Of a DNA stretch of 64,000 bases, positions 1 to 64,000 are shown piece by piece. This stretch comes from Beijerinckiaceae bacterium (GTDB lineage: Bacteria; Pseudomonadota; Alphaproteobacteria; Rhizobiales; Beijerinckiaceae). The stretch is from positions 1 to 64,000 of the forward strand of contig JAIETL010000033.1 of the NCBI GenBank assembly GCA_019745195.1. The letters run 5' to 3'. The position numbers and the translations under genes are program-made. Numbering within the stretch: the stretch's first letter is position 1; every line of letters starts with the position of its first letter. A model generated the notes under the pieces. That model saw only the letters and a program-made list of their open reading frames with translations. It was not told the DNA's origin and did no database searches.

Positions 1-230
1 GTGGCCGCCTGACCAGCCCGGCCAAAGCCGGCATCGGGGTGGCTCCGCGAAGCTACACCACCATCAGGGACACGACCTTGAAGTTCGTCTTCGATCGCTT
101 GGATGACGTCGAAACGCATGTTGAAATCGGCGATTTCCTCTCGATCGAGAGAGCGATGCTGTTCAAGGCACAGCGTTTCAAATCGGCTAGCCAAGTCCTC
201 GTCTGATAAAATCTTGTAATCGACTGCCAT
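1..230 (-). CDS. DUF2019-like small protein, second copy (3' end off window)
   Basis: An ATG at 228-230 (minus strand) is preceded by GGAGG with 8 bases spacing, and the frame stays open to base 1 (76 codons read). The protein begins MAVDYKILSDEDLASRF, and residues 1-53 resemble the N-terminal helices of DUF2019 proteins (ending EDELQGR). After residue 54 the reading (VPDGGVASRSHPDAG) no longer looks like the usual family, so a rearrangement or local frameshift is possible. It starts 25 bp after the first DUF2019 gene and is probably co-transcribed with it and with the toxin-like gene upstream. An immunity or antitoxin role is inferred from position only. Confidence 0.6.
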   Translation of the reverse strand, partial: MAVDYKILSDEDLASRFETLCLEQHRSLDREEIADFNMRFDVIQAIEDELQGRVPDGGVASRSHPDAGFGRAGQAA

Positions 231-255
231 GGCTTCGGCCTCCAACGGGTCGATC

Positions 256-627
256 TCAGCTCGGAACATATCGCCCTTTAGCCAGCGCCTCCAGCATGTC
301 GAGCGCCTGGACACGCTGCGCGCTGTGTGGCCAGCCCGCGATGCGCTGCAACTCGGCACGCGCCGCAGTCGGAGACACGGCCAATGTCGCCAAAGCCGCG
401 TTGACATGGACCTGCATGTTCTTGTGGTCATAAAGCTGGACGAGCCGATCTCGCTGATCGCCGGGCCGTGATTTGAGTTCCGCTATGATACTTTCGATCT
501 TCCGATAAAGAACGGTCCAGCGCCTATGATCGTCGACAATCTCAGCCTTATACTGATCGATTGAAGTCGAAATGAAAAGATCAATCAAATCTGATGCAGA
601 TTGAGCTTCATACTGTTTTTTTTTCAT
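256..627 (-). CDS. DUF2019 domain protein, putative immunity protein
   Basis: 123 aa. I chose the ATG at 627 (MKKKQYEAQ) rather than an upstream start because it has GGAG at a suitable distance and forms an ATGA overlap with the stop of the preceding gene. Residues about 10-120 carry the DUF2019 pattern: an N-terminal helix, a central stretch ending with LKSRPGDQRDRLVQLYDHKN, then NAALATLAVSPTAARAELQRIA. DUF2019 is an alpha-helical, HEAT-like family of unknown function, often found as small genes in rhizobia. Translational coupling to the nuclease-like gene suggests an immunity partner. This is inference from arrangement, not a known assignment. Confidence 0.75.
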   Translation of the reverse strand: MKKKQYEAQSASDLIDLFISTSIDQYKAEIVDDHRRWTVLYRKIESIIAELKSRPGDQRDRLVQLYDHKNMQVHVNAALATLAVSPTAARAELQRIAGWPHSAQRVQALDMLEALAKGRYVPS

Positions 628-1454
628 TTGAGTACTCCATATCGGCGAAGGGCGTCTCGACCGACCCCGGACCGCGTCTGCCAATCCTTGCCTTTCAAAA
701 ACTCGCGAGGCGACAGGCCGCCGAATTTGGGGTTGGGCTGGGCGTACCAGCCGGTGATCTGATGGTGCTTGTAGATCGGGACGCTGACAATATTGCCGGG
801 ACTGTCAATTCGCGATCTCGGAAAGCCGTCTCGTTCGGCCCAAGTCTGCTCTACGATGTGATGCCGATGATATCCCGGTCGAGGCTCGCGCGCACTTGCC
901 AACAACTCGTCCATCGTTCTTGCCGGATCGCGATAGGATCGGATCGACGGCCATTCCGCTCGGAGCCAGTCAGCCGCCTCGACCGCCGCCAGAGCCGCCG
1001 CGACCTGCGGGATGCGTCTGGCCCCAAACGTGGCCAGCCACTTCGCCGCCTCCTTGGCTTTGGCGAGCCGACTCGTGCGATCGGCCGGAGGCTCCTTCGG
1101 AATCTGCGGCGGCTCGTCGAGCAACGGCCCGCGGTTGTGGCCGATCCCCGCAGCAGCCGCGAGCGGCGCGAGCTCGGCCGGTCCCAGGTCGATCGGCCCC
1201 AAATCGATCGGTCCGAAGTCGAAGACCGGCCAGCCGCCTCCGCCGGCCTCTCCGTTCGTCCATTGTCCGCCCTCCGGGCTGCCCGGCGGCACGCGCGGCT
1301 GGTCCGGGTTGAACTCTTTCGTGCGGAGCGCGCGATAGCGGTCGAGCGCTGCAAGAAAGGCGTCGGCGGCGAGGCGCGAGCGCAGCCGCAGCGCGGCGAG
1401 CCGCAAGGCTGGGCTCGGCCGGGTCAGGGGTGTCAGGTCATGGGGTCGTTGCAT
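624..1454 (-). CDS. Polymorphic-toxin-like protein with C-terminal HH nuclease-like domain
   Basis: 276 aa. The N-terminus (1-50) is Ala/Leu/Arg-rich. Residues 51-65 are DQPRVPPGSPEGGQW and 103-110 are GIGHNRGP, two signatures I associate with phage-derived or polymorphic toxin proteins of rhizobia. Residues 81-95 contain a short repeat (GPIDLGPIDLGPAEL). The C-terminal domain (about 190-276) has HHIVEQ (198-203), N221, H230-H231 and FGGLSPREFL, consistent with an HNH/beta-beta-alpha-metal nuclease fold. No signal peptide is visible. The stop overlaps the start of the DUF2019 gene (ATGA), so the two are translationally coupled. Nuclease activity is inferred; the family name is unknown to me. 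Confidence 0.65.
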   Translation of the reverse strand: MQRPHDLTPLTRPSPALRLAALRLRSRLAADAFLAALDRYRALRTKEFNPDQPRVPPGSPEGGQWTNGEAGGGGWPVFDFGPIDLGPIDLGPAELAPLAAAAGIGHNRGPLLDEPPQIPKEPPADRTSRLAKAKEAAKWLATFGARRIPQVAAALAAVEAADWLRAEWPSIRSYRDPARTMDELLASAREPRPGYHRHHIVEQTWAERDGFPRSRIDSPGNIVSVPIYKHHQITGWYAQPNPKFGGLSPREFLKGKDWQTRSGVGRDALRRYGVLK

Positions 1455-1605
1455 CCGGCGCTGGTCTCCGCGGCGGATACGGATATTAAGCGCGGAATCG
1501 GCGAGGGGGACGAGCCGGCGGGCAATCCCCGCTTAACGGCTGCCAGAGCGATTGTAGCGGGGTTGGCGGTGCGGCCTGTCGGTGGCGTCCGGGCGGGGAC
1601 GCCCC

Positions 1606-2223
1606 TCACGGCCAGTTCAGCCGCACCTCGACCACCACCGGCTTCACAGCCCTGATACGGGCGTCGGTCGAGCTGAACGGCCGGTCTCCCGAGATCGCGT
1701 CCATCGCGAGGAAGCCGGGCTCGGGCTCGAACCTCAGCGTCAACTCGCAGCCGCCATCGGGTTTGGCGAGGCGGCCGCCCTTCCAGTCGCCGGCATGGCC
1801 GCCCCGGTCCCAGCCGAAGCCGAGGATCTCGAAGGGCCGGCCATTGGCCGCCTCGACCTGCGCGAGGCTCATGCCCTGCCGTATGGCCGGCTCCGCATCC
1901 GGCACGGCGATCCGCCAGATCGCGGCCGGCGCGACGCTGATGGTCGCAGGCCGGCTGCGCCTTGCACCGTCATGCCAGAGAATCTCGATGCGCCGCTTCG
2001 GGTCTTTCGCGAAGACGATCGTGCCGGGCTGCGTCATGCCCTCGCCGACATCGATGGCGGCGCGCGTGATGTTGGCGGCGCCAAAAGCCTTTGCGAGTGC
2101 CGCCTCGCTGCCGTCGCGCGCCAACGGCCCCCGGCAGGCGAGGAGGTCGGGCTGCTGTGCGCCGGCGGCAAGCCCGGAGGCGAGCGCCATGGCCAGGCCG
2201 GCGAGGATCGTCTTGTGCGCCAT
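1606..2223 (-). CDS. Secreted hypothetical protein
   Basis: 205 aa starting at the ATG at 2223 (MAHKTILAGLAMALASG). This start has a GGGAG Shine-Dalgarno and opens directly into a Sec signal peptide with probable cleavage after AGA; the upstream in-frame extension lacks these features. The mature part has two Cys (in LLACRG and GGCELT) that could form a disulfide, and a Trp-rich middle (FGWDRGGHAGDW). I recognise no family. The gene is divergent from the SARP-type regulator (185 bp apart), so a shared control region is possible. Likely periplasmic; function unknown. Confidence 0.65.
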   Translation of the reverse strand: MAHKTILAGLAMALASGLAAGAQQPDLLACRGPLARDGSEAALAKAFGAANITRAAIDVGEGMTQPGTIVFAKDPKRRIEILWHDGARRSRPATISVAPAAIWRIAVPDAEPAIRQGMSLAQVEAANGRPFEILGFGWDRGGHAGDWKGGRLAKPDGGCELTLRFEPEPGFLAMDAISGDRPFSSTDARIRAVKPVVVEVRLNWP

Positions 2224-2408
2224 GGCGATCGGCTCCCGCAGAGGAAGCCGAGCCTTTCCGCCCGGCGTCATGCGGTCAAGCGGCAAAGCGTGTGGATTTA
2301 CCCTTAACGAAGACATGATCCGTCCGCCGCAATCTCGCGCTTGTGCAGCGCACGATCCGCGCTAACCTTGCCTCCGGCGGGACGCCCGCCCGTTGGCGCG
2401 CCCTCGCG

Positions 2409-4439
2409 ATGAACGAACACCCGGCCCGGCACTCCCTCGACATCGCCCATGCCAGCAGCGCCGCGGCGCTCGGCGGCGTCGGCGATCTGCGCGTCAGGCT
2501 CACGCTGCTCGGCGGATTTTCGGTCAGCCTCGGTGGCGACAATGCGACGGAACTGGCGATGTCGGCGGCGCGGCATCGTGCGGTGCTCGCCTATCTCGCC
2601 ATGCAGCCCGGCCATTCGGAAACGCGTGAGCGTCTTGCCACGCTGATCTGGGGCGATTCCAGCGAGGGCCAGGCGCGCCAGAGCCTGCGCCAGTGCCTGC
2701 TGCGCATGCGCCGCGATTTCACCCAGATCACCGTCGACCCGCTGATCATCGACCAGCACACGGTCAGGCTCGATCGCAGCCGTATCTGGTGCGACGCCTG
2801 GGAGTTCCTGGCGCTGTCGGGTTCGGACGATCTCAGCGATCTCGACGAGGCGGCCGAGCTCTACAAGGGCGGCTTCCTCGAAGGGCTGCATATCAACAAG
2901 GAGAGTTTCGAGACCTGGCGGCAGAGCGAGCGCGCGCGGTTGCAGCGCGTCGCGGTCGGCGTCATTCAGCGCTGCGGCGAGCGCCATCTCGACGCCGGCC
3001 ATGGTCCCCGCGCCGTCGCCGCCTGCGAGAAGCTCGTCGCCTTGAGCCCGCTCGACGAGGCTCCGCAGCGCCTGCTGCTGCGGGCGCTGGCGCGTTTCCA
3101 CGGCCGGCAGGCGGCGCTGAACCATGCCGAGGGGCTGGTCGAGACCATCGCCCGGGAATTCGGCTGCGAGCCCGAGGCCGCGACGCTGGAGCTGATCTCC
3201 GAAATCCAGCGCAGCTCATCGCCCGCTTTGCGACGGCAACGCTCGCGCCTGCCCGAGGACATGCCCTCGATCGCGGTGCTGCCCTTCCTGAGCCTGAGCG
3301 ACGAGCCCTCTCAGGAATACTTCGCCGACGGCATGACCGAGGACATCACCACCGCTTTGTCGCGGCTGCGCTGGCTGCTGGTGATCGCCCGCAACGCCTC
3401 CTTCGTCTACAAGAACCAGCTGGTCGACCCTCGCCGCGCCGCCGGCGAACTCGGCGTGCGCTACATCCTGGAAGGGAGCGTGCGCGCCTCCGGGCGGCGC
3501 ATCCGCATCACCGACCAGTTGATCGACGCCGAGAGCGGCAAGCACATCTGGGCGGAGAAATACGACCGCCAGCTCGACGACATCTTCGATGTGCAGGACG
3601 AAATCACCCAGAACGTTGTCGCCGCGATCGAGCCGCATCTCTATGCCGAGGAGGGCTACCGCGCCTCGCGCCGCCCGCCCGAGAGCGTCGATGTCTGGGG
3701 TCTCGTCGTGCGCGCCATCGGGCTCATCATCAAGATGGGCCGCCGCCAGAACGAGGAGGCCCAGCGCCTGCTGCGCCGCGCCATCGAGATCGATCCCAAT
3801 TACGCCCGCGCCCACGCCATCCTGAGCTGGGCGGTGTGGTGGGCGACGCATTGCTACTGGATCGATCGCACGGCCGGCCACGACCAGGCGCGGCTCCACG
3901 CCGAGGACGCGCTCCTGCTCGACCCCAACGAGCCCTGGGCGCGCATGACCTTCGGCTTCAGCCTGAGCACGGCGGGCCAGCACGAGCGGGCGCAGGCCGA
4001 ACTGCAGGCCTGCCTGATGCTGAATCCGAGCTTCGCACTGGCGCGGATGATCCATGGCTGGGTGCTGCTGCGCGCCGGCCGCTCCGACGAGGCGCTCAGC
4101 GAGACCTCGACCGCCCTGCGGATGAGCCCGACCGACAGTTTCGCGGGCCTCTACACCGCGACGCATGGGCTGGCGCTGCTCGGCGCGCGGCGCTTTGCCG
4201 AGGCGCTGCCGTTCCTGCGCGCCTCGGTTGCCGCCTTCGCCGAGTATTCAGGCCACTACAACACCCTCATCAGTTGCTGCGGCCATCTCGGCCTGCGCGA
4301 TGAGGCCGAGGATTTCATCCGGAGGCGCAACTATATCGGCCCGCCGATCCGGCTCGGCCTGCTGCGGCGCAACCTCGGCGCCTTCGCCCACAGCGCGATC
4401 TTTCTAGAAGGACTCGAAAAGGCCGGCGTGGCTGAGTGA
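2409..4439 (+). CDS. SARP/BTAD-type regulator with TolB-like domain and TPRs
   Basis: 676 aa from the ATG at 2409 (MNEHPARHS). Residues about 28-115 form an OmpR/SARP-type winged helix (VRLTLLGGFSVSLGG, then RQSLRQCLLRMRRDF). Residues about 120-265 form the bacterial transcriptional activation domain (TPR-like). Residues about 285-395 match the TolB-N/FlgO-like module that often links to adenylate cyclases and CadC-like regulators (SIAVLPFLSLSDEPSQEYF, GVRYILEGSVR, DQLIDAESGKHIWAEKYDR). The rest is TPR helices. There is no transmembrane helix, so it is a cytoplasmic transcription factor with unknown effector and targets. It converges on vapC, with 4 bp between the two stops. Confidence 0.8.
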   Translation: MNEHPARHSLDIAHASSAAALGGVGDLRVRLTLLGGFSVSLGGDNATELAMSAARHRAVLAYLAMQPGHSETRERLATLIWGDSSEGQARQSLRQCLLRMRRDFTQITVDPLIIDQHTVRLDRSRIWCDAWEFLALSGSDDLSDLDEAAELYKGGFLEGLHINKESFETWRQSERARLQRVAVGVIQRCGERHLDAGHGPRAVAACEKLVALSPLDEAPQRLLLRALARFHGRQAALNHAEGLVETIAREFGCEPEAATLELISEIQRSSSPALRRQRSRLPEDMPSIAVLPFLSLSDEPSQEYFADGMTEDITTALSRLRWLLVIARNASFVYKNQLVDPRRAAGELGVRYILEGSVRASGRRIRITDQLIDAESGKHIWAEKYDRQLDDIFDVQDEITQNVVAAIEPHLYAEEGYRASRRPPESVDVWGLVVRAIGLIIKMGRRQNEEAQRLLRRAIEIDPNYARAHAILSWAVWWATHCYWIDRTAGHDQARLHAEDALLLDPNEPWARMTFGFSLSTAGQHERAQAELQACLMLNPSFALARMIHGWVLLRAGRSDEALSETSTALRMSPTDSFAGLYTATHGLALLGARRFAEALPFLRASVAAFAEYSGHYNTLISCCGHLGLRDEAEDFIRRRNYIGPPIRLGLLRRNLGAFAHSAIFLEGLEKAGVAE

Positions 4440-4443
4440 GGTC

Positions 4444-4869
4444 TCAGGCCGGGACGATGCAGGGCCCGAGCCCCGCCATCGCCTGTGCCTGACGCTCGTC
4501 GAAGGTGACGAGCGTCGCCCCGTCGGCCAGCGCGATCGCGATGTGGAGCGCGTCCGGGGCCTGCAGCTTCAGCTCGAAGCGGCGGACGAGCCGCTCGCAG
4601 GCGGCGATGTCGCCGGGCGAGGTGAGGCGATGCACCGTTGAGCTGATGCGCCAGCGATCAAAACGCAGAAGCACACGCTCTGCCTCATTCTGGCTGAGTT
4701 CACGCTGGCGGACGAGCCTGGAGATGGCGGACGATACTTCAGCAGCACCAAAGTCGCTAACGATCAAAGTCAATTCATTCGCGCCAAGCCAGGTTTCCGC
4801 GCGCTCTGTCATCCGTTGTCGGACGAACAGACATACGATGAACGACGGATCAAGATAGGCCCTGCTCAT
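4444..4869 (-). CDS. vapC: VapC-type PIN-domain ribonuclease toxin
   Basis: 141 aa, full PIN domain. The usual acidic metal-binding residues are present: D7 in AYLDPS, E44, D106 in APDALHIAIA and D124 in TFDER. VapC toxins cleave tRNA or rRNA and are held inactive by the cognate antitoxin. The start overlaps the antitoxin stop by 4 bp (ATGA), so expression is coupled. It ends 4 bp from the convergent SARP regulator. The RNA target cannot be predicted from sequence. Confidence 0.88.
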   Translation of the reverse strand: MSRAYLDPSFIVCLFVRQRMTERAETWLGANELTLIVSDFGAAEVSSAISRLVRQRELSQNEAERVLLRFDRWRISSTVHRLTSPGDIAACERLVRRFELKLQAPDALHIAIALADGATLVTFDERQAQAMAGLGPCIVPA

Positions 4870-5117
4870 TCGGGCTCTTCATCGCGCATCGCTCTGATGA
4901 ATTTGCCGGAATCGATATCGACATAAGGCATCGTCGCGCGAAACGCTGCCAGATCGTCCAGATCAGCTTGTGTCATCGGGCGAGGCTCCGGCTGAGCCGC
5001 CATCAGGTGCACGGCCGGCTTGCCGTGCCGCGTGATCGTCACCGGCGCGCCGCTCATCGCCTCTTCGACGAGCTTGGACAACTGGTCCTTGGCCTGCGCG
5101 AGCGTGTAGGTCGCCAT
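4866..5117 (-). CDS. vapB: Phd/YefM-family antitoxin (VapB partner)
   Basis: 83 aa. The N-terminal Phd/YefM fold is clear (MATYTLAQAKDQLSKLVEEA, then GAPVTITRHGKPAVHLM). The acidic C-terminal tail (residues about 48-83) is where such antitoxins wrap the PIN toxin. The ATG at 5117 has CGGAG upstream. A palindrome at 5129-5150 just upstream fits autoregulation by the antitoxin or the complex. First gene of the two-gene operon. Confidence 0.88.
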   Translation of the reverse strand: MATYTLAQAKDQLSKLVEEAMSGAPVTITRHGKPAVHLMAAQPEPRPMTQADLDDLAAFRATMPYVDIDSGKFIRAMRDEEPE

Positions 5118-5128
5118 GATCGTCTCCG

Positions 5129-5150
5129 TTATGGCTATCCATGGCCATAA
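5129..5150 (-). promoter_or_regulatory. Palindromic operator overlapping the vapBC promoter
   Basis: Arms TTATGGC (5129-5135) and GCCATAA (5144-5150) are perfect reverse complements around an 8-bp spacer, 12 bp before the vapB start codon. Read on the minus strand, TATTAT next to the distal arm could be the -10 box. Antitoxin-type autoregulation is the expected use. The palindrome is seen; the function is inferred. Confidence 0.6.
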
Positions 5151-5180
5151 TAGGCGATGGCGAAGGCCTCGCCAAGTCGC

Positions 5181-7130
5181 TCACCCTCGCAAGCGATACT
5201 TCGCGAACCCGTCGCCGCCGTCGCCCGCCGCCTCGGCCTTCAAGCCTTCGGGCAGTTTTCCCGCAGCCGCCGGCGAGGTGACGAAGGTGACGTTGACGCC
5301 GGCCGGCAGGGGCGCGAGCGCCCAGTTGCCGTCGGCCTTCGGCTCGATCGTCTTCTTCGCGAGGATGTGCCGGACCACGACATCGCGGTTGAGATCGGGA
5401 GATTCCAGCACGATCGTCGTCTTCGTGCCGGGAAAATTGCCGCCGCCCGAGGCGCGGTAATTGTTCGTCGCAATGATGAACTCGCCCGCCTCATTGATCG
5501 GCCTGCCGTCGAAGGCGAGATCGACGATGCGGCGCGCGTCCGGCGCGATCAGCTTGCCCTCGCCGTCATAGCGCGAGGCCTGCGTCACATCGATCCTGTA
5601 GGTCACGCCGTCTATCACATCGAAATTGAAGGCCGGGAAGCCGGGATTGATCAGCGGTTGTTCCTCGGTCTTGGCAGGATCGATGCGGTTGAAGATGCCT
5701 GCCGAGCGCTCCAGCCATTCGCGCACCTGCGCGCCCGTCACCTTCACGATCTGCAGCGTGTTCGGATAGAGATAGACATCGGCGATGTTCTTCAGCGCCA
5801 GCGGCCCGGCCGGAATGTCGGTGAAGAAAGCCGGCCCCGAGCGACCGCCAGACTTGAACGGCGCGGCGGCCGAGAGCACCGGCAGGGCCTTCCATTGCGT
5901 CTGCGCCATCAGCCCCTTGGCATAGGCGATCTGCGCGTCGGCGACGATCTGGACGGACGGATCGTCGGCGACCAGCGCGAAGAACGAGTTGATCGGGGAG
6001 GCGGTCGCGCCGACCGGCTCGCGCATATAGGTCAGCGTCGCCTCGTGGTCGGCCTTGACGGTCGCCAACACGGCCGGCTCGACCACGGCCTTGGGCACGA
6101 TCTTGCGATCCGGCGTGCGCTCGAAGATCGGCTTGGGATCGACCTTGAAGTCCGCAACGCGCCAGCGCTCGCCGCGCTTCTCGAGCTCCAGATCGACGAT
6201 GCCGAGATGCGAGCCCCAGAAACCCGGCTGGCAGGCCGGCTTGCCATGCAGCGAGCCCTTGACGTTGTCGACGCCATTGATCCCGTCGAAGGCCTTGGCG
6301 CCCGGAAAGACCAGATGCTGGTGCCCGGTCAGGATCACGTCGATGCCGTCGAGCTTCGCCAGATGCAGCGCCGCGTTCTCCTCCATGCCGCGCCGCTCGC
6401 CCCCGGCTATGCCCGAATGGCACAGCGCCACGACGATATCGGGCCCGGCCGCCAGCAGCGCCGGCAGGTGCCGGGCCGCCGCATCGACGATGTCGATCGC
6501 CGTCAACTTGCCCTCGATGTTGGCCTTGTCCCATTGCATGATCTGCGGCGGCACGAAGCCGATGACGCCGACCTTGACGATGTGCTTTGCGCCGCCCTCG
6601 TCCTCGAAGCTCTGCTCGAACAGCCGCCAGGGATCGACAAGGGGCTCGCCGCCGACCCGCGTGACGTTGGCGCAGACCATCGGGAATTCGGCCTTTGCGA
6701 GCCCCGTCTCGAGGAATTCCAGCCCATAGTTGAACTCATGATTGCCGAGCGTGCCGCAGACGTAAGGCAGCGCGTTCATGGCGGCGATGATCGGGTGCGT
6801 GTCGCCGAGCTTCAGCCCCTTCTTGTAGGCGATGTAGTCGCCCAGCGCCGAACCCTGCAGGAAGTCGCCATTGTCGAACAGAAGGCTGTTCTTCGCCTCC
6901 GCCTGCGCGGCCTTGATCAGCGTCGCGGTCTTGGCGAGCCCGACCGTGTCGTCGGCCGCATCGCGGAAGTAGTCGTAAGGCACGACATTGACGTGGAGAT
7001 CGGTCGTCTCCAGCACACGCAGCTTCACCCTGGGCGGCGTTTGGGCCATCGCCGGCAAAGCGGCGCTGGCCGCGACCACGGCCCCGGCCAAGAGCGCGTC
7101 ACGGCGGTTGAACTGGATGTCGCGTGACAT
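5181..7130 (-). CDS. cpdB: 2',3'-cyclic-nucleotide 2'-phosphodiesterase/3'-nucleotidase, exported
   Basis: 649 aa from the ATG at 7130 (MSRDIQFNRRDALLAG). The start gives a twin-arginine-like leader (NRRDALLAGAVVAASAALPAMAQ). The metallophosphatase core shows ETTDLH, FDNGDFLQGS, LGNHEFNYG, CHSG and LTGHQH, the metal and phosphate ligands of the calcineurin-like domain. The C-terminal 5'-nucleotidase domain carries TNNYRASGGGNFPG. The periplasmic enzyme would hydrolyse 2',3'-cyclic nucleotides and 3'-nucleotides to nucleosides and phosphate. Length is typical of CpdB. It is monocistronic and divergent from the GST. Confidence 0.9.
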   Translation of the reverse strand: MSRDIQFNRRDALLAGAVVAASAALPAMAQTPPRVKLRVLETTDLHVNVVPYDYFRDAADDTVGLAKTATLIKAAQAEAKNSLLFDNGDFLQGSALGDYIAYKKGLKLGDTHPIIAAMNALPYVCGTLGNHEFNYGLEFLETGLAKAEFPMVCANVTRVGGEPLVDPWRLFEQSFEDEGGAKHIVKVGVIGFVPPQIMQWDKANIEGKLTAIDIVDAAARHLPALLAAGPDIVVALCHSGIAGGERRGMEENAALHLAKLDGIDVILTGHQHLVFPGAKAFDGINGVDNVKGSLHGKPACQPGFWGSHLGIVDLELEKRGERWRVADFKVDPKPIFERTPDRKIVPKAVVEPAVLATVKADHEATLTYMREPVGATASPINSFFALVADDPSVQIVADAQIAYAKGLMAQTQWKALPVLSAAAPFKSGGRSGPAFFTDIPAGPLALKNIADVYLYPNTLQIVKVTGAQVREWLERSAGIFNRIDPAKTEEQPLINPGFPAFNFDVIDGVTYRIDVTQASRYDGEGKLIAPDARRIVDLAFDGRPINEAGEFIIATNNYRASGGGNFPGTKTTIVLESPDLNRDVVVRHILAKKTIEPKADGNWALAPLPAGVNVTFVTSPAAAGKLPEGLKAEAAGDGGDGFAKYRLRG

Positions 7131-7211
7131 GGGCAAGCTCCTGATCACATCTGTCAGGGCAGGAGGCTAGCATCACGCGGCAACCCTGACACGCCAAAAT
7201 CGGAGACGGCG

Positions 7212-7844
7212 ATGATCCTGATCGGCCAATACGATTCGCCGTTCGTGCGTCGCGTCGCGATCGCGCTCCGGCTTTATGATTTGCCTTTCGAACACCGCCC
7301 ATGGTCGATCTTCGGCGATGCCGACAGGATCGCGGCGCTCAACCCGCTGACGCGCGTCCCGACGATGGTTCTCGACGGTGGCGAGGTTCTGGTCGACAGC
7401 CCGAGCATGATCGACTTCATCGACAGCCTCGTGCCGCCCGAGCGCGCCCTGTTCCCGCGCGAGGAACCGGCGCGCCGCCGGGCTGTCAGGATCGCGTCGC
7501 TGGCGACCGGCGTATCCGACAAGGTCGCGAGCCTGTTCTACGAACTGCGCCTGCGCGAGCCGGGCCATGTCTCGCAATTCTGGGCCGGTCGATGTCGCGC
7601 CCAGATCGCGGCGGGGCTCGATGAACTGGAGGCAGCCCGCGCGGCGCGGGGCGACGCCGACTGGTTCGGCGACAGGATCGGGCATGCCGACATCGCGGTG
7701 ACGTGCATGCTGCGCCATCTCGCCGAGGCGCATCCCGATCTCGGCGCGGGCCAGGGCCGGCCGGCGCTCGCGGCCCATTGCGCGCGGCTGGAGGCGCTGC
7801 CGGTCTTCCGCGAGATCTCCCAGCCCTTCATTCCGCCGGCCTGA
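7212..7844 (+). CDS. Glutathione S-transferase family protein
   Basis: 210 aa. An N-terminal thioredoxin-like domain (MILIGQYDSPFVRRVAIALR, then TRVPTMVLDGG with the cis-Pro, then VDSPSMIDFID, the glutathione-binding Ser region) is followed by the all-helical C-terminal domain (about 88-205). The ATG at 7212 follows GGAG. The substrate is unknown. Divergent from cpdB and convergent with the MaoC-like gene. Confidence 0.9.
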   Translation: MILIGQYDSPFVRRVAIALRLYDLPFEHRPWSIFGDADRIAALNPLTRVPTMVLDGGEVLVDSPSMIDFIDSLVPPERALFPREEPARRRAVRIASLATGVSDKVASLFYELRLREPGHVSQFWAGRCRAQIAAGLDELEAARAARGDADWFGDRIGHADIAVTCMLRHLAEAHPDLGAGQGRPALAAHCARLEALPVFREISQPFIPPA

Positions 7845-7849
7845 ACGCC

Positions 7850-8692
7850 TTACCCAATGCGGCTGACCCCCTCCATCCGCACGCGCCCGTCCGCGCCCTC
7901 CGTCCACGCCCTGATCGCGCCATCGGGCAGGCGCTTCGCCTTGACCACGAAATCTGGCCCCGCGATCAGCGGAGCGACGCCGCGATAGTCGAGCCGGATC
8001 GGCTCGCCGCCCGAGAGCGTCGCGATGATGTTGAGCAGCAGCGTCGCCTGGATCGGCCCATGCACGACGAGCCCGTCATAGCCTTCCTCGGCCGTGACAT
8101 AGGGCAGGTCGTAGTGGATGCGGTGGCCATTGAAGGTGATCGCCGAATAGCGGAACAGGAAGACAGGGCTGGTCTGCACCTCCCAGACGAGGTCCGCCGG
8201 CTGCGGCGCGGCAGGCTCCGCCGCCTTGGCCGGCGCGCCGGGAACGGCCGCCTCGCGATAGACGATGTTGTGGCGCTCGCGCAGCGCCGTGCCGCGCGCG
8301 GTGACGATCTCATGATCGACGGCGACGAAGCAAAGCGGCCCGGTGCGGCCCTCTTTGAACGTCACATCGCCGATGGTCGAGCGGCGCGTCACCAGATCGC
8401 CGTCGCGCAACGGCGCCACGGTCTCGATCGTGCCGCCGGCCCACATCCGGCGCGGCAGCGGCACCGGCGGCAGAAACTCGCCCTTGGCCGCGTGCCCGTC
8501 GGTCCCGATCGCGCCCATCGGCGCGACCGGCGGCGCAAGGCACCAGTGCAGCGCGAGCGGCGCGTCTCCGGCAGGGCAGGGGGCGAGATGCGGCGTGAAG
8601 GTCGCCGCGAAGCTCGCCATCAGGCGCGGCGTGATCAGGTCGGTGGCCTCCTCGGAGCGGCCAATCCAGGTCTTGAGATGGTCGATGTCCAT
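7850..8692 (-). CDS. FAS1-like/MaoC-family acyl-CoA hydratase (mesaconyl-C4-CoA hydratase-like)
   Basis: 280 aa. The N-terminal half (about 1-145) is the FAS1-like dehydratase domain, with PRRMWAGGTIE and ERHNIVYREA. The C-terminal half (about 165-280) is a second hot-dog domain in which FLFRYSAITFNGHRIHYDL carries the hydratase catalytic Asn/His region and HGPIQATLLL follows. Such proteins hydrate enoyl-CoA thioesters, including mesaconyl-C4-CoA. It lies 84 bp downstream of an acyl-CoA dehydrogenase, with a strong hairpin between them, and a CoA-transferase lies beyond. The cluster suggests degradation of a short branched or dicarboxylic acid through CoA thioesters; the substrate is inferred. 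Confidence 0.8.
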   Translation of the reverse strand: MDIDHLKTWIGRSEEATDLITPRLMASFAATFTPHLAPCPAGDAPLALHWCLAPPVAPMGAIGTDGHAAKGEFLPPVPLPRRMWAGGTIETVAPLRDGDLVTRRSTIGDVTFKEGRTGPLCFVAVDHEIVTARGTALRERHNIVYREAAVPGAPAKAAEPAAPQPADLVWEVQTSPVFLFRYSAITFNGHRIHYDLPYVTAEEGYDGLVVHGPIQATLLLNIIATLSGGEPIRLDYRGVAPLIAGPDFVVKAKRLPDGAIRAWTEGADGRVRMEGVSRIG

Positions 8693-8713
8693 TAGGCTGC
8701 CCGATGTGAGGAA

Positions 8714-8756
8714 GCGCGGGGAACCCCTCTCCCTCCAGGAGAGGGGTTCCCCGCGC
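8714..8756. terminator. Perfect 19-bp stem-loop between acyl-CoA dehydrogenase and hydratase
   Basis: Arms 8714-8732 and 8738-8756 pair perfectly (GCGCGGGGAACCCCTCTCC with its complement) around a 5-base loop. There is no T-run on either side, so it is not a classical intrinsic terminator. Since both flanking genes are on the minus strand, it may lower read-through or protect an mRNA 3' end. The arms share CCCCTCTCC with the C-family repeats. Confidence 0.5.
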
Positions 8757-8776
8757 CAGAAATGCGGAAGTTGAAA

Positions 8777-9934
8777 TCAGTACGACCGCGGCATGCCCAA
8801 GACATGCTCCGCTAGATAAGACAAAATCAGATTCGTCGAGATCGGTGCGACTTGATAAAGCCGCGTCTCGCGGAACTTACGCTCGACATCGTATTCCTCG
8901 GCGAAGCCGAAGCCGCCATGCGTCTGGATGCAGGCATTGGCCGCCTCGAACGAGGCGTCCGCCGCCAACATCTTGGCCATGTTGGCTTCCGCGCCGCAAT
9001 CCTTGCCGGCCTCGTAGAGCCGCGTCGCTTCGCGCACCATCAATTCGGCGGCGCGCATGTTGGCGTAAGACCTCGCGATCGGGAACTGGATGCCCTGGTT
9101 CTGGCCGATCGGCCGGCCGAAGACGTTGCGCTCCTTGGCGTAGGCCGAGGCCTTGTCGATGAACCATTTCGCGTCGCCGACGCATTCGGCCGCGATCAGG
9201 ATACGTTCCGCGTTCATGCCCGAGAGGATGTAGCGGAAACCCTTGCCCTCCTCGCCGACGAGGTTTTCGGCCGGCACCCTCACATTGTCGAAGAACACCT
9301 CGGTCGTGGCGTGGTTCATCATCGTGCGGATCGGCCGGATCGTCAGCCCGGCCTTCAGCGCATCGCGCATGTCGAGGATGAAGACCGACAGGCCCTCGGT
9401 GCGCTTGGCGACCTGATCGCGCGGCGTGGTGCGGGCGAGCAGCAGCATCAGGTCGGACTGGGCGGCGCGGCTCGTCCAGATCTTCTGGCCGTTGACCACG
9501 TAATGGTCGCCCTCGCGCCGTGCGAAGGTGCGCAAGCTGGTGGTGTCGGTGCCGCTGGTCGGCTCGGTCACGCCGAAAGCCTGCAGGCGCAGTTCGCCCG
9601 CGGCGATCTTCGGCAGATATTGCTGCTTCTGCGCCTCCGAGCCGTGCCGCAGCAGCGTGCCCATGATGTACATCTGCGCATGGCAGGCCGCGCCGTTGCA
9701 GCCCTGCCGCTGGATTTCCTCCATGATCACCGTCGCGGCCGAAAGCGAGAGCCCCGCTCCGCCGAATGCCTCCGGGATCAGCGCCGAGAGAAAGCCGCTT
9801 TCGGTGAGCGCCGCGACGAATTCGGCCGGATACGCCATCTCGCGGTCGAGCCTGCGCCAGTATTCGCCGGGGAAATCGGCGCAGAGCTTCGCGACGGCGT
9901 CGCGGATATCGGCATGGTCGTTGGCGTCTGTCAT
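8777..9934 (-). CDS. Acyl-CoA dehydrogenase family protein (IVD-like active site)
   Basis: 385 aa from the ATG at 9934 (MTDANDHADIRD). It shows the full three-domain fold: N-terminal helices, beta-barrel with FGVTEPTSGTDTTSLRTFA and GQKIWTSRA (FAD/substrate), and C-terminal helices with RNVFGRPIGQNQGIQFPIA and QTHGGFGFAEEYDVER. The usual catalytic Glu of short-chain enzymes (IYEGT) is not there; the aligned segment reads VAPIST. E243 in MNAERILIA occupies the position used by isovaleryl-CoA and long-chain dehydrogenases. A role in oxidising a branched or dicarboxylic acyl-CoA is inferred from neighbours. Confidence 0.88.
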   Translation of the reverse strand: MTDANDHADIRDAVAKLCADFPGEYWRRLDREMAYPAEFVAALTESGFLSALIPEAFGGAGLSLSAATVIMEEIQRQGCNGAACHAQMYIMGTLLRHGSEAQKQQYLPKIAAGELRLQAFGVTEPTSGTDTTSLRTFARREGDHYVVNGQKIWTSRAAQSDLMLLLARTTPRDQVAKRTEGLSVFILDMRDALKAGLTIRPIRTMMNHATTEVFFDNVRVPAENLVGEEGKGFRYILSGMNAERILIAAECVGDAKWFIDKASAYAKERNVFGRPIGQNQGIQFPIARSYANMRAAELMVREATRLYEAGKDCGAEANMAKMLAADASFEAANACIQTHGGFGFAEEYDVERKFRETRLYQVAPISTNLILSYLAEHVLGMPRSY

Positions 9935-9970
9935 GGGCTCGCTGTCTACATGTTTGTCGTTAACTGCGCT

Positions 9971-10084
9971 GTCGTCCCGGGCGAAGCGCAGCGAAGACCC
10001 GGGACCCATTCCAGATCGCTATCCGGACGCGTTCCGGAATGGATCCCGGATCGGCGCGGCTTCGCCGCTTGTCCGGGATGACGG
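9971..10084. repeat. Family B palindromic repeat (copy 1)
   Basis: An about 114-bp imperfect palindrome bounded by GTCGTCCCGG and TCCGGGATGAC, with internal CCATTCC and GGAATGG arms and GCGGCTTCGCCGC. It is shared in design with 31371-31477. It overlaps the last 22 codons of the CoA-transferase gene, so its right half is translated there. Confidence 0.75.
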
Positions 10085-11224
10085 GGAGACTGATCGAACG
10101 GCCGTTCCAAACTCCGCCCGCAGCGCTTCGTCGTGCTGACCGAGCGTCGGCACCGGCCGCATCGCGACACGCTTGCCATCGACGATGGCCGGCGGGGCCA
10201 GCACCTCGACGGGCCCATTGGCCGTCGGAACGGGCAGGGCGGTTGCTGCCGGATGCGTGATCAGGTCGCCGACGCTTGAGACCGTGCCATAGGCGATGGC
10301 ATGGCGGTCGAGCGCGGCTGAGACCTCGGCGAACATCCGCGCGCCCAGCATGGCCTGCACCTCTCCATCGAGCAGGGCGCGCTCGCGCACCCTGAGCACA
10401 TTGGAAGCGAAGCGCGGATCGGTCGCGAGGGCCTCGCTGCCCAGCACCTCGCGGGCGAGGATGAGCCATTCCCGCTCGCTCTGGATCGAGATCAGGATGT
10501 TGCCATCGGCCAGCGCGAAGACGCCATAGGGCGCGATCGACGGGTGGGCGAGCCCCAGCCGGGGCGGTTCGATGCCACCGTAACGGCGCGTCAGATAAGG
10601 CACGTTCATCAGCTCGCCGAGCGTATCAAACAAGGAGAGTTGGATCGCTGAGCCCTGTCCGGTCCTCGCCCGCCTCAGCAGCGCCTCCAGGATCGCCGCA
10701 TAGGCCGCCTGGCCGGTGGCGATGTCGGCGATCGAGACGCCGATGCGCGAGGGGCCGGAGTCTTGCGTCCCGGTGATGCCCGACAGCCCCGATTCCGCCT
10801 GCACCAGCAGGTCGTAGGCCTTGCGGGTATAGTGCGGCGTGCCCGGCGCATAGCCGGAGACGTCGCAGGTGATCAGGCGCGGGAAACGTTGCCGCAGCGT
10901 CTCGTGGCCGAGCCCGAGCCGCGCCGTCGCGCCCGGCGCGAGGTTCTGGATGAAGATGTCGGCCTGTCCCAGCATCGCCTCGACCATGGCGAGATCGTCT
11001 TGCTGCTTCAGATCGACCCGGCAGGACTCCTTGCCCCGGTTGAGCCAGACGAAATAGGAGGACTGGCCCCTGGCGTAGTCGTCATAGCCGCGCGCGAAAT
11101 CGCCCTCCGCCCGTTCGAGCTTGATGACGCGCGCCCCGGCGTCGGCGAGCTTGCAGGTCGCGCTCGGCACGGCGACCGCCTGCTCCAGCGCTACGACCAG
11201 AATTCCCTCGAGAGCGTTCGTCAT
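10019..11224 (-). CDS. CaiB/BaiF class III CoA-transferase
   Basis: 401 aa from the ATG at 11224 (MTNALEGILVVALEQ). Family III CoA-transferase features are present: VPSATCKLADAGARVIKLE near the N-terminus, NRGKESCRVDL, and KAYDLLVQAESGLSG, where D138 is the catalytic aspartate that forms the acyl anhydride. These enzymes move CoA from a donor such as succinyl-CoA to a carboxylate. The last 21 residues (PSSRTSGEAAPIRDPFRNASG) are encoded by a family B palindromic repeat and look unlike the family. The original stop was probably lost or displaced by the repeat. Likely works with the dehydrogenase and hydratase downstream. Confidence 0.88.
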   Translation of the reverse strand: MTNALEGILVVALEQAVAVPSATCKLADAGARVIKLERAEGDFARGYDDYARGQSSYFVWLNRGKESCRVDLKQQDDLAMVEAMLGQADIFIQNLAPGATARLGLGHETLRQRFPRLITCDVSGYAPGTPHYTRKAYDLLVQAESGLSGITGTQDSGPSRIGVSIADIATGQAAYAAILEALLRRARTGQGSAIQLSLFDTLGELMNVPYLTRRYGGIEPPRLGLAHPSIAPYGVFALADGNILISIQSEREWLILAREVLGSEALATDPRFASNVLRVRERALLDGEVQAMLGARMFAEVSAALDRHAIAYGTVSSVGDLITHPAATALPVPTANGPVEVLAPPAIVDGKRVAMRPVPTLGQHDEALRAEFGTAVRSVSPSSRTSGEAAPIRDPFRNASG

Positions 11225-11447
11225 TCTGCTGCGCCGGCCCGTCCATCCTCGGATGCGAAAACGGCCAGCCGGGCGCTCCAAGTCAAATAGCGATTTGCGA
11301 TGGGCTCCATAGCGCAAAGCCGCCATGCGCCCTTTCGTGATAGATTCCTGCTATGGCCCGCATCGCATTATCCTACTTGCGATCGCCGGGCGCGCATGCG
11401 CCCTTCGGCTGAACAGCGCCTGCGCCTTGAATCTCCGGAGGAACGAG

Positions 11448-12881
11448 ATGACTCAGCATTTCATCAATGGCCGCCAAACCGCTGGGCGGACTGGCGAAAC
11501 CATGGCCGTGCTCGCGCCCGCCACCGGCGAGGAGTTCACCCGCATCGCCTGCGGCAACGCCGCCGACATCGACGACGCCGTCAAGGCGGCGCGTGCGGCC
11601 TATGAGGGCGCCTGGGGCAAACTGACGGCGGCCGAGCGCGGCCGGCTGATCGCGAGGCTCGGCCTCGCGGTGCTCGACCATTTCGACGAGCTGGCGCTGC
11701 TGGAGGCGCGGGACACCGGCAAGCCGATGGCGCAGGCGAAGGCCGACATCGAGGCCTGCGCCCGTTATTTCGAATTCTATGGCGGCGCGGCCGACAAGGT
11801 CCACGGCCATATCGTGCCGTTCCTGAACGGCTACAGCGTCAATGTCGTGCATGAGCCCTATGGCGTCACCGGCCACATCCTGCCCTGGAACTATCCGGCG
11901 CAGATGTTCGGCCGCTCGCTCGTGCCGGCGCTGGCCATGGGCAACGCCGTCGTGCTGAAGCCAGCCGAGGAGGCCTGCCAGACGGCGCTCAGGCTCGCGG
12001 TGCTGGCGAGCGAGGTCGGCTTTCCCGACGGCGCGATCAACGTGGTCACCGGGCGCGGCCACGAGGCGGGCGCTGCGCTCTCGGCCCATCCCGGCATCGG
12101 CTTCATGTCCTTCACCGGCTCGCCCGAGGTCGGCAAGATGGTGCAGATCGCCTGCGCCGAGAACTATGTCGCCTGCACGCTCGAACTCGGCGGAAAATCG
12201 CCCCAGATCGTCTTCGACGACGCCGATGTCGACGCGGCGGTGCCGATCGTCTGCAAGGCCATCGTCCAGAACACCGGCCAGACCTGCTCGGCCGGCTCGC
12301 GTGTGCTCGTCCAGCAGGGCATCTACGACGAGTTCATGGAGGCGGTCGCCGGCCAGTTCGCCAAGCTGCGCGCCGGCACGCCCGAGATGGACCTTGATTG
12401 CGGCCCGGTCATCAACGCGAAACAGCGCGGCCGGGTGCAGAGCTTCGTCGATCAGGCGCGCGAAGCCGGCATCCCGGTCATCGCCGAAGGTCAGATCGCC
12501 CAAGGCGTGCCCAATGGCGGCTTCTTCGTCACGCCGACGCTGTTTGGCCCTGTCCCGCGCGGCAACCGGCTTGAACAGGAGGAGGTGTTCGGCCCCGTGC
12601 TCGCGGCCTTCCCCTTCAGCGACGAGGAGGACGCGATCCGCACCGCCAATTCGACGGCCTACGGCCTCGTCGCCTCGGTCTGGACGAAGGATGGCGGCCG
12701 CCAGCAGCGCGTCTCCAAGCGGGTCAGGGCAGGGCAGGTCTTCATCAATGGCTACGGCGCGGGCGGCGGCATCGAGCTGCCCTTCGGCGGCACCGGCAAA
12801 TCTGGCCATGGCCGCGAGAAGGGCTTTATCGCGCTCGAGGAGTTCGCCGTGACCAAGACGATCGTGCACAAACACGGGTAG
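11448..12881 (+). CDS. NAD(P)-dependent aldehyde dehydrogenase
   Basis: 477 aa from the ATG at 11448, preceded by GGAGG (11437-11441); the longer upstream frame is not supported. Catalytic residues are visible: N148 in LPWNYP, E246 in LELGGKSP and C280 in NTGQTCSAG. FTGSPEVGK is the cofactor-binding turn. It would oxidise an aldehyde to the acid. It converges with the alcohol dehydrogenase on the opposite strand, and the two may act in series on the same alcohol. Substrate unknown. Confidence 0.9.
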   Translation: MTQHFINGRQTAGRTGETMAVLAPATGEEFTRIACGNAADIDDAVKAARAAYEGAWGKLTAAERGRLIARLGLAVLDHFDELALLEARDTGKPMAQAKADIEACARYFEFYGGAADKVHGHIVPFLNGYSVNVVHEPYGVTGHILPWNYPAQMFGRSLVPALAMGNAVVLKPAEEACQTALRLAVLASEVGFPDGAINVVTGRGHEAGAALSAHPGIGFMSFTGSPEVGKMVQIACAENYVACTLELGGKSPQIVFDDADVDAAVPIVCKAIVQNTGQTCSAGSRVLVQQGIYDEFMEAVAGQFAKLRAGTPEMDLDCGPVINAKQRGRVQSFVDQAREAGIPVIAEGQIAQGVPNGGFFVTPTLFGPVPRGNRLEQEEVFGPVLAAFPFSDEEDAIRTANSTAYGLVASVWTKDGGRQQRVSKRVRAGQVFINGYGAGGGIELPFGGTGKSGHGREKGFIALEEFAVTKTIVHKHG

Positions 12882-12886
12882 ACGCC

Positions 12887-12927
12887 TGTCATTCCGGGTT
12901 CTTCGCTTCGCGAAGCCCCGGAATGAC
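12887..12927. repeat. Inverted repeat between convergent dehydrogenase genes, possible bidirectional terminator
   Basis: TGTCATTCCGGG (12887-12898) pairs with CCCCGGAATGACA (12915-12927), and an inner CTTCGC/GCGAAG stem sits between them. It fills the 51-bp gap between two convergent genes. The ends (TCATTCCGG) resemble a short form of the family B repeat. Lacks a clear T-tract. Confidence 0.6.
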
Positions 12928-12932
12928 AAAGC

Positions 12933-14057
12933 TCACATCACGATCACATGCCTGATCGTGCGGCCTTCGTTCAGCGCGTCGAAGCCCTCGTTGATGCCCT
13001 CCAGCCCGCTGGTCGACGTCAGCAGCCTGTCCACCGGCAGCCTGCCGCGCTGATAGAGGTCGATAAAGCGGGGGATGTCGCGCATCGGGATGCAGGAGCC
13101 CACGTAAGAGCCCTTCAGCGTGCGCTCCTCGCCGACGAGCCGCACCGGCGAGAGCGACAGCGTGTGGGCGGGATTGGCCAGCCCCGCCGTCGTCGTCGTG
13201 CCGCCGCGTCGCGTGATCTGGTAGGCGAGGTCGAGCGCCTTGACCGAGCCCGCCATCTCCAGCCCGTGATCGACGCCGCCTCTGGTCGCGGCGCGGATCG
13301 CCTCGACCACGTCCGGCGCGCCGGCGTTGAAGCAGTCGGTCGCGCCCAGTTCGCGCGCGATGGCGAGCTTCTCATTGGAAAGATCGACCGCGATGACGCG
13401 CGAAGCCCCACAAGCCGCCGCGCCCATCAGCGCGCTGAGGCCCACGCCGCCCAGCCCCACCACCGCCACGCTCTCGCCGGCCCGGACCTTGGCCGTGTTC
13501 ACGGCCGCGCCCACGCCCGTCAGCACGGCGCAGCCGAACAGGGCGGCGATCTCATGGGGAATGTCGGCCTCGATCTTCACCAGCGAACGGCGCGAGATCA
13601 CGGCATGTTCGGCGAAGGCCGAGACGCCGACATGGTGATGCACCGGCCTGCCCCCCCGCGAGAGCCTGCGCCCGCCGCCGATCAGTTCTCCGATGCCGTT
13701 GGCGGCGTTGCCGGGTTCGCACAGGGCAGGGCGGCCTTCGCTGCAGGGCGAGCAATGCCCGCAGGAGGGCACGAAAACCATGATCACGCGGTCACCGGCC
13801 TTCAGGTCGCTGACGCCGGGGCCGGGCTCGACGACCTCGCCCGCCGCCTCATGGCCGAGCACCATCGGCACGGGGCGGGGACGGTTGCCGTCGATCACGG
13901 AGAGATCGGAATGGCAAAGACCGGCAGCGCGGACGCGCACCAGCACCTCGCCGGGGCCGGGCGGGGCAAGCTCGACCTCCTCGATCGACATCGGCCGGCT
14001 TACCGCATAGGGCGCGGAAACGGGGCTGGCGTTCAGCACGGCGGCGCGGATTTTCAC
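12933..14057 (-). CDS. Zinc-dependent alcohol dehydrogenase (class III-like)
   Basis: 374 aa; the start is GTG at 14057 with AGGA upstream. Catalytic zinc ligands are C48, H69 and C176. The structural zinc site is C99, C102, C105 and C113 (CGHCSPC, then C). The NAD-binding motif GLGGVG is at 201-206, followed by an Asp (AVDLSNEK) that favours NAD. The family oxidises primary alcohols or S-(hydroxymethyl) thiols. Convergent with the aldehyde dehydrogenase and divergent in context from the LysR gene, with a palindromic repeat in between. Confidence 0.9.
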   Translation of the reverse strand: MKIRAAVLNASPVSAPYAVSRPMSIEEVELAPPGPGEVLVRVRAAGLCHSDLSVIDGNRPRPVPMVLGHEAAGEVVEPGPGVSDLKAGDRVIMVFVPSCGHCSPCSEGRPALCEPGNAANGIGELIGGGRRLSRGGRPVHHHVGVSAFAEHAVISRRSLVKIEADIPHEIAALFGCAVLTGVGAAVNTAKVRAGESVAVVGLGGVGLSALMGAAACGASRVIAVDLSNEKLAIARELGATDCFNAGAPDVVEAIRAATRGGVDHGLEMAGSVKALDLAYQITRRGGTTTTAGLANPAHTLSLSPVRLVGEERTLKGSYVGSCIPMRDIPRFIDLYQRGRLPVDRLLTSTSGLEGINEGFDALNEGRTIRHVIVM

Positions 14058-14107
14058 GGGGCGTATCCTTGGTAGCGGCGGCGTCGATGTTTAGCTGCGG
14101 CCGCAGC

Positions 14108-14185
14108 CGTCGTTGCGAGCGCAGCGAAGCAATCCAGCGGCTCGCTCTACGTCGCCTGGATTGCTTCGCTTCGCTCGCAATGACG
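14108..14185. repeat. Family A palindromic repeat (copy 1)
   Basis: 78 bp: CGTCGTTGCGAGCGCAGCGA at the left and TTCGCTCGCAATGACG at the right, with inner arms CAATCCAG and CTGGATTG. It has the same architecture as 22982-23070, 35766-35844 and 49473-49551. Lies between the LysR gene and the alcohol dehydrogenase. Confidence 0.85.
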
Positions 14186-14246
14186 AGACGGCCGAGCGCG
14201 TCAAGGTTCGGGCTGCCGCGCCACCCTGTCAAAGGCGAAAACGCGA

Positions 14247-15212
14247 TCAGCCGTATAAGCTGGGCGGCTCGCCATCCTTGCCCAGCGTCGCCGTCCAGGT
14301 CTCGTCGGCGACGAGCCCGCGCAAAATCTCCCAGGAGAGCTGCCCGATGGCGCGGGCGGCCGCCGGCATCGGCCGCTCGGTCGAATAGGCGAGATAGACC
14401 TTGCGGTAGAGCGACGGTCGCTCGATCGGCCAGGTCTGGAAGATGCCGGCCTTTTCCTGCGCGCTCACCGCCATGCGCGGCAGGATAGAATAGCCCAGCC
14501 CGCGCTCCACCAGCCGCTTGATCTGCGTGTAGGATTCGATCTCGATCGCCGGCTGGACCGTGATCTGGACGCCTGCCGCCTCGTCGATCTGGTCGCGCAG
14601 GCCATGGCCGACGCCGGGCAGGATGAGGTCGACCGAGGCCGCATCCGCAAGGCTCACCGCGCAGCCGGGCGGCACAACCACGCCGTTCAGCCCCGGCACG
14701 CCGAACAGGCACAGTTCCTCGGTCAGGACGTGGTGGATGCCAAGACCTTTGGGGTCGGAGGTCGAGTAGATCACCGCAAGATCGACATCGCCGCGCCGCA
14801 GCCAGTCGAGCACGAAGCCGCTCATCGCCTCGGCGATGCGGATGCGGATCGCCGGATAGCGCGCCTTGGCGGCCTCGATCAGCGGCACGCTGAACTGCTC
14901 GCTCACGGTGCCGGGCAGGCCGATGCGGACCTCGCCGCCGGGAGCGGCCATCTCGCCGCGCACCGCGTCGCGCAGTTCGGCGAAGTCCGCCAGTATGGTC
15001 TTGGCCCTTGCCAGCAGCCGCTCGCCTGCCTCCGTCGGTATAACGCCGCGCGTGCCGCGATGCAGCAGCGCGACGCCGAGTTCATCCTCCATATGGCGCA
15101 GATGCTGGCTCAGCGCCGGCTGCGCCACGCGCAGCTTGGTCGCGGCCTTCGAGAACGAGCCCTGCTCGACGATGGCGGCGAAGTAGCGGAGCTGGCGCAG
15201 ATCCATCGCCAT
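14247..15212 (-). CDS. LysR-family transcriptional regulator (Nac/CynR-like)
   Basis: 321 aa; the ATG at 15212 has GAGG 7 bases upstream. The N-terminal winged helix is typical (MAMDLRQLRYFAAIVEQGSF, then AQPALSQHLRHMEDELG). The effector domain follows from about residue 90 (GEVRIGLPGTVSEQFS). It is divergent from the MBL-fold gene at 15434, the usual arrangement for a LysR regulator and its target, so that hydrolase is the first candidate for control. Effector unknown. Confidence 0.88.
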   Translation of the reverse strand: MAMDLRQLRYFAAIVEQGSFSKAATKLRVAQPALSQHLRHMEDELGVALLHRGTRGVIPTEAGERLLARAKTILADFAELRDAVRGEMAAPGGEVRIGLPGTVSEQFSVPLIEAAKARYPAIRIRIAEAMSGFVLDWLRRGDVDLAVIYSTSDPKGLGIHHVLTEELCLFGVPGLNGVVVPPGCAVSLADAASVDLILPGVGHGLRDQIDEAAGVQITVQPAIEIESYTQIKRLVERGLGYSILPRMAVSAQEKAGIFQTWPIERPSLYRKVYLAYSTERPMPAAARAIGQLSWEILRGLVADETWTATLGKDGEPPSLYG

Positions 15213-15433
15213 GGCATGTCCTCATGCGGTCGCATCGGGCGGGCCAACCTTGGTAGCGCCGCCGCGCCGCGATGGCCAGCCTGCGTCAGCTTTCGGTTAT
15301 GCGGGGTAGAGCGAAGGGTTATTGGCCGCGCAACCGGAGCGGGTGCATCCTTGCGCCGATGCGGGCCGATGAGGTCCGCCGAGCATCACGAAGCTGGCGT
15401 CAGACCGGCCGATCGCAACCCGAGGAGGAAGCC

Positions 15434-16441
15434 ATGTCCCGAGCCAACGACACCGAAATCCTGCTGCCGCGCGCCAGCCGCCGCGGTTTCCTCGGCGCAG
15501 CCGCAGCGCTTGCTGCAGGAGCGACGCTGCCTCACGCCGGTCCCGCTCTGGCCAAAGCTCCGCTGGCGAAGAACCAGGCCCCGTATTTCTACCGCTTTGG
15601 CCTCGGCCAGGCTGAGGTCACGGTCGTCTCGGACGGTCCGCTGCCGCTCGGCGATCCGGGCGCGAGCTTCCTCGGCGTGTCGAAGGAGACGGTCGGCAAG
15701 ATGCTGTCGGATTCGTTCCTGCCGACCGACAATGTCGTGCTGGAGCAGAACATCCCGATCGTCAATTTCGGCGACCGGCTGGTGATGTTCGACACCGGCA
15801 TGGGCTTCTCGAAAGCCTTCGGCCCGACCACCGGCCGCCTGCTGAAGAGCATGGAGGAGGCCGGCATCAGGCCCGGCGACATCGACGACATCGTCTGCAG
15901 CCACGCCCATATCGACCATATCGGCGGCATCTGCTCGGCCGACGACAAGGCGCTGTTTCCCAATGCGCGCGTCCATATCAGCCAGGCTGATTTCGATTTC
16001 TGGACGGACGAAGCCAAGCTCGGCGGTCCGCTCAAGGCCTTCGTGGCCCATGCGCGCGCCAATCTCCTGCCTGTGCGCGACAGGATCGTCTTCTTCAAAA
16101 GCGAGGCCGAGGTGCTGCCGGGCGTCACTGCCATCGCCGCGCCGGGGCATACGGCGGGCCACCACATCTTCAACGTCTCGTCGGGCGGAAAATCCTTCGC
16201 CTTCCTCGGCGACCTGACCCACCATGCCGTGCTTCTGACCGAGAATCCGCGCCTCGAATTCGCCTATGACAGCGATCCCAAGCAGGCGGTGCAGTCGCGC
16301 GTGCGGCTCCTGACCTCGCTGGCCGAGAACAAGACGCCGGTGATGTCGTTTCACTTCGCCTGGCCCGGCTTCGGCAACCTCGCCAAGGCGGGCGACGGTT
16401 TCCGCTACTATCCGGCGCCGATGGAGATGCTGCGCGGCTGA
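15434..16441 (+). CDS. Tat-exported MBL-fold metallohydrolase
   Basis: 335 aa from the ATG at 15434, preceded by GAGGAG. The leader SRRGFLGAAAALAAGATL is a twin-arginine signal. The zinc site is intact: H157, H159, D161 and H162 in SHAHIDHIGG, H239 in PGHTAGH, and D260 in LGD. The fold is that of quorum-quenching lactonases and related periplasmic hydrolases; the substrate is not predictable. It is alone on the plus strand between a LysR regulator and the convergent quiC gene (4 bp gap). Confidence 0.88.
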   Translation: MSRANDTEILLPRASRRGFLGAAAALAAGATLPHAGPALAKAPLAKNQAPYFYRFGLGQAEVTVVSDGPLPLGDPGASFLGVSKETVGKMLSDSFLPTDNVVLEQNIPIVNFGDRLVMFDTGMGFSKAFGPTTGRLLKSMEEAGIRPGDIDDIVCSHAHIDHIGGICSADDKALFPNARVHISQADFDFWTDEAKLGGPLKAFVAHARANLLPVRDRIVFFKSEAEVLPGVTAIAAPGHTAGHHIFNVSSGGKSFAFLGDLTHHAVLLTENPRLEFAYDSDPKQAVQSRVRLLTSLAENKTPVMSFHFAWPGFGNLAKAGDGFRYYPAPMEMLRG

Positions 16442-16445
16442 GCGC

Positions 16446-18320
16446 TCAGTCCCGCAGCGGGCGCGGCACCGTCACGGGCCGCGCCTCGCGGGCCTGCGCG
16501 GCCAGCCGCACGGGCGCGTTGACCGCGCCGAACCCGGCATAGCCCTTCCGCCGCTCGACGATCTCGAAGAAGAAGCGCTGCGCGAAGACATGCGTGTAGA
16601 CCTGCAGGAACTCGGCCTCGCCGTCGCGGTCGTAGAGGATGTGGTGCTCGCGAAGCAGGTCGATGAAGTCCGGCTCCAGACCGTGGCGCGCCTCCAGATC
16701 GTCGTAATAGTTCTCGGGGATGTCGAGGAACGACAGACCTGCCGCCCGCATCGCGGTCACCGCCGCGAAGATGTCGGGCGCGCCGAAGGCGATGTGCTGC
16801 ACGCCCGAGCCGAAATGCTCCGAGACGAAGCGCGAGGACAAGGTCCGCGTCGCCTGAGAGCCGTTGAGCACGAAGCGCACCGCCCCGTCGTCGCTGATGA
16901 TCGGCCGGCTTTCGACCAGCCCCGCCGGATCGGCGATGGCGAGCTGCGGGATGCGCTCCAGCCTGAACAGCGAGGTGTAGAACAACAGCCAGGACAGCAT
17001 CTCCTCGTAGTCCATCGACTGGGAGATGTGATCGACGCTGTCGAGCAGCGGCCGGTCGAGCGCCGTCTCCGCTCCCTCAGCGATGAACTCGCGCTGCCAG
17101 ACTTCGCCGAGTTCGCCTGTGGCCTGCGTGAAGTAGATCAGCGCGCCGCCGACGCCCCGGATCGCCGGGATATGCATTTCGCCCGGCGCGATCGGCTGCT
17201 CGAAGGCCGCGATCCGGAGCGCTTTGGCCCGCGCCATTGCCTGCGAGACGTCCTCGACCCGCAGGCCGATGGCGCAGACGCCGGGGCCGTGGGTGATCGC
17301 ATGCGACTGGGCGAAGCCGTCCTTCTCGGTGTTCAGCACGAGGTTGACGCCGCCTTGCGTCCAGCGCGCCACCGACTTGCTGACATGCGCACCGGTCTGG
17401 CGGAAGCCGAGCGCCTGCAGCAGCACGGCGAGATCATCGGCGGTGTCCTCATCGAGCGCGAATTCGATGAACTCGACGCCGAGCACGCGCGCCCTCGGCG
17501 GCAAGCTCGGTTCCGTCTGGTCGGCGAGCGCGATCAGCGAACGCATGCCGTCGCTGGCGAGCCTGCGCGCGGAGCCCGCCCGGAACTGGTCGTTGAAGAT
17601 CTCGTGCGAGAGCGGCCCGGCATAGCCGGTCGCCTGCACGGCCCTGACGAAATCGACGACGGGAAGATCGCCCTGGCCAGGAAAGCAGCGGAAATGCCGA
17701 CTCCAGCTCAGCACGTCCATGTCGAGTTTTGGCGCGTCTGCGAGCTGGACGAGGAAGATGCGGTCTCCGGGAATGGACGCGATCGGCGCCAGCGGCGAGT
17801 TGCGCGCCAGCGTGTGGAAGGAATCGAGGATCAGCCCGATGCGCGGATGGTCGGCCCGGCGCACGATCTCCCAAGCGTCGCGATAGTCGTTGACATGTCG
17901 GCCCCAGGCCAGCGCCTCATAGCCGACGCGCACCCCTGATTTTTCGGCCAGTTCGCCAAGCTCGCGCAGATCCGCCGCCGCCCGGTCGATACCGCCCAGC
18001 GACTGCGGCGAGACGTTCGAGCAGATCAGCATCAGATCGGTGCCGAGTTCGTTCATCACATCGAACTTGCGCTGGGCGCGCGCGAAGGTGCGGGCGCGCA
18101 GCGGCTCGGGCATGCCCTCGAAATCGCGGAACGGCTGGAAGGCGACGATGGTCAGGCCGAGATCGGCGATCATCGCCCCGACATCGCGCGGGCTGCCGTC
18201 AAAGGTGAGAAAATCGTTCTCGAAGACCTCGACGGCGTCGAAGCCGGCCGCAGCGATGGCCTGCAGCTTCTCCGCCAGGTCGCCCGAGAGCGAAACGGTC
18301 GCGATCGAGGTCGGGTTCAT
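16446..18320 (-). CDS. quiC: 3-dehydroshikimate dehydratase fused to HPPD-like domain (QuiC-type)
   Basis: 624 aa from the ATG at 18320; the much longer open frame upstream is out of frame with the real neighbour. Residues 1-265 are a sugar-phosphate isomerase/AP endonuclease 2 TIM barrel with likely metal ligands E135, D166, H169, Q192 and E240. Residues about 278-600 are a tandem VOC module like 4-hydroxyphenylpyruvate dioxygenase, with H431, H509 and E586 as an intact facial triad. The family converts 3-dehydroshikimate to protocatechuate. The start overlaps the oxidoreductase stop (ATGA). Last gene of the cluster containing aroE and a Liv-type transporter. Confidence 0.88.
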   Translation of the reverse strand: MNPTSIATVSLSGDLAEKLQAIAAAGFDAVEVFENDFLTFDGSPRDVGAMIADLGLTIVAFQPFRDFEGMPEPLRARTFARAQRKFDVMNELGTDLMLICSNVSPQSLGGIDRAAADLRELGELAEKSGVRVGYEALAWGRHVNDYRDAWEIVRRADHPRIGLILDSFHTLARNSPLAPIASIPGDRIFLVQLADAPKLDMDVLSWSRHFRCFPGQGDLPVVDFVRAVQATGYAGPLSHEIFNDQFRAGSARRLASDGMRSLIALADQTEPSLPPRARVLGVEFIEFALDEDTADDLAVLLQALGFRQTGAHVSKSVARWTQGGVNLVLNTEKDGFAQSHAITHGPGVCAIGLRVEDVSQAMARAKALRIAAFEQPIAPGEMHIPAIRGVGGALIYFTQATGELGEVWQREFIAEGAETALDRPLLDSVDHISQSMDYEEMLSWLLFYTSLFRLERIPQLAIADPAGLVESRPIISDDGAVRFVLNGSQATRTLSSRFVSEHFGSGVQHIAFGAPDIFAAVTAMRAAGLSFLDIPENYYDDLEARHGLEPDFIDLLREHHILYDRDGEAEFLQVYTHVFAQRFFFEIVERRKGYAGFGAVNAPVRLAAQAREARPVTVPRPLRD

Positions 18321-19378
18321 GCGGCCTGCGCCTCCGGTTCGCCCGCGACCGCGACCGGGCCGCCCGTGCGCCCAGCTTCCGCGACAGCCTCGACCACAGC
18401 AAGGGTGCGCGCCGCATCCGCGGCATTCGTGATAGGCTGTTCGGCGCCTGCGATGACGGCGCAGAAATGCCGCAACTGCTCGGCCAAAGGCTCGACAGAG
18501 TCGACAGTGAGCGTCTCCTGCCGCAGCGGCTCCCACCAGCCGGGTTTGCCCCCATAGGACCAGAATTCGAGCTTCGGCAGCGCCAGCGAGCCCTCGCTGC
18601 CGGCGATCAGATAGCAGTGCCCGTCGCGCTGCGGATAGACCTTGTTCTCGCCCGAGGACAGCTCCCAGCTCCAGGGCGCGGGCGTCGCGTCGGACACGGT
18701 CGCGGTGCCCAGTGCGCCGCCCGAAAAACGGAAGATCAGGGCCGCCGTATCCTCGACCGCGAAGCCGCGCGTGGCGTTCGAGGTCATCGCCTGCACGCTC
18801 TCGATTTCGCCGCAGATGAAGCGCAGGTTGTCGATGTCGTGGATCAGGTTGATCAGCACCGGCCCGCCCCCAGTCTCGCGCCGCCATGCGACGTCGAAAT
18901 AGTCGTCGGGCTTAGCGATCAGGAACAGCGAATTGACCGCGACGATCCGGCCGAGCCGGCCCTCCCGCACCAGCTTCCGCGCCGCCTTGACGATCGGGTT
19001 GTGCCGGCGGTGGTGGCCGGCGAGGACGGCGACGCCGGTGCGCGCCTGCGCCGCGACGAGCGTTTGAGCCGCCGCCACGCTCTCGGCCAGCGGCTTCTCG
19101 ACAAGCACCGGCACACCGGCCTCCAGGCAGTCGATGGCGTTCGGCACATGCAGCGCGTTGGGCGTGGCCACGATAGCGCCATCGGGCCGCATCGCCGCCA
19201 GCATCTCGCGCGGGGAGGGAAACCAGGGCAGGCCGCGCTCGGCGGCGAGCGCCTTCGCCGCCTCGCTCGGATCGCAGATCGCGGCGCAGACGCAGTCAGG
19301 GGAGGCGTCGAGGCGTTCGAGATGGGCGCGGCCGATCAGCCCCGCGCCGATGAGGGCTATGGTCAGCCTGGCGCTCAC
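18317..19378 (-). CDS. Gfo/Idh/MocA-family oxidoreductase
   Basis: 353 aa, GTG start at 19378. The N-terminal Rossmann fold is clear (IALIGAGLIGRAHLERL), and EKPLAES carries the conserved catalytic Lys of the family. The C-terminal alpha/beta domain follows (GGGPVLINLIHDIDNLR). It overlaps quiC by 4 bp, so it probably serves the same pathway, perhaps as a quinate- or shikimate-type polyol dehydrogenase. That role is inferred; the known quinate dehydrogenases belong to other families. Confidence 0.85.
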   Translation of the reverse strand: MSARLTIALIGAGLIGRAHLERLDASPDCVCAAICDPSEAAKALAAERGLPWFPSPREMLAAMRPDGAIVATPNALHVPNAIDCLEAGVPVLVEKPLAESVAAAQTLVAAQARTGVAVLAGHHRRHNPIVKAARKLVREGRLGRIVAVNSLFLIAKPDDYFDVAWRRETGGGPVLINLIHDIDNLRFICGEIESVQAMTSNATRGFAVEDTAALIFRFSGGALGTATVSDATPAPWSWELSSGENKVYPQRDGHCYLIAGSEGSLALPKLEFWSYGGKPGWWEPLRQETLTVDSVEPLAEQLRHFCAVIAGAEQPITNAADAARTLAVVEAVAEAGRTGGPVAVAGEPEAQAA

Positions 19379-19408
19379 GTCGCACGTCTCGGACTGGAAG
19401 CGCGACGC

Positions 19409-19537
19409 ACCCCCTCTCCCCTTGCGGGAGAGGGCTGGGGTGAGGGGTAGCGCTGCGCTATCCGATGAGCGCGGCGCGACCCCTCATCCGTCAGCGCTTC
19501 GCGCTGCCACCTTCTCCCGCAAGGGGAGAAGGAAGAG
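19409..19537. repeat. Family C palindromic repeat (copy 1)
   Basis: About 129 bp with end arms CCCCCTCTCCCCTTGCGGGAG and CTTCTCCCGCAAGGGGAGAA and inner GTGAGGGGT / ACCCCTCAT segments. Similar to 43830-43983 and 54849-54988. It sits between livF and the oxidoreductase, inside an otherwise tight cluster. Confidence 0.8.
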
Positions 19538-19553
19538 AGCGTCGAGCCGCCCA

Positions 19554-20291
19554 TCACGCCGGCTCCGTCAGCGCGCCGCCCAAAAACAGCTGCGCCACGC
19601 GCGGGTCGTTCAGGATCTCCGCCGCCGGACCCTGCATCCGGGTCTGGCCGAGTTCGAGCACCAGCCCCTCATCGGAGATTTCCAGCGCCGAGCGGGCGTT
19701 CTGCTCGATCATCAGGATGGTGACGCCTTTCGACCGGAGCTCCATCAGGATGGCGAACGTCTCCTGCACCAGCATCGGCGAAAGCCCGATCGAGGGCTCG
19801 TCGATCAGCGCGAGCTTGGGATCGAGCAGGAGCCCGCGCACGATTTCGAGCTGCTTCTGCTGTCCGCCGGACAGCGTCGAGGCCTGCACGTCGGCCTTGG
19901 CGCGCAGCGAAGGGAAACGGTCGAGAGCCGCCTCGATTCGCTTCGGCATGTCGGTGATATGCGAGCCAGCGGCGACCGCGCCGAGTTCGATATTGTGGCG
20001 CACCGAGAGTTCGGGGAAGATGTTGCGGCCTTGCGGCACATAGCAGATGCCGGCCTCCAGCAACTTGCGCTGGCTCCAGTTGGTGATCTCCTGCCCTTCT
20101 AGCCGGATATGGCCCTCGCGCACCTTGAGCAGGCCGAAGATCGCCTTGAACACGGTCGACTTTCCGGCCCCATTGGGGCCTATCACGGTGGTGATCGCGG
20201 CGCGCGGCACCTTGAAGCTCGTGCCGTTGAGGATGGTCATGGCGCCGTAGCCGCCGACCACGCCGTCGAGTTCAAGGATAGGTGTGGTCAT
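19554..20291 (-). CDS. livF: ABC transporter ATPase, LivF-type
   Basis: 245 aa from the ATG at 20291, two bases after livG. It has Walker A GPNGAGKST, signature LSGGQQKQLE and Walker B LALIDEP, with EQNARSALEISD typical of LivF. It powers import with LivG, LivH and LivM. The family name reflects branched-chain amino acid systems, but many members carry aromatic or hydroaromatic acids. The neighbours here suggest a shikimate-like substrate. Confidence 0.92.
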   Translation of the reverse strand: MTTPILELDGVVGGYGAMTILNGTSFKVPRAAITTVIGPNGAGKSTVFKAIFGLLKVREGHIRLEGQEITNWSQRKLLEAGICYVPQGRNIFPELSVRHNIELGAVAAGSHITDMPKRIEAALDRFPSLRAKADVQASTLSGGQQKQLEIVRGLLLDPKLALIDEPSIGLSPMLVQETFAILMELRSKGVTILMIEQNARSALEISDEGLVLELGQTRMQGPAAEILNDPRVAQLFLGGALTEPA

Positions 20292-20293
20292 GC

Positions 20294-21037
20294 TCAATGC
20301 CCCAGATACGCGTCGATCACGGCGGGGTTCGCCCTGACCTCCGCCGGCGTGCCCTGCGCCAGCACCTTGCCCTCCGCCAGCACGATCACGCGCGAGCACA
20401 GGCTCATCACGAAATCCATGTTGTGCTCGATCACGACGAAGGTCGCGCCCTGCTCTGCGTTGATCGCGCGCAGGCGCTCCTTCAGGTCGCCGAGCATGGT
20501 CAGGTTGACGCCGCCGGCCGGCTCGTCGAGCAGCACGAGACGCGGGCCGGCCATGAAGGCCATCGCCGCGTCGAGCAGTTTTTGCTGGCCATAGGACAAC
20601 CCGCCGGCCTTGGCGTCGACCAGATGCCCGAGCTTGAAGAAGGCGATCATCTGGTCGGCCTTGGCGGACAGTCCGGCGTCGCGCGGCCCGAAGAACCGCG
20701 ACAGCATCGTGCCCTCATGCTCCTGGCCGGCGAGGATCAGGTTCTCGCGCACGGTCAGTTCGGGGAAAACCTGCAAAAGCTGGAAGGTGCGGCTGACGCC
20801 GAGCCGGTTGAGTTCGGAGGGGCGCTTGTTGGTGACCTCCTTGCCGTCGAGCTTCACCGAGCCTTCGGTCGGCTCCAGTTGCCCGAGGATGCAGTTGAAA
20901 AGGGTCGACTTGCCGCAGCCGTTCGGCCCGATGATACCCAGGATCTCGCCCTCGTTGACCGAGAAGGAGACGCCGTTCACGGCCTTGATGCCCCCAAAGG
21001 CCTTGTGGAGATTGGTGACTTCCAGAACCTGTGTCAT
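20294..21037 (-). CDS. livG: ABC transporter ATPase, LivG-type
   Basis: 247 aa from the ATG at 21037, overlapping the livM stop by 4 bp. Walker A is GPNGCGKST, the signature region is LSYGQQKLLD and Walker B is LVLLDEP; EHNMDFVMSLC is typical of LivG. LSYGQ replaces the more common LSGGQ, which is normal for LivG. Second ATPase of the transporter. Confidence 0.92.
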   Translation of the reverse strand: MTQVLEVTNLHKAFGGIKAVNGVSFSVNEGEILGIIGPNGCGKSTLFNCILGQLEPTEGSVKLDGKEVTNKRPSELNRLGVSRTFQLLQVFPELTVRENLILAGQEHEGTMLSRFFGPRDAGLSAKADQMIAFFKLGHLVDAKAGGLSYGQQKLLDAAMAFMAGPRLVLLDEPAGGVNLTMLGDLKERLRAINAEQGATFVVIEHNMDFVMSLCSRVIVLAEGKVLAQGTPAEVRANPAVIDAYLGH

Positions 21038-22044
21038 CGGCCGGCTCCCTTGCCTGTGAGCTTGGCGTAAGCCCGCTCCATGAGCCCGCTCATGCCCTGC
21101 GGGCAGGCGATCAGCAGCAGCATGACGATGGCGGCAAAAATGATCAGGTAGAGCGAGCCGGCAAAGCGAAGCCATTCCGGCAGCACGACGCCGAGCAGCG
21201 CGCCGATGAAGGGACCGAGCAGATAGCCCGAGCCGCCGGCGACGACCATCAGCAGCAGGAAGAAGCTCTGCGACAGCGAGAAAGGCGAGGGGTCGATGAA
21301 CTCGACCAGCGGCGCGTAGAGCGCGCCCGCAAAGCCCGCATAGGCCGAGCCGATGGCGAAGGCGAGCAGCGTGTAGAGGCGGGTATCGACGCCCAGGCTC
21401 GCGGCCCGGATCGGGTTTTCGCGTAGCGCCGTGAAGGCGCGGCCCCACGGGCTGCGGATCATCCACCACAGCACGACTGCGAGGATGAAGGTGATGACCA
21501 CGACGAAACGGTGGAATTCCAGCGCGTTGAACAGCTTGATGCCGAAAAAGTCCGGCCGGTTGATGTTGGAGATGCCGAAGACGCCGCCGGTCAGCCATTG
21601 CTCGTTGCGCATGATCAGCCAGATCAGCGTCGAGAAGGCGAGCGTGACGAAGGCGAGGTAATGCGCCTTGACCCTGAGCGCCGGGAAGCCGAGCACGAGC
21701 CCGACCGCGAAGGTCAAAAGCCCCGACAGCGCAAAGCACACATACCAGGAGACGCCGTATTTCGTGGTCAGGATCGCGGTGAGATAAGCGCCCAGCCCCA
21801 TGAAGGCGGCCTGCGCCAGCGATTTGAGGCCGGCATAGCCGAGCGTCAGGTTCAGCCCCATCACGGCGATGCTGGTCACGAGCCAGAGCGACAGCACATA
21901 GGTGCCGTAGCGCCCCATGCCGACCGGCGCGAACCAGAGGATGACCGCGCCGGCGAGCAGCGTCAGCAGCGTGCCGTCGATGAAGCCGGGGAGGGGGAGA
22001 CTGCGCGTCTGCGGCAGGGTCTCGCGGGTTGCGGGCGCGGTCAT
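21034..22044 (-). CDS. livM: ABC transporter permease, LivM-type
   Basis: 336 aa from the ATG at 22044, overlapping livH by 4 bp. It has about ten hydrophobic segments and the LivM permease motif region (GYAGLKSLAQAAFMGLGAY; RENPIRAASLGVD contacts the ATPase). Inner-membrane subunit that pairs with LivH. Confidence 0.92.
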   Translation of the reverse strand: MTAPATRETLPQTRSLPLPGFIDGTLLTLLAGAVILWFAPVGMGRYGTYVLSLWLVTSIAVMGLNLTLGYAGLKSLAQAAFMGLGAYLTAILTTKYGVSWYVCFALSGLLTFAVGLVLGFPALRVKAHYLAFVTLAFSTLIWLIMRNEQWLTGGVFGISNINRPDFFGIKLFNALEFHRFVVVITFILAVVLWWMIRSPWGRAFTALRENPIRAASLGVDTRLYTLLAFAIGSAYAGFAGALYAPLVEFIDPSPFSLSQSFFLLLMVVAGGSGYLLGPFIGALLGVVLPEWLRFAGSLYLIIFAAIVMLLLIACPQGMSGLMERAYAKLTGKGAGR

Positions 22045-22919
22045 ACGCGGCGCTCCTCTTTGCGGCCCATCAGGCCTTCCGGCTTGAGCAGGATGATGAC
22101 GACGAGCAGGACGAGCGGCACGGCGAGCCGATAGGAACTGGAGACGTAGGCTGCGGCCATGGAGTCGACGATGCCGACGATCAGACCGCCGACGAGCGCG
22201 CCGCGCACCTGGTTGAAGCCGCCGACAATCGCCGCGATGAAGGCGAACAGGCCGATGACCTCGCCATTGGAAAACTTCGCCAGATAGATCGGCGAGATCA
22301 GCACGGAGGCGACGACCGCGAGCGCGGCGTTGATCGCGAAGGTCAAAAGGACCATCCGCTCGACCGGAATGCCGAGGATGCGCGCGACAGTCGGGTTCTG
22401 CGCTGTCGCCTGCATCTGCCGCCCGAGCCGCGTGCCGCCGACGAACCATTGCAGCAGGAAGATCACCGCGAAGGCGACCGCGATGATCGCCAGATGCTGC
22501 AGCGAGATCGACGCGCCAAACACCTGGATTGTCTGCGAGGGCACGAAGGAGGGAAAGGTCTGCGCCTCGGCCGAGAAGCCGTCCTTGGCGCCTTCCTTCA
22601 TGATGATCGAGAGCGCCATGGTGGCGATGGCGAGCGGCAGCACGCCATGCCGGATCATCGGATCGACCACGAACAGCTTGAAGCCGACGCCGAAGATCAG
22701 GATGAAGGCCGCGATCCCGATCAGCGCCCCGAGCCAGACCGGCGCGCCGAGAACCTTGATCGCCAGCAGGACGAGGATCGCCGGCAGCATGACGAACTCG
22801 CCCTGCGCGAAGTTGATCGTCTGCGAGGTCTGCCAGACCAGCGTGAAGCCGATGGCCGCGAGCGCATAGATCGCGCCCGTGGCGATGCCGGCGATGAGAT
22901 ACGCGATGAATTCGACCAT
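22041..22919 (-). CDS. livH: ABC transporter permease, LivH-type
   Basis: 292 aa from the ATG at 22919 (MVEFIAYLIAGIATG); the longer frame would start inside the intergenic repeat region. Multiple membrane segments, plus INFAQGEFVMLPA near the N-terminus and TAQNPTVARILGIPVERM as the ATPase-coupling loop. Translationally coupled to livM. Confidence 0.92.
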   Translation of the reverse strand: MVEFIAYLIAGIATGAIYALAAIGFTLVWQTSQTINFAQGEFVMLPAILVLLAIKVLGAPVWLGALIGIAAFILIFGVGFKLFVVDPMIRHGVLPLAIATMALSIIMKEGAKDGFSAEAQTFPSFVPSQTIQVFGASISLQHLAIIAVAFAVIFLLQWFVGGTRLGRQMQATAQNPTVARILGIPVERMVLLTFAINAALAVVASVLISPIYLAKFSNGEVIGLFAFIAAIVGGFNQVRGALVGGLIVGIVDSMAAAYVSSSYRLAVPLVLLVVIILLKPEGLMGRKEERRV

Positions 22920-22981
22920 GGCTTTTGCCTCGCGGTTGATCGTCATGGTCGGGCTTGACCCGACCATCTCTGGACGAAAGC

Positions 22982-23070
22982 CGTCATTGCGAGGAGGCGG
23001 AGCCGACGAAGCAATCCAGGAGGACGTAGAGCGCGCAGCTCTGGATTGCTTCGCTTCGCTCGCAATGACG
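22982..23070. repeat. Family A palindromic repeat (copy 2)
   Basis: 89 bp: CGTCATTGCGAGGAGGCGGA on the left, CGCTTCGCTCGCAATGACG on the right, inner CAATCCAG and CTGGATTG arms. It separates the binding-protein gene from livH in the same transcription direction and could act as an mRNA-processing or stabilising hairpin. Confidence 0.85.
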
Positions 23071-23086
23071 ATGAGCGCGGCCGGCC

Positions 23087-24223
23087 TTACGGCTTGATCT
23101 TCGGCAGGGTCGCGTTGATCACCTGTTTGCCGTCGATCACCTCGGCGAGGAAGCTGACCCGGTCGAGGTCGCCATTGGCCTCGATCGTGGTCTCCATCAG
23201 GATGCCGGGTTCATCAGCCGGCGTGATCGTCGCGCCGCGCAGCGTGTCGGCGACGCCCTTCTTGTCGAACTTCTTCTGCTTCTCGGTCGCCCATTTGACC
23301 ATGTAGACGGCCATGTAGCCCTTCAGGCCGTTATGGTCGGACGCGTAGTTGTACTTCGCCTGAAACTTCTTGCCGAACTCCTGGAAGGCCGGGATCGGCG
23401 CGTCGATCGAGAGGCCGACATGGCCCTTGACGCCGTTGGCGGCCGCGCCTGCGAGCGAGATCACCTTGGCGCCGAGCAGCGTCGTCTCGCCGACCATCGG
23501 CTTGGTGACGCCCTGCTGCTTGGCTGCGGTCAGGAAGCGGGCGCTCTCCTCCTCGTTGAGATAGACGAAGACGGCGTCGGCGTTGGAGTTCTTCACCTTG
23601 ATCGCGTCGGCGGCGAAATCGGCCTGGCCCTGCTCGGTCGAGACGTCGGCCGCGACCTTGATTCCGGCCTTCTCCAACTCTGGGATGATCGCGTCGCGCC
23701 CGCCCTTGCCGAAATCGTTGTTGACCCAGACCACCGCGACCGAACCGGCCTTGACAGTGTTCTTGAGATAGTTGGCGATCTTGGGCATCGCCGCCGCCTG
23801 GCTGAGCGAGGTGCGGAAGATGTAGTTGTTGCCCTGCCTCGTCAGGCCGGCCGCCTCGCCGCCGACGATCTGGGCGATCTCGGCGCGCTGGGCGATCTGC
23901 ATGGACGCGCCGATCGGGCCGGAGAAGACCGGGCCGAGCACGGCATAGGTGCCCTCGTCGATGGCGCGCTGCACGGCGGCGCGTGTGTTGCCCGGGTTCG
24001 TCTGCGTGTCGTAATGCGTGATTTCGATCTGGCGGCCCATGATGCCGCCCTTGGCGTTGATGTCGGCCACGGCGAGATCGATGCCGTTCTTCCAGTTGGT
24101 GCCGGCGGTCGCGCCCGCGCCCGACAGTTCGACCACGTTGATGAGCTTGACCTTCTCCTGCGCAACGGCCGGCAGGCCAAGAGCTGCGCTCAGCGCGGCT
24201 GCGATGATCCACTTGTTTGTCAT
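23087..24223 (-). CDS. ABC transporter periplasmic substrate-binding protein, LivK-type
   Basis: 378 aa; the ATG at 24223 follows GGAGGAG. A Sec signal peptide is clear (MTNKWIIAAALSAALGLPAVAQ). The Peripla_BP_6 fold shows in GTNWKNGIDLAVADINAKGG, AVLGPVFSGPIGASMQIAQ and VVWVNNDFGKGGRD. Gene order (binding protein, H, M, G, F) is standard. Ligand specificity is not readable. The position between aroE and quiC argues for quinate, shikimate or dehydroshikimate. Confidence 0.92.
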   Translation of the reverse strand: MTNKWIIAAALSAALGLPAVAQEKVKLINVVELSGAGATAGTNWKNGIDLAVADINAKGGIMGRQIEITHYDTQTNPGNTRAAVQRAIDEGTYAVLGPVFSGPIGASMQIAQRAEIAQIVGGEAAGLTRQGNNYIFRTSLSQAAAMPKIANYLKNTVKAGSVAVVWVNNDFGKGGRDAIIPELEKAGIKVAADVSTEQGQADFAADAIKVKNSNADAVFVYLNEEESARFLTAAKQQGVTKPMVGETTLLGAKVISLAGAAANGVKGHVGLSIDAPIPAFQEFGKKFQAKYNYASDHNGLKGYMAVYMVKWATEKQKKFDKKGVADTLRGATITPADEPGILMETTIEANGDLDRVSFLAEVIDGKQVINATLPKIKP

Positions 24224-24286
24224 ATCGTCGTCTCCTCCGAGGAAAGGTTGTTTCTTGGCTTCGCCCGGTTTGCTCCGGGGCGTCCT

Positions 24287-25171
24287 TCAGGCGGCGTGGT
24301 CTTTGGTCTCCTGCGCCGCGAGAGCCTGGTCGAAAGCCTCGGCGATCGCGCCATCGGCCGGCGCGACGCCGGTGAACAGGGCGAAGGCATCGACGGCCTG
24401 ATTGATCGAAAGTTCGCGCCCGGTCATCACCGTCGCCCCGGCGTTGCGCGCGGCGATCAGCAGCGGCGTCCAGAGCGGATGGTAGACCGCGTCGGCCACC
24501 CATTGCGAGGGCTGGATCAACCCGGCCGGCACAGGGTTGTCGCGGTTGGGAAGCATGCCGATCGGCGTGCCGTTGACGATGCCGGCTGCCCCCGTGACGG
24601 CGTCCTCGACGCTGGCCGCGATCGCGACGGACGCGCTCCGGCCGAGTTGGCCCGCCAGCGCCTGAGCCTTGGCGCGGTCGACGTCGAACAGCCTTAGGGT
24701 GCGCACGCCGCAGGAGGCGAGCGCGAAGCCGATCGCCTTGCCGACGCCGCCGGTGCCGATGATCGCGACGGGGCTCTCGCCGTCCTGCCGGTTCATGGCG
24801 CGATAAGCGGTGGCGAAGCCCGTCGCGTCGGTGTTGTAGCCGGTCAGGCCGCCCTCGCGCGCCACGACCGTGTTGACCGCGCCCATGGCTTTAGCCTCCG
24901 GCGAGAGCGCGTCGAGCAGCGGGACGACCGCCTCCTTGTAGGGGAAGGTCACGTTGATGCCGGAAAAACCGAGCCGGCGCACGCCATCCAGCATCGCGGC
25001 GAGGTCATCGGAGCCTGCGCCCGCGACTTCGATCAGATGATAGTGCAGGTCCATGCCAGCCGCCCGCGCGGCCGCCTCATGCATCGCCGGCGCGGCCGAA
25101 TGGCCGATCGGCGAACCGATCAGCCCGAGCAGGACGCGCTTCGTCCGTCTGGCGATGGGAAATCCCGGCAT
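24287..25171 (-). CDS. aroE: Shikimate (or quinate/shikimate) dehydrogenase
   Basis: 294 aa from the ATG at 25171 (MPGFPIARRTKRVLLGLIG), with AGGGA upstream. GLIGSPIGHSAAPAMHE is the substrate-binding N-terminal motif, NVTFPYKEAV carries the catalytic Lys, NTDATG carries the catalytic Asp, and GTGGVGKAIGFAL binds the cofactor. FDVDRAKA after the Rossmann motif has an acidic residue, which favours NAD and so a catabolic enzyme over the NADPH-using biosynthetic AroE. First metabolic gene of the cluster, downstream of a LysR regulator. Confidence 0.88.
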   Translation of the reverse strand: MPGFPIARRTKRVLLGLIGSPIGHSAAPAMHEAAARAAGMDLHYHLIEVAGAGSDDLAAMLDGVRRLGFSGINVTFPYKEAVVPLLDALSPEAKAMGAVNTVVAREGGLTGYNTDATGFATAYRAMNRQDGESPVAIIGTGGVGKAIGFALASCGVRTLRLFDVDRAKAQALAGQLGRSASVAIAASVEDAVTGAAGIVNGTPIGMLPNRDNPVPAGLIQPSQWVADAVYHPLWTPLLIAARNAGATVMTGRELSINQAVDAFALFTGVAPADGAIAEAFDQALAAQETKDHAA

Positions 25172-25240
25172 ATCCGTCCCTATTGCGGCTCGCCCGTCTT
25201 GAAAAGCAGGCTTTGCGACATCGCTCTTTAAGCCGATTTG

Positions 25241-25256
25241 GCGCGATAACGCGATA
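25241..25256. promoter_or_regulatory. Tandem octamer in the aroE 5' region, candidate regulator site
   Basis: CGCGATAA occurs twice back to back (25241-25248, 25249-25256) about 70 bp upstream of the aroE start, between the LysR gene and aroE. The flanks are AT-richer than usual for this DNA (TAACCTGATGTTATTTT). A binding site for the adjacent LysR protein is possible but unproven. Confidence 0.3.
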
Positions 25257-25275
25257 ACCAATCCGTCCTGATTAC

Positions 25276-26220
25276 CTAACCTGATGTTATTTTCTGCAGG
25301 CCTTGCCGAGGCCCCGCCCGGGCGCTGTCGAAGACCACCGCGTCCATCTCCTCGCGCAGCAGCTTGACGAAGGTTTCGGCATAGACCGAGGGAGCCTTGT
25401 CGTTCTTGATCGCGACATAGGTCTGGAACTGAGTCGGCTCCGCGATCGGGATCGTCGCGATGCCCTGCATCGAGCCATGCGCCACGGTGAACTGGTCGAT
25501 GATCGCGATGCCGAGCCCCGCCCGCACCAGCGAGCAGACTGTGGTGCCGAAGCGCGCCTTGATGATCATCTCATAGGCCAGGCCCTGGCGCTGGAAGATT
25601 TCGGCCATCACCCGGCCGTAGGGGTCGGTCGGATCGATGCCGATCAGCGGATAACTCACGATCTCGGCCGCGCTGATCGAGGGCCGGCCGGCAAGTTCGT
25701 GCCCGTCGGGGACGATGCAGAGCAGTTCGCCCATCGAGAGCGGCACGAAGTCGATGCCAGGATGGTCGAGCTTGTAGCTCATCGCCGCGATCTCCCCTTT
25801 GCCGAGCAAAAGATAGTCGAGCGCCTCCTCGATCTTGAGGATGTTGATGTCGAGCTTCAGATCCGGATGCTTGCGCCGCAGCCGCTCGATCGCGCGCGGC
25901 ACCATGACATGGCAGATGCTCGGCACAGAGCCGATCCGCAGTTCGATGCCGCCGCCGCGCTCGATCCGGGCGAGGGTATAGTGCAGGTCGTCGACCTTTT
26001 TGTAGACGCCGTTGATCTGCTCGAAGATGTCGTTGGCTTCCGGCGTCGGCACGTAGCGTCCGTGCCTGCGCTCGAACATCTTGAGGCGAAGCGTGCGTTC
26101 GGTGTGCTTCATCAGCCGGCTGATGCCGGGCGCCGAGACGTTCAGCAGCTTGGCCGCGCCGGAAATCGTGCCGGTGATCATGATGGCGCGGATCACCTCG
26201 ATCTGGCGCAAGGTGAGCAT
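25276..26220 (-). CDS. LysR-family transcriptional regulator
   Basis: 314 aa from the ATG at 26220 (MLTLRQIEVIRAIMITGTIS). The HTH region is SGAAKLLNVSAPGISRLMKH, and ERRHGRYVPTPEA follows in the linker. The effector domain begins near residue 90 (IELRIGSVPSICHVMVPRAI). It lies immediately upstream of aroE in the same direction, so it is the probable regulator of the quinate/shikimate-type cluster. The effector may be shikimate, dehydroshikimate or protocatechuate (inference). Confidence 0.88.
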   Translation of the reverse strand: MLTLRQIEVIRAIMITGTISGAAKLLNVSAPGISRLMKHTERTLRLKMFERRHGRYVPTPEANDIFEQINGVYKKVDDLHYTLARIERGGGIELRIGSVPSICHVMVPRAIERLRRKHPDLKLDINILKIEEALDYLLLGKGEIAAMSYKLDHPGIDFVPLSMGELLCIVPDGHELAGRPSISAAEIVSYPLIGIDPTDPYGRVMAEIFQRQGLAYEMIIKARFGTTVCSLVRAGLGIAIIDQFTVAHGSMQGIATIPIAEPTQFQTYVAIKNDKAPSVYAETFVKLLREEMDAVVFDSARAGPRQGLQKITSG

Positions 26221-26301
26221 GGGTGGCGTGTCCCTCGGGCGGTTCTTGTTTTTAACCAGCGGAGGTGAGGGTGAGGCTTGAGTCAAGCAATTGGCTCGAT
26301 C

Positions 26302-26604
26302 TCAGGCGGGGACCGCGACACGCTCGACTTTGATCTCGCTTTCCCGCGCGCGCACCTCTGCGAGGTCATACGCGGCCTGCATCCGCAACATCGTATCGGC
26401 ACGCACGCCGAAAGCCTTCTCGAACCGGATCGCCATCTCCGCCGAGAGGCCGGCACTGCCGTTGAGCAGATTGCTCATCGCCTGCCGCGTTACGCCTAGC
26501 TTGTCGGCCGAGACTGTGACGCTCAGTCCATGGGGTTCGATTACCTCCGCCCGGAGCCAGGGGCCGGGATGGATGGCGAAGCTCGCATGCAGCTTGATGG
26601 CCAT
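26302..26604 (-). CDS. higA: HigA-family antitoxin (XRE-type HTH)
   Basis: 100 aa from the ATG at 26604, which overlaps the toxin stop (TGATG). The helix-turn-helix is at about 30-55 (LSVTVSADKLGVTRQAMSNL), and LNGSAGLSAEMAIRFEKAFG is typical of VapI/HigA antitoxins. It neutralises HigB and represses the operon. The gene order is toxin first, antitoxin second, as in other higBA loci. Confidence 0.9.
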   Translation of the reverse strand: MAIKLHASFAIHPGPWLRAEVIEPHGLSVTVSADKLGVTRQAMSNLLNGSAGLSAEMAIRFEKAFGVRADTMLRMQAAYDLAEVRARESEIKVERVAVPA

Positions 26605-26891
26605 CAGTGATAGTCCTCCAGATCGAGGTCTTCGATTGCGAGAGCGCCATTGAGGCGAAACGTCATCCGCCAGTTCTTCGTCACCGTGAGGGACCATTCT
26701 CCCGCCCGGTCGCCGGTCAATTCATGCGCGCCGTAGTTCGGCGGCGACCTCAGCTCATCGACGCCATCGATCACTGCAAGATAGGCAAGCATACCGCGCA
26801 ACCGTCCGACGAGATTGCCGGGCAGACCTTTCGCTTTGCCGGTCTCCGCAAAATTTCGGAGCGCCTTGTGCCGGATGCTCTCGATTTCCAC
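26604..26891 (-). CDS. higB: HigB-type mRNA interferase toxin (RelE superfamily)
   Basis: 95 aa; the start is GTG at 26891. A full RelE/HigB fold is present: IRHKALRNFAETGKAKGLPG, then PPNYGAHELTGDRAGEWSL, then VTKNWRMTFRL. Toxins of this family cleave mRNA at the ribosome. The two-gene module is inserted between a LysR regulator and a GntR regulator of different pathways. Confidence 0.9.
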   Translation of the reverse strand: MEIESIRHKALRNFAETGKAKGLPGNLVGRLRGMLAYLAVIDGVDELRSPPNYGAHELTGDRAGEWSLTVTKNWRMTFRLNGALAIEDLDLEDYH

Positions 26892-26913
26892 GGATCATCA
26901 CATCATGTATCGG

Positions 26914-26940
26914 TGTCGCGCGTCAAGTGTCGCTTGTCGC
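26914..26940 (-). promoter_or_regulatory. Repeated TGTCGC motif upstream of higBA, candidate operator
   Basis: TGTCGC occurs at 26914, 26928 and 26935 (spacings 14 and 7), within 50 bp of the higB start. On the minus strand a TTGACG that could be a -35 element lies between the copies. Use by HigA is a guess. Confidence 0.3.
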
Positions 26941-26959
26941 GCTTTGCCCGCTCCACTTC

Positions 26960-27625
26960 TCACAGAACCTCCCTTACCCTGACCAGCGTCGCGTCCATAT
27001 GCCGGCCGATCACCTCGCTCAGCCTGGCCGCATCGCGCTTCAGCAGGGTCGCCATCATCTCCTCGTGCTCGGCTACCGCGCCGGCCCATTTCGTCGGGCC
27101 CTCATTGCCGACGAAGCGCAGACGCTTGATGCGGGCCTGCAGTGTCTCGTGCATCTCCATCAGCACGGTGTTGGCCGAAGCCGCCACGATGGCCGAGTGG
27201 ATCGCCTGGTTGAGCTTGAAATACTCCAGCCGCTCGCGCGTGGCGTAGAGCGCCATCATCCGCAGGTGCAGGTCATGGATGGCGGCGATTGTGGCGTCGC
27301 TGGCGTGCTCGCAGGCCATGCGGCCGCCGAGCTGCTCCAGCGTCTTCAGCACCTCGAGGATCTGGTAGAGGTCGTGCGCGCTGAACTTGCGCACCACCGC
27401 GCCCTTGGCAGGCAGAATCTCGACGAGCCCCTCGCTGGCCAGCGTCTTGATCGCCTCGCGCAACGGCGTGCGCGAGACGCCGAGCTGCGCGCCGACGAGG
27501 CCTTCATTGATCCGCGATCCCGGATCGAGCCGGCCCTCGATGATCATGTCGCGCAGGCGTTCCAGCACCTCGTCATGCAGGGTGCGCCGCATGATGCGCG
27601 GATACTGCTGCAGGGCCTCGCTCAT
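26960..27625 (-). CDS. GntR/FadR-family transcriptional regulator (FCD domain)
   Basis: 221 aa. The winged helix shows LHDEVLERLRDMIIEGRLDPG and the signature GVSRTPLREAIKTLASEGLV. The FCD effector domain (about 80-215) carries potential metal ligands in its helices (NQAIHSAIV, EHEEMM, GRHMDATL). It lies 77 bp downstream of the COG4091 gene in the same direction, so it probably belongs to that operon. It likely controls the divergent promoter at 29089-29244, where an 18-bp palindrome is found. The effector should be the transported acid or an intermediate. Confidence 0.9.
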   Translation of the reverse strand: MSEALQQYPRIMRRTLHDEVLERLRDMIIEGRLDPGSRINEGLVGAQLGVSRTPLREAIKTLASEGLVEILPAKGAVVRKFSAHDLYQILEVLKTLEQLGGRMACEHASDATIAAIHDLHLRMMALYATRERLEYFKLNQAIHSAIVAASANTVLMEMHETLQARIKRLRFVGNEGPTKWAGAVAEHEEMMATLLKRDAARLSEVIGRHMDATLVRVREVL

Positions 27626-27702
27626 CGTGCCGCCATCATCGTCATGTCCTCGGGTCGTTTACGGCATGCGCATCCGGGGCTGTCAAACCGCAGTCGCGAC
27701 TT

Positions 27703-29088
27703 TCAGGCGAACAACGCATCCTGCCGGCGTCGCATCGCCATAAGGCTCGAATCGGGCGCGATCTCGAGCGCGCCGAGGCTGATCGCCTCGCCGGCACGCA
27801 CGGCTCGCGTCAGCCGCCGGTCGGCAGCGAGATAGAATGGCGCCGGCCGCCCGGCCGACAAGGCCGCGGCGGGACGCACCTCCGCACCGACGCCGTCGAT
27901 GCTGTGATGGTGCCCGCCCATGGTCAGCACCGTGCCGGCGGCAAGGTCGCGCTGCGCCACGGCGACCAGGTCCTGACGCGGGCGATAATCGCTGCCATAG
28001 CCGGAGCGTCCGAGGCCCGCCGCATCGAGGATCGAGGTCGCGGCCTCGACGCCGAGCAGATGGCGCGGCAGATAGAGCATCGCGGCCTTGCCGCTTCGGC
28101 TGACGACATGGCCCTTGCCGGCGAGCATCTCCCAGGTCTCGGCGCCCTCACAGCGTACGACGATGAAGACGCCGCCGGCGAAGCTCGCTTCCTCCGGCAG
28201 CCGCAGATGGTGGAACACGTCGATGCGGCGCGTGCCGCTCATCAGCCCGCCTTCGCCTTGCTCGGAAAAGAGGTCTGCGATCTCGGGGATACGCGCCGGA
28301 GGCGCATGGAAGGCGGCCGCGTCGGCCTCCAGCCCGGTCGCGTTGGCGACCAGCGTCATCTCGCAGAGATCGGGCACGGCGCGCAGCGCAAAGGCCTCGC
28401 CGAGAATGCGGGCCCGCTCGGCCGCCATGGCGAGCACACCGCGCTCGCCCGGCAGCCACTGCGCCCGCAGCGCCGGCAGCGGCCTCGTCACGCCGTTGCA
28501 GGTCACGTCGCCGGTCGCGGCATCGAGCACGAAATCGTACTCGCTCGATTTGCCGGCCGCGATGATCTTCAGCCCCAGTACCTCGGCCCAGGTCACGAGG
28601 CCGATCAGCAGGCTCGGCTGGTCGCCGTCGACCGGCGTGACGACCACGCCCTTGTCGCGCGCCAGCCGCGCGAGGCCTGGCCCGACGACGCTGTCGGCCT
28701 CTTTCGAGACGAGGGCGACATGACGCCCGGCCTCGATCGCCATCAGGCTGTGACGGGTCGCGGGCTCGGGCGCGCCGGTCGCCTCGACCAGCAGCGAGAA
28801 GGGCAGGTCGATCACGCTCTCCAGCCGGCTGGCGGCGACGCAATGTCCGGCTTCCCACGCGGCGCGCGCCTCGGCCGCCGTTTCGCACAGCGCGATCTCG
28901 CGCCGATCATATCCCGCCGCCGCGAAGGCGCGCCCTGCCGCCTCGGCGGTGATGTCGATGGCGATGCGCGCATTGACCAGCCTGATCCGCCGCGCCTGCG
29001 CCAGGAAGCTGCGGCCGAAGCCGCCGCTGCCGACGAGGCAGGTTTCGACCGGCTGCGAAACACGGGCGTAGTGATCGTGGAAATTCAA
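27703..29088 (-). CDS. COG4091-type NAD(P)-dependent dehydrogenase with C-terminal SAF domain
   Basis: 461 aa if translation begins at TTG 29088, which has GGGAGG six bases upstream; the in-frame ATG further up lies across the operator and lacks a ribosome site. The N-terminal Rossmann motif is GSGGFG (20-25) and the middle resembles homoserine dehydrogenase. The C-terminal SAF domain (about 370-440, DLVAVAQRDLAAGTVLTMGG) resembles sugar-acid dehydratases and FlgA, which explains frequent mislabelling as flagellar FlgA. The reaction is unknown. It is divergent from the PdxA homologue and upstream of the GntR gene; a dehydrogenase step in hydroxy-acid catabolism is inferred. Confidence 0.75.
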   Translation of the reverse strand: MNFHDHYARVSQPVETCLVGSGGFGRSFLAQARRIRLVNARIAIDITAEAAGRAFAAAGYDRREIALCETAAEARAAWEAGHCVAASRLESVIDLPFSLLVEATGAPEPATRHSLMAIEAGRHVALVSKEADSVVGPGLARLARDKGVVVTPVDGDQPSLLIGLVTWAEVLGLKIIAAGKSSEYDFVLDAATGDVTCNGVTRPLPALRAQWLPGERGVLAMAAERARILGEAFALRAVPDLCEMTLVANATGLEADAAAFHAPPARIPEIADLFSEQGEGGLMSGTRRIDVFHHLRLPEEASFAGGVFIVVRCEGAETWEMLAGKGHVVSRSGKAAMLYLPRHLLGVEAATSILDAAGLGRSGYGSDYRPRQDLVAVAQRDLAAGTVLTMGGHHHSIDGVGAEVRPAAALSAGRPAPFYLAADRRLTRAVRAGEAISLGALEIAPDSSLMAMRRRQDALFA

Positions 29089-29164
29089 GGCCTGCCTCCC
29101 TGGCGCGAGGCCGATCCAGCAGGCCGGCGCATCCGCATGTCGGCGAACTCTACACCAACCAGAA

Positions 29165-29182
29165 TATGCTGCATACAGCATA
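29165..29182. promoter_or_regulatory. 18-bp palindrome in divergent promoter, candidate GntR operator
   Basis: TATGCTG (29165-29171), CATA, then CAGCATA (29176-29182): 7-bp perfect arms with a 4-bp centre. The core CTGCATACAG has the TNNTATACNNA-like look of FadR-family GntR sites. It lies in the 156 bp between two divergent genes of a cluster that encodes a GntR/FCD regulator. Confidence 0.6.
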
Positions 29183-29244
29183 CTTGTATCCGGTGTTCCG
29201 TCATGCTAGCTGCAGGCAGCGACGGCAAAATGGGAGCAGCGGTC

Positions 29245-30282
29245 ATGGACAGCCACGCGAATGGCGCGCAGCCGATCATCGCGGTCGCGCTCGGCGATCC
29301 TTCCGGCATCAGCGCCGAGCTTGCCGCCCGCATCCTCGCCGAGCCCGATCTGCGCGCGGCAGCCCGCTACGTCGTCTTCGGCGACAAGCGCCTGCTCGAC
29401 ATGGGCGCCGCCGACGGCAAGGTCGATCCCGACGTCCGCGTCATCCGCGACGGGGAGCCGATCCTCACCGCTTCCGACAAGCCGGTCTTCGTCGATCTCG
29501 GCAATCATGATCCGGCCGATCTGAGGCGCGGCGAGCCGACGCTGGCCGGCGGCAAGGCGGCGACTGAGAATTTTCGGCGTGCGCTGCGCTTCGCCGCCGC
29601 GGGCCATGCCGACGCAGTGTTCTTCACGCCCTTCAACAAGGCGGCGATGCGCTTCGCCTATCCCGGCTATGACGATGAAATCCGCTTCGTGCGCGACGCG
29701 ATCGGTTTCGAGGGCGCGGCCAGCGAGTTCAACATCCTCGACAGGCTCTGGAACGCCCGCGTCACCTCGCATATCCCGCTCTCGGAGGTCGCGCAGAACA
29801 TCACGCAGGAGCGTATCCTCAAGGCGCTGACGCTGGCCGACGCCAATCTGCGGCTGGCCGGGTTCGATCCGCCGCGCATCGCGGTGGCGGGCATCAATCC
29901 TCATGCCGGCGATGGCGGCAATTTCGGCCGCGACGAGATCGAGACGATCGAGCCCGCGGTCAGGGCCGCCAAGGCGAAGGGCTTCACGGTCGAAGGCCCG
30001 TTTCCGTCGGACACCGTGTTCCTGCGTGCGAAGAATGGCGATTTCGACGCCGTTCTGACGATGTATCACGATCAGGGCCAGATCGCGATGAAGCTGATCG
30101 GTTTCGACCGGGGCGTCACGCTGATCGGCGGTTTTCCGTTTCCGATCTGCACGCCGGCCCATGGCACGGCCTATGAGATCGCCGGCAAGGGCGTCGCCAA
30201 TCTCGGCGCCAGCCGGGCGGCGCTGCAACTCGCGATCAAGATGGCGCAGGACGGCAAGGCGCGGGCCAAAGCCGCAGCCTGA
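29245..30282 (+). CDS. pdxA: PdxA-family 4-phospho-hydroxyacid dehydrogenase, probably catabolic (PdxA2-like)
   Basis: 345 aa from the ATG at 29245, chosen for the GGGAG eight bases upstream; two earlier in-frame ATGs lack this. The three metal-binding His are present: H176 (SHIPLSEV), H220 (INPHAGDGG) and H275 (MYHDQGQ). GDPSGI opens the protein and PAHGTAYEIAGKG closes the active site. PdxA oxidises and decarboxylates 4-phosphohydroxy-L-threonine; the PdxA2 branch does the same on phosphorylated tetronic acids. The setting with a TTT transporter and GntR control favours the catabolic branch. No acid-sugar kinase (DUF1537) is in the window. Confidence 0.82.
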   Translation: MDSHANGAQPIIAVALGDPSGISAELAARILAEPDLRAAARYVVFGDKRLLDMGAADGKVDPDVRVIRDGEPILTASDKPVFVDLGNHDPADLRRGEPTLAGGKAATENFRRALRFAAAGHADAVFFTPFNKAAMRFAYPGYDDEIRFVRDAIGFEGAASEFNILDRLWNARVTSHIPLSEVAQNITQERILKALTLADANLRLAGFDPPRIAVAGINPHAGDGGNFGRDEIETIEPAVRAAKAKGFTVEGPFPSDTVFLRAKNGDFDAVLTMYHDQGQIAMKLIGFDRGVTLIGGFPFPICTPAHGTAYEIAGKGVANLGASRAALQLAIKMAQDGKARAKAAA

Positions 30283-30304
30283 ACGAGGCGCAGGATACAC
30301 CACG

Positions 30305-30325
30305 AGCGGCCGCCGAAGAGCCGCT
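30305..30325 (+). terminator. Weak stem-loop between pdxA homologue and tctC
   Basis: AGCGGC (30305-30310) pairs with GCCGCT (30320-30325), followed by only three T. It may reduce read-through or protect tctC mRNA; too weak for a confident terminator. Confidence 0.3.
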
Positions 30326-30354
30326 TTCCAACACGGTTCAACAGGGAGAAAGCC

Positions 30355-31350
30355 ATGACAACTCTGAAGCTCACCACCGCTCTCGCCTGCGCCTTCGCGC
30401 TGACTGGCGTCGGCGCGGCGCAGGCCTGGCAGCCGACCAAGCCGGTCGAATTCGTCGTCACCTCCGGCGCCGGCGGCGGCACCGATAATTTCGCACGGAT
30501 GATCCAGTCGATCATCACCAAGAACAAGCTGATCGAGCAGCCCATCGTCGTCGTCAACAAGGGCGGCGGTTCGGGCGCGGAAGGCTACATCCATGGCAAG
30601 GCCGGCAAGGGCGACCCCCATCGCGTCATCTTCGGCACCAACAACGCCTATCTGCTGCCCTATGTCGCCAAGCTCGGCTACAAGCTCTCGGACCTGACGC
30701 CGGTCTCGGCGCTGGCGCTCGACGAATTCCTGCTCTGGGTCAACGGCAAGGCCGAATACGCCGACGCCAGGGCCTATATCGAAGCGGTGAAGGCCAAGCC
30801 GCTGGGCTTCAAGATGGCCGGCAGCCAATCGAAGGACACCGACCAGACGCTCACCTCGATGATCCAGGATGTGACCGGCGCGAAGTTCATCTACGTGCCG
30901 TTCCAGGGCGGCAGCGCGGCCGCCACGCAGCTCGCCGGCGGCCATGTCGACTCCAACGTCAACAACCCCAACGAGAACATCGGCCAGTGGAAGGCCGGTC
31001 AGGTCAAGCCGCTCTGCGTCTTCTCGCCGGTGCGGCTGGCCAAGGGCGAGCCTGTCTTCGAGGGCAAGGGCTGGGGCGACATCCCGACCTGCAAGGAAGC
31101 CGGGCTGCCGATCGAGACCTTCCAGATGCCGCGCACCGTCTGGCTGCCGGCCGATGTCCCGACCGATTCAGTCAAGTTCTACGAGGGCGTTCTGGAGAAG
31201 GTCAGCGAGACGCCCGAGTGGAAGGAATTCATCACTCGCACGGCGCAGACCGGCCGGTTCATGAAGGGCAAGGAACTGACCGACTTCGTCGCCAAGGACG
31301 AGGCCGCCAACAAGAAGGTCTTCGAAGCGGAAGGCTGGGTCGCGAAGTAG
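30355..31350 (+). CDS. tctC: Tripartite tricarboxylate transporter substrate-binding protein (TctC/BugT)
   Basis: 331 aa; the ATG follows AGGGAG. Signal peptide MTTLKLTTALACAFALTG, cleaved after AQA. The Bug-family fold shows in PVEFVVTSGAGGGTDNFARM (ligand-binding loop), GGGSGAEGYIHGK and YVPFQGGSAAATQLAGGHVD. It captures a carboxylate in the periplasm and delivers it to TctAB. The substrate cannot be read from the sequence; neighbours suggest a hydroxylated or sugar-derived acid. Confidence 0.92.
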   Translation: MTTLKLTTALACAFALTGVGAAQAWQPTKPVEFVVTSGAGGGTDNFARMIQSIITKNKLIEQPIVVVNKGGGSGAEGYIHGKAGKGDPHRVIFGTNNAYLLPYVAKLGYKLSDLTPVSALALDEFLLWVNGKAEYADARAYIEAVKAKPLGFKMAGSQSKDTDQTLTSMIQDVTGAKFIYVPFQGGSAAATQLAGGHVDSNVNNPNENIGQWKAGQVKPLCVFSPVRLAKGEPVFEGKGWGDIPTCKEAGLPIETFQMPRTVWLPADVPTDSVKFYEGVLEKVSETPEWKEFITRTAQTGRFMKGKELTDFVAKDEAANKKVFEAEGWVAK

Positions 31351-31370
31351 TTCTCTGCCACATCTCCGCG

Positions 31371-31477
31371 TCATCCCGGACAAGCGGCGGAGCCGCGTTG
31401 ATCCGGGATCCATTATAGAGCGGCGACCGCTCTCTATGATGGATCCCGGAGCTCCGCTTCGCTTCGTCCGGGATGAC
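31371..31477. repeat. Family B palindromic repeat (copy 2)
   Basis: TCATCCCGGACAAGCGGCGG at the left and TCCGGGATGA at the right, with inner GATCCGGGATCCAT / ATGGATCCCGGA arms and a central ATAGAGCGG/CCGCTCTCTAT stem. Same design as 9971-10084. It lies between tctC and tctB inside the operon. Confidence 0.85.
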
Positions 31478-31515
31478 GGGGTGTTTCCGGAGCAAGCGAC
31501 AAAGGGAATCGAGCC

Positions 31516-32004
31516 ATGATCACCCGCTTCCGGGCCGAGATCACTACCGCGGCCGCCACCGCGCTGTTTGGGCTCGGCATCGTCCGCGGCGCGCTCGAAT
31601 TCGGCATCGGCTGGGATTCGTCCGGTCCGCAGCCCGGCGCGTTTCCGTTCTACACGGGCATGCTGGTGACGCTGGCGAGCCTTGCTACGGTCGGTCTCAC
31701 CATCGTCCGCCGCGTCGCCGGCAGCGCGCAGTTGCAGGAGCATTTTCTCGATGGCGAACGCGCGCGCCGCGTCGCCTCGTTCTTCCTGCCGCTGTTCGCC
31801 TTCGTTGTGCTCAGCATGACGCTGGGCATGTATGCCGCGACGATCCTCTACCTCGTCTTCGCGATGCGCTTTCAAGGGCACTATGGCTGGCTGCCAACGC
31901 TGGCGACCGCGCTGGGCGCCGCCGCCTTCTTCTATCTCGCGCTGGAGAAATTCTTTCAGATCGGCCTGCTCAAGGGTCCGATCGAACCGCTGCTTGGCCT
32001 GTGA
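31516..32004 (+). CDS. tctB: Tripartite tricarboxylate transporter small membrane subunit TctB
   Basis: 162 aa with four predicted membrane helices (about 10-27, 43-63, 85-112, 123-150), the usual size for TctB. FYTGMLVTLAS is typical. It works with TctA in solute:cation symport. Position between tctC and tctA confirms the call. Confidence 0.9.
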   Translation: MITRFRAEITTAAATALFGLGIVRGALEFGIGWDSSGPQPGAFPFYTGMLVTLASLATVGLTIVRRVAGSAQLQEHFLDGERARRVASFFLPLFAFVVLSMTLGMYAATILYLVFAMRFQGHYGWLPTLATALGAAAFFYLALEKFFQIGLLKGPIEPLLGL

Positions 32005-32034
32005 TGACCGGCGGGAACCGACGGGGCCAAGCGC

Positions 32035-33546
32035 ATGGATAACATCGCCAACCTGATGCACGGCTTCTCGGTCGCGCTCACCACGCACCACATCCTGCTG
32101 ATGATGGCCGGGGTCCTGCTCGGCATTCTGGTCGGCGTCCTGCCGGGGCTGGGCGCACCCAACGGCGTCTCGCTCCTGCTGCCGCTGACCTTCTCGATGG
32201 ACCCCGTCTCGGCGATCATCCTGCTGACCTCGCTCTACTGGGGCGCGCTCTTCGGCGGCTCGACCACCTCGATCCTGTTCAACATTCCCGGCGAACCGTC
32301 ATCGGTCGCGACCACCTTCGACGGCCACCCGATGGCCAAGCAGGGCAGGGCCACCGAGGCGCTCTCCTTCGCCTTTCTCTCGGCCGGCTTCGGCGCGATG
32401 GCCGGCGTCGTCCTGATCACGCTGCTCTCGGGCTGGGTCGCGAACTTCGCGCTGAAGTTCTCCTCGCCGGAGTATTTCGCGGTCTATTTCATGACCTTCG
32501 CCAGCTTCATCGGGCTGGGCGGCGCCTCGCCGCTGAAGGCTGTCGTCTCGATGGGCATCGGATTCACGCTGGCCTCGATCGGCATGGATTCGGTCTCCGG
32601 AAACATCCGCCTGACCTATGATTTCGATGTGCTGCTCGCGGGCGTCTCGTTCCTGATCGCTGTGATCGGCCTGTTCGGCATCGGTGAGTTGCTGCTGACG
32701 ATGGAGGAGGGGCTGAAGTTCGACGGCGTCCACGCCAAGGTCCGAATCCGCGACGTGCTGACGACGGCCGCCAAGCTGCCGCGCTACTGGCTTGCCTTGC
32801 TGCGCTCCAGCGCCATCGGGATCTGGATGGGCATCACGCCGGGCGGTCCGACGGCGGCCTCCTTCATGAGCTACGCCATGGCCAAGCGCTCCTCGCGCAA
32901 CCCCGACAAGTTCGGCAAGGGCGAGCCCGAGGGCGTCATCGCGCCCGAGACCGCCGACCATGCCGCGGGCTCTGCCGCCATGCTGCCGATGCTGGCGCTC
33001 GGCATCCCGGGCTCGGCCACGGCGGCCGTGATGATGGGCGGGCTGATGATCTGGGGCCTCAACCCCGGCCCGACGCTGTTCACCGACAGGCCGGATTTCG
33101 TTTGGGGCCTGATTGCGTCCATGTATCTCGGCAATGTCGTCGCCGTCGTCGTGGTGCTGGCGACCGTGCCGCTCTTCGCCTCGATCCTGCGCATCCCGTT
33201 CTCGATCGTCGGCCCGGTGATCGTGGTGATCTGCTTCATCGGGGCCTACACGGTCGGCAGCAAACCCTTCGACATCTGGCTCGCGCTCGCCTTTGGCGTG
33301 ATCGGCTACGTCTTCAAGAAGCTCGACTACCCCATCGCCCCGCTGGTTCTGGCCATGGTGATCGGCGACAAGGCCGAGGACGCCTTCCGCCAGTCGATGA
33401 TCTTTTCGCAAGGCTCGCTGAAGATCTTCTGGTCGAACCCGCTGGTCTCGACGCTGATGGCGATCGGTCTGGCGCTGCTGCTGTTCCCGTTGATTGGCGT
33501 TGCGCGCCGGGGCGTCCGCCGATTGGCGACTGCGCGGGATCAATGA
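32035..33546 (+). CDS. tctA: Tripartite tricarboxylate transporter large permease TctA
   Basis: 503 aa, polytopic. Conserved TctA motifs are seen: GVLLGILVGVLPGLGAPNG near the N-terminus, YWGALFGGSTTSILFNIPGE, and AAMLPMLALGIPGSATAAVM in the second half. Full length for the family. It starts 30 bp after tctB. Confidence 0.93.
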   Translation: MDNIANLMHGFSVALTTHHILLMMAGVLLGILVGVLPGLGAPNGVSLLLPLTFSMDPVSAIILLTSLYWGALFGGSTTSILFNIPGEPSSVATTFDGHPMAKQGRATEALSFAFLSAGFGAMAGVVLITLLSGWVANFALKFSSPEYFAVYFMTFASFIGLGGASPLKAVVSMGIGFTLASIGMDSVSGNIRLTYDFDVLLAGVSFLIAVIGLFGIGELLLTMEEGLKFDGVHAKVRIRDVLTTAAKLPRYWLALLRSSAIGIWMGITPGGPTAASFMSYAMAKRSSRNPDKFGKGEPEGVIAPETADHAAGSAAMLPMLALGIPGSATAAVMMGGLMIWGLNPGPTLFTDRPDFVWGLIASMYLGNVVAVVVVLATVPLFASILRIPFSIVGPVIVVICFIGAYTVGSKPFDIWLALAFGVIGYVFKKLDYPIAPLVLAMVIGDKAEDAFRQSMIFSQGSLKIFWSNPLVSTLMAIGLALLLFPLIGVARRGVRRLATARDQ

Positions 33547-33638
33547 CCCACTTTACGGCGGTAGCGTGCTTGGCCTTATCTTCCGCCCTGGGCGGGCCGG
33601 CTGCGATTGGCCAGCCTTGTCTCGACTGGGGATGCGAC

Positions 33639-34766
33639 ATGACGAAAGCGCCGCGCAAGGCATCAAAGACAAAAGCAAATGTTCGATTGCCCAAGCCGGC
33701 GCTGGGTCTTGGCGACATCTTCGTCGCGCTCGCCGATCAGTTGGACAATTCAAGGTGGGGCGCTGATGTCGACCGGGCGCAGGAAATCGCCTTTGACGCG
33801 ATGGAGGCGCAGACGCGCGCGAAGCGGATGGCGCTGGCACGCAAGGCGCTGACGATCTCGCCGCTCTGCGCCGATGCCTATGCCATTCTCGCAGCCGAGA
33901 CGGATGATCCCGAAGAGGCCTTGTCCCTGCAGCGGCAAGCCGTCGAGGCAGGAGCGAAAGCGTTGGGCGAGATGGCCTTCGTCGAGGATGTTGGCAATTT
34001 CTGGGGGCTCATCGAGACGCGACCCTATATGCGCGCCCGGCATTCTCTCGCCGCGATCCTTTGGGCGCGTGGAATGCGGGACGAGGCTGTCGAGCACTAC
34101 GAGGATATGCTGCGTCTCAATCCGAACGACAATCAGGGCATTCGCTACATACTCGTCGACGCCCTACTCGAACTCGGCAGGGACGATCACGCCGCTGCGC
34201 TCCTGAAACGCTACAAGGACGATCCCTCCGCGTCCTGGGCTTGGTCGAACGCCCTCTTGGATTTCCGTAGGAAAGGCGATGTGGCAGCTTCGCGCAAGGC
34301 GCTGGCGCGCGCCGTGAAATGCAATCCACATGTCCGGGATTATCTTCTGGGCCGCAAGGCGTTGCCGAAGCAGTTGCCGGAGTTCATCGGCATGGGCGAC
34401 GAAAACGAGGCCGTCGCCTATGTCTCCGACTCCGAGAACGCATGGCGGATATGCGAGGGTGCGATTGAGTGGGTGATGGCGACTCCTGCGCCGCTGGTCC
34501 CTGTCGAGAATGTGGAGCTGACATCGTCGGCTGCATGCGAACGCATCGACAATGCGGTCTTGGCTCTGCTGCTTCTGGGGCTACATGACGGCGACCGCGC
34601 CTGGAAGACGTTCGACTGGGACGTATTGGGTCGCCTTCACAGCAAGGGGCTCATCTCGAATCCCGTCGGCCGGACCAAGTCCGTCATGTTCACGGAGGAT
34701 GGTCTGCGCTTGGCGAAGCGCTTGCAGGTCGAGCTTTTCTGCGATGCGCCTGCGTCAGAGAACTGA
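33639..34766 (+). CDS. TPR/ST7-like protein with C-terminal DUF6429 domain
   Basis: 375 aa from the ATG at 33639 (MTKAPRKASKTKANVRLPKP); the longer frame upstream overlaps tctA. The middle part has TPR-like helices resembling ST7-type repeats (RAKRMALARKALTISPLCAD, FWGLIETRPYMRARHSLA, AVEHYEDMLRLNPNDNQG). The end (about 310-368, IDNAVLALLLLGLHDGDRAW, then FTEDGLRLAKRL) matches what I know as DUF6429, a winged-helix-like segment. No catalytic residues are recognised. It is unrelated to transport and sits as an insert between tctA and the lyase. Codon use looks less GC-biased than that of its neighbours. Confidence 0.72.
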   Translation: MTKAPRKASKTKANVRLPKPALGLGDIFVALADQLDNSRWGADVDRAQEIAFDAMEAQTRAKRMALARKALTISPLCADAYAILAAETDDPEEALSLQRQAVEAGAKALGEMAFVEDVGNFWGLIETRPYMRARHSLAAILWARGMRDEAVEHYEDMLRLNPNDNQGIRYILVDALLELGRDDHAAALLKRYKDDPSASWAWSNALLDFRRKGDVAASRKALARAVKCNPHVRDYLLGRKALPKQLPEFIGMGDENEAVAYVSDSENAWRICEGAIEWVMATPAPLVPVENVELTSSAACERIDNAVLALLLLGLHDGDRAWKTFDWDVLGRLHSKGLISNPVGRTKSVMFTEDGLRLAKRLQVELFCDAPASEN

Positions 34767-34777
34767 GTGATACTCCG

Positions 34778-34804
34778 TGCTGCAGCATGCGGTCGATCCG
34801 CATG
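34778..34804. promoter_or_regulatory. Overlapping palindromes upstream of the DapA-like lyase
   Basis: TGCTGCAGCA (34778-34787) is a perfect palindrome. Next to it CATGCGG (34786-34792) pairs with CCGCATG (34798-34804). The first reuses the TGCTG/CAGCA half-sites of the candidate GntR operator at 29165, but without the 4-bp spacer. It could be a terminator of the preceding gene or a regulator site; weak evidence. Confidence 0.3.
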
Positions 34805-34830
34805 TGGTCCATGTCCTGAAAGAGCGAGTC

Positions 34831-35748
34831 ATGACCGAACCGTACTCCGGCATCCTGCCGATCGCCCCGACCATCTTCCGCGAGAACGGCGACCTCGACA
34901 TCGAGGGGAACCGCCGCGTCATGGACCTGATGGTCGATCAGGGCGTCGACGGCATCTGCATCCTGGCGAACTTCTCCGAGCAGTTCCTGCTCACCGACGA
35001 GGAGCGCGACCAGGTGATGCGGCTCTCGCTGGAGCAGGTCGCGGGCCGCGTGCCGGTGATCGTCACGACCTCGCATTTTTCGACCCGCATCGCCGCGAGC
35101 CGCGCCAAGGCGGCTGCCGATGCGGGAGCAAAAATGCTGATGATGATGCCACCCTATCACGGCGCGCTGCTGAAAGCCGACGAGCAGGGCATGATCGAGC
35201 ATTTCAAGGCGGTCGCCGACGCCTGCGGCATTCCGATCATCCTGCAGGACGCGCCCTTGTCCGGTGTCACGCTGACCGTGCCCTTCATGGTCAGGCTGGC
35301 AAAGGAGGTGCCGCTCGTCTCCTATTTCAAGATCGAGGTGCCGGGCACGGCGAACAAGCTGCGCGCGCTGATCGAGGCCGGCGGCGCGGCCGTGGCCGGC
35401 CCCTTCGACGGCGAGGAGGCGATCACCCTGATGGCCGATCTCGACGCCGGCGCGACCGGCACGATGACCAGCGCGATGATCCCCGACCTGATCAAGCCGA
35501 TCCTGACCGCCCACGCGGCCGGCGACCGCAAGACAGCGATGGCGCTTTACCGCGATGTGCTGCCGATCATCAATTTCGAGAACCGCCAATGCGGCCTGCG
35601 CTCGGCCAAGGCGGTGATGAAGGAGGGCGGGGTGATCAAGTCGGAGGCCGTGCGCCACCCGCTGACGCCGCTGCATCCGAAGACGCGCGAAGGGCTGATC
35701 GAGCTGGCGAAAGAGCTGAACCCGCTGGCGTTGCGCTGGGGGAAGTGA
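34831..35748 (+). CDS. Atypical DapA/NAL-superfamily lyase or dehydratase
   Basis: 305 aa from the ATG at 34831 (MTEPYSGILPIAPTIF). A TIM barrel of the dihydrodipicolinate synthase superfamily, with Schiff-base Lys K167 in SYFKIE. The GTTGE motif of DapA is replaced by ANFSEQ (46-51), and the catalytic Tyr position of YNVP reads Q139 in LQDAP. So it is not lysine DapA (the real one is at 52779). It is more likely a sugar-acid dehydratase or aldolase-type enzyme. Last gene of the TTT operon, so the substrate should derive from the transported acid. Confidence 0.82.
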   Translation: MTEPYSGILPIAPTIFRENGDLDIEGNRRVMDLMVDQGVDGICILANFSEQFLLTDEERDQVMRLSLEQVAGRVPVIVTTSHFSTRIAASRAKAAADAGAKMLMMMPPYHGALLKADEQGMIEHFKAVADACGIPIILQDAPLSGVTLTVPFMVRLAKEVPLVSYFKIEVPGTANKLRALIEAGGAAVAGPFDGEEAITLMADLDAGATGTMTSAMIPDLIKPILTAHAAGDRKTAMALYRDVLPIINFENRQCGLRSAKAVMKEGGVIKSEAVRHPLTPLHPKTREGLIELAKELNPLALRWGK

Positions 35749-35765
35749 GGAGGGCTGCCGGCTTC

Positions 35766-35844
35766 CGTCTTTGCGAGCGAAGCGAAGCAATCCAGCGTCT
35801 CGCTCTACGTCTTCCTGGATTGCTTCGCTTCGCTCGCAAAGACG
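35766..35844. repeat. Family A palindromic repeat (copy 3)
   Basis: CGTCTTTGCGAGCGAAGCGA on the left, TTCGCTCGCAAAGACG on the right, inner CAATCCAG and CTGGATTG. Immediately after the lyase stop, where it may serve as the operon's 3' hairpin. Confidence 0.87.
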
Positions 35845-35873
35845 ATGAAGCTCGACAGATCGCTATCCGCCCG

Positions 35874-36008
35874 TCAGTACGAACCGATGCCGCCGGACGG
35901 CGGCGGCAGGTTGCCGCGTCGGTCTTTCGTCAGGGCGTCCGGCGTCACCCGGAACGCCTCACAGAGCCAGTTGAGATAGGCCAGCAACAACCCCGCGATG
36001 ACACGCAT
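35874..36008 (-). CDS. 44-aa small protein with hydrophobic N-terminus
   Basis: The ATG at 36008 has a strong GGAGG seven bases upstream and reads MRVIAGLLLAYLNWLCEAFR, then VTPDALTKDRRGNLPPPSGG and a TGA at 35874. The first 18 residues are hydrophobic enough to associate with a membrane. The tail is polar, with a short Pro/Gly-rich end. No family is recognised. It is free of overlap with other genes, between a repeat and the VOC gene. Expression is likely but unproven. Confidence 0.5.
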   Translation of the reverse strand: MRVIAGLLLAYLNWLCEAFRVTPDALTKDRRGNLPPPSGGIGSY

Positions 36009-36083
36009 GGAACGCCTCCGATGCTGGCTGGCGCGATGATAACACGAACCAAGGCCTGCGCTCTCTGGCTTTGAACGCCTCGT

Positions 36084-36437
36084 TTACCCCTTCGACCAGA
36101 CCGCCAGCTCGTACCCATCCGGATCGGCGAAATGGAATCGCCGCCCACCCGGGAAATCGAAGGCCGGCTTGACGATCCGCCCGCCTGCCGCTTCGATCGC
36201 GGACTGTGTCGCCGCCAGATCGTCGGCGTAGAGGATCACCAGCGGCCCGCCCGGATGGGGCGTTCCTTGCGTGGTGAAGCCGCCCTCCAGCCGGCCGTCG
36301 GCGAAGGCGCAATACTCCGGGCCGTAATCGGTCATCGTCCAGCCGAAGGCGGCGGCATAAAAGGCTCGCGCGCGGCCGAGATCGGCGACGACGAACTCGA
36401 TATAGTCGATACGCCGGTCGTTGGCGGATGCGCTCAT
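36084..36437 (-). CDS. VOC (glyoxalase/bleomycin resistance) family protein
   Basis: 117 aa from the ATG at 36437 (MSASANDRRIDYIEFVVADL). One complete two-module VOC domain, with RARAFYAAAFGWTMTDYG and RFHFADPDGYELAVW at the end. The final Glu in YELAVW and the Glu in DYIEFVV could bind metal. Function cannot be told from the fold; the shape is the generic lactoylglutathione-lyase-like type. Confidence 0.85.
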   Translation of the reverse strand: MSASANDRRIDYIEFVVADLGRARAFYAAAFGWTMTDYGPEYCAFADGRLEGGFTTQGTPHPGGPLVILYADDLAATQSAIEAAGGRIVKPAFDFPGGRRFHFADPDGYELAVWSKG

Positions 36438-36611
36438 TGTCGGCCCTTTCACGTCTCTGCGCTGCCAATGAAGCCGGGCCTGCTGACCACCTGTGGCAGC
36501 AGCGTCTCGCCGCACCGGGGGTATTCGCGGCCGGCCCACTGTTGTAGCACCGTCGTCAGCCGCCGCGCCCCGCCGCGCAAGACGAGCGGCAGCGACAGGG
36601 ATGAGACGCCG

Positions 36612-37364
36612 ATGCCGACACCGACCGAGACGCTGCGCGATACGCTGATCGCCGCCCGCCGCGACAGGGCCATCCTGCCTCTGGCGAGCCAGCCCGTGCC
36701 TGCCTCCGTGGGCGAGGGCTTTGCCGTGCAGGCCGCCATCGCCCATGCCCTCGGGATGGCGGAAGCCGGCTGGAAGGTCGCCATCATCGAGGGAGAACCC
36801 GTGGCCGGGCTGATGCCGGGGCCATACCTCGCGCCCGGCGACGTCTATGAGGGCGCGATCGGCGCCGAGCTGCGCGTCGAGATCGAGCTTGCCTTGCGGC
36901 TGGCGCGCGACGTGCCGATGCGCCCCGGCCAGCCCTGGTCGCGCGCCGAACTTCTGGCCTGCTGCGACAAGGCCTTCCTCGGCATCGAGATCGTCGAGAG
37001 CCGTCTGGCGGATTGGGTCGGCGTCGTCGCCTTTCCGCTCTGGCTCGCCGACGCCATGGGCCATGGCGGCTATATTCTCGGCCCCGAACTCGACATCAAG
37101 GCGTTGGACGACCTCGCCGGCCTGTCCTGCTTCGTCTCTCTCAACGGCGTGACGATTTACGACCAGCCTGCCGTGCATGGAAACGGCGATCCGATGACGC
37201 CGTTCCTCGCCTGGGCGAACCGCAACAGTGAGTTCATGGGCGGTCTGCGCGCCGGCCAGATCGTCACCACGGGCAGTCTTTGCGGCGGCGTGCTCTCGCC
37301 CGGAAAGGGTGAGATCGTCACCCGCCTCGATCCGCTTGGCACAGTATCGCTGACGCTGCGTTAG
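36612..37364 (+). CDS. 2-keto-4-pentenoate hydratase family protein (MhpD-like)
   Basis: 250 aa from the ATG at 36612 (MPTPTETLRDTLIAARRDRA). FAH-superfamily hydratase features are seen: GAIGAELRVEIELALRLARD (metal-binding acidic pair), GIEIVESRLADW, and GQIVTTGSLCGG at the C-terminal end of the active site. Such enzymes hydrate 2-hydroxypenta-2,4-dienoate in aromatic meta-cleavage or decarboxylate oxalocrotonate. It is alone on the plus strand, with no other meta-cleavage genes visible. The 174 bp upstream hold no recognisable gene. Confidence 0.83.
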   Translation: MPTPTETLRDTLIAARRDRAILPLASQPVPASVGEGFAVQAAIAHALGMAEAGWKVAIIEGEPVAGLMPGPYLAPGDVYEGAIGAELRVEIELALRLARDVPMRPGQPWSRAELLACCDKAFLGIEIVESRLADWVGVVAFPLWLADAMGHGGYILGPELDIKALDDLAGLSCFVSLNGVTIYDQPAVHGNGDPMTPFLAWANRNSEFMGGLRAGQIVTTGSLCGGVLSPGKGEIVTRLDPLGTVSLTLR

Positions 37365-37480
37365 GACTAATTGCGGCTGCGACCGCGCGACTTGAAGTTG
37401 AATCGCGTATTTCCGATCATGTTGGGAACACAGTTCGGTCTTATTCTGTTACGTGCTGGGATTGTGGCGTCGGAGGGCGG

Positions 37481-39493
37481 ATGCGGGTGAGGCGTGGGAT
37501 GTCCCGCAGATGGGCGGGCGGAAGCGGCTGCGCTTTCGCGACCCTGCTGGCCTTCCAGCCCGGCCCCGCCATGGCGTTCGATCTGTCGAGCCTCGATGTC
37601 TTCGGGCTGTTCACCAGCCGGGAGAAGCCGCCCGAGGTGTCCGCCGCGACTCTGCCCTACGCGCTCAGCTTCGATGTCGGCGACGCTTCAGATGCCAGGG
37701 CGCTAACCCGCACCCTGCAGGACGCCTCGCTGCTCTACCGCCTGCGCCAGGACGCCCCGCCCGATGGCGAGACGCTGTCGCGGCGCATGGCGGCGGACCT
37801 TAACCCCCTGGTCGATGCGCTCTGGTCTCAAGGGTACTACAACGCCGAGTTGCAGATCGTCGTCGACGGCGTGGCGTTGCGCGTCGGCGCCGAGCCGAAC
37901 GCCGCGCTGGTGCGTGCGCTCGAAGGCTATCGCAATCGCTCGGCGGTGCCGATTGCGATTCGCGTCCAGCCCGGCCCGGTCTTCGCTCTGCGCAGCATCT
38001 CGGTCGTCGAGAGGGGCGGCGGGCTGAGCCCAGCCATCGCCGATCCCGCGAAAATCTCGCGGCTGAAGGCGGGCGATGCCGCGACCGCGGCCTCCCTGCG
38101 CGCGGCGCAGGCAGCGCTGGTCGACCACCTGCGCAACCAGTCCCGGCCGCTTGCGAAAATCGTCGAACTGCGGCCCGTCGTCGATCATCCGGCGCGCAGC
38201 ATGGATGTGACCTATGTCGTCGCGCCCGGTCCCGTCGCGGGCTTCGGCGACATTACGGTCGGCGAGACCGGCGACATTCCGCCCGCCGTGGTGCGCTCCT
38301 TCATCTATCTGGAGCCGGGCGATCCCTATTCGCCCAAGAAGCTGGCCGATACGCGCAAATCGATCGCGACCATCCCCGCCGTCGGCTCCGTCCGCATCCG
38401 CGAGGCGCAGGCGCTGGACGCCGCCGGCAACCTGCCGCTCTCGCTTGATGTCACCGAACGCCCCAAGCGCCTGTTCGGCTTCTCGACGCGGTATTCGACG
38501 ATCGACGGCCCGGCGGTGAAAACCTATTGGGAGCATCGCAACCTGTTCGGCGGCGCGGAGCGGCTGCGGCTGGAAGGCTCGACTTTCCTCGCCCCGCGCA
38601 TCGACGGCACCAAGATCCAGGAAATCGGCGACTTCGAGCGCTCCGACATCGGCGGCCGGCTCTCCTTCAGCTTCCTGAAGCCCGCGCTCTACGGCAGCCG
38701 CTATGACTGGCTGCTCGATGGCACGGCCGTGCGCGAGCGCATCGGCACCAGCCGCTATGGCGGCTACACCGCCCGCTACGCCAATGTCACGACCGCGATC
38801 CAGCGCCGCTTCAGCGACACGTTCTCTGTGTCGGCCGGCATCGAGGTGGAGCGCGGCCAGACAAGCGACCAGCTTGGTCAGGTCGACTACACGCTGGTCG
38901 GCATTCCGCTCTCGGTGAAATACGATTCGACCGACAGCCTGCTCGATCCGACGCGCGGCATCCGCGCCACGGCGTCCGTCACCCCCTATCCGACCTTCCT
39001 TGGTTCGACGATCGGCGTCGTCCAGAGCAAGGCCTCGCTCTCGGCCTATTACGCGCTGGACGAGGATGCGCGTTATGTCTTGGCCGGCCGCGTCGGACTG
39101 GGCTCGATCGCGGGCGAGGGGCTGGCCGACATCCCGGCGACGCGGCGCTTCTATGCCGGCGGCGGCGGCTCCGTGCGCGGCTATGCCTATCGCACGCTCT
39201 CACCGCTCGGCCCCGACGGCCGCCTGACCGGCGGGCGCAGCCTGTTCGAGGGCTCGGTCGAGGCCCGCATCAAGATCACGGACACAATCGGCGTCGTGCC
39301 GTTCTTCGACGCCGGCATGGCCTTCGAATCCGCCGTGCCGAATTTCAAGGAGCGGCTGCAGATGGCGGCCGGCCTCGGCCTGCGCTACTACACCGCCATC
39401 GGCCCGATAAGGCTCGACGTCGCCGCCCCGCTCAATCCGCGCAAGGGCGACAAGCCGGTCGCGGTCTATATCAGCATCGGGCAGGCCTTCTGA
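37481..39493 (+). CDS. tamA: Autotransporter assembly complex protein TamA (Omp85/BamA family)
   Basis: About 670 aa. The ATG at 37481 follows GGAGGG; an alternative at 37499 also has a ribosome site. A signal-like N-terminus ends near GPAMA. POTRA-type repeats span about 60-320 (NPLVDALWSQGYYNAELQIV, GDPYSPKKLADTRKSIATI). A C-terminal 16-strand barrel domain follows, with GGGGSVRGYAYRTLSP, the Omp85 RGY motif. TamA sits in the outer membrane and helps insert autotransporters and other outer-membrane proteins with TamB. It overlaps tamB by one base (TGATG). Confidence 0.92.
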   Translation: MRVRRGMSRRWAGGSGCAFATLLAFQPGPAMAFDLSSLDVFGLFTSREKPPEVSAATLPYALSFDVGDASDARALTRTLQDASLLYRLRQDAPPDGETLSRRMAADLNPLVDALWSQGYYNAELQIVVDGVALRVGAEPNAALVRALEGYRNRSAVPIAIRVQPGPVFALRSISVVERGGGLSPAIADPAKISRLKAGDAATAASLRAAQAALVDHLRNQSRPLAKIVELRPVVDHPARSMDVTYVVAPGPVAGFGDITVGETGDIPPAVVRSFIYLEPGDPYSPKKLADTRKSIATIPAVGSVRIREAQALDAAGNLPLSLDVTERPKRLFGFSTRYSTIDGPAVKTYWEHRNLFGGAERLRLEGSTFLAPRIDGTKIQEIGDFERSDIGGRLSFSFLKPALYGSRYDWLLDGTAVRERIGTSRYGGYTARYANVTTAIQRRFSDTFSVSAGIEVERGQTSDQLGQVDYTLVGIPLSVKYDSTDSLLDPTRGIRATASVTPYPTFLGSTIGVVQSKASLSAYYALDEDARYVLAGRVGLGSIAGEGLADIPATRRFYAGGGGSVRGYAYRTLSPLGPDGRLTGGRSLFEGSVEARIKITDTIGVVPFFDAGMAFESAVPNFKERLQMAAGLGLRYYTAIGPIRLDVAAPLNPRKGDKPVAVYISIGQAF

Positions 39494-42400
39494 TGGCGCG
39501 CCGTCTCGTCCTTCGCTCCGGCCTGCCGCGTCTGGCGCTGATCGCGCTCATGCTCGCAGTCGGGCTCGTCGCGTCGGCGCGCTGGACCGGCTTCGCCCAG
39601 AACGCCCAGTCCGAACGCGGCGTCCTCGCCGATCTGATCTCCAAGGCGCTCTCGACCGAGACCAGCCAGGTCTCGATCGGCGCCGTCGACGGCGCGCTCT
39701 CCTCCGACGCCACCATCCGCGACATCGTGCTGTCGGATCGCGACGGGCCCTGGCTCAGGCTCGACCGCGCCCGGCTGGTCTGGACCCGCAGTGCGCTGCT
39801 GCTCCGGCGGCTGGAGGTCAACCGGCTCGAACTCGGCAAGCTCGAAATCCTGCGCAAGCCGCTGCCGCAGCCGGCAGCGGCCACCACGGACAATGCGCCG
39901 ATCCTGCCCGAACTGCCGTTGCGGGTCGTGATCGAGGCCTTCCAGCTCGGCGAACTGGCGCTCGGCGCGCCAGTGCTCGGCGCGCCGGCCCGGATCGGCG
40001 CGACGGGGCGCGCCACGCTCGGCCCGCCGACCGAGGGGCTCGACCTCACCTTCGCCGCCCGCCGCATCGACCGGCAGGGCGAGTTCACCGTCCGGCTCGG
40101 ATTCGTGCCGCAATCGACCCGGCTCCAGCTCGCGGTCAAGGTCGCCGAACCCGAGGGCGGGCTGATCGCGCGTCTCGCCGATCTGCCGGGTCTGCCGCCG
40201 GTGACGCTCGATCTGATTGGCGATGGCCCGCTCGACGCCTTCCGCTCCAACCTGACCTTCACGGCCGGCGAGACCATCGGCGCGCAAGGCTCCGCCAATC
40301 TCTCGCGAGCGGGCGCGGCGCGCGAACTCGCTCTGGCGCTGGACGCCCGAATCGAGGGCCTGATGCCCGCGCCCGTCGCACCCGTATTCACCGGCTCGAC
40401 GCGGCTCGACGGCGCGGTCTCCTTCGCCGACGATGGCGGCATCGGCATCCGCCGGCTCGCGCTGGTCTCGACGCTGGCGCGGCTCGACGTCTCAGGCCGC
40501 TACGGGGTCGACGCGACGCTCGACCTGCGCGTCACAGCCGCCGCCCGGCCCAATGACGGCGGCAGGACGGTCGCGTCGGGCACGGCGATCGGCAAGCTCG
40601 CTTTCGACGCGACCATTCAGGGTCCGGCCGCCGGCCCGCGCATCGTGGCGTCCCTCGACGCCGAGGACGCCAGCGTGCCGCTCGGCCGCCTCGGCAAGCT
40701 GGGCCTGAGCTTCACCGCCACGCCGACCGGCAAGCTCGGCGACCCCGGCAGCCGGATCGCGCTGGTCTCGGACGGGCTCGCGACCGGCATCGCGCTTGCC
40801 GACCCCGCGCAGGCGCAGGCCGTGGGAGAGCGCGTCGCCTTCACCATGCGCGGCACGGCCAATGACGACGGCACGGCCGATTTCGAGACGCTGACGCTAG
40901 GCGTGTCGGGGCTCGCGCTGGATTATCGCGGCAAGCTCGGCCAGGCTCGCATCCTCGGCCGGTTAGGGGCGACCCTGCCGGATCTCGCCAGGTTCAGCGG
41001 CCTTGCGGGGAGGGCGCTCTCGGGCCGCGCCGAGATCGCCGCCGACCTCGACGCGACGCCGAAGAACAACGCCTATGGCGCGAGCCTGACCGGAAAGACC
41101 GAGGCGCTGGCGACAGGCGAGCCGGCGCTCGACCGGCTGCTCGCAGGCGAACTGACGCTGGCCGGCCGGATCGGCGCGCTCGCCGGAGACGTCTCCTTCA
41201 CGGGCCTGCGCGTCGCCGGCCGCCACATCGCCTTCACCGCCGATGGCGGCGTAGGCCAGGCGTCCTCGGACCTTCGCATGGCCGTGACGCTGCCCGACAT
41301 GAAACGCGCCGATCCTAGGCTGTCGGGTCGCGGCGAGATGACGGCGCGCATCACGGGCCCGCAGGCGAAGCTGGACATGGCGGCGAATCTCGCCGTGACG
41401 AATGCCTCGGCGCTTGGCCGCCCGATCCCGCGCCTCGCCATCGACGCAATGATCCGCGATCTGCAGGGCGCGCTCGACACCCGCGCCACGCTGGATGGCG
41501 AGATCGACGCCAAGCCGGCGCGCGGCACGGTCGCGCTCGCGCGCCTGCCCGGCGACGGCTGGAGCCTTTCGAATCTCGATCTCACGATCGGCTCGGTCCG
41601 CCTCAACGGCGCGCTGACGCTCGACAAGGCGAGCCGCGCCGCCGGCCGCGTCGTTCTTGCCGCACGCAATCTCGACGATCTATCGCCGCTCGCGCTGACC
41701 AGGCTCGGCGGGCAGCTCGACGCCGATCTCGGGTTCAGTATCGTCGAGGGCCGGCAGAACCTCGACGTGACGGCGAAAGGCGCCAAGCTGGTCGCGCCGT
41801 CGGTCACGATCGACCGGCTCGACGCGAGGGTGAACGCAGGCGATCTCTACGGCCGTCCGATGGTCGATGCCGGCGTCGCGATCGACCGCGCGGTGCTGGC
41901 GGGCGAGCCCGTCACGGCGATCCGGCTGGATTCGAAGGGGAGCATGTCCGGCAGCGACCTGACGCTCAGCGCCACTGCGCGCGGCTTCGCGCTGACCAGC
42001 GCCGGCCGCCTCGTCCCGGAGCAGCCGTTGCGGCTCGAGCTGGCAAGCTTCAACGCCAGCCGCGAGGGTCGACGGATCGCATTGGTCAATCCCGCGACGA
42101 TCAGCTTTCCGACTGGCGGCGTCGCCATCGCCGGGCTCGCTTTGTCAATCGATGGCGGCCGCCTGACGCTGGACGGCCGTGCCGGCGATACGCTCGACCT
42201 CAAACTGGCCGCGACCGACGTGCCGCTCTCGGCTGCTCGAATCGTCGCGCCGAAGCTCGATCTCGCCGGCACGCTGAATGCGCAGGCGCAGGTCACCGGC
42301 CGCCCCGATGCCCTGTCGGGCCCCTGGAGCCTGCGTATCGCGCGGCTCGCCACGCCGGAAACCCGGCAGGCCGGCCTGCCGCCGGTCGAGATCACGGGCT

Positions 42401-43821
42401 CTGGCCAGTTCAGCGGCAACCGCACCAGCGTGACCGCCTCGCTCGCGGCCGGCCGCTTCGTCAGCCTAACGGCGCGTGGCACCGCCCCGCTGTCGGCGAC
42501 GGGACCGCTCGACCTGACGGCGCAGGGCCGCCTCGACGCCGCGCTCGCCAACACGATGATCGCCGCGCAGGGCCAGCGCCTCACCGGCGCGGTCGCGGTC
42601 GATCTCGTCGCCGCCGGCACGGCCGCCGCGCCGCGCCTGAGCGGAACGGCGACACTGTCGGGCGGCTCCTTCACCGACGCGCTGCAGGGACTGCGGCTTA
42701 CTGGCATCGAGGCCCGGCTCGCGGCGCGCGGCGACGCGGTCGCGATCGAACGGGCCACGGCCAGCACCGCCAATGGCGGCACGCTCTCGGCCAGCGGGCA
42801 GGTCAGGCTCGATCCGGCGGCCGGTTTCCCGGGCACGATCGCGCTGCGCGGCAACCGCGCCCAGCTCGTCTCGAACGGCATCGTCACCGCCATAGCCGAT
42901 CTGAACCTTTCGCTGGCCGGACCATTGGCGCAGCGCCCGCGCATCGAGGGACGCATCGATGTCGTCTCGCTGGAGGTCGCGGTGCCGGATCGGCTGCCCG
43001 GCAGCCTGCGTCCCGTCGACGGCGCCAAACATGTCCGCCCCACCGGAACGGCGGCCGCGCGGCTCGCAGCCCAGCGCAAGGCGCAAGCGCCGGCGCGACG
43101 CGGCTCACGTTCCGCGCCCGCGTTCGACGCAGGCCTGGCCCTGACCATCTCGGCCCCCAGCCGCGTCTTCATCCGGGGCCGTGGCATCGACGCCGAACTC
43201 GGCGGCGAGCTGCGCGTCGCGGGAACCTCGGCTGCGCCGGCGCTGTCGGGCGGGTTCGACCTGCGTCGCGGCCGGCTGAACATCGCGAGCCAGCGGCTCG
43301 ACTTCAGCCGCGGCCGCATCAGCTTCGCCGGCGGGACCATTCCCGAACTCGATTTCGTCGCCGAGACCCGGGCGGCGGACGTCACCGCCCGCATCATCGT
43401 CACCGGCCCGGCCGACCAGCCGAGCTTCGCCTTCGGCTCCTCGCCCGATCTGCCGCAGGACGAGGTCCTCTCGCGAATCCTGTTCGCCCGGGCCTCCGGA
43501 TCGCTCTCGCCCTTCCAGGCGCTGCAACTGGCGCAGACGGCGGCGCAGTTCGCTGGCGGCGGCGGCGACGATTCGTTCGAGCGCCTGCGCCGGTCGCTCG
43601 GCGTCGACAATCTCGACATCCAGGTCGGCGCTGGCGGGCCGACCGTCGGCGTCTCGCGCGCGATCAGCGACAACGTCTCGGTCGGCCTGAAAGCTGGCGC
43701 CCGGCCGCAGGACAGCGGCGTTTCGGTCAATATCGACCTGACCCGCCGCCTCAAGCTGCAGGCGGAGACCAATGCCGAGGGCGGCGCGGCCGTCGGCGTC
43801 GGGGCCGAGTGGGAATGGTGA
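39493..43821 (+). CDS. tamB: Translocation and assembly module protein TamB (DUF490/AsmA-like)
   Basis: 1442 aa. N-terminal membrane anchor (about 8-26, LPRLALIALMLAVGLVASAR), a long repetitive beta-strand body (a periplasmic taco-like groove), and the C-terminal DUF490 domain (about 1090-1440), with LSGGFDLRRGRLNIASQRLD, ARIIVTGPADQPSFAFGSSP and LPQDEVLSRILFAR. It spans the periplasm and is thought to move lipids or nascent barrel proteins to the outer membrane together with TamA. Translationally coupled to tamA. Confidence 0.92.
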   Translation: MARRLVLRSGLPRLALIALMLAVGLVASARWTGFAQNAQSERGVLADLISKALSTETSQVSIGAVDGALSSDATIRDIVLSDRDGPWLRLDRARLVWTRSALLLRRLEVNRLELGKLEILRKPLPQPAAATTDNAPILPELPLRVVIEAFQLGELALGAPVLGAPARIGATGRATLGPPTEGLDLTFAARRIDRQGEFTVRLGFVPQSTRLQLAVKVAEPEGGLIARLADLPGLPPVTLDLIGDGPLDAFRSNLTFTAGETIGAQGSANLSRAGAARELALALDARIEGLMPAPVAPVFTGSTRLDGAVSFADDGGIGIRRLALVSTLARLDVSGRYGVDATLDLRVTAAARPNDGGRTVASGTAIGKLAFDATIQGPAAGPRIVASLDAEDASVPLGRLGKLGLSFTATPTGKLGDPGSRIALVSDGLATGIALADPAQAQAVGERVAFTMRGTANDDGTADFETLTLGVSGLALDYRGKLGQARILGRLGATLPDLARFSGLAGRALSGRAEIAADLDATPKNNAYGASLTGKTEALATGEPALDRLLAGELTLAGRIGALAGDVSFTGLRVAGRHIAFTADGGVGQASSDLRMAVTLPDMKRADPRLSGRGEMTARITGPQAKLDMAANLAVTNASALGRPIPRLAIDAMIRDLQGALDTRATLDGEIDAKPARGTVALARLPGDGWSLSNLDLTIGSVRLNGALTLDKASRAAGRVVLAARNLDDLSPLALTRLGGQLDADLGFSIVEGRQNLDVTAKGAKLVAPSVTIDRLDARVNAGDLYGRPMVDAGVAIDRAVLAGEPVTAIRLDSKGSMSGSDLTLSATARGFALTSAGRLVPEQPLRLELASFNASREGRRIALVNPATISFPTGGVAIAGLALSIDGGRLTLDGRAGDTLDLKLAATDVPLSAARIVAPKLDLAGTLNAQAQVTGRPDALSGPWSLRIARLATPETRQAGLPPVEITGSGQFSGNRTSVTASLAAGRFVSLTARGTAPLSATGPLDLTAQGRLDAALANTMIAAQGQRLTGAVAVDLVAAGTAAAPRLSGTATLSGGSFTDALQGLRLTGIEARLAARGDAVAIERATASTANGGTLSASGQVRLDPAAGFPGTIALRGNRAQLVSNGIVTAIADLNLSLAGPLAQRPRIEGRIDVVSLEVAVPDRLPGSLRPVDGAKHVRPTGTAAARLAAQRKAQAPARRGSRSAPAFDAGLALTISAPSRVFIRGRGIDAELGGELRVAGTSAAPALSGGFDLRRGRLNIASQRLDFSRGRISFAGGTIPELDFVAETRAADVTARIIVTGPADQPSFAFGSSPDLPQDEVLSRILFARASGSLSPFQALQLAQTAAQFAGGGGDDSFERLRRSLGVDNLDIQVGAGGPTVGVSRAISDNVSVGLKAGARPQDSGVSVNIDLTRRLKLQAETNAEGGAAVGVGAEWEW

Positions 43822-43829
43822 TCGGGGTT

Positions 43830-43983
43830 CTTCCTTCTCCCCTCGGGGGAGAAGGTGGCAGCGCGCAGCGCTGACGGATGAGGGCCGCGCCGAGGCGCGG
43901 TCTTCACCTCAATAACGCTCACCCGGTCGTCCCTCACCCGCCCCGGCTTCGCCGGGCCGCTTCTCCCCCGAGGGAAGAAGGGA
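43830..43983. repeat. Family C palindromic repeat (copy 2)
   Basis: End arms CCTTCTCCCCTCGGGGGAGAA and CTTCTCCCCCGAGGGAAGAAG, inner GGATGAGGG / CCCTCACCC parts, and a CGCGCCGAGGCGCGG hairpin. Located after tamB, where it may end that transcript. Confidence 0.8.
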
Positions 43984-44335
43984 AGCAGCCTGATTCTCCG
44001 TCTCGATCGGCCGATTTCGCTGGCGATCCGGCGATCCTGGTTAAGGGGTGGTAAAATTCGCCGGTCAAAGCGTGGCGCGCCTGCAACACCGGGTTCCAAA
44101 GCACCCCCTGGGGGCTCGCGCCGGCGTGATCGAGGTTGATCGGCAACCCGGCATTCGTATGGTGATCCTGCGTCGGGACGTTCCCGGTCGCTGTTTTTCG
44201 TCTTCGCCTCTGAATGGTTCAGGGACGTGGGCGAAAGGCCGGGAAGAGGCGAGTTCGTCGGTTTGGTCTCCTGGGGCCGCCGACACGGAACGGACCAAAG
44301 CCCGAGGGTCTCGAAACTCATTTTGGAGGTTACCA
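43984..44335 (+). promoter_or_regulatory. Gene-free porin upstream/leader region
   Basis: 352 bp with no convincing ORF between a family C repeat and the porin start. It holds the GGAGG ribosome site (44325-44329) and, more weakly, TTGATC (44136) and TATGGT (44158) with 16-bp spacing as a possible promoter. That would leave a 5' leader of about 165 bases, a common site for control of porins by small RNAs. No known riboswitch is recognised. Confidence 0.35.
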
Positions 44336-45685
44336 ATGAAGCTCGTTAAGAGCCTCCTCCTCGGTTCTGCCGCCGGTATCGCCGCGGTTGCCGGGGCTCA
44401 GGCCGCCGATCTTCCCTCGCGGAAGGCCGCTCCGGTCGAATACGTTCGCGTCTGCTCCGCCTATGGCGCAGGCTTCTTCTTCATCCCCGGCACCGACACC
44501 TGCCTGCGCGTCAGCGGTCGTGTTCGCGCCGAGTACACCGTCGGTGATCGCTACGGCGAGCAGTTCGACGCTTACGGCACCCGCGCTCGCGGCCGCCTCA
44601 ACATCGACGCCCGCACCGCGACCGCTTACGGCCCGCTGCGCACGTTCTTCCGCTTCGAGCTGACCAACAGCTCGAACTTCTACGGCGGCACCTTCGGCGG
44701 CAACCAGGGCCTCATCGTCCCCGGCACCGCTCGCGTCACCGGCACCGCCACCGCTTCGCTGCTCGATCTGGCCTTCATCCAGTTCGGCCCGATCACCGCT
44801 GGTCGCGCGCAGTCGTTCTTCGACTTCTACGCCAACGACTACGGCTACTCTTCGGTCCGTACGGCTGACTCGCGTCTGAACCTGCTCGCCTACACCGCGA
44901 CGTTCGGCTCGGGCTTCTCGGCCACGATCTCGCTCGAGGATCGCGTCACCGGCACCGGCGCTCGTGAGAACGCTGCCGCCAACCGCGTCACCGGCGCTGC
45001 TCTCGCTGTCGGCGGCCAGGACTTCCCGGATGTCGTCGCCTCGCTGCGCGTCGATCAGGGTTGGGGCTCCGCCCAGCTGTCGGGTGCTCTCACCCAGCGT
45101 TCCGTCATCAGCGCCCTCCCGGGTCTGGTCGGCGGCGACGAGTACGGCTTCGCCGTGCAGGGCGGCGTGAAGATCAACCTGCCGTTCCTCGCGGCTGGCG
45201 ACGTCTTCTGGCTGCAGGCCGCCTATGCTGACGGCGCTGTCGGCTACCTCGGTTACGGCGGTTCGGGCATCGCCCGTCTCGGCGCGATCGCGGTTCCGGA
45301 TCTGGGCATCACCCCGGCCGGCAACATCAAGAACACGACCGGCTTCTCGATCGTCGCTGCCTTCCGTCACTTCTGGACCCCGCAGCTGCGTTCGGAGCTT
45401 TACGGCTCGTACTCGCAGCTCGAGCTTGGCTCGATCGCTCCGCTGGCCACCTACGCCACCGGCGCTGTCGTTCGCGCTCTCGACCCGCGCGAGACGATCA
45501 TCGCCGGCAACCTGATCTGGACCCCGGTTTCGGGTCTCGATATCGGTGTCGAGGTAATCTACTCACATGTCGACCTGCGCTCGCGCGTCGGTTCGGTGTC
45601 CAACACCGGTGCCCGTCTTGCCGGCATCGGCATCAAGAGCGACGACGCCTTCGCTGGCCGCTTCCGCATCCAGCGCGACTTCTGA
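44336..45685 (+). CDS. Major outer-membrane porin (Porin_2 family)
   Basis: 449 aa from the ATG at 44336, preceded by TTTGGAGG; the longer frame is leader. Signal peptide MKLVKSLLLGSAAGIAAVAG is cleaved near AQA, then ADLPSRKAAPVEYVRVC, typical of rhizobial porins. FFIPGTDTCLRVSGRVRAEY starts the first strand, and the protein ends in an aromatic residue (QRDF), the barrel-assembly signal. Codon choice is visibly skewed to ACC, GGC, CTG and TTC, as in highly expressed genes. It forms trimeric diffusion channels. A strong terminator follows. Confidence 0.93.
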   Translation: MKLVKSLLLGSAAGIAAVAGAQAADLPSRKAAPVEYVRVCSAYGAGFFFIPGTDTCLRVSGRVRAEYTVGDRYGEQFDAYGTRARGRLNIDARTATAYGPLRTFFRFELTNSSNFYGGTFGGNQGLIVPGTARVTGTATASLLDLAFIQFGPITAGRAQSFFDFYANDYGYSSVRTADSRLNLLAYTATFGSGFSATISLEDRVTGTGARENAAANRVTGAALAVGGQDFPDVVASLRVDQGWGSAQLSGALTQRSVISALPGLVGGDEYGFAVQGGVKINLPFLAAGDVFWLQAAYADGAVGYLGYGGSGIARLGAIAVPDLGITPAGNIKNTTGFSIVAAFRHFWTPQLRSELYGSYSQLELGSIAPLATYATGAVVRALDPRETIIAGNLIWTPVSGLDIGVEVIYSHVDLRSRVGSVSNTGARLAGIGIKSDDAFAGRFRIQRDF

Positions 45686-45722
45686 TCGGTTTCCGATCGA
45701 AGTCTCGTCTACAAGACATGGA

Positions 45723-45748
45723 AGCCCCGGGGAAACCCGGGGCTTTTA
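45723..45748 (+). terminator. Intrinsic terminator of the porin gene
   Basis: A 9-bp perfect stem, AGCCCCGGG / CCCGGGGCT (45723-45731, 45736-45744), a GAAA tetraloop, then TTTAT. It lies 38 bp after the porin stop codon. Confidence 0.9.
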
Positions 45749-45871
45749 TCGTTTGGGGGCCGATGCTTAGCTTAAGCCACGCTTGACAGCGCCGCCGCTT
45801 CCGGACTGAGTTGACCGCACGGTAGGCTGCGACGGTGGACGCGTCGCGGCGGGGCTCGGGCGGGGACGGGA

Positions 45872-48259
45872 ATGGCGCAGCCAACACGTTGGTTATGGGG
45901 TCTGGCTCCACTGGCCTTGCTCTGGGGCATCGCCAATCTCGCTCTCGATGAGTCCATCCAGAGCGACGTCGCCCGCCGTGCGACTGCGGCGGTGAGTGCG
46001 CTGGCGCCCGGAGCGCCCGGCGCGAAGCCGGTCTCTGCCCGCGTCTCCGGCCGTGACGTCTCGATCAGCGGCGAAGTCCTCTCTACCGATGGCGCAGGGC
46101 GTGCTTTGGCTGGCCTGCGCGCCGAGTTCGGCGTCCGCCGCGCAACTGGTGAACTGACCCAGGTCGTGGCCCAAAAGCCCTATGGCTGGTCGGCCAGCCG
46201 CGTCGGCGACGTCGTCACCTTGGGCGGCTTCGTCCCCGACGAGGCGACTGCGATGGCCAATCTCGCGGCGGCCCGCGCCGCTGTGCCGAATCTGCGGGTC
46301 GAGGACCGCCAGACGCTGGCGTTCGGCGCGCCTGCGGGCTTTGCGGAGATGACGGCATCGCTCCTCCGCAGCCTGCCCGATATCGCTTCGGGCAAGCTGG
46401 CGCTCGACGACGACCGGTTCTGCGTCGAGGGCAGCGCCGCGACGCCCGATTCCTTCCTCAAGCTGCAACAGGCGATGGGCCAAGGCGGCGTCGGCGGGTT
46501 TCGCGCGGTCGATTGCGCCCTGACGCCGCCTGTCGTCCAGCCCTATCGCTGGAGCGTCGCGCGTGGTGTTGACGGCGCGCTGACGGTCGAGGGGTTCTAT
46601 CCGTCGGAAGGCGTCCGCGAGCAGATGCTGGCGCTGTTGCGCCGCAGCTTTCCAGATGCGTCGCGCATCGCCAATGACACGAAGCCCGCGCTCGGCGAGC
46701 CGGCCGCTTTCCTGTTGCGGATGACCCGCGCGATCGGCGATCTGGCGCGCCTGCGCAGCGGCAAGGTCGAACTGGAGGGCGATGCCTATCGGCTGTTGGG
46801 GCAGGGCCCCGAAGGCTATGACGCCTGTCAGGCGCTGAAACTGCTGATCGCGCAGACCGACGGTCCGGATTCCGTGGCGCAGGCATCGATCGCATGCCCG
46901 GATGCGCCGCCACCCCTGCCGCCGATGCCCGTTCTCCCCGAGATTCCGCCGCTGTTTTTTCCGCCGGCCGCCGATCCGACTCCGCCCACGGTCGTCCCGC
47001 CGCAATCCGCCGCCGCGCCCGTCGATCCGCCGCCGCCCAGCGTTGCGCCCGTCGAGCCGCCGCCGGCCGTGGCGGTGGTGGTGCCGGCGCTCCCCGAGGT
47101 CGCGCCGCCGGTTTTTCCGCCGCCACCGCCCTTGCCGGATATCGCCCTGCGCTGGAGCGCGGCACTTGCGGAGGGCAAGCTGCTCATCTCCGGCCTTGCC
47201 CGCGACGGGGCGGCGCGGGACGCCCTGCTCGCCCTCGCGCGTACCCTCTTCCCGTCCACGACCCTCGACGACCGCCTCACGATCGAGCCGCGCCTGAAGG
47301 ATACGCCAGACTACGGCGCGGCCACTCGCTTTGCGCTTGAAGCGCTGCGTCGCCTCGGGAGCGGCTCGGTCTCGCTGGATGGCGGCGAACTGGCCTTGTC
47401 CGGCGCGGCCGGAACCCTCGAAGACTGGACGGCGCTGCAGGCCCTGCTGCAGGGCGGCTTGCCGGGAGGCCTGACCAGCCGGGCCAGCATCGCGGCCGTG
47501 GCGATCCGGCCCTATGCGCTCTCCGTCACGGCGGACAAATCCGGCGTCGGCCTGTCGGGCTACCTGCCGGACGAAAGCACGCGCGCAGGCCTGCTCGCGC
47601 TGGTCGAGGCGTCGCCCCTGCGCGGCAAGGTTTCGGACGAGACACGGATCGCACCCGGCGCGCCGGCTGGTTTCGTCGAAGCCGCGCGCATGGCCTTGAC
47701 CAACCTGCTGCGGCTCGATCTGGGCTCGGCGAGCATCAGCGAGACCGGGGTCACCCTGCGCGGCCTGACCTGCCGGGACCTGATCAAGAGCGAGGTCGAA
47801 ACCGGCGCGTCGGCAGGTCTGCCGGGCGGCCTCAAGGTCGACGCCGTGATCGGACTGCGCCAGACCGGCTGCGTGATAGACCCGCCCAACACCTGCCAGA
47901 ACGATCTCGACGCCCTCACCAAGCGCAACACCGTGCTGTTCGCGCAAGGCACCACGGTGGTCAATCTCGATGCGACGACCGAGCGCGTCATCGGCGAGGC
48001 CTTCGCGATCCTGAAGCAGTGCCCGGCCTCGCGGATCACCATCGAGGGCCATGCCAATCAGGATGGCGACGGTCGCTTCGACAATCTGGATCTGTCGCGC
48101 CGGCGTGCGCTGCGCGTCCGCGACGAACTGGTTCAGCGCGGCATCGATCCGGCGCAACTCGCGGTGCGAGGGTTCGGCAGCCAGCGGCCGCTGAAACCCC
48201 ATGACGAGCCCGAGGCCCGGATGCTCAACCGCCGCGTCCAGTTCACCGTCGCGAAATAG
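45872..48259 (+). CDS. OmpA-family protein with BON-like repeats and Pro-rich linker
   Basis: 795 aa. The N-terminal hydrophobic segment (about 6-25, RWLWGLAPLALLWGIANLAL) is an uncleaved anchor. Several BON-like units follow, each with a VARRATAAVSAL- or GFVPDEATAMANLAAARA-type pattern, then a Pro-rich linker (about 340-430, many PPP runs), more BON-like units and a C-terminal OmpA peptidoglycan-binding domain (about 670-795, ITIEGHANQDGDGRFDNLDL, then LSRRRALRVRDELVQRGI). It should tie the inner membrane to the cell wall. It ends 10 bp before the double-HHH membrane gene and is likely co-transcribed with it. Confidence 0.85.
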   Translation: MAQPTRWLWGLAPLALLWGIANLALDESIQSDVARRATAAVSALAPGAPGAKPVSARVSGRDVSISGEVLSTDGAGRALAGLRAEFGVRRATGELTQVVAQKPYGWSASRVGDVVTLGGFVPDEATAMANLAAARAAVPNLRVEDRQTLAFGAPAGFAEMTASLLRSLPDIASGKLALDDDRFCVEGSAATPDSFLKLQQAMGQGGVGGFRAVDCALTPPVVQPYRWSVARGVDGALTVEGFYPSEGVREQMLALLRRSFPDASRIANDTKPALGEPAAFLLRMTRAIGDLARLRSGKVELEGDAYRLLGQGPEGYDACQALKLLIAQTDGPDSVAQASIACPDAPPPLPPMPVLPEIPPLFFPPAADPTPPTVVPPQSAAAPVDPPPPSVAPVEPPPAVAVVVPALPEVAPPVFPPPPPLPDIALRWSAALAEGKLLISGLARDGAARDALLALARTLFPSTTLDDRLTIEPRLKDTPDYGAATRFALEALRRLGSGSVSLDGGELALSGAAGTLEDWTALQALLQGGLPGGLTSRASIAAVAIRPYALSVTADKSGVGLSGYLPDESTRAGLLALVEASPLRGKVSDETRIAPGAPAGFVEAARMALTNLLRLDLGSASISETGVTLRGLTCRDLIKSEVETGASAGLPGGLKVDAVIGLRQTGCVIDPPNTCQNDLDALTKRNTVLFAQGTTVVNLDATTERVIGEAFAILKQCPASRITIEGHANQDGDGRFDNLDLSRRRALRVRDELVQRGIDPAQLAVRGFGSQRPLKPHDEPEARMLNRRVQFTVAK

Positions 48260-48269
48260 GGGCGCGGAC

Positions 48270-49439
48270 ATGCTTTATCTCGCCTCGCAGTTCGCCTGGT
48301 TTCTGCTCGCGGCCTTCGCGCTTGGCTTCGTCATGGGCTGGGTCAGCCAGAACGGTGAAAAACTCGAACTCTGGTCGAGCAAGCTCGCTCTGGCGGCCGG
48401 GGCCTGGCTTCTGGCCGGCGCGGTGAGCTGGATGCAGGCGCTCAACGGCCTCCCGGCGCTGTGGCTGGAGACGGCGCTGCTGTTCGTGGCGGTGTATTTC
48501 GCCGGCTGCGCGCTGGCCAGCGTCGTGCGTGCCGCGATGCAGCCCAAGGCGCTGGCGCAGGCCGCGCTCGGGCTCGACGGCATGCCGACGCTGGAGGGCG
48601 CGGCCGCCGCTCTGGCCGGAAGTGGCCCCGATGCGGCCGAGCGCGCCGCCGCCATCACCGCCACGGCGCGGGACGCTGCGACCCGGCTCGAGCAAGCCAA
48701 GGAGACCCTCGACGAGGGCAAGGCGGTCGTCGACGACATCAAATCGGCGGGAGAGAGCGTCAAGGCGCTGCTCAAGGTCGAGGGCGAGGACGCCATTCCC
48801 GGAGAGCGCCCGGCCGGCCTCGTCGCGGCGCGCGCCGAGACGCCCGACGATCTCAAGCTGATCAGGGGCATCGGCCGCCAGAACGAGGGCCGCCTGCACG
48901 GGCTCGGCATCTGGCATTTCGACCAGATCGCCGCCTGGACGCCCGAGAATGTCGAATGGGTCGGCGGTTATCTCGCCTTTCCCGGCCGCATCGAGCGCGA
49001 GGACTGGGTCGGGCAGGCCAAGGCGCTGGCGGCGGGAGGCGAGACGGAGTTTGCGAGGCGCGCAAAGGCCGGCGATGTGCCGTCGTCGCGCGACGACGGC
49101 ATGCACGGGCAGGGCAATGTCGCAGCGCTCAAGGATGGCGAGTTCGACGGCGACAAGCCGGGCAACCTGCTGAGCCAGGCGCGCGACGGAAAGCCCGACG
49201 ATCTCGTGCTGCTCAAAGGCGTCGGCCCGGCGGTCGCGGCCGATCTCAACCGCCTGGGAATCTGGCATTTCGACCAGATCGCCGCGCTGAAAGACGCCGA
49301 GATCCGCTATCTCTGCGCTTTCGCCGATGTGCCGGTCGCGACCTCGCAAAGCTGGCACGAGGATGCCGACATCCTCAGGCATGGCGGCGACACCGCGCAT
49401 TCGCGCAGCGTCAAGGCCGGCCGCAAGCCGCCGGGCTGA
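48270..49439 (+). CDS. Membrane protein with two helix-hairpin-helix domains
   Basis: 389 aa from the ATG at 48270, 10 bp after the OmpA-like gene. Three membrane helices (about 5-24, 38-57, 63-86), then an Ala-rich coiled region (about 110-170). Two HHH modules of the kind found at the end of some NuoE-like or nuclease-annotated proteins follow (192-253, DDLKLIRGIGRQNEGRLHGL; 309-370, DDLVLLKGVGPAVAADLNRL). Both contain the identical stretch LGIWHFDQIAA. HHH units usually contact DNA or proteins. A membrane HHH protein paired with a wall-binding OmpA protein is of unknown function. Confidence 0.8.
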   Translation: MLYLASQFAWFLLAAFALGFVMGWVSQNGEKLELWSSKLALAAGAWLLAGAVSWMQALNGLPALWLETALLFVAVYFAGCALASVVRAAMQPKALAQAALGLDGMPTLEGAAAALAGSGPDAAERAAAITATARDAATRLEQAKETLDEGKAVVDDIKSAGESVKALLKVEGEDAIPGERPAGLVAARAETPDDLKLIRGIGRQNEGRLHGLGIWHFDQIAAWTPENVEWVGGYLAFPGRIEREDWVGQAKALAAGGETEFARRAKAGDVPSSRDDGMHGQGNVAALKDGEFDGDKPGNLLSQARDGKPDDLVLLKGVGPAVAADLNRLGIWHFDQIAALKDAEIRYLCAFADVPVATSQSWHEDADILRHGGDTAHSRSVKAGRKPPG

Positions 49440-49472
49440 GCATACTCAGGTCGCTTTTGGCAGTGACCTCGC

Positions 49473-49551
49473 CGTCTTTGCGAGCGCAGCGAAGCAATCC
49501 AGGAGGGCGTAGAGCGAGAAGCTGGATTGCTTCGCTGCGCTCGCAAAGACG
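49473..49551. repeat. Family A palindromic repeat (copy 4)
   Basis: CGTCTTTGCGAGCGCAGCGA on the left, GCTGCGCTCGCAAAGACG on the right, inner CAATCCAG and CTGGATTG. It lies between the convergent HHH and hydrolase genes. Confidence 0.87.
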
Positions 49552-49589
49552 GGAAGGGCAGAAGCGGTCGGAGTGAGGGCCTGTTGATA

Positions 49590-50507
49590 TCAGGCGGCCT
49601 TTTTCTCTGCCTTTGCGATCAGCTTGCCGATCCGCCGGACCATGTCCTTTGGCCCGAGCAGCGGCGCATGGCCCTGGCCCGGCGCGACGAAGGTCTCGCA
49701 GGCCGGGTGGCGCTGGCCCATCTCGACCAGCGTCTTCTCGGCCAGCAGGTCGGAGTTTGCGCCACGGATCGCCAGCACCGGCACTGCGTTCAGCCCCGCG
49801 AAATAGGTCCAGAGCACTGGCAGCGGCGCTTCGAGATCGAGCTCTTCCAGAACCTTCATCAGGTTCGGGTCGTAATCGGGTGCGAGCTTGCCGTCCCGCT
49901 CCGTCCAGGTCCGGCGCGCCATCATCTCCCATTCGGCTTCGCCGAAAAGCGGGAACTGCTGGTCCGAGAGCCGTTTCAGGATTTCGGCACCCTCGGTGAA
50001 GCTGCGTGGCGACGGCAGCTTGCCGACATAGCCGCGGATGCGCAGCAGGCCGCGCGCGTCGATCACCGGGCCGATATCGTTGAGCACCGCGCCCTTGATC
50101 ATGGCAGGCCGCGCCGCACCCAGCGCCATGGTCAGAAGCCCGCCGCGCGAGGTGCCCACAAACACCGCCTCCTCGATGCCGGCTGCGGTCAGAAACTGCA
50201 TCAGGTCGTCGAGCTCGACGCGGATGTCGTAATTGCGCCAGTCCTTGTCGAAGCCCGACCGCCCGCGCCCGCGATAATCCAGCGCCAGCACGCGACGCGG
50301 CCTGGCCTCGTCAGTGGACAGCGCCAGCGCCAGCTCATGGAAGTCCGCCGCCGTCCGCGCAAAGCCCGGCAGGCACACGATAGGGAACGCATGGGAGGCG
50401 AGGGGGCCGTAATCCCGCGCATGCAGTTTCAGCCCGTCGCGTGCGGTGACGAAAAGCGAGGTGAAGCCTGTGTCGATTGCGGTGGTGGACAAACCCTCGG
50501 CCCTCAT
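49590..50507 (-). CDS. Alpha/beta-fold hydrolase
   Basis: 305 aa from the ATG at 50507 (MRAEGLSTTAIDTGF); the longer frame runs into the transglycosylase gene. The catalytic Ser is in the nucleophile elbow FVGTSRGGLLT, with LPGFARTAADF as the oxyanion-hole region. The Asp is probably the one in RGANSDLLAE and the His is in GQGHAPLL. Substrate unknown; esterase or C-C hydrolase types are possible. It overlaps nothing and starts 24 bp after the slt stop, so it may share that transcript. Confidence 0.86.
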   Translation of the reverse strand: MRAEGLSTTAIDTGFTSLFVTARDGLKLHARDYGPLASHAFPIVCLPGFARTAADFHELALALSTDEARPRRVLALDYRGRGRSGFDKDWRNYDIRVELDDLMQFLTAAGIEEAVFVGTSRGGLLTMALGAARPAMIKGAVLNDIGPVIDARGLLRIRGYVGKLPSPRSFTEGAEILKRLSDQQFPLFGEAEWEMMARRTWTERDGKLAPDYDPNLMKVLEELDLEAPLPVLWTYFAGLNAVPVLAIRGANSDLLAEKTLVEMGQRHPACETFVAPGQGHAPLLGPKDMVRRIGKLIAKAEKKAA

Positions 50508-50530
50508 CCTGATCGCGATCTCGTAGCGAT

Positions 50531-52600
50531 TTACTCCCGCTTCCCGCCCCGCTTCAAGTCGTGGTCGATCAGGAAGGCGGTGCGCTGGTTCAGGCGCTGG
50601 CGGTAGACCTGCACGTTCTCCATCACGCGCTGCACGTAGTTGCGCGTCTCGTAGAACGGAATGCGCTCGACCCAGTCGATCGCGTCCACCTCCGGCCTGC
50701 GCGGATCGCCATAAGCCTCGATCCATTTTTTCACATTGCCGGAGCCGGCATTGTAGGCGGCGAAGGTCAGGATGTAGGAGCCGCGCCAGTCCTTCAGCAG
50801 GTCGTTGAGATGGGCCGCGCCCATCCGCGCCGAATAATGCGCATCCTGCCCGAGACGCGGCCAGTCGAAGGGCAGGCTCGCGCGCCTGGCCGTCTCGCGC
50901 GCGGTCGCCGGCATCATCTGCATCAGCCCGCGCGCACCCGCATGCGAGATCGCGGTCGGGTCAAAGGCGCTCTCCTGCCGGGCGATGGCATGGACGACGG
51001 CCCGCTCCATCGGGTCGCCCAGCACCGGGAAATCCGGCACGCCATTGGTCGGAAACGCCGCCATGTCGAGCGGAAAACCGCGATGCAGCGCCTGTTTGCC
51101 GAGCGTGAGCAGGCCGCGCGCATCGCTTTCCTTCGCAGCGATGGCCGCGACCGCCTCCAGAGCCGGCGTGGTGTGGAGCCGCTGGGCGAGGTCACCCAGC
51201 AGCGTCGCGGCGAGATCGCGCGCGCCGATGCGGTAAAGCATGCGCACGCCCTGGAAGCCGGGCAGCGCCTCCAGCGAGGCCGAGGCCATGCGGCGCAGCG
51301 GCAGATCGGGCAGCCCCAACCGGGCGCGGGCGAGCTGCCCGTAATAGGCGATCGGGTGCTCGGCGGCGCGTTCATAGGCCTCGATCGCGTCGTCTCCGCG
51401 ACCCAGCGCGTCATAGGCGCGGCCCTGCCAATAGGCGGCCCGCGAGACCGAGACCGGCGTCTCGGCATGGTGCGCCGCCTCGCTGAAATGCGTCAGCGCC
51501 GCCGCCGCATCCTGCCGGAAGCGCAGCGCGATGAAGCCTGCATGCCATTCGGCGTCGATCTTCGCGACGGAGCCTTCCGCGCCATGGCCGGCCGCGACCT
51601 GATAGGCCAGTGCCGCCTCGCCGCTGTCGAGCAGTTTCCGCGCGATCAGCCGGCGCTCGATCCACCATTCGTCGCCATCTCCGAGCAGGGCCGGATCGCG
51701 CGGCACATTCGCAAGCGCCCTGGCGGCCTCGGCGGGCTTGTCCTGCCGCCGCGCTTGCTGCGCCAGCAGGAAGGCATAGGAGATGTCGCCCTTCATCGAA
51801 GGCGGAACGGAGGCGATCAGCGCGGGCGCGACCGGCCGCTTCGCCTTGCCGCTGGCGAGCCGCGCCTGGGCGAGCTTGACATAGTCGGCGGAGACGCGGG
51901 CCGCGTTGCGCTGCGCCGGCCCGGCATTGCCCCTGAAGATGTAGCGCTCCGCCCGCAGCCTGTGGTCGGCGTTCGTCAGCGCGTCGCCGAACTCGGCCAG
52001 CACGAGCTTTTCGAGCGCTTCGCCGAGATGGTCCTGCCGCCAGAGCTGACGGACAAGGTCATTGGCTTCGACGGTCTCGCCATCGGCTTTCAGCGCCCGC
52101 GCCAACGCGACGCGGCCGGCCGGGCTGACAGGCCGCTGACCATGGAAGAAGACCCGGATCGTCGCGGCATTCCGCTTCTCGGCGATTAGCGCCTCCTCGG
52201 CGCGACGGCGAAACAGCGTCGTCGCCGGATAGTTCGGATAGGCCTGCAGAAAAGCGTTCAGGCGATTGAACGGGATCGTCGTCGCGCCGCTGCGGATCGC
52301 CACCCATTCCAGCAAGGCGCGGATCGCGCGGTCCTCGATCGCAGCCGCGATCGCATCGCCTTCGCCGAGCGCCCCCCGGCGGTAGGCGGCGATGGCGGAT
52401 TTGACCGCGTCCGGATCGGCTGCAGGCGCAAGGCGCAGGCCATCGCTCGGAAACGCGGCCGTCGTCTCGACATCGACCGGGTCGGGCCGGCCCTGCTGGC
52501 TGCGGTGGTCGCCATCGTCGCCCGCCATCGCCGCGCCGCCGGCGAGCAGCATGAGCAGGGCGATGCAGGCCAGAAGCCTGGCGGCGGCGGAGAGGACCAT
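50531..52600 (-). CDS. slt: Soluble lytic murein transglycosylase (Slt70-like)
   Basis: 689 aa from the ATG at 52600, which has GGAG six bases upstream; a second ATG four codons earlier is less well placed. Signal peptide MVLSAAARLLACIALLMLLA. A long superhelical (TPR-like) region (about 50-500) is followed by the SLT domain (about 520-660), with catalytic Glu in ARQESAFDPTAISHAGARGL and MQMMPATA, and FAAYNAGSGNVKKW. It cleaves peptidoglycan glycan strands to 1,6-anhydro products in the periplasm. Divergent from dapA. Confidence 0.92.
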   Translation of the reverse strand: MVLSAAARLLACIALLMLLAGGAAMAGDDGDHRSQQGRPDPVDVETTAAFPSDGLRLAPAADPDAVKSAIAAYRRGALGEGDAIAAAIEDRAIRALLEWVAIRSGATTIPFNRLNAFLQAYPNYPATTLFRRRAEEALIAEKRNAATIRVFFHGQRPVSPAGRVALARALKADGETVEANDLVRQLWRQDHLGEALEKLVLAEFGDALTNADHRLRAERYIFRGNAGPAQRNAARVSADYVKLAQARLASGKAKRPVAPALIASVPPSMKGDISYAFLLAQQARRQDKPAEAARALANVPRDPALLGDGDEWWIERRLIARKLLDSGEAALAYQVAAGHGAEGSVAKIDAEWHAGFIALRFRQDAAAALTHFSEAAHHAETPVSVSRAAYWQGRAYDALGRGDDAIEAYERAAEHPIAYYGQLARARLGLPDLPLRRMASASLEALPGFQGVRMLYRIGARDLAATLLGDLAQRLHTTPALEAVAAIAAKESDARGLLTLGKQALHRGFPLDMAAFPTNGVPDFPVLGDPMERAVVHAIARQESAFDPTAISHAGARGLMQMMPATARETARRASLPFDWPRLGQDAHYSARMGAAHLNDLLKDWRGSYILTFAAYNAGSGNVKKWIEAYGDPRRPEVDAIDWVERIPFYETRNYVQRVMENVQVYRQRLNQRTAFLIDHDLKRGGKRE

Positions 52601-52778
52601 GGCTCGCTCCACGGAAAGTGCAAAGCGTGATGGTCCGGCATGCGGGTTTATGAAGCCTTAACCATGCGGCCACGGATTTTGATGGGTTGCCGGCTTTGCC
52701 TTGGCTGGCCAAAGGTTTATGTCTGCCACCCGTTCGACATCAGGTTCCTTGCAGCTTCCACGTTCGAGGCCTCCGCCC

Positions 52779-53672
52779 ATGACCAAGCTCACCGCCTTCA
52801 CCGGCTCGATGCCCGCGCTGGTGACGCCCTTCAAGGGCGGCAGGATCGACGAGGCCGCCCTGCGCGCGCTGGTCGACTGGCAGATCGAGAGCGGCAGCAC
52901 CGGCCTTGTGCCGGTCGGCACGACAGGCGAGAGCCCGACGCTCTCCCATGACGAGCACAAGCGCGTCACCGAGATCGTCATCGACCAGAACAGGGGCCGC
53001 GTTCCGGTCATCGCCGGCGCGGGTTCCAACGACACGACTCATGCGGTCGAGTTCGCCCAGCATGCCGAGAAGGCCGGGGCGGATGCGGTGCTGGTGGTGA
53101 CGCCCTACTATAACAAGCCGACCCAGGAGGGCATGTACCGGCACTTCAAGGCGGTGAACGATGCGATCGGCATTCCGATCTTCATCTACAATATCCCGCC
53201 GCGCTCGGTCATCGACATGTCGGTCGAGACGATGGCGCGGCTCTACGAGTTGAAGAACATCGCCGGCGTGAAGGACGCGACCGCCAATCTTGCCCGCGTC
53301 TCGCAGCAGCGCCACGCCATGGGGCCGGACTTCATCCAGCTCTCGGGCGAGGACATGACGGCGCTGGCCTATATGGCGGCCGGCGGCCATGGCTGCATCT
53401 CGGTCGTCGCCAATGTCGCGCCCCAGCTTTGCGCCGATCTCATGACCCATGTTGCGCGCGGCGACTATGCCGGCGCGCTCAAGGTTCAGGACCGCCTCAC
53501 GCCGCTGCATGACGCGATTTTCAGGGAGCCGGGTCTCGCCGGCGCCAAGCACGGCCTGACCTTGCTCGGCCGTTGCGAGGAGGAGGTCCGCCTGCCGCTG
53601 GTTCCGGTGACGCCCGCGACCGGCAAGGTCATCGCCGAGGCGATGGTGTTCGCCGGGCTGCTGAATGCTTAA
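52779..53672 (+). CDS. dapA: 4-hydroxy-tetrahydrodipicolinate synthase
   Basis: 297 aa from the ATG at 52779 ([18 protein letters not shown]). All key residues are present: GTTGES (47-52), Y110-Y111 in TPYYNKP, Y137 in IYNIPPRS, R142 and Schiff-base K165 in GVKDAT. It condenses pyruvate with aspartate semialdehyde in lysine and meso-diaminopimelate synthesis. The position next to slt and upstream of smpB is the common rhizobial order, here with one gene inserted. Confidence 0.95.
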
Positions 53673-53723
53673 GTGAGGTTTTCGCGCTCGTCCGGCATCC
53701 CGGCGGGCGTCGGGGAGAGATCG

Positions 53724-54371
53724 ATGTACGAGCCGAGCCATTTCAAGGTCGAGGACCGCGCCGCGCTGCACGAGGTCATGCGCGCCCATCCGCTCGCCAC
53801 TTTGGTGACGATGGGCGAGGGCGGTCTAATCGCCAACCCCGTGCCCTTCGTCCTGCACGCCGAGGAAGGCGAGCAGGGGATCTTGCGCGCCCATCTCGCC
53901 CGTCCGAACCCGCAATGGAAGGCGATCGCGGCCGGGGCGGAGACCCTGGTGATCTTCACCGGCGTCGAGCGCTACGTCACGCCGGCCTGGTACGCCTCCA
54001 AGAAGGAGCATGGCAAGGTCGTGCCGACTTGGAACTACGTCACCGTGCAGGCGCGCGGCCCGGCGCGCGCGATCGAGGACGCTGGCTGGCTGCATACGCA
54101 TCTGGAGGCGCTGACCGCGCAGCAGGAGCGCCCGCGCGACGAGCCCTGGGCCGTGACGGATGCGCCCGAGCCTTTCATCAACGCGCTGTCGCGCGGCATT
54201 GTCGGGATCGAGATCGAGATTGCCTCGCTCGCCGGCAAGTTCAAGCTCAGCCAGAACCGCCCCGAGGCCGACAAACACGGCGTTCTCAACGGCTTGTCGA
54301 CCGATCCTGAATCGGAATCGCAGGCCATGGCCTCGCTGGTCAGGGCGCATGCGCTGGGCGAGAGGCCATGA
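53724..54371 (+). CDS. FMN-binding PaiB-family protein
   Basis: 215 aa from the ATG at 53724, preceded by GGGAGAG. The PaiB fold is shown by [44 protein letters not shown] and [13 protein letters not shown]. Members bind FMN and were first described as negative regulators of sporulation and protease genes in Bacillus; they are widely spread as flavin-binding proteins. The stop overlaps the smpB start (ATGA), so it is translationally coupled to a ribosome-rescue gene. Confidence 0.9.
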
Positions 54372-54841
54372 ACAAGCCCGATCCAGACCGGTACAAGCTC
54401 GCCGCCGACAACCGGAAAGCCCGCTACAATTACGAGATCAGCGAGACGCTTGAGGCCGGCATCGCGCTGCAAGGCACCGAGATCAAATCGCTGCGCGGCG
54501 GGCGCGCGACGATCGGCGAGAGCTATGCCGGGCCGATGGGCACTGAGCTCTTCCTCTTCAATGCGCACATCCCGGAATATCTCGAGGCCAACCGCTTCAA
54601 CCACGATGTCCGTCGGCCGCGAAAGCTGCTGCTGCACCGCCGCCAGATCAACAAGCTGATGGGCGCGATCCAGCGCGATGGCTACACGGTGATCCCGCTG
54701 AAGGTTTATTTCAACGAGAAGGGCCGCGCCAAGGTCGAGCTCGGCCTCGGCAAGGGCAAGAAGCTGCACGACAAGCGCGAGACCGAGAAGAACCGCGACT
54801 GGAACCGCGACAAGGCGAGGATCATGAAGGCGGGCGGGTGA
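54368..54841 (+). CDS. smpB: SsrA-binding protein SmpB
   Basis: 157 aa. Classical Smp[60 protein letters not shown] and the basic tail [14 protein letters not shown]. It binds tmRNA and brings it to stalled ribosomes for trans-translation. The tmRNA gene itself is not in the window. A family C repeat follows. Confidence 0.95.
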
Positions 54842-54848
54842 GGGCGCT

Positions 54849-54988
54849 TCCCTTCTCCCCTTGCGGGAGAAGGTGGCGCGAAGCGCCGGATGAGGGGTCG
54901 TGCAACCCTTTGATGGTTTGGTCCGAAAGCTGACTGGAACGGGCGGCCCGACCCCTCACCCCAACCCTCTCCCGCAAGGGGGGAGGGG
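54849..54988. repeat. Family C palindromic repeat (copy 3)
   Basis: CCCTTCTCCCCTTGCGGGAGAA on the left and CCTCTCCCGCAAGGGGGGAGG on the right, with GATGAGGGGTCG / CGACCCCTCACC inside. Fills the gap between the convergent smpB and sod genes. Confidence 0.85.
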
Positions 54989-54999
54989 CAGGTCGGCGC

Positions 55000-55725
55000 T
55001 CACCCCATCGCCTTCTTGAAGTTTTCGTTCGCCTTGTCCCAGTTCACGGCCCTCCACCACGACGCCAGATAATCGGCCCGGCGGTTCTGGTGCTTGAGGT
55101 AGTAGGCGTGCTCCCAGACATCGACGCCGAGAACGGCCTGCGCGCCGAGTTCGAGCGGCGTGTCCTGATAGGGCGTCGCCACGATGGCGAGCTTCTTGTC
55201 CTTGTCGACGACGAGCCAGGCCCAGCCCGAGCCGAAGCGGGTCATCGCCGCCGCGTTGAGTTTCGTCACGAGATCGACCGTCGAGCCGAGCGAGCCCTCG
55301 ATGGCGCTCCGAAGCTCGGTTGAAGGCTGCTTCGCCCCGCCGGGCGTCATCACATTCCAGAAGAATGTATGGTTCCAGTGCCCGCCGAGATTGTTGCGCA
55401 CCGCGGCGCGCTGCGCCTCCGGCACGGCGTTGAGATCGGCCAGGATCGTCTCGATCGGCGTCGTCTTGAGCCCGTCCCATTGTCCGGCGAGCGTGTTGAG
55501 GTTGCCGATGAAGGCGTTGTGATGCGCCGAATGGTGGATGCGCATCGTCGCCGTGTCGATATGCGGCTCCAGAGCCTCGTAAGGATAGCCGAGCGGCGGC
55601 AGGGTAAAGGTCGGCGGGGCTGGCGGTGCGGCAGGGGCCGGCGCGGCCTGACCGAGGACGAGGGAAGGCCTGGCGAGCGCGGCGGCTCCAAGCGCGAGCC
55701 CGCTGATCACATGACGGCGATGCAA
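55000..55725 (-). CDS. Exported Fe/Mn superoxide dismutase
   Basis: 241 aa; the start is TTG at 55725 with GGGGAGG seven bases upstream. The leader HRRHVISGLALGAAALA looks like a twin-arginine signal, followed by a Pro/Ala linker. SOD ligands and fold markers: HSAHHNAFIGNLN, NLGGHWNHTFFWNVM, and DVWEHAYYLKHQNRRADYL with the Asp and His metal ligands. It should protect the periplasm from superoxide after folding in the cytoplasm with its metal. Most SODs of this family are cytoplasmic, so the leader is notable. Confidence 0.9.
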   Translation of the reverse strand: MHRRHVISGLALGAAALARPSLVLGQAAPAPAAPPAPPTFTLPPLGYPYEALEPHIDTATMRIHHSAHHNAFIGNLNTLAGQWDGLKTTPIETILADLNAVPEAQRAAVRNNLGGHWNHTFFWNVMTPGGAKQPSTELRSAIEGSLGSTVDLVTKLNAAAMTRFGSGWAWLVVDKDKKLAIVATPYQDTPLELGAQAVLGVDVWEHAYYLKHQNRRADYLASWWRAVNWDKANENFKKAMG

Positions 55726-55840
55726 GGTGATTCCTCCCCAAGGGTTTTGATTGAGACACAGAGTGGTTGGACTTGCCCAACGGTCAAGTCACGCTTTGCC
55801 GCAGCCGATGTGATCGGCCTGAAAGCCTTGACCCGGCTGG

Positions 55841-56473
55841 TCAGCCTTCGACCGGCTCGTCGCCCTGGCGGATGCCGTAGCGCCGTTCCAGCCCCGGATT
55901 GCCGGGCGCCACCGGCGCCCCGACCGTGCCGCTGCGCGCATGGCGCTCGGCCGGGTCGCGGCCGATCTTCTGCATGAGATGGGCGAGGTCGAGGAAATCG
56001 TCGCATTGCCGGCGCAGATCGTCGGCGACCATCGGCGGGTTGGTGGTGATGGTGGAGACCACTGAGACCTTCACGCCCTTGCGCTGCACCGCCTCGACCA
56101 GCGGCCGGAAATCGCCGTCGCCCGAGAACAGGTAGATCTGGTCGAGATGCGGGGCGAGTTCGAGCATCTCGATCGCCAGCTCGATGTCCATATTGCCCTT
56201 GACGCGCCGCCGCCCGGTCGCGTCGGTGAACTCCTTGGCCGCCTTGGTGATGACGCGGTAGCCATTGTAGTCGAGCCAGTCGACCAGCGGCCGGATCGAG
56301 GAATACTCCTCGCTCTCGATCAGCGTGGTGAAATAGAACGCCCTGATCAGATTGCCGCGCGACTGGAACTCCTTCAGCAGCCGGCGATAATCCATGTCGA
56401 AGCCGAGCTGCTTCGAGGTGGCGTAGAGATTGGCCCCGTCGATGAAAAGCGCGATGCGCGGTTCGGCTGCCAT
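55841..56473 (-). CDS. NYN-domain (LabA/DUF88) ribonuclease-like protein
   Basis: 210 aa from the ATG at 56473 (MAAEPRIALFIDGANLYA). The PIN-like NYN fold has the acidic residues expected for metal binding: D in FIDGANL, D in KGNMDIELAIEML, and D's in YLFSGDGDFRPLVE. Such proteins are predicted RNases with unknown targets. The C-terminal 40 residues are basic/Pro-rich and look disordered. Downstream of pyrE in the same direction, 129 bp apart. Confidence 0.88.
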   Translation of the reverse strand: MAAEPRIALFIDGANLYATSKQLGFDMDYRRLLKEFQSRGNLIRAFYFTTLIESEEYSSIRPLVDWLDYNGYRVITKAAKEFTDATGRRRVKGNMDIELAIEMLELAPHLDQIYLFSGDGDFRPLVEAVQRKGVKVSVVSTITTNPPMVADDLRRQCDDFLDLAHLMQKIGRDPAERHARSGTVGAPVAPGNPGLERRYGIRQGDEPVEG

Positions 56474-56602
56474 GGCAATGCTCCGGTTTGAAATATCAGG
56501 TTGAAATCGCAGAATCGGGAAAGATGACGGTTTAACAATGTCGAAGGCTGGCCGTTTTGCCAGCAACTCAGGGTTTGTTCCGGGGCCCCCGCGCGACTTT
56601 GA

Positions 56603-57187
56603 TCAGGCGCTCAGGCCCCGGCTGCCGGGCTTGATCGCCGGGATCGCCGCCAGTTCCGGCGGCAGCGCGTCCGCTGCATAATCGGGCACGTCGAGGCTCA
56701 TCAGCGAGACCAGCGGCACGCCGACATCGACGCGGCCGGCCGAGCGGTCGACGAGGCAGGCCGCGCCGAGCAGCGTGCCGGGCTCAGCCGCGATCGAGGC
56801 GAGGCACTCCCGCGAGGACAGGCCGGTGGTGACGATGTCTTCGACCATGACGACGCGCGCGCCGGCGGGAATCGCAAAGCCGCGCCGGAGCCTGAACTGT
56901 CCGTCCTCGCGCTCGACGAAGATCGCCTTGGCCTTGAGGTGGCGCGCGGTCTCGTAGCCCGGCACGATGCCGCCGACCGCCGGCGAGACGACGTAGTCGA
57001 CAGGCCCGAACGCCGCCTCGATCTTTGCGGCCAGCGCCTTGCAGACACGCTCGGTTCTTACAGGATCCTGGAAGATGAACATCTTCTGCAGGAAGACCGC
57101 GCTGCGCCGCCCCGAGGACAGGATGAAGTGCCCTTCGAGCAGCGCCCCGGCATCGCGGAACTCGGCCAGAACCTCGTCATCGGTCAT
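56603..57187 (-). CDS. pyrE: Orotate phosphoribosyltransferase
   Basis: 194 aa from the ATG at 57187 ([14 protein letters not shown]). The PRPP-binding motif is [14 protein letters not shown], and [10 protein letters not shown] and [12 protein letters not shown] are the other family blocks; [15 protein letters not shown] is the flexible loop with catalytic Lys/Arg context. It joins orotate and PRPP to make OMP in pyrimidine synthesis. Upstream of it in the same direction is an acyltransferase gene. Confidence 0.94.
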
Positions 57188-57291
57188 CGTCGCAAACCAT
57201 CGCAAAAGGAACCCGTCGCGCGTCTTTGCGACTCCCGGCGACGCTTTTCAAGCGCGCCGGGCCAAGCCGCTGTGGGCAGCGGCGCATATGA

Positions 57292-58842
57292 TCAGGGGCA
57301 GACAGTGGCGAGCGCTCCAGGCGGGAGCGGCGTCGCGCGGCCATCCTCGAAGATGAAGACGGCTTCTGGCGGGCCCTTCGCGCAGTCGAAATCGGCCGGC
57401 AGCATGATCGCGAAACCGAAGCGTTGGCTCTCCAGGTCCTTTCGGCCGAGTTCGCGGGCAGTCGCGACGCGCATCCGCCGCATCCGGTCGATCGCCACGA
57501 GGTCGCCGCCCTGCCGGATCGCGATATGGGTCGCGAGGCGCGGCTGTTCGAGATCGACGCCATAGCCGCGCACCACCCAGCGCGTGTTGCCGAGGCGGGA
57601 GACGGAATCGATTTCGGCCCGCATGCCGGGGCTGGGCACGGCGAGCGGGGCCGTGAGGATGCGCCGCGCCTGCGCCTCCTCGGCGCGGTCCGTCCGGACC
57701 TCCCATTCGGCATAGATGCCGATCGTCAGGAACGCCGCGATGAAGCCGAGCGCGCTGGCGCGCACGCGCCGGGCCGGAGCTCTGTCGATGGCGCGTTTCA
57801 GCCAGCGGTGCAGGCCAAGGTCGGCGGGCCCGAGCAGCAGCGCGAGGCCAAGCGCCGAACCGACCATCGCGACCCAGACCAGCGCCGACGGCAGGCGTTC
57901 GGGGAGCGCCATCTCGACCAGCAGGAAGACGGGGACATGGCAGAGATACAGCACATAGCTGGCATCGCCGAAGCGCGCGCCGAGCCGGCCGGGCCAATGC
58001 AGCGCGGGCTGCGACGGCGAGCGTATCGCGGCTGCGACCAGCAAGCTCGCCGACAGCCCGGCGAACAGGCGCAGGTACTCGTATGACAACACCGCCATCG
58101 GCAGCGCGGCCAGAGCGGCGGCGATCGCCAGGCCCGGCGGCAGCCAGCCCCTGCGATGCGCGCCGGCGCAGAGAAAGCCGAGCAGGAAGGGCAGGTTGAT
58201 CATGCTGAGCGGAAGCTCGCTCAGAACAGGCAGGACGATATCGGCCCGGCCCGGCCCCCAGACCCAGGCGAAGACGACAAGCCCGAGCCAGCCGAAAACG
58301 AACGGCGTCGCGTAACGCGCAAACCCCAGAAAGCCGAGGCAGGCCAACACGACATAATAGCTCATCTCGTAGAGCAGGGTCCATTCGACCGCGAGGAAAT
58401 AGCCGCGCGGCCCGGCCGGAACGAGCGAAAGCGACAGCGCGTTCAGGCCGCGCGGCTGGCCGGCCAGAATGAAGGCCAGCGCGAACAGCCCGGTCAGCAG
58501 CAGCATCGGCGGATAAATCCGCGCCAGCCGGCTCATCAGGAAGCGCCCGGGCGTGTCGCGCACGATCAGTTCTGCCATCAGATAGCCCGACAGCGCGAAG
58601 AACACGGCAACGCCATAGCCGCCGAAAAAGCCGCTGAAGATGGGCAGGAAGCGGCCGTCTCCACGCAGGTCGTCGAGGTAGTGCGCGCCGTGATAGAGCA
58701 CGACCGCGATCGCGGCGGCCGCGCGCAGATACTGCAGGCGGATGTTGCGCTGCCCGGCGAGCGCGGGCGCGGCCGCCGTCGCTGCGTCCGCGTTCGCGCC
58801 GATAGCGAGATCGAGGCCGGATTTGCCTGCGACTTCGCTCAT
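57292..58842 (-). CDS. Acyltransferase family protein (OafA/YrhL type)
   Basis: 516 aa. The N-terminal Acyltransferase_3 domain (about 33-370) has RLQYLRAAAAIAVVLYHGAH with the conserved His, GGYGVAVFFALSGYLM, and ten or so membrane helices. A C-terminal extension (about 385-516) lies outside the membrane and includes one more helix and a domain ending DFDCAKGPPEAVFIFEDG; it is not the usual SGNH domain. The protein probably adds acetyl or other acyl groups to surface polysaccharide. Substrate unknown. Confidence 0.88.
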   Translation of the reverse strand: MSEVAGKSGLDLAIGANADAATAAAPALAGQRNIRLQYLRAAAAIAVVLYHGAHYLDDLRGDGRFLPIFSGFFGGYGVAVFFALSGYLMAELIVRDTPGRFLMSRLARIYPPMLLLTGLFALAFILAGQPRGLNALSLSLVPAGPRGYFLAVEWTLLYEMSYYVVLACLGFLGFARYATPFVFGWLGLVVFAWVWGPGRADIVLPVLSELPLSMINLPFLLGFLCAGAHRRGWLPPGLAIAAALAALPMAVLSYEYLRLFAGLSASLLVAAAIRSPSQPALHWPGRLGARFGDASYVLYLCHVPVFLLVEMALPERLPSALVWVAMVGSALGLALLLGPADLGLHRWLKRAIDRAPARRVRASALGFIAAFLTIGIYAEWEVRTDRAEEAQARRILTAPLAVPSPGMRAEIDSVSRLGNTRWVVRGYGVDLEQPRLATHIAIRQGGDLVAIDRMRRMRVATARELGRKDLESQRFGFAIMLPADFDCAKGPPEAVFIFEDGRATPLPPGALATVCP

Positions 58843-58943
58843 CGCCGATCGCTCGCGACGATGGTCGTGGCAGATGGCGCGGCCGCCGGGGCGGGGCGCG
58901 CGGGCCGGCAGGCGGCGGGCAGGCCAGTCATGGCTCGGGCTCT

Positions 58944-58968
58944 CATGCGGCGCATCCGACGCCGCATG
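58944..58968. repeat. Inverted repeat upstream of the acyltransferase
   Basis: CATGCGGCG (58944-58952) and CGCCGCATG (58960-58968) form a 9-bp perfect stem with a 7-base loop, in the 224-bp gap between the acyltransferase and the tautomerase. No T-run, so it could equally be an operator or an mRNA hairpin. I see no gene in this gap. Confidence 0.4.
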
Positions 58969-59066
58969 TTTCTGCTCGGTGTCGGATTATTGCTGTCCGT
59001 GACAGCTACCCGCAGAGGGGCCACGCTGACAAGACGCCGACGCTCCGCGCTCCCGGCGGCTCGATC

Positions 59067-59447
59067 TCACGCGTATTGCGCAAGCCCCGCGCCGAAGGAC
59101 CAGTTTTCGCGCGCGGCTTCAACCAGATTGATGAAGATGTCGTCCGGTCTCAGACCGGGCTCGCGGCCGAGATTCTCGGCGATGCAGGCAAACAGCGCCT
59201 TCTTCTGCGCGACGCCGCGCGTATTCGACACGGTGAGCTGGATATAGACCAGCCCGGCCGAGCGCTCGAAGCCGAAATAGTTGGCGTTGAAGATGAATTC
59301 CTCGGCCTCGTGCTGATGGATCACGGCGAAGAGGTCGTCCTCCGGCACCTCGAATGTTTCGCGCAAGGCGCGATAGACGCCATCGACGATAGCTGCGGGA
59401 TGCGAGGCGGGGCGGCCTCGCCTCATGGAAATGCGGATGAGGGGCAT
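59067..59447 (-). CDS. Tautomerase family protein
   Basis: 126 aa; the ATG at 59447 follows GGAG. Residue 2 is Pro (MPLIRISMRRGRPASHPAAI), the catalytic N-terminal proline after Met removal. The long form has two tautomerase-like units (VSNTRGVAQKKALFACIAEN starts the second). It is divergent from a LysR gene, which probably controls it. The substrate is unknown, perhaps a 2-oxo acid or halogenated acrylate analogue. Confidence 0.87.
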   Translation of the reverse strand: MPLIRISMRRGRPASHPAAIVDGVYRALRETFEVPEDDLFAVIHQHEAEEFIFNANYFGFERSAGLVYIQLTVSNTRGVAQKKALFACIAENLGREPGLRPDDIFINLVEAARENWSFGAGLAQYA

Positions 59448-59557
59448 GGTTGTCTCCTGCGGGGCGCGGGATTGAATGTCCCCGGCAGCAATAACCTAGT
59501 CGCATGCCATAAATCGTGATACTGTATCAAATATGATATCAATGATACGGATATACG
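59448..59557. promoter_or_regulatory. Divergent promoter region of tautomerase and LysR gene
   Basis: AT-rich compared with its surroundings. It contains GATACTGTATC (59518-59528, perfect palindrome) and TGATATCA (59534-59541, perfect palindrome), then ATGATAC. These repeated TGATA/TATCA half-sites, within 40 bp of the LysR start, are plausible LysR-binding sites. Confidence 0.5.
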
Positions 59558-60412
59558 ATGATTGGCAATCGCTCGCTCGATATCGAAGCCGTGGCGGCTT
59601 TCCTCAACGCTTCGGAGTTCCGCAGCTTCACGCGAGCGGCGCAGGCGCTCGGCACGACACAGTCGCTGGTCAGCACGCGCGTGAAGCGGCTGGAAGCGAT
59701 GCTCGGCCATGCGCTGCTGCAGCGGCATCCGCGCCTCGTGCGGCTCACGGCCGAGGGCGAGCGCTTCCTGCCGGCGGCGCGCGATCTGATGGCGGCGCAT
59801 CGCCGCGCCTGCGAGGCCTTCAGCGAGGCGCGCGAGCGGGTTGCGATCGGCATCAGCGAACAGGCTGTCGGTCCCGACGCGCCCGCCATCCTGGCGCGGC
59901 TGGCGGCGCATGATCCGCATTGGCTGATCGACCTGCGGATCGCGGCTTCGGCGGCGCTGGAGGAGGCGTTCGAGGCCGGCAAGCTCGACATCGTCGTGCT
60001 GCGCCGCTTTGGCTCCGGTCGCACGGGCGAGGTGCTGCGGCGGGACAGCTTCGGCTGGTTCGCCGCGCCTGGCCTGACGCGTCGGGAGGGCGAACCCCTG
60101 CCGCTGGTCAACCTGATGGCGGAGTGCGGCCTGCGCCGGCTGGCGACGCAGGCGCTTGGCGAGGCCGGCATCGCCTGGCGCGAGGCCTTCATCGGCGGCG
60201 GCATGGCGGCTGTTCTGGCGGCGGTGCAGGGCGGGCTCGGCGTCTCGCCGCTGGCGACCCGGATCGCGCCCGCCGGCGCGGTCGACGTCGCGTCCGACTG
60301 GGGCCTGCCGTCACTGGGCAAGTCCGACGTCGTCCTGCGCAGCAACGTCTCGACCCCGCGCGGCAACGCGCTCGCGCGGGAACTGGCTGCAGCCTTCAGG
60401 GCAGGGCGCTGA
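59558..60412 (+). CDS. LysR-family transcriptional regulator
   Basis: 284 aa. The HTH region is LDIEAVAAFLNASEFRSFTR, then AQALGTTQSLVSTRVKRLEA. The effector domain begins at about 90 (ERVAIGISEQAVGPDAPA). It is divergent from the tautomerase gene, the likely target. It is convergent with era, 3 bp between stops. Confidence 0.87.
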   Translation: MIGNRSLDIEAVAAFLNASEFRSFTRAAQALGTTQSLVSTRVKRLEAMLGHALLQRHPRLVRLTAEGERFLPAARDLMAAHRRACEAFSEARERVAIGISEQAVGPDAPAILARLAAHDPHWLIDLRIAASAALEEAFEAGKLDIVVLRRFGSGRTGEVLRRDSFGWFAAPGLTRREGEPLPLVNLMAECGLRRLATQALGEAGIAWREAFIGGGMAAVLAAVQGGLGVSPLATRIAPAGAVDVASDWGLPSLGKSDVVLRSNVSTPRGNALARELAAAFRAGR

Positions 60413-60415
60413 GCG

Positions 60416-61327
60416 TTAGCCCTTCGGAAACTCCAGCCCCATCTCGCGATAGCGTTCCGGGTCGTCGCTCCAGTTCTCGCGCACCTTCACGAACAGGAAG
60501 AGATGCACCTTGGCTTCGGCTGCGTCCGCGATCTCGATGCGGGCCTTCTGGCCGATCGCCTTGATCGTCTGACCGCCTTCGCCGAGCACGATCTTCCGCT
60601 GGCCTTCGCGCTCGACATAGATCGTCTGCTCGATGCGCACCGAGCCGTCGGGCCGCTGCTGCCACTGCTCGGTCTCGACTGTGGAGCGATAGGGCAATTC
60701 GTCATGCAGCCGCTCGAAAATCTTTTCGCGCGTGATTTCTGCTGCAAGGAAGCGCAGCGGCGCGTCCGAAATCTGGTCCTCCGGATAGAGCCAGGGGCCG
60801 AGCGGCAGCCTTGTCTCCAGCCAGCCCATAATGTCCTTGCAGCCGTAGCCGGTCAGCGCCGCGATCATGAAGGTCGCCTCGAACCGCCCCTGCGCGTTCA
60901 CGTTCGTGGTGATCTCGAGCAGTTTTTCCTTCGCCACCGTGTCGATCTTGTTGAGGATCAGGAATTTCGGCTGCTTCAACTCGGCGAGCTTCTCCAGCAG
61001 CCGCGTATTCTCCTCATTGTCGAAGCGCTCGACATCGATCAGCACGCCGATCAGGTCGGCGTCGGTCGCGCCGCCCCAGGCGCTCGTCACCATGGCGCGG
61101 TCGAGCCGGCGCTTGGGCGCGAAGATGCCCGGCGTATCGACGAAGATCACCTGCGCCGGCCCCGACAGGGCGATGCCGCGCACCTGCGTCCGCGTCGTCT
61201 GCACCTTGCGCGAGACGATCGAGACTTTTGCGCCGACCAACTGGTTCAGCAGCGTCGACTTGCCGGCGTTGGGCGCGCCGATCAGCGCCACGAAGCCGCA
61301 GCGTGTGGCCGTGTGCGGCTCAGCCAT
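60416..61327 (-). CDS. era: GTPase Era
   Basis: 303 aa. G1 GAPNAGKST (17-25), G2 region QTTRTQVRG, G3 DTPG, G4 NKID, and the C-terminal KH domain with GEGGQTIKAIGQKAR. It binds 16S rRNA and helps 30S assembly. It overlaps rnc by 8 bp. In many rhizobia recO follows era; here a convergent LysR gene takes that place. Confidence 0.95.
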   Translation of the reverse strand: MAEPHTATRCGFVALIGAPNAGKSTLLNQLVGAKVSIVSRKVQTTRTQVRGIALSGPAQVIFVDTPGIFAPKRRLDRAMVTSAWGGATDADLIGVLIDVERFDNEENTRLLEKLAELKQPKFLILNKIDTVAKEKLLEITTNVNAQGRFEATFMIAALTGYGCKDIMGWLETRLPLGPWLYPEDQISDAPLRFLAAEITREKIFERLHDELPYRSTVETEQWQQRPDGSVRIEQTIYVEREGQRKIVLGEGGQTIKAIGQKARIEIADAAEAKVHLFLFVKVRENWSDDPERYREMGLEFPKG

Positions 61328-62051
61328 GATCGTTCTCCTGTTGCTCGGCCCAGAGGCCTTCCCGACGCAGGAAGGCTTCCGCCGCAGCCTGTTCGGCGAA
61401 CCGCTTGGACGGCCCCTGCGCCTCCGCGTCGGTCAGGCCGACGATCCGCGCCGCGACGCGGAACACCGGCGCATGATCGGGCCCCGACCGGCCGCGCTCG
61501 CTATAGGTCGGGGTCGGGTAGCCCTTGCCTTGCGCCCATTCCTGCAGCGCCGTCTTGGCGTCACGCAGAGGCCGCACCGGCTTCAGCAGCCGCTCGCCCA
61601 GCGCCCGTTCGACCAGCGCGCGCGCAGCACCATAGCCGCCATCGATGAAGACCGCGCCGATGATCGCCTCGCAGGCATCGGCCAGGATCGCCTTGTTCTT
61701 GCGCGCCCCGCCGAGGATCTCGCCCTCGCCGAGCCGCATGTAACTGCCGAGATCCCAGCCCAGCGCCACCTCGGCGCAGGTTTCCTTGCGCACGAGGTCG
61801 GCGAGCCGGCGCGACATGTCGCCTTCCTCGGCCTGGGGGTAGCGCGCGAACAGCATGTCGGCGACGCTCAGCCCCAGAACCCGGTCGCCGAGAAATTCGA
61901 GCCGCTGGTAGCTCTCGATCCGGGGCCCGTCATGGCTCATATGGGTCAGCGCCGCGATCAGCAGCGTCCGGTCGGCGAAGCCGTGGCCGAGCGTCGCCTC
62001 GAGCCGCGCCAGATCGGGCGCCTTGCGCGCGCCGTCGCCGCCCTTGCTCAC
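61320..62051 (-). CDS. rnc: Ribonuclease III
   Basis: 243 aa if it starts at GTG 62051, which overlaps the lepB stop as GTGA. The RNase III signature is YQRLEFLGDRVLGLSVADML with the catalytic acidic residues, KNKAILADACEAIIGAVFID is the second active-site block, and the dsRNA-binding domain follows (about 165-235, DAKTALQEWAQGKGYPTPTY). It processes rRNA and other double-stranded RNA. The middle gene of lepB-rnc-era. Confidence 0.94.
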   Translation of the reverse strand: MSKGGDGARKAPDLARLEATLGHGFADRTLLIAALTHMSHDGPRIESYQRLEFLGDRVLGLSVADMLFARYPQAEEGDMSRRLADLVRKETCAEVALGWDLGSYMRLGEGEILGGARKNKAILADACEAIIGAVFIDGGYGAARALVERALGERLLKPVRPLRDAKTALQEWAQGKGYPTPTYSERGRSGPDHAPVFRVAARIVGLTDAEAQGPSKRFAEQAAAEAFLRREGLWAEQQENDHG

Positions 62052-62830
62052 TTGATCCCGCTGAACAGGCGGCCCCAGCGCACGGTCCAGGGCCATTCCC
62101 AGATGCGCCAGGCCGAAGCCCCGTCCTCGATCGAGAAGAAGATGATCTCGGCCCGGCCGACGAAGTTCTCGAACGGCACGAAGCCGACGCTGCGGTCGCG
62201 CGAATCGAGCGAGTTGTCGCGGTTGTCGCCCATCATGAAGAAATGGCCGGCCGGCACGGTGAACACGGCGGTGTTGTCGAAGGTGCCGGTGTCGCCCTCG
62301 TTCTCGATGATCTGGTGGCTGACGCCATTGGGCAGCGTCTCGCGATATTGCATCACCGGCCGGCTGCGGCCCCAATTGTCCTGGGCGACATAGTCCGCGA
62401 TGCGTTCGCGCTTCACGGCTGTGTTGTTGATGTGCAGGATGCCGTCGATCATCTGGATGCGGTCGCCCGGCAGGCCGACGACGCGCTTGATGTAGTCCGT
62501 CGAGTTGTCGGTCGGCAGCTTGAAGACGGCGATGTCGCCGCGCTTGGGCTCGGCCGCCCAGACCCGGCCGGAGAAAAGCGGCGGACTGAACGGAACAGAA
62601 TGCTTGGAATAGCCGTATGTATACTTCGAGACGAACAGGTAGTCGCCGATCAGCAGCGTCGGGATCAGCGAGCCCGATGGAATGTTGAACGGCTGGAACA
62701 GCAGAGTGCGGATGACGAGCGCGATCAGAAGGGCCTGGACGACGACCTTGATCGTTTCGAGAATGCCACCCTCGTCCTTGGCGGGCTTGTCCCGGGCCGT
62801 CTTGTTCTTGATCTCGGCGTCGTTGGCCAC
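62048..62830 (-). CDS. lepB: Signal peptidase I
   Basis: 260 aa if it starts at GTG 62830, which has AGGAG upstream and gives the normal length; a longer frame to 62971 adds an uncharged linker-like stretch with no support. One N-terminal membrane helix (about 23-45). Catalytic Ser S54 is in IPSGSLIPTL (the usual Met after it is Leu) and catalytic Lys K115 is in DYIKRVVGLPGD. MGDNRDNSLDSR is the third conserved box. It removes Sec and Tat signal peptides at the outer face of the inner membrane. Confidence 0.93.
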   Translation of the reverse strand: MANDAEIKNKTARDKPAKDEGGILETIKVVVQALLIALVIRTLLFQPFNIPSGSLIPTLLIGDYLFVSKYTYGYSKHSVPFSPPLFSGRVWAAEPKRGDIAVFKLPTDNSTDYIKRVVGLPGDRIQMIDGILHINNTAVKRERIADYVAQDNWGRSRPVMQYRETLPNGVSHQIIENEGDTGTFDNTAVFTVPAGHFFMMGDNRDNSLDSRDRSVGFVPFENFVGRAEIIFFSIEDGASAWRIWEWPWTVRWGRLFSGIK

Positions 62831-63099
62831 GCGGGCGCTCCTGTCCAGGCTGTCAGCGGGCGGTCTAGCCCACTCTGGCCCGCCCGACAACGGCGCTGCC
62901 GCATCCCGGGCGCGCATCGCCGGATCGCGGACGGACCGAAACCGGCCTGGCATGGGATTGCGTCTTTTCATGGCGACAGCCGCGTTGCGTCGTGATCAAA
63001 GCCGCATGCATGACCGAAATCTCGCGCTCGCAGGATATCGGAGCGGCTGGCGCGACCGCTCCCGCGCCGACCTCTCCATGACATCGCCCCGCTGAAGCC

Positions 63100-64000
63100 A
63101 TGATCCCGCTCATCTCCCCCTCCGCCGGCAGGTCGCACGCGCTCGTCGGCCTCGCCGTTGCGCTCGTCGCCTTCGCTGCCGCGCTGGCCCTGCGTTTCGG
63201 CCTCGACAACGTTTTGCCGCCCGGTTTTCCATTCCTGACGTTCTTTCCGGCCGTGATCGTCACCGCCGTGTTCTGCGGCGTCTGGGCCGGCTCGCTCTGC
63301 GCGCTGCTGTGCGGGCTTGCGGCCTGGTACTGGTTTGTGCCGCCGTCGGGTTTCGGGCTCGATGGTCAGAGTGCGCTGGCGATGGGTTTTTATGTCTTCA
63401 TCGTCGTGGTCGACATCGCGTTGATCCACGTCATGCACCGGGCGATGCACCGTCTCCGGCAGGAGAAGGCGCATTCGGCCGGCATGGCCGAGCAGCAGCG
63501 CACCATGTTCGAGGAATTGCAGCACCGCGTCGCCAACAACATGGCCTTCGTCGCGAGCCTGCTCAACATGTCGCGCCGGCGCATCGCCCAGGACCCTGCC
63601 GCCGCGCCACTCGTGATCGACGAGGCGCGCGCCCGCATCGAGACGATGGCGCGCATCCACCGCCGGCTGCACGATCCCAACAGCGTCGATCTCGCGGTCG
63701 GGGTCTATCTCGACGAACTTTGCCGCGACGTGCTGTCGGCCTCGGGCGCGCAGGGCGTGACCTGCAAGGTAGAAGCGCCGGCCATGACGCTCGACATCCG
63801 CACGCTGACGGCGCTCTCGCTCTTCGTGACCGAGGTGATGACCAATTCGATCAAGCACGCCTTTCCGGAAGGGCGCGGCGGAACGATCGCGGTCCGGCTG
63901 GAACGCCGTGATGAGGACACGCTCGAACTGACCATTGCTGATGACGGCGTCGGCCTCGATCCGGCCAGCGTCGCCAAACCCGGCCACGGCCTCGGCCTGC
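63100..64000 (+). CDS. HWE/HisKA_2-type sensor histidine kinase (3' end off window)
   Basis: 300 codons read to the window edge from the ATG at 63100 (MIPLISPSAGRSHALVGLAV). Four membrane helices in the first 110 residues resemble the DUF4118/KdpD-type sensor part (PGFPFLTFFPAVIVTAVFCG). The H-box has H142 in EELQHRVANNMAFVASLLNM, the N-box has N249 in TEVMTNSIKHAFP, then ADDGVGLD and GHGLGL start the ATP-binding domain end. Kinases of this type in rhizobia often feed the general stress response or light signalling. The ligand is unknown. Divergent from lepB. Confidence 0.9.
   Translation, partial: MIPLISPSAGRSHALVGLAVALVAFAAALALRFGLDNVLPPGFPFLTFFPAVIVTAVFCGVWAGSLCALLCGLAAWYWFVPPSGFGLDGQSALAMGFYVFIVVVDIALIHVMHRAMHRLRQEKAHSAGMAEQQRTMFEELQHRVANNMAFVASLLNMSRRRIAQDPAAAPLVIDEARARIETMARIHRRLHDPNSVDLAVGVYLDELCRDVLSASGAQGVTCKVEAPAMTLDIRTLTALSLFVTEVMTNSIKHAFPEGRGGTIAVRLERRDEDTLELTIADDGVGLDPASVAKPGHGLGL

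Follow-up and report, generated by a model that had tools for sequence, protein, structure and literature searches.

A candidate HNH-type nuclease toxin paired with a DUF2019 protein, and its relatives beside gene transfer agent head genes

Genes at the contig end

The window, by which we mean the whole stretch of 64,000 nucleotides that was analysed, forms the left end of contig C10 in a Beijerinckiaceae genome of 5.4 Mb, window base 1 being contig base 1. Its first genes encode a 276-aa putative toxin, a DUF2019 (PF09450) protein and the beginning of a second DUF2019-like protein (Table 1). An earlier note, made from the letters of this DNA alone, had regarded these genes as a possible toxin/immunity module, and its reading of the gene junction is confirmed: the stop codon of the toxin gene and the start codon of DUF2019 gene 1 overlap in ATGA at 624-627.

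The same note had described a second, downstream DUF2019 gene as a spare immunity gene. Its start at 230 and the GGAGG at 239-243 were found as described, but the gene is not intact: its reading frame enters the terminus of an IS256-like element at 77, after about 51 codons. The 76-aa open part scores 22.3 bits against PF09450, just under the cut-off of 23.3. The right end of contig C28 (L064) holds an inverted repeat that matches, together with a copy of the 8 bases at window 78-85 and the remainder of a DUF2019 sequence; the repeat and the 8-base copy were identified by eye. The IS terminus resembles four Methylobacterium plasmid records, one of which is annotated with an IS256 family transposase. 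The spare gene is genuine in origin but broken in the window by the IS. The same element accounts for the break in the assembly that separates contigs C10 and C28.

Table 1. Positions of the features in the window and the evidence for each
Feature	Position	Strand	Evidence
Putative toxin gene, 276 aa	624..1454, stop codon within	minus	ORF and relatives
Predicted C-terminal HNH-like toxin domain, residues 150-276	627..1007	minus	alignment; model pLDDT 96.7
H198-H199	858..863	minus	invariant in alignment of 82 sequences
N221	792..794	minus	invariant in alignment of 82 sequences
H230	765..767	minus	invariant in alignment of 82 sequences
GIGHNRGP stretch, residues 103-110	1125..1148	minus	several relatives have GIGHNRGP too
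Carrier-side motif FNPDQPRVPPGSPEGGQWT, residues 48-66	1257..1313	minus	in two other proteins of this genome and in GTA/phage head fusions
DUF2019 gene 1, 123 aa, predicted immunity protein	256..627 (259-627 + stop)	minus	PF09450; model resembles 2i9c
Second DUF2019-like gene, 5' part, about 51 codons	78..230	minus	GGAGG at 239-243
8-bp target-site copy	78..85		recurs at right end of contig C28, read by eye
IS256-like element terminus splitting second DUF2019 gene	1..77		contig-end comparison and plasmid matches

The C-terminal domain resembles HNH-type nucleases

The motif HHIVEQ begins at residue 198 of the 276-aa protein, residue 221 is asparagine and residues 230-231 are both histidine, all of which agrees with the HH-type domain that had been proposed for the end of the protein. 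In the predicted model of the domain (pLDDT 96.7) the order is strand-HH, strand-N and helix-H, which fits an HNH-type site. Conserved H, N and H residues on a strand-strand-helix arrangement were thus found in the order in which the HNH/bba-metal nuclease superfamily (SciA, NucA, Cap5 and colicin-type toxins) has them, and the N-x8-H spacing is that of colicin E9. Structural neighbours of the model (VIA) were weak, all with low Z, and mostly HNH or bba-metal nucleases. They account for 15 of 20 rows (the best 20 of 22), or 16 with the Selenomonas Cascade row, as classed from entry titles and recall. A non-nuclease fold, which the earlier note had named as the outcome that would speak against its reading, is not what the model suggests.

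At the limits used, the window toxin could be assigned to no family of Pfam, NCBIfam, PHROGs or PADLOC. The sole Pfam row, Xre_MbcA_ParS_C (E 0.19), was below cut-off, the search of the PDB by sequence returned one row at 0.63, annotated phages gave no match, and a single plasmid record matched. The helical end of the domain matched Xre/ParS antitoxins weakly in both the Pfam row and the structure search; this identity was set aside because the HH, N and H residues are invariant and a DUF2019 gene follows. Judged by alignment and model, the domain is highly likely to be an HNH-type nuclease. A toxin domain for which Pfam has no model thereby gains a recognisable signature.

DUF2019 as a predicted immunity family

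DUF2019 gene 1 scores 85.3 bits against PF09450, over the curated cut-off of 23.3, and the model of its product consists entirely of helices (pLDDT 94.7). The model superimposes on PDB 2i9c (RPA1889 of Rhodopseudomonas palustris) with a TM of 0.91, so that family and fold are the same; the immunity role is a proposal of this analysis. Other structure rows, all weak, include HEAT, ARM and TPR proteins, and HEAT-type immunity proteins are among those catalogued in the available part of PMC3482391. In the available part of PMC12844201, the one paper found to name DUF2019, RPA1889 is described as having an unidentified function. An immunity role would be a testable one for a family whose structure is solved but to which no function has been assigned. 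Opposite charge of the two proteins was looked for and not seen: both are basic (pI 10.0 for the toxin domain and 9.3 for the DUF2019 protein), and an inhibitor would not usually share the charge of its target. A test for special co-evolution between the toxin and its predicted immunity protein was likewise negative. Weak PADLOC rows for Cmr5 (E 0.001) and JetA (E 0.009) were set aside as identities of DUF2019 gene 1.

Pairing was surveyed with HMMs built from 26 C-terminal domains and 18 DUF2019 proteins, searched against 110 loci found by domain alignment: 79 genome loci, taken from a scan that retained the best 80 of its 89 confirmed stretches, and a further 31 loci of IMG/VR. A DUF2019 match was detected downstream, on the same strand and within 2.5 kb, for 144 of the 151 toxin-domain ORFs or ORF fragments, and a possible DUF2019 start lay exactly at -4 in 119 of these 144. 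The seven without a match are either near contig ends (L176, L203, L212 and L214) or weak or short pieces (L147, L161 and L200). Two further surveys had a manual step: a first set of relatives comprised 28 domain ORFs with an ORF of at least 80 aa near their end, judged by eye only, and a neighbour survey covered 83 of 140 ORFs after near-duplicates and others had been removed. One domain relative (L055, genome G116) was left out as it failed tblastn at 1e-3. The nearest named loci for the toxin domain, among the best 80 of 89 stretches, belong to Bosea.

Pfam DUF2019 is itself rare, occurring in 9 of 297 genomes drawn from the order and 2 of 398 drawn from the phylum, with the present genome counted in both. 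Starting from Pfam DUF2019, the toxin domain lay directly upstream in nine of ten loci, in one of them (L102) as a fragment only; in the tenth, L101, DUF2019 is fused to DUF1963. Chance falls far short of explaining the pairing, and the enrichment of DUF2019 genes beside such domains that the earlier note had predicted is seen in both directions. The L101 fusion (5877-7178, plus strand) has no toxin domain nearby and is perhaps a repurposed immunity domain.

The best evidence for a toxin with its immunity protein is provided by pairs outside the Alphaproteobacteria. In a Clostridia MAG from goat rumen (L182) an Rhs-like protein, which scores 21.0 bits for RHS_repeat against a cut-off of 22, ends in the toxin domain as its tip, and a downstream immunity gene is well established for Rhs tips. 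On a Priestia megaterium plasmid (L333) it belongs to a 558-aa ORF with a signal-like start and a coiled-coil body, both recognised by eye, while on an Azospira plasmid (L334) an IS-cut copy stands behind an ISL3 transposase. In all of these the gene that follows is a hit of the DUF2019 HMM (E 2e-10, 3e-12 and 2e-6, respectively). The toxin/immunity reading is thus supported by the pairing in both directions, by the other carriers and by the HNH-like model, and on this comparative evidence we hold with high confidence that the toxin domain and DUF2019 form a toxin-immunity pair.

A carrier motif precedes exchangeable C-termini

The N-terminal module PDQPRVPxGxPxGGQWT precedes three unrelated C-termini in this genome, in the window and on contigs C39 and C27. 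The N-terminal parts of the three proteins match one another at E 1e-11 to 4e-13, and their C-termini gave nothing below E 1.6. Behind the C39 and C27 proteins (L062 and L063) stand two different genes, both starting at -4. Neither these genes nor the C-termini before them match a Pfam family, and they are candidates for new toxin-immunity pairs.

A regular expression recovered 219 non-identical motif ORFs from the loci examined, and 52 of them carry the toxin domain of the window. Clustering of the C-termini was uninformative, as a shared linker chained 134 of the 219 into one cluster. In 16 of the 219 an RcGTA-like portal (14, several with its C-terminal part only) or prohead protease (2) lies upstream of the motif. 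By Pfam, L069 and L225 are fusions of Phage_portal with the CdiA-CT RNase A domain (RNAse_A_bac), and L068 joins Peptidase_S78 to the same domain. The neighbours of the L068 toxin and of the first L069 toxin are CdiI_2-like at scores under the cut-off (E 0.007 and 0.026), and the gene beside the second L069 toxin showed no CdiI_2 likeness in Pfam. The L069 portal-toxin fusion matches 1232 phage records, none of which covers 80% of the protein.

Viral contigs were scanned for domains in 113 of 114 non-HHIVE motif ORFs of at least 150 aa. Among the matches listed, head-side domains were Phage_portal in 30, Phage_portal_3 in two and Portal_Mu, Phage_Mu_F and Peptidase_S78 in one each; other domains, among the matches listed, were RNAse_A_bac (13), Ribonuclease (3), DPBB_1 (2) and one each of ADPrib_exo_Tox, Zeta_toxin and CdiA_C. 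GTA-like head genes were present in 30 of 117 viral motif loci, all three of them in 22, again among the matches listed. These domain shares are biased because the collection is viral by design and only the matches listed were counted. In L288 and L297 the motif stands before peptidoglycan-active-looking domains (RlpA-like by family search, lysozyme-like by eye), and it may mark phage cargo in general.

The family accordingly combines a constant N-terminal module and exchangeable C-termini with a directly downstream gene for a protein predicted to neutralise the toxin (144 of 151, and nine of ten in reverse), orphan tip cassettes (L178 and L219) and the same tip on other carriers (L182, L333 and L334). 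An intracellular toxin-antitoxin or abortive-infection pair that acts in the producing cell only, with DUF2019 as antitoxin, would also consist of two small coupled genes with the toxin first, and would suit the weak Xre/ParS antitoxin matches of the helical end. However, the long conserved N-terminal carrier with its exchangeable C-termini, the existence of Rhs and head-protein carriers and the want of a PADLOC family for the toxin make this explanation improbable.

Putative toxin cassettes in gene transfer agent clusters

The flanks of the toxin loci were searched with the portal, protease and capsid of the toxin-bearing locus L093, whose capsid and portal match Rcc01687 (E 3e-98, PDB) and Rcc01684 (E 2e-133, PDB) of RcGTA. 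At least one RcGTA-like head gene was found in 28 of the 79 genome loci (best 80 of 89 stretches) and 12 of the 31 viral loci, whereas a rough calculation of ours, with 20 kb in 5 Mb, puts the number expected by chance at well under one of 79. According to their titles, the 28 loci include Nitrobacter, Afipia, Pseudolabrys, Blastochloris, Bauldia, Pseudorhodoplanes, Rhodopseudomonas and Hyphomicrobium. Head genes and toxin are co-directional in all 40 such loci, and 48 of 53 domain ORFs end at most 2 kb from a head gene, the commonest positions being the protease-capsid gap (22) and the stretch that follows the capsid (16). One locus, L215, is probably an ordinary phage (capsid 41% identical, 8.9 kb away). 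The likeness to RcGTA-like GTAs extends to non-head ORFs of the GTA cluster in the present genome, of which a major-tail-like one recurs in 24 and a terminase-like one in 22 of the 28 loci. Beside the capsid gene of that cluster (L105, 6894-8674, minus strand) lie two trypsin-like serine protease genes, recognised by eye, which are matched in 24 and 23 of the 28 loci.

The clearest layout of a GTA-toxin cluster is that of Hyphomicrobium zavarzinii (L178). A portal fused to the motif and a C-terminal domain is followed by a small gene, then by an orphan cassette that repeats the portal tail and the motif with a sister domain, and by its partner gene; at the end a DUF2019 gene stands behind a frame-broken copy of the toxin domain of the window. 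Second partial protease or capsid copies near toxin cassettes (L147, L095, L068, L093, L172 and L150) suggest that cassettes were inserted there by recombination inside head genes.

In cos phages, HNH proteins are known to be encoded next to terminase and portal genes. Instead of a toxin, the protein might be a phage-type HNH nuclease that serves packaging or maturation together with an accessory protein, which would account for the head-gene surroundings in 28 of 79 genome loci (best 80 of 89). Against it stand the CdiA-CT RNase A domains that other genes carry at like positions, the pairs away from head genes and on Rhs, and the GTA cluster of the present genome, which has no gene of this kind among its head genes; we consider it very improbable. 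A selfish addiction cassette that spreads by recombination, lands in GTA clusters and in the rsmD-mutL interval and punishes its loss would account for the several sites, the tandem and orphan cassettes and the duplicated head-gene pieces, but would leave the in-frame portal and protease fusions unexplained. As the sole explanation it appears unlikely, although in part it is compatible with the one that we prefer, a polymorphic toxin delivered by particles.

We read the carrier-motif proteins, from their sequences, as a polymorphic-toxin class tied to phage or GTA capsids. A functional tie of this kind seems somewhat better supported than its absence, whereas delivery of the toxins by GTA particles is suggested tentatively, at slightly less than even chances.

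Relation to described toxin systems

In the available parts of PMC5576092 and PMC3482391, MuF polymorphic toxins of temperate phages carry a C-terminal toxin on a head-associated carrier and are proposed to travel in the capsid. The present family is alike in having its toxin domain at the C-terminus of a phage-head-associated carrier and differs in the carrier itself, a QWT-motif module often found on a portal or prohead protease. Pfam detected no MuF domain in the window protein and one in the 113 viral motif ORFs, among the matches listed. MuF C-terminal extensions in Proteobacteria mostly have no known domains, according to the part of PMC5576092 available. With Rhs and CDI toxins the family shares the tip and DUF2019-like partner of L182 and the CdiA-CT RNase A domain behind the same motif; neither Rhs repeats nor a CdiA scaffold was found in the window protein by Pfam. 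In the available parts of two GTA papers (PMC11841831 and PMC9662315) toxins appear only as genes that the Bartonella GTA may spread. No description of toxins on GTA proteins was found in the literature searched, which comprised titles and abstract openings and few subscription papers or preprints. Within that literature no description of the carrier was found either, and we file the window pair as a polymorphic toxin variant with such a carrier.

Proposed mechanism and the window copy

In the explanation that we favour, the C-terminal 127 residues would be an HNH-type (bba-metal) nuclease toxin and the translationally coupled DUF2019 protein, small, helical and HEAT-like, its immunity protein. 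The N-terminal PDQPRVPxGxPxGGQWT part would be the constant carrier side, with C-terminal domains that differ from gene to gene. Because this side is, or adjoins, an RcGTA-like GTA or phage head protein (portal or prohead protease) in many relatives, the toxin would most likely be loaded into or onto a phage-like particle and released with it. It would then enter a recipient and cut nucleic acid there, sparing only cells that produce the DUF2019 protein that matches it. Taken as a whole, this combination of polymorphic-toxin pair, carrier-motif module and capsid-loaded delivery is, in our judgement, probable. A more speculative extension, which we put at somewhat under even, makes kin-selective weapons of the GTAs of Hyphomicrobiales: exchangeable toxins would be attached to their portal or protease or loaded as cargo, and the GTA cluster would also hold the immunity genes and orphan toxin cassettes. 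If it holds, a particle would bring DNA and toxin together, and only kin with the right immunity protein would survive to use the DNA. This would link polymorphic toxins to GTAs, for which it has long been puzzling what the producing cell gains, and the portal-toxin fusions make the idea directly testable.

The window copy itself stands alone. No GTA head gene was found in the window, in contrast to the relatives with RcGTA components, and Pfam detected no head domain in the window toxin. The genome possesses an RcGTA-like cluster on contig C3, and no motif protein was present in the 20 kb examined there. In 13 of 79 loci (best 80 of 89), from Bosea and relatives, the pair is housed in the rsmD-mutL interval; as the window has no rsmD-mutL genes, the pair evidently moves among sites. 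The 13 loci (L107-L113, L119, L123, L133, L164, L166 and L181) mark a likely hotspot for cassette exchange.

The same toxin/immunity pair might instead use a non-particle route, such as an undetected secretion system or bacteriocin-like lysis, with GTA clusters as one of several insertion hotspots. This would agree with the 51 of 79 genome loci (best 80 of 89) without GTA head genes in their flanks, the 13 in the rsmD-mutL interval and the window copy without a head domain, and on Rhs and coiled-coil carriers the delivery route must differ from a particle. Hotspots alone are a poor explanation for the portal and protease fusions (16 of 219) and for co-directional head genes in 40 of 40 loci, and we regard this route as possible though rather unlikely for the family. 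The earlier guess of a phage-derived module fits the family, with head-gene flanks in 28 of 79 loci and the portal and protease fusions; for the window copy it stays a guess. Since the window copy is stand-alone, capsid delivery is only a possibility for it, and a doubtful one. Elsewhere in the window (4444-5117, minus strand), a PIN-domain gene (E 1.4e-12) and a gene for a Phd/YefM antitoxin (E 2e-10) overlap and form a conventional type II toxin-antitoxin pair.
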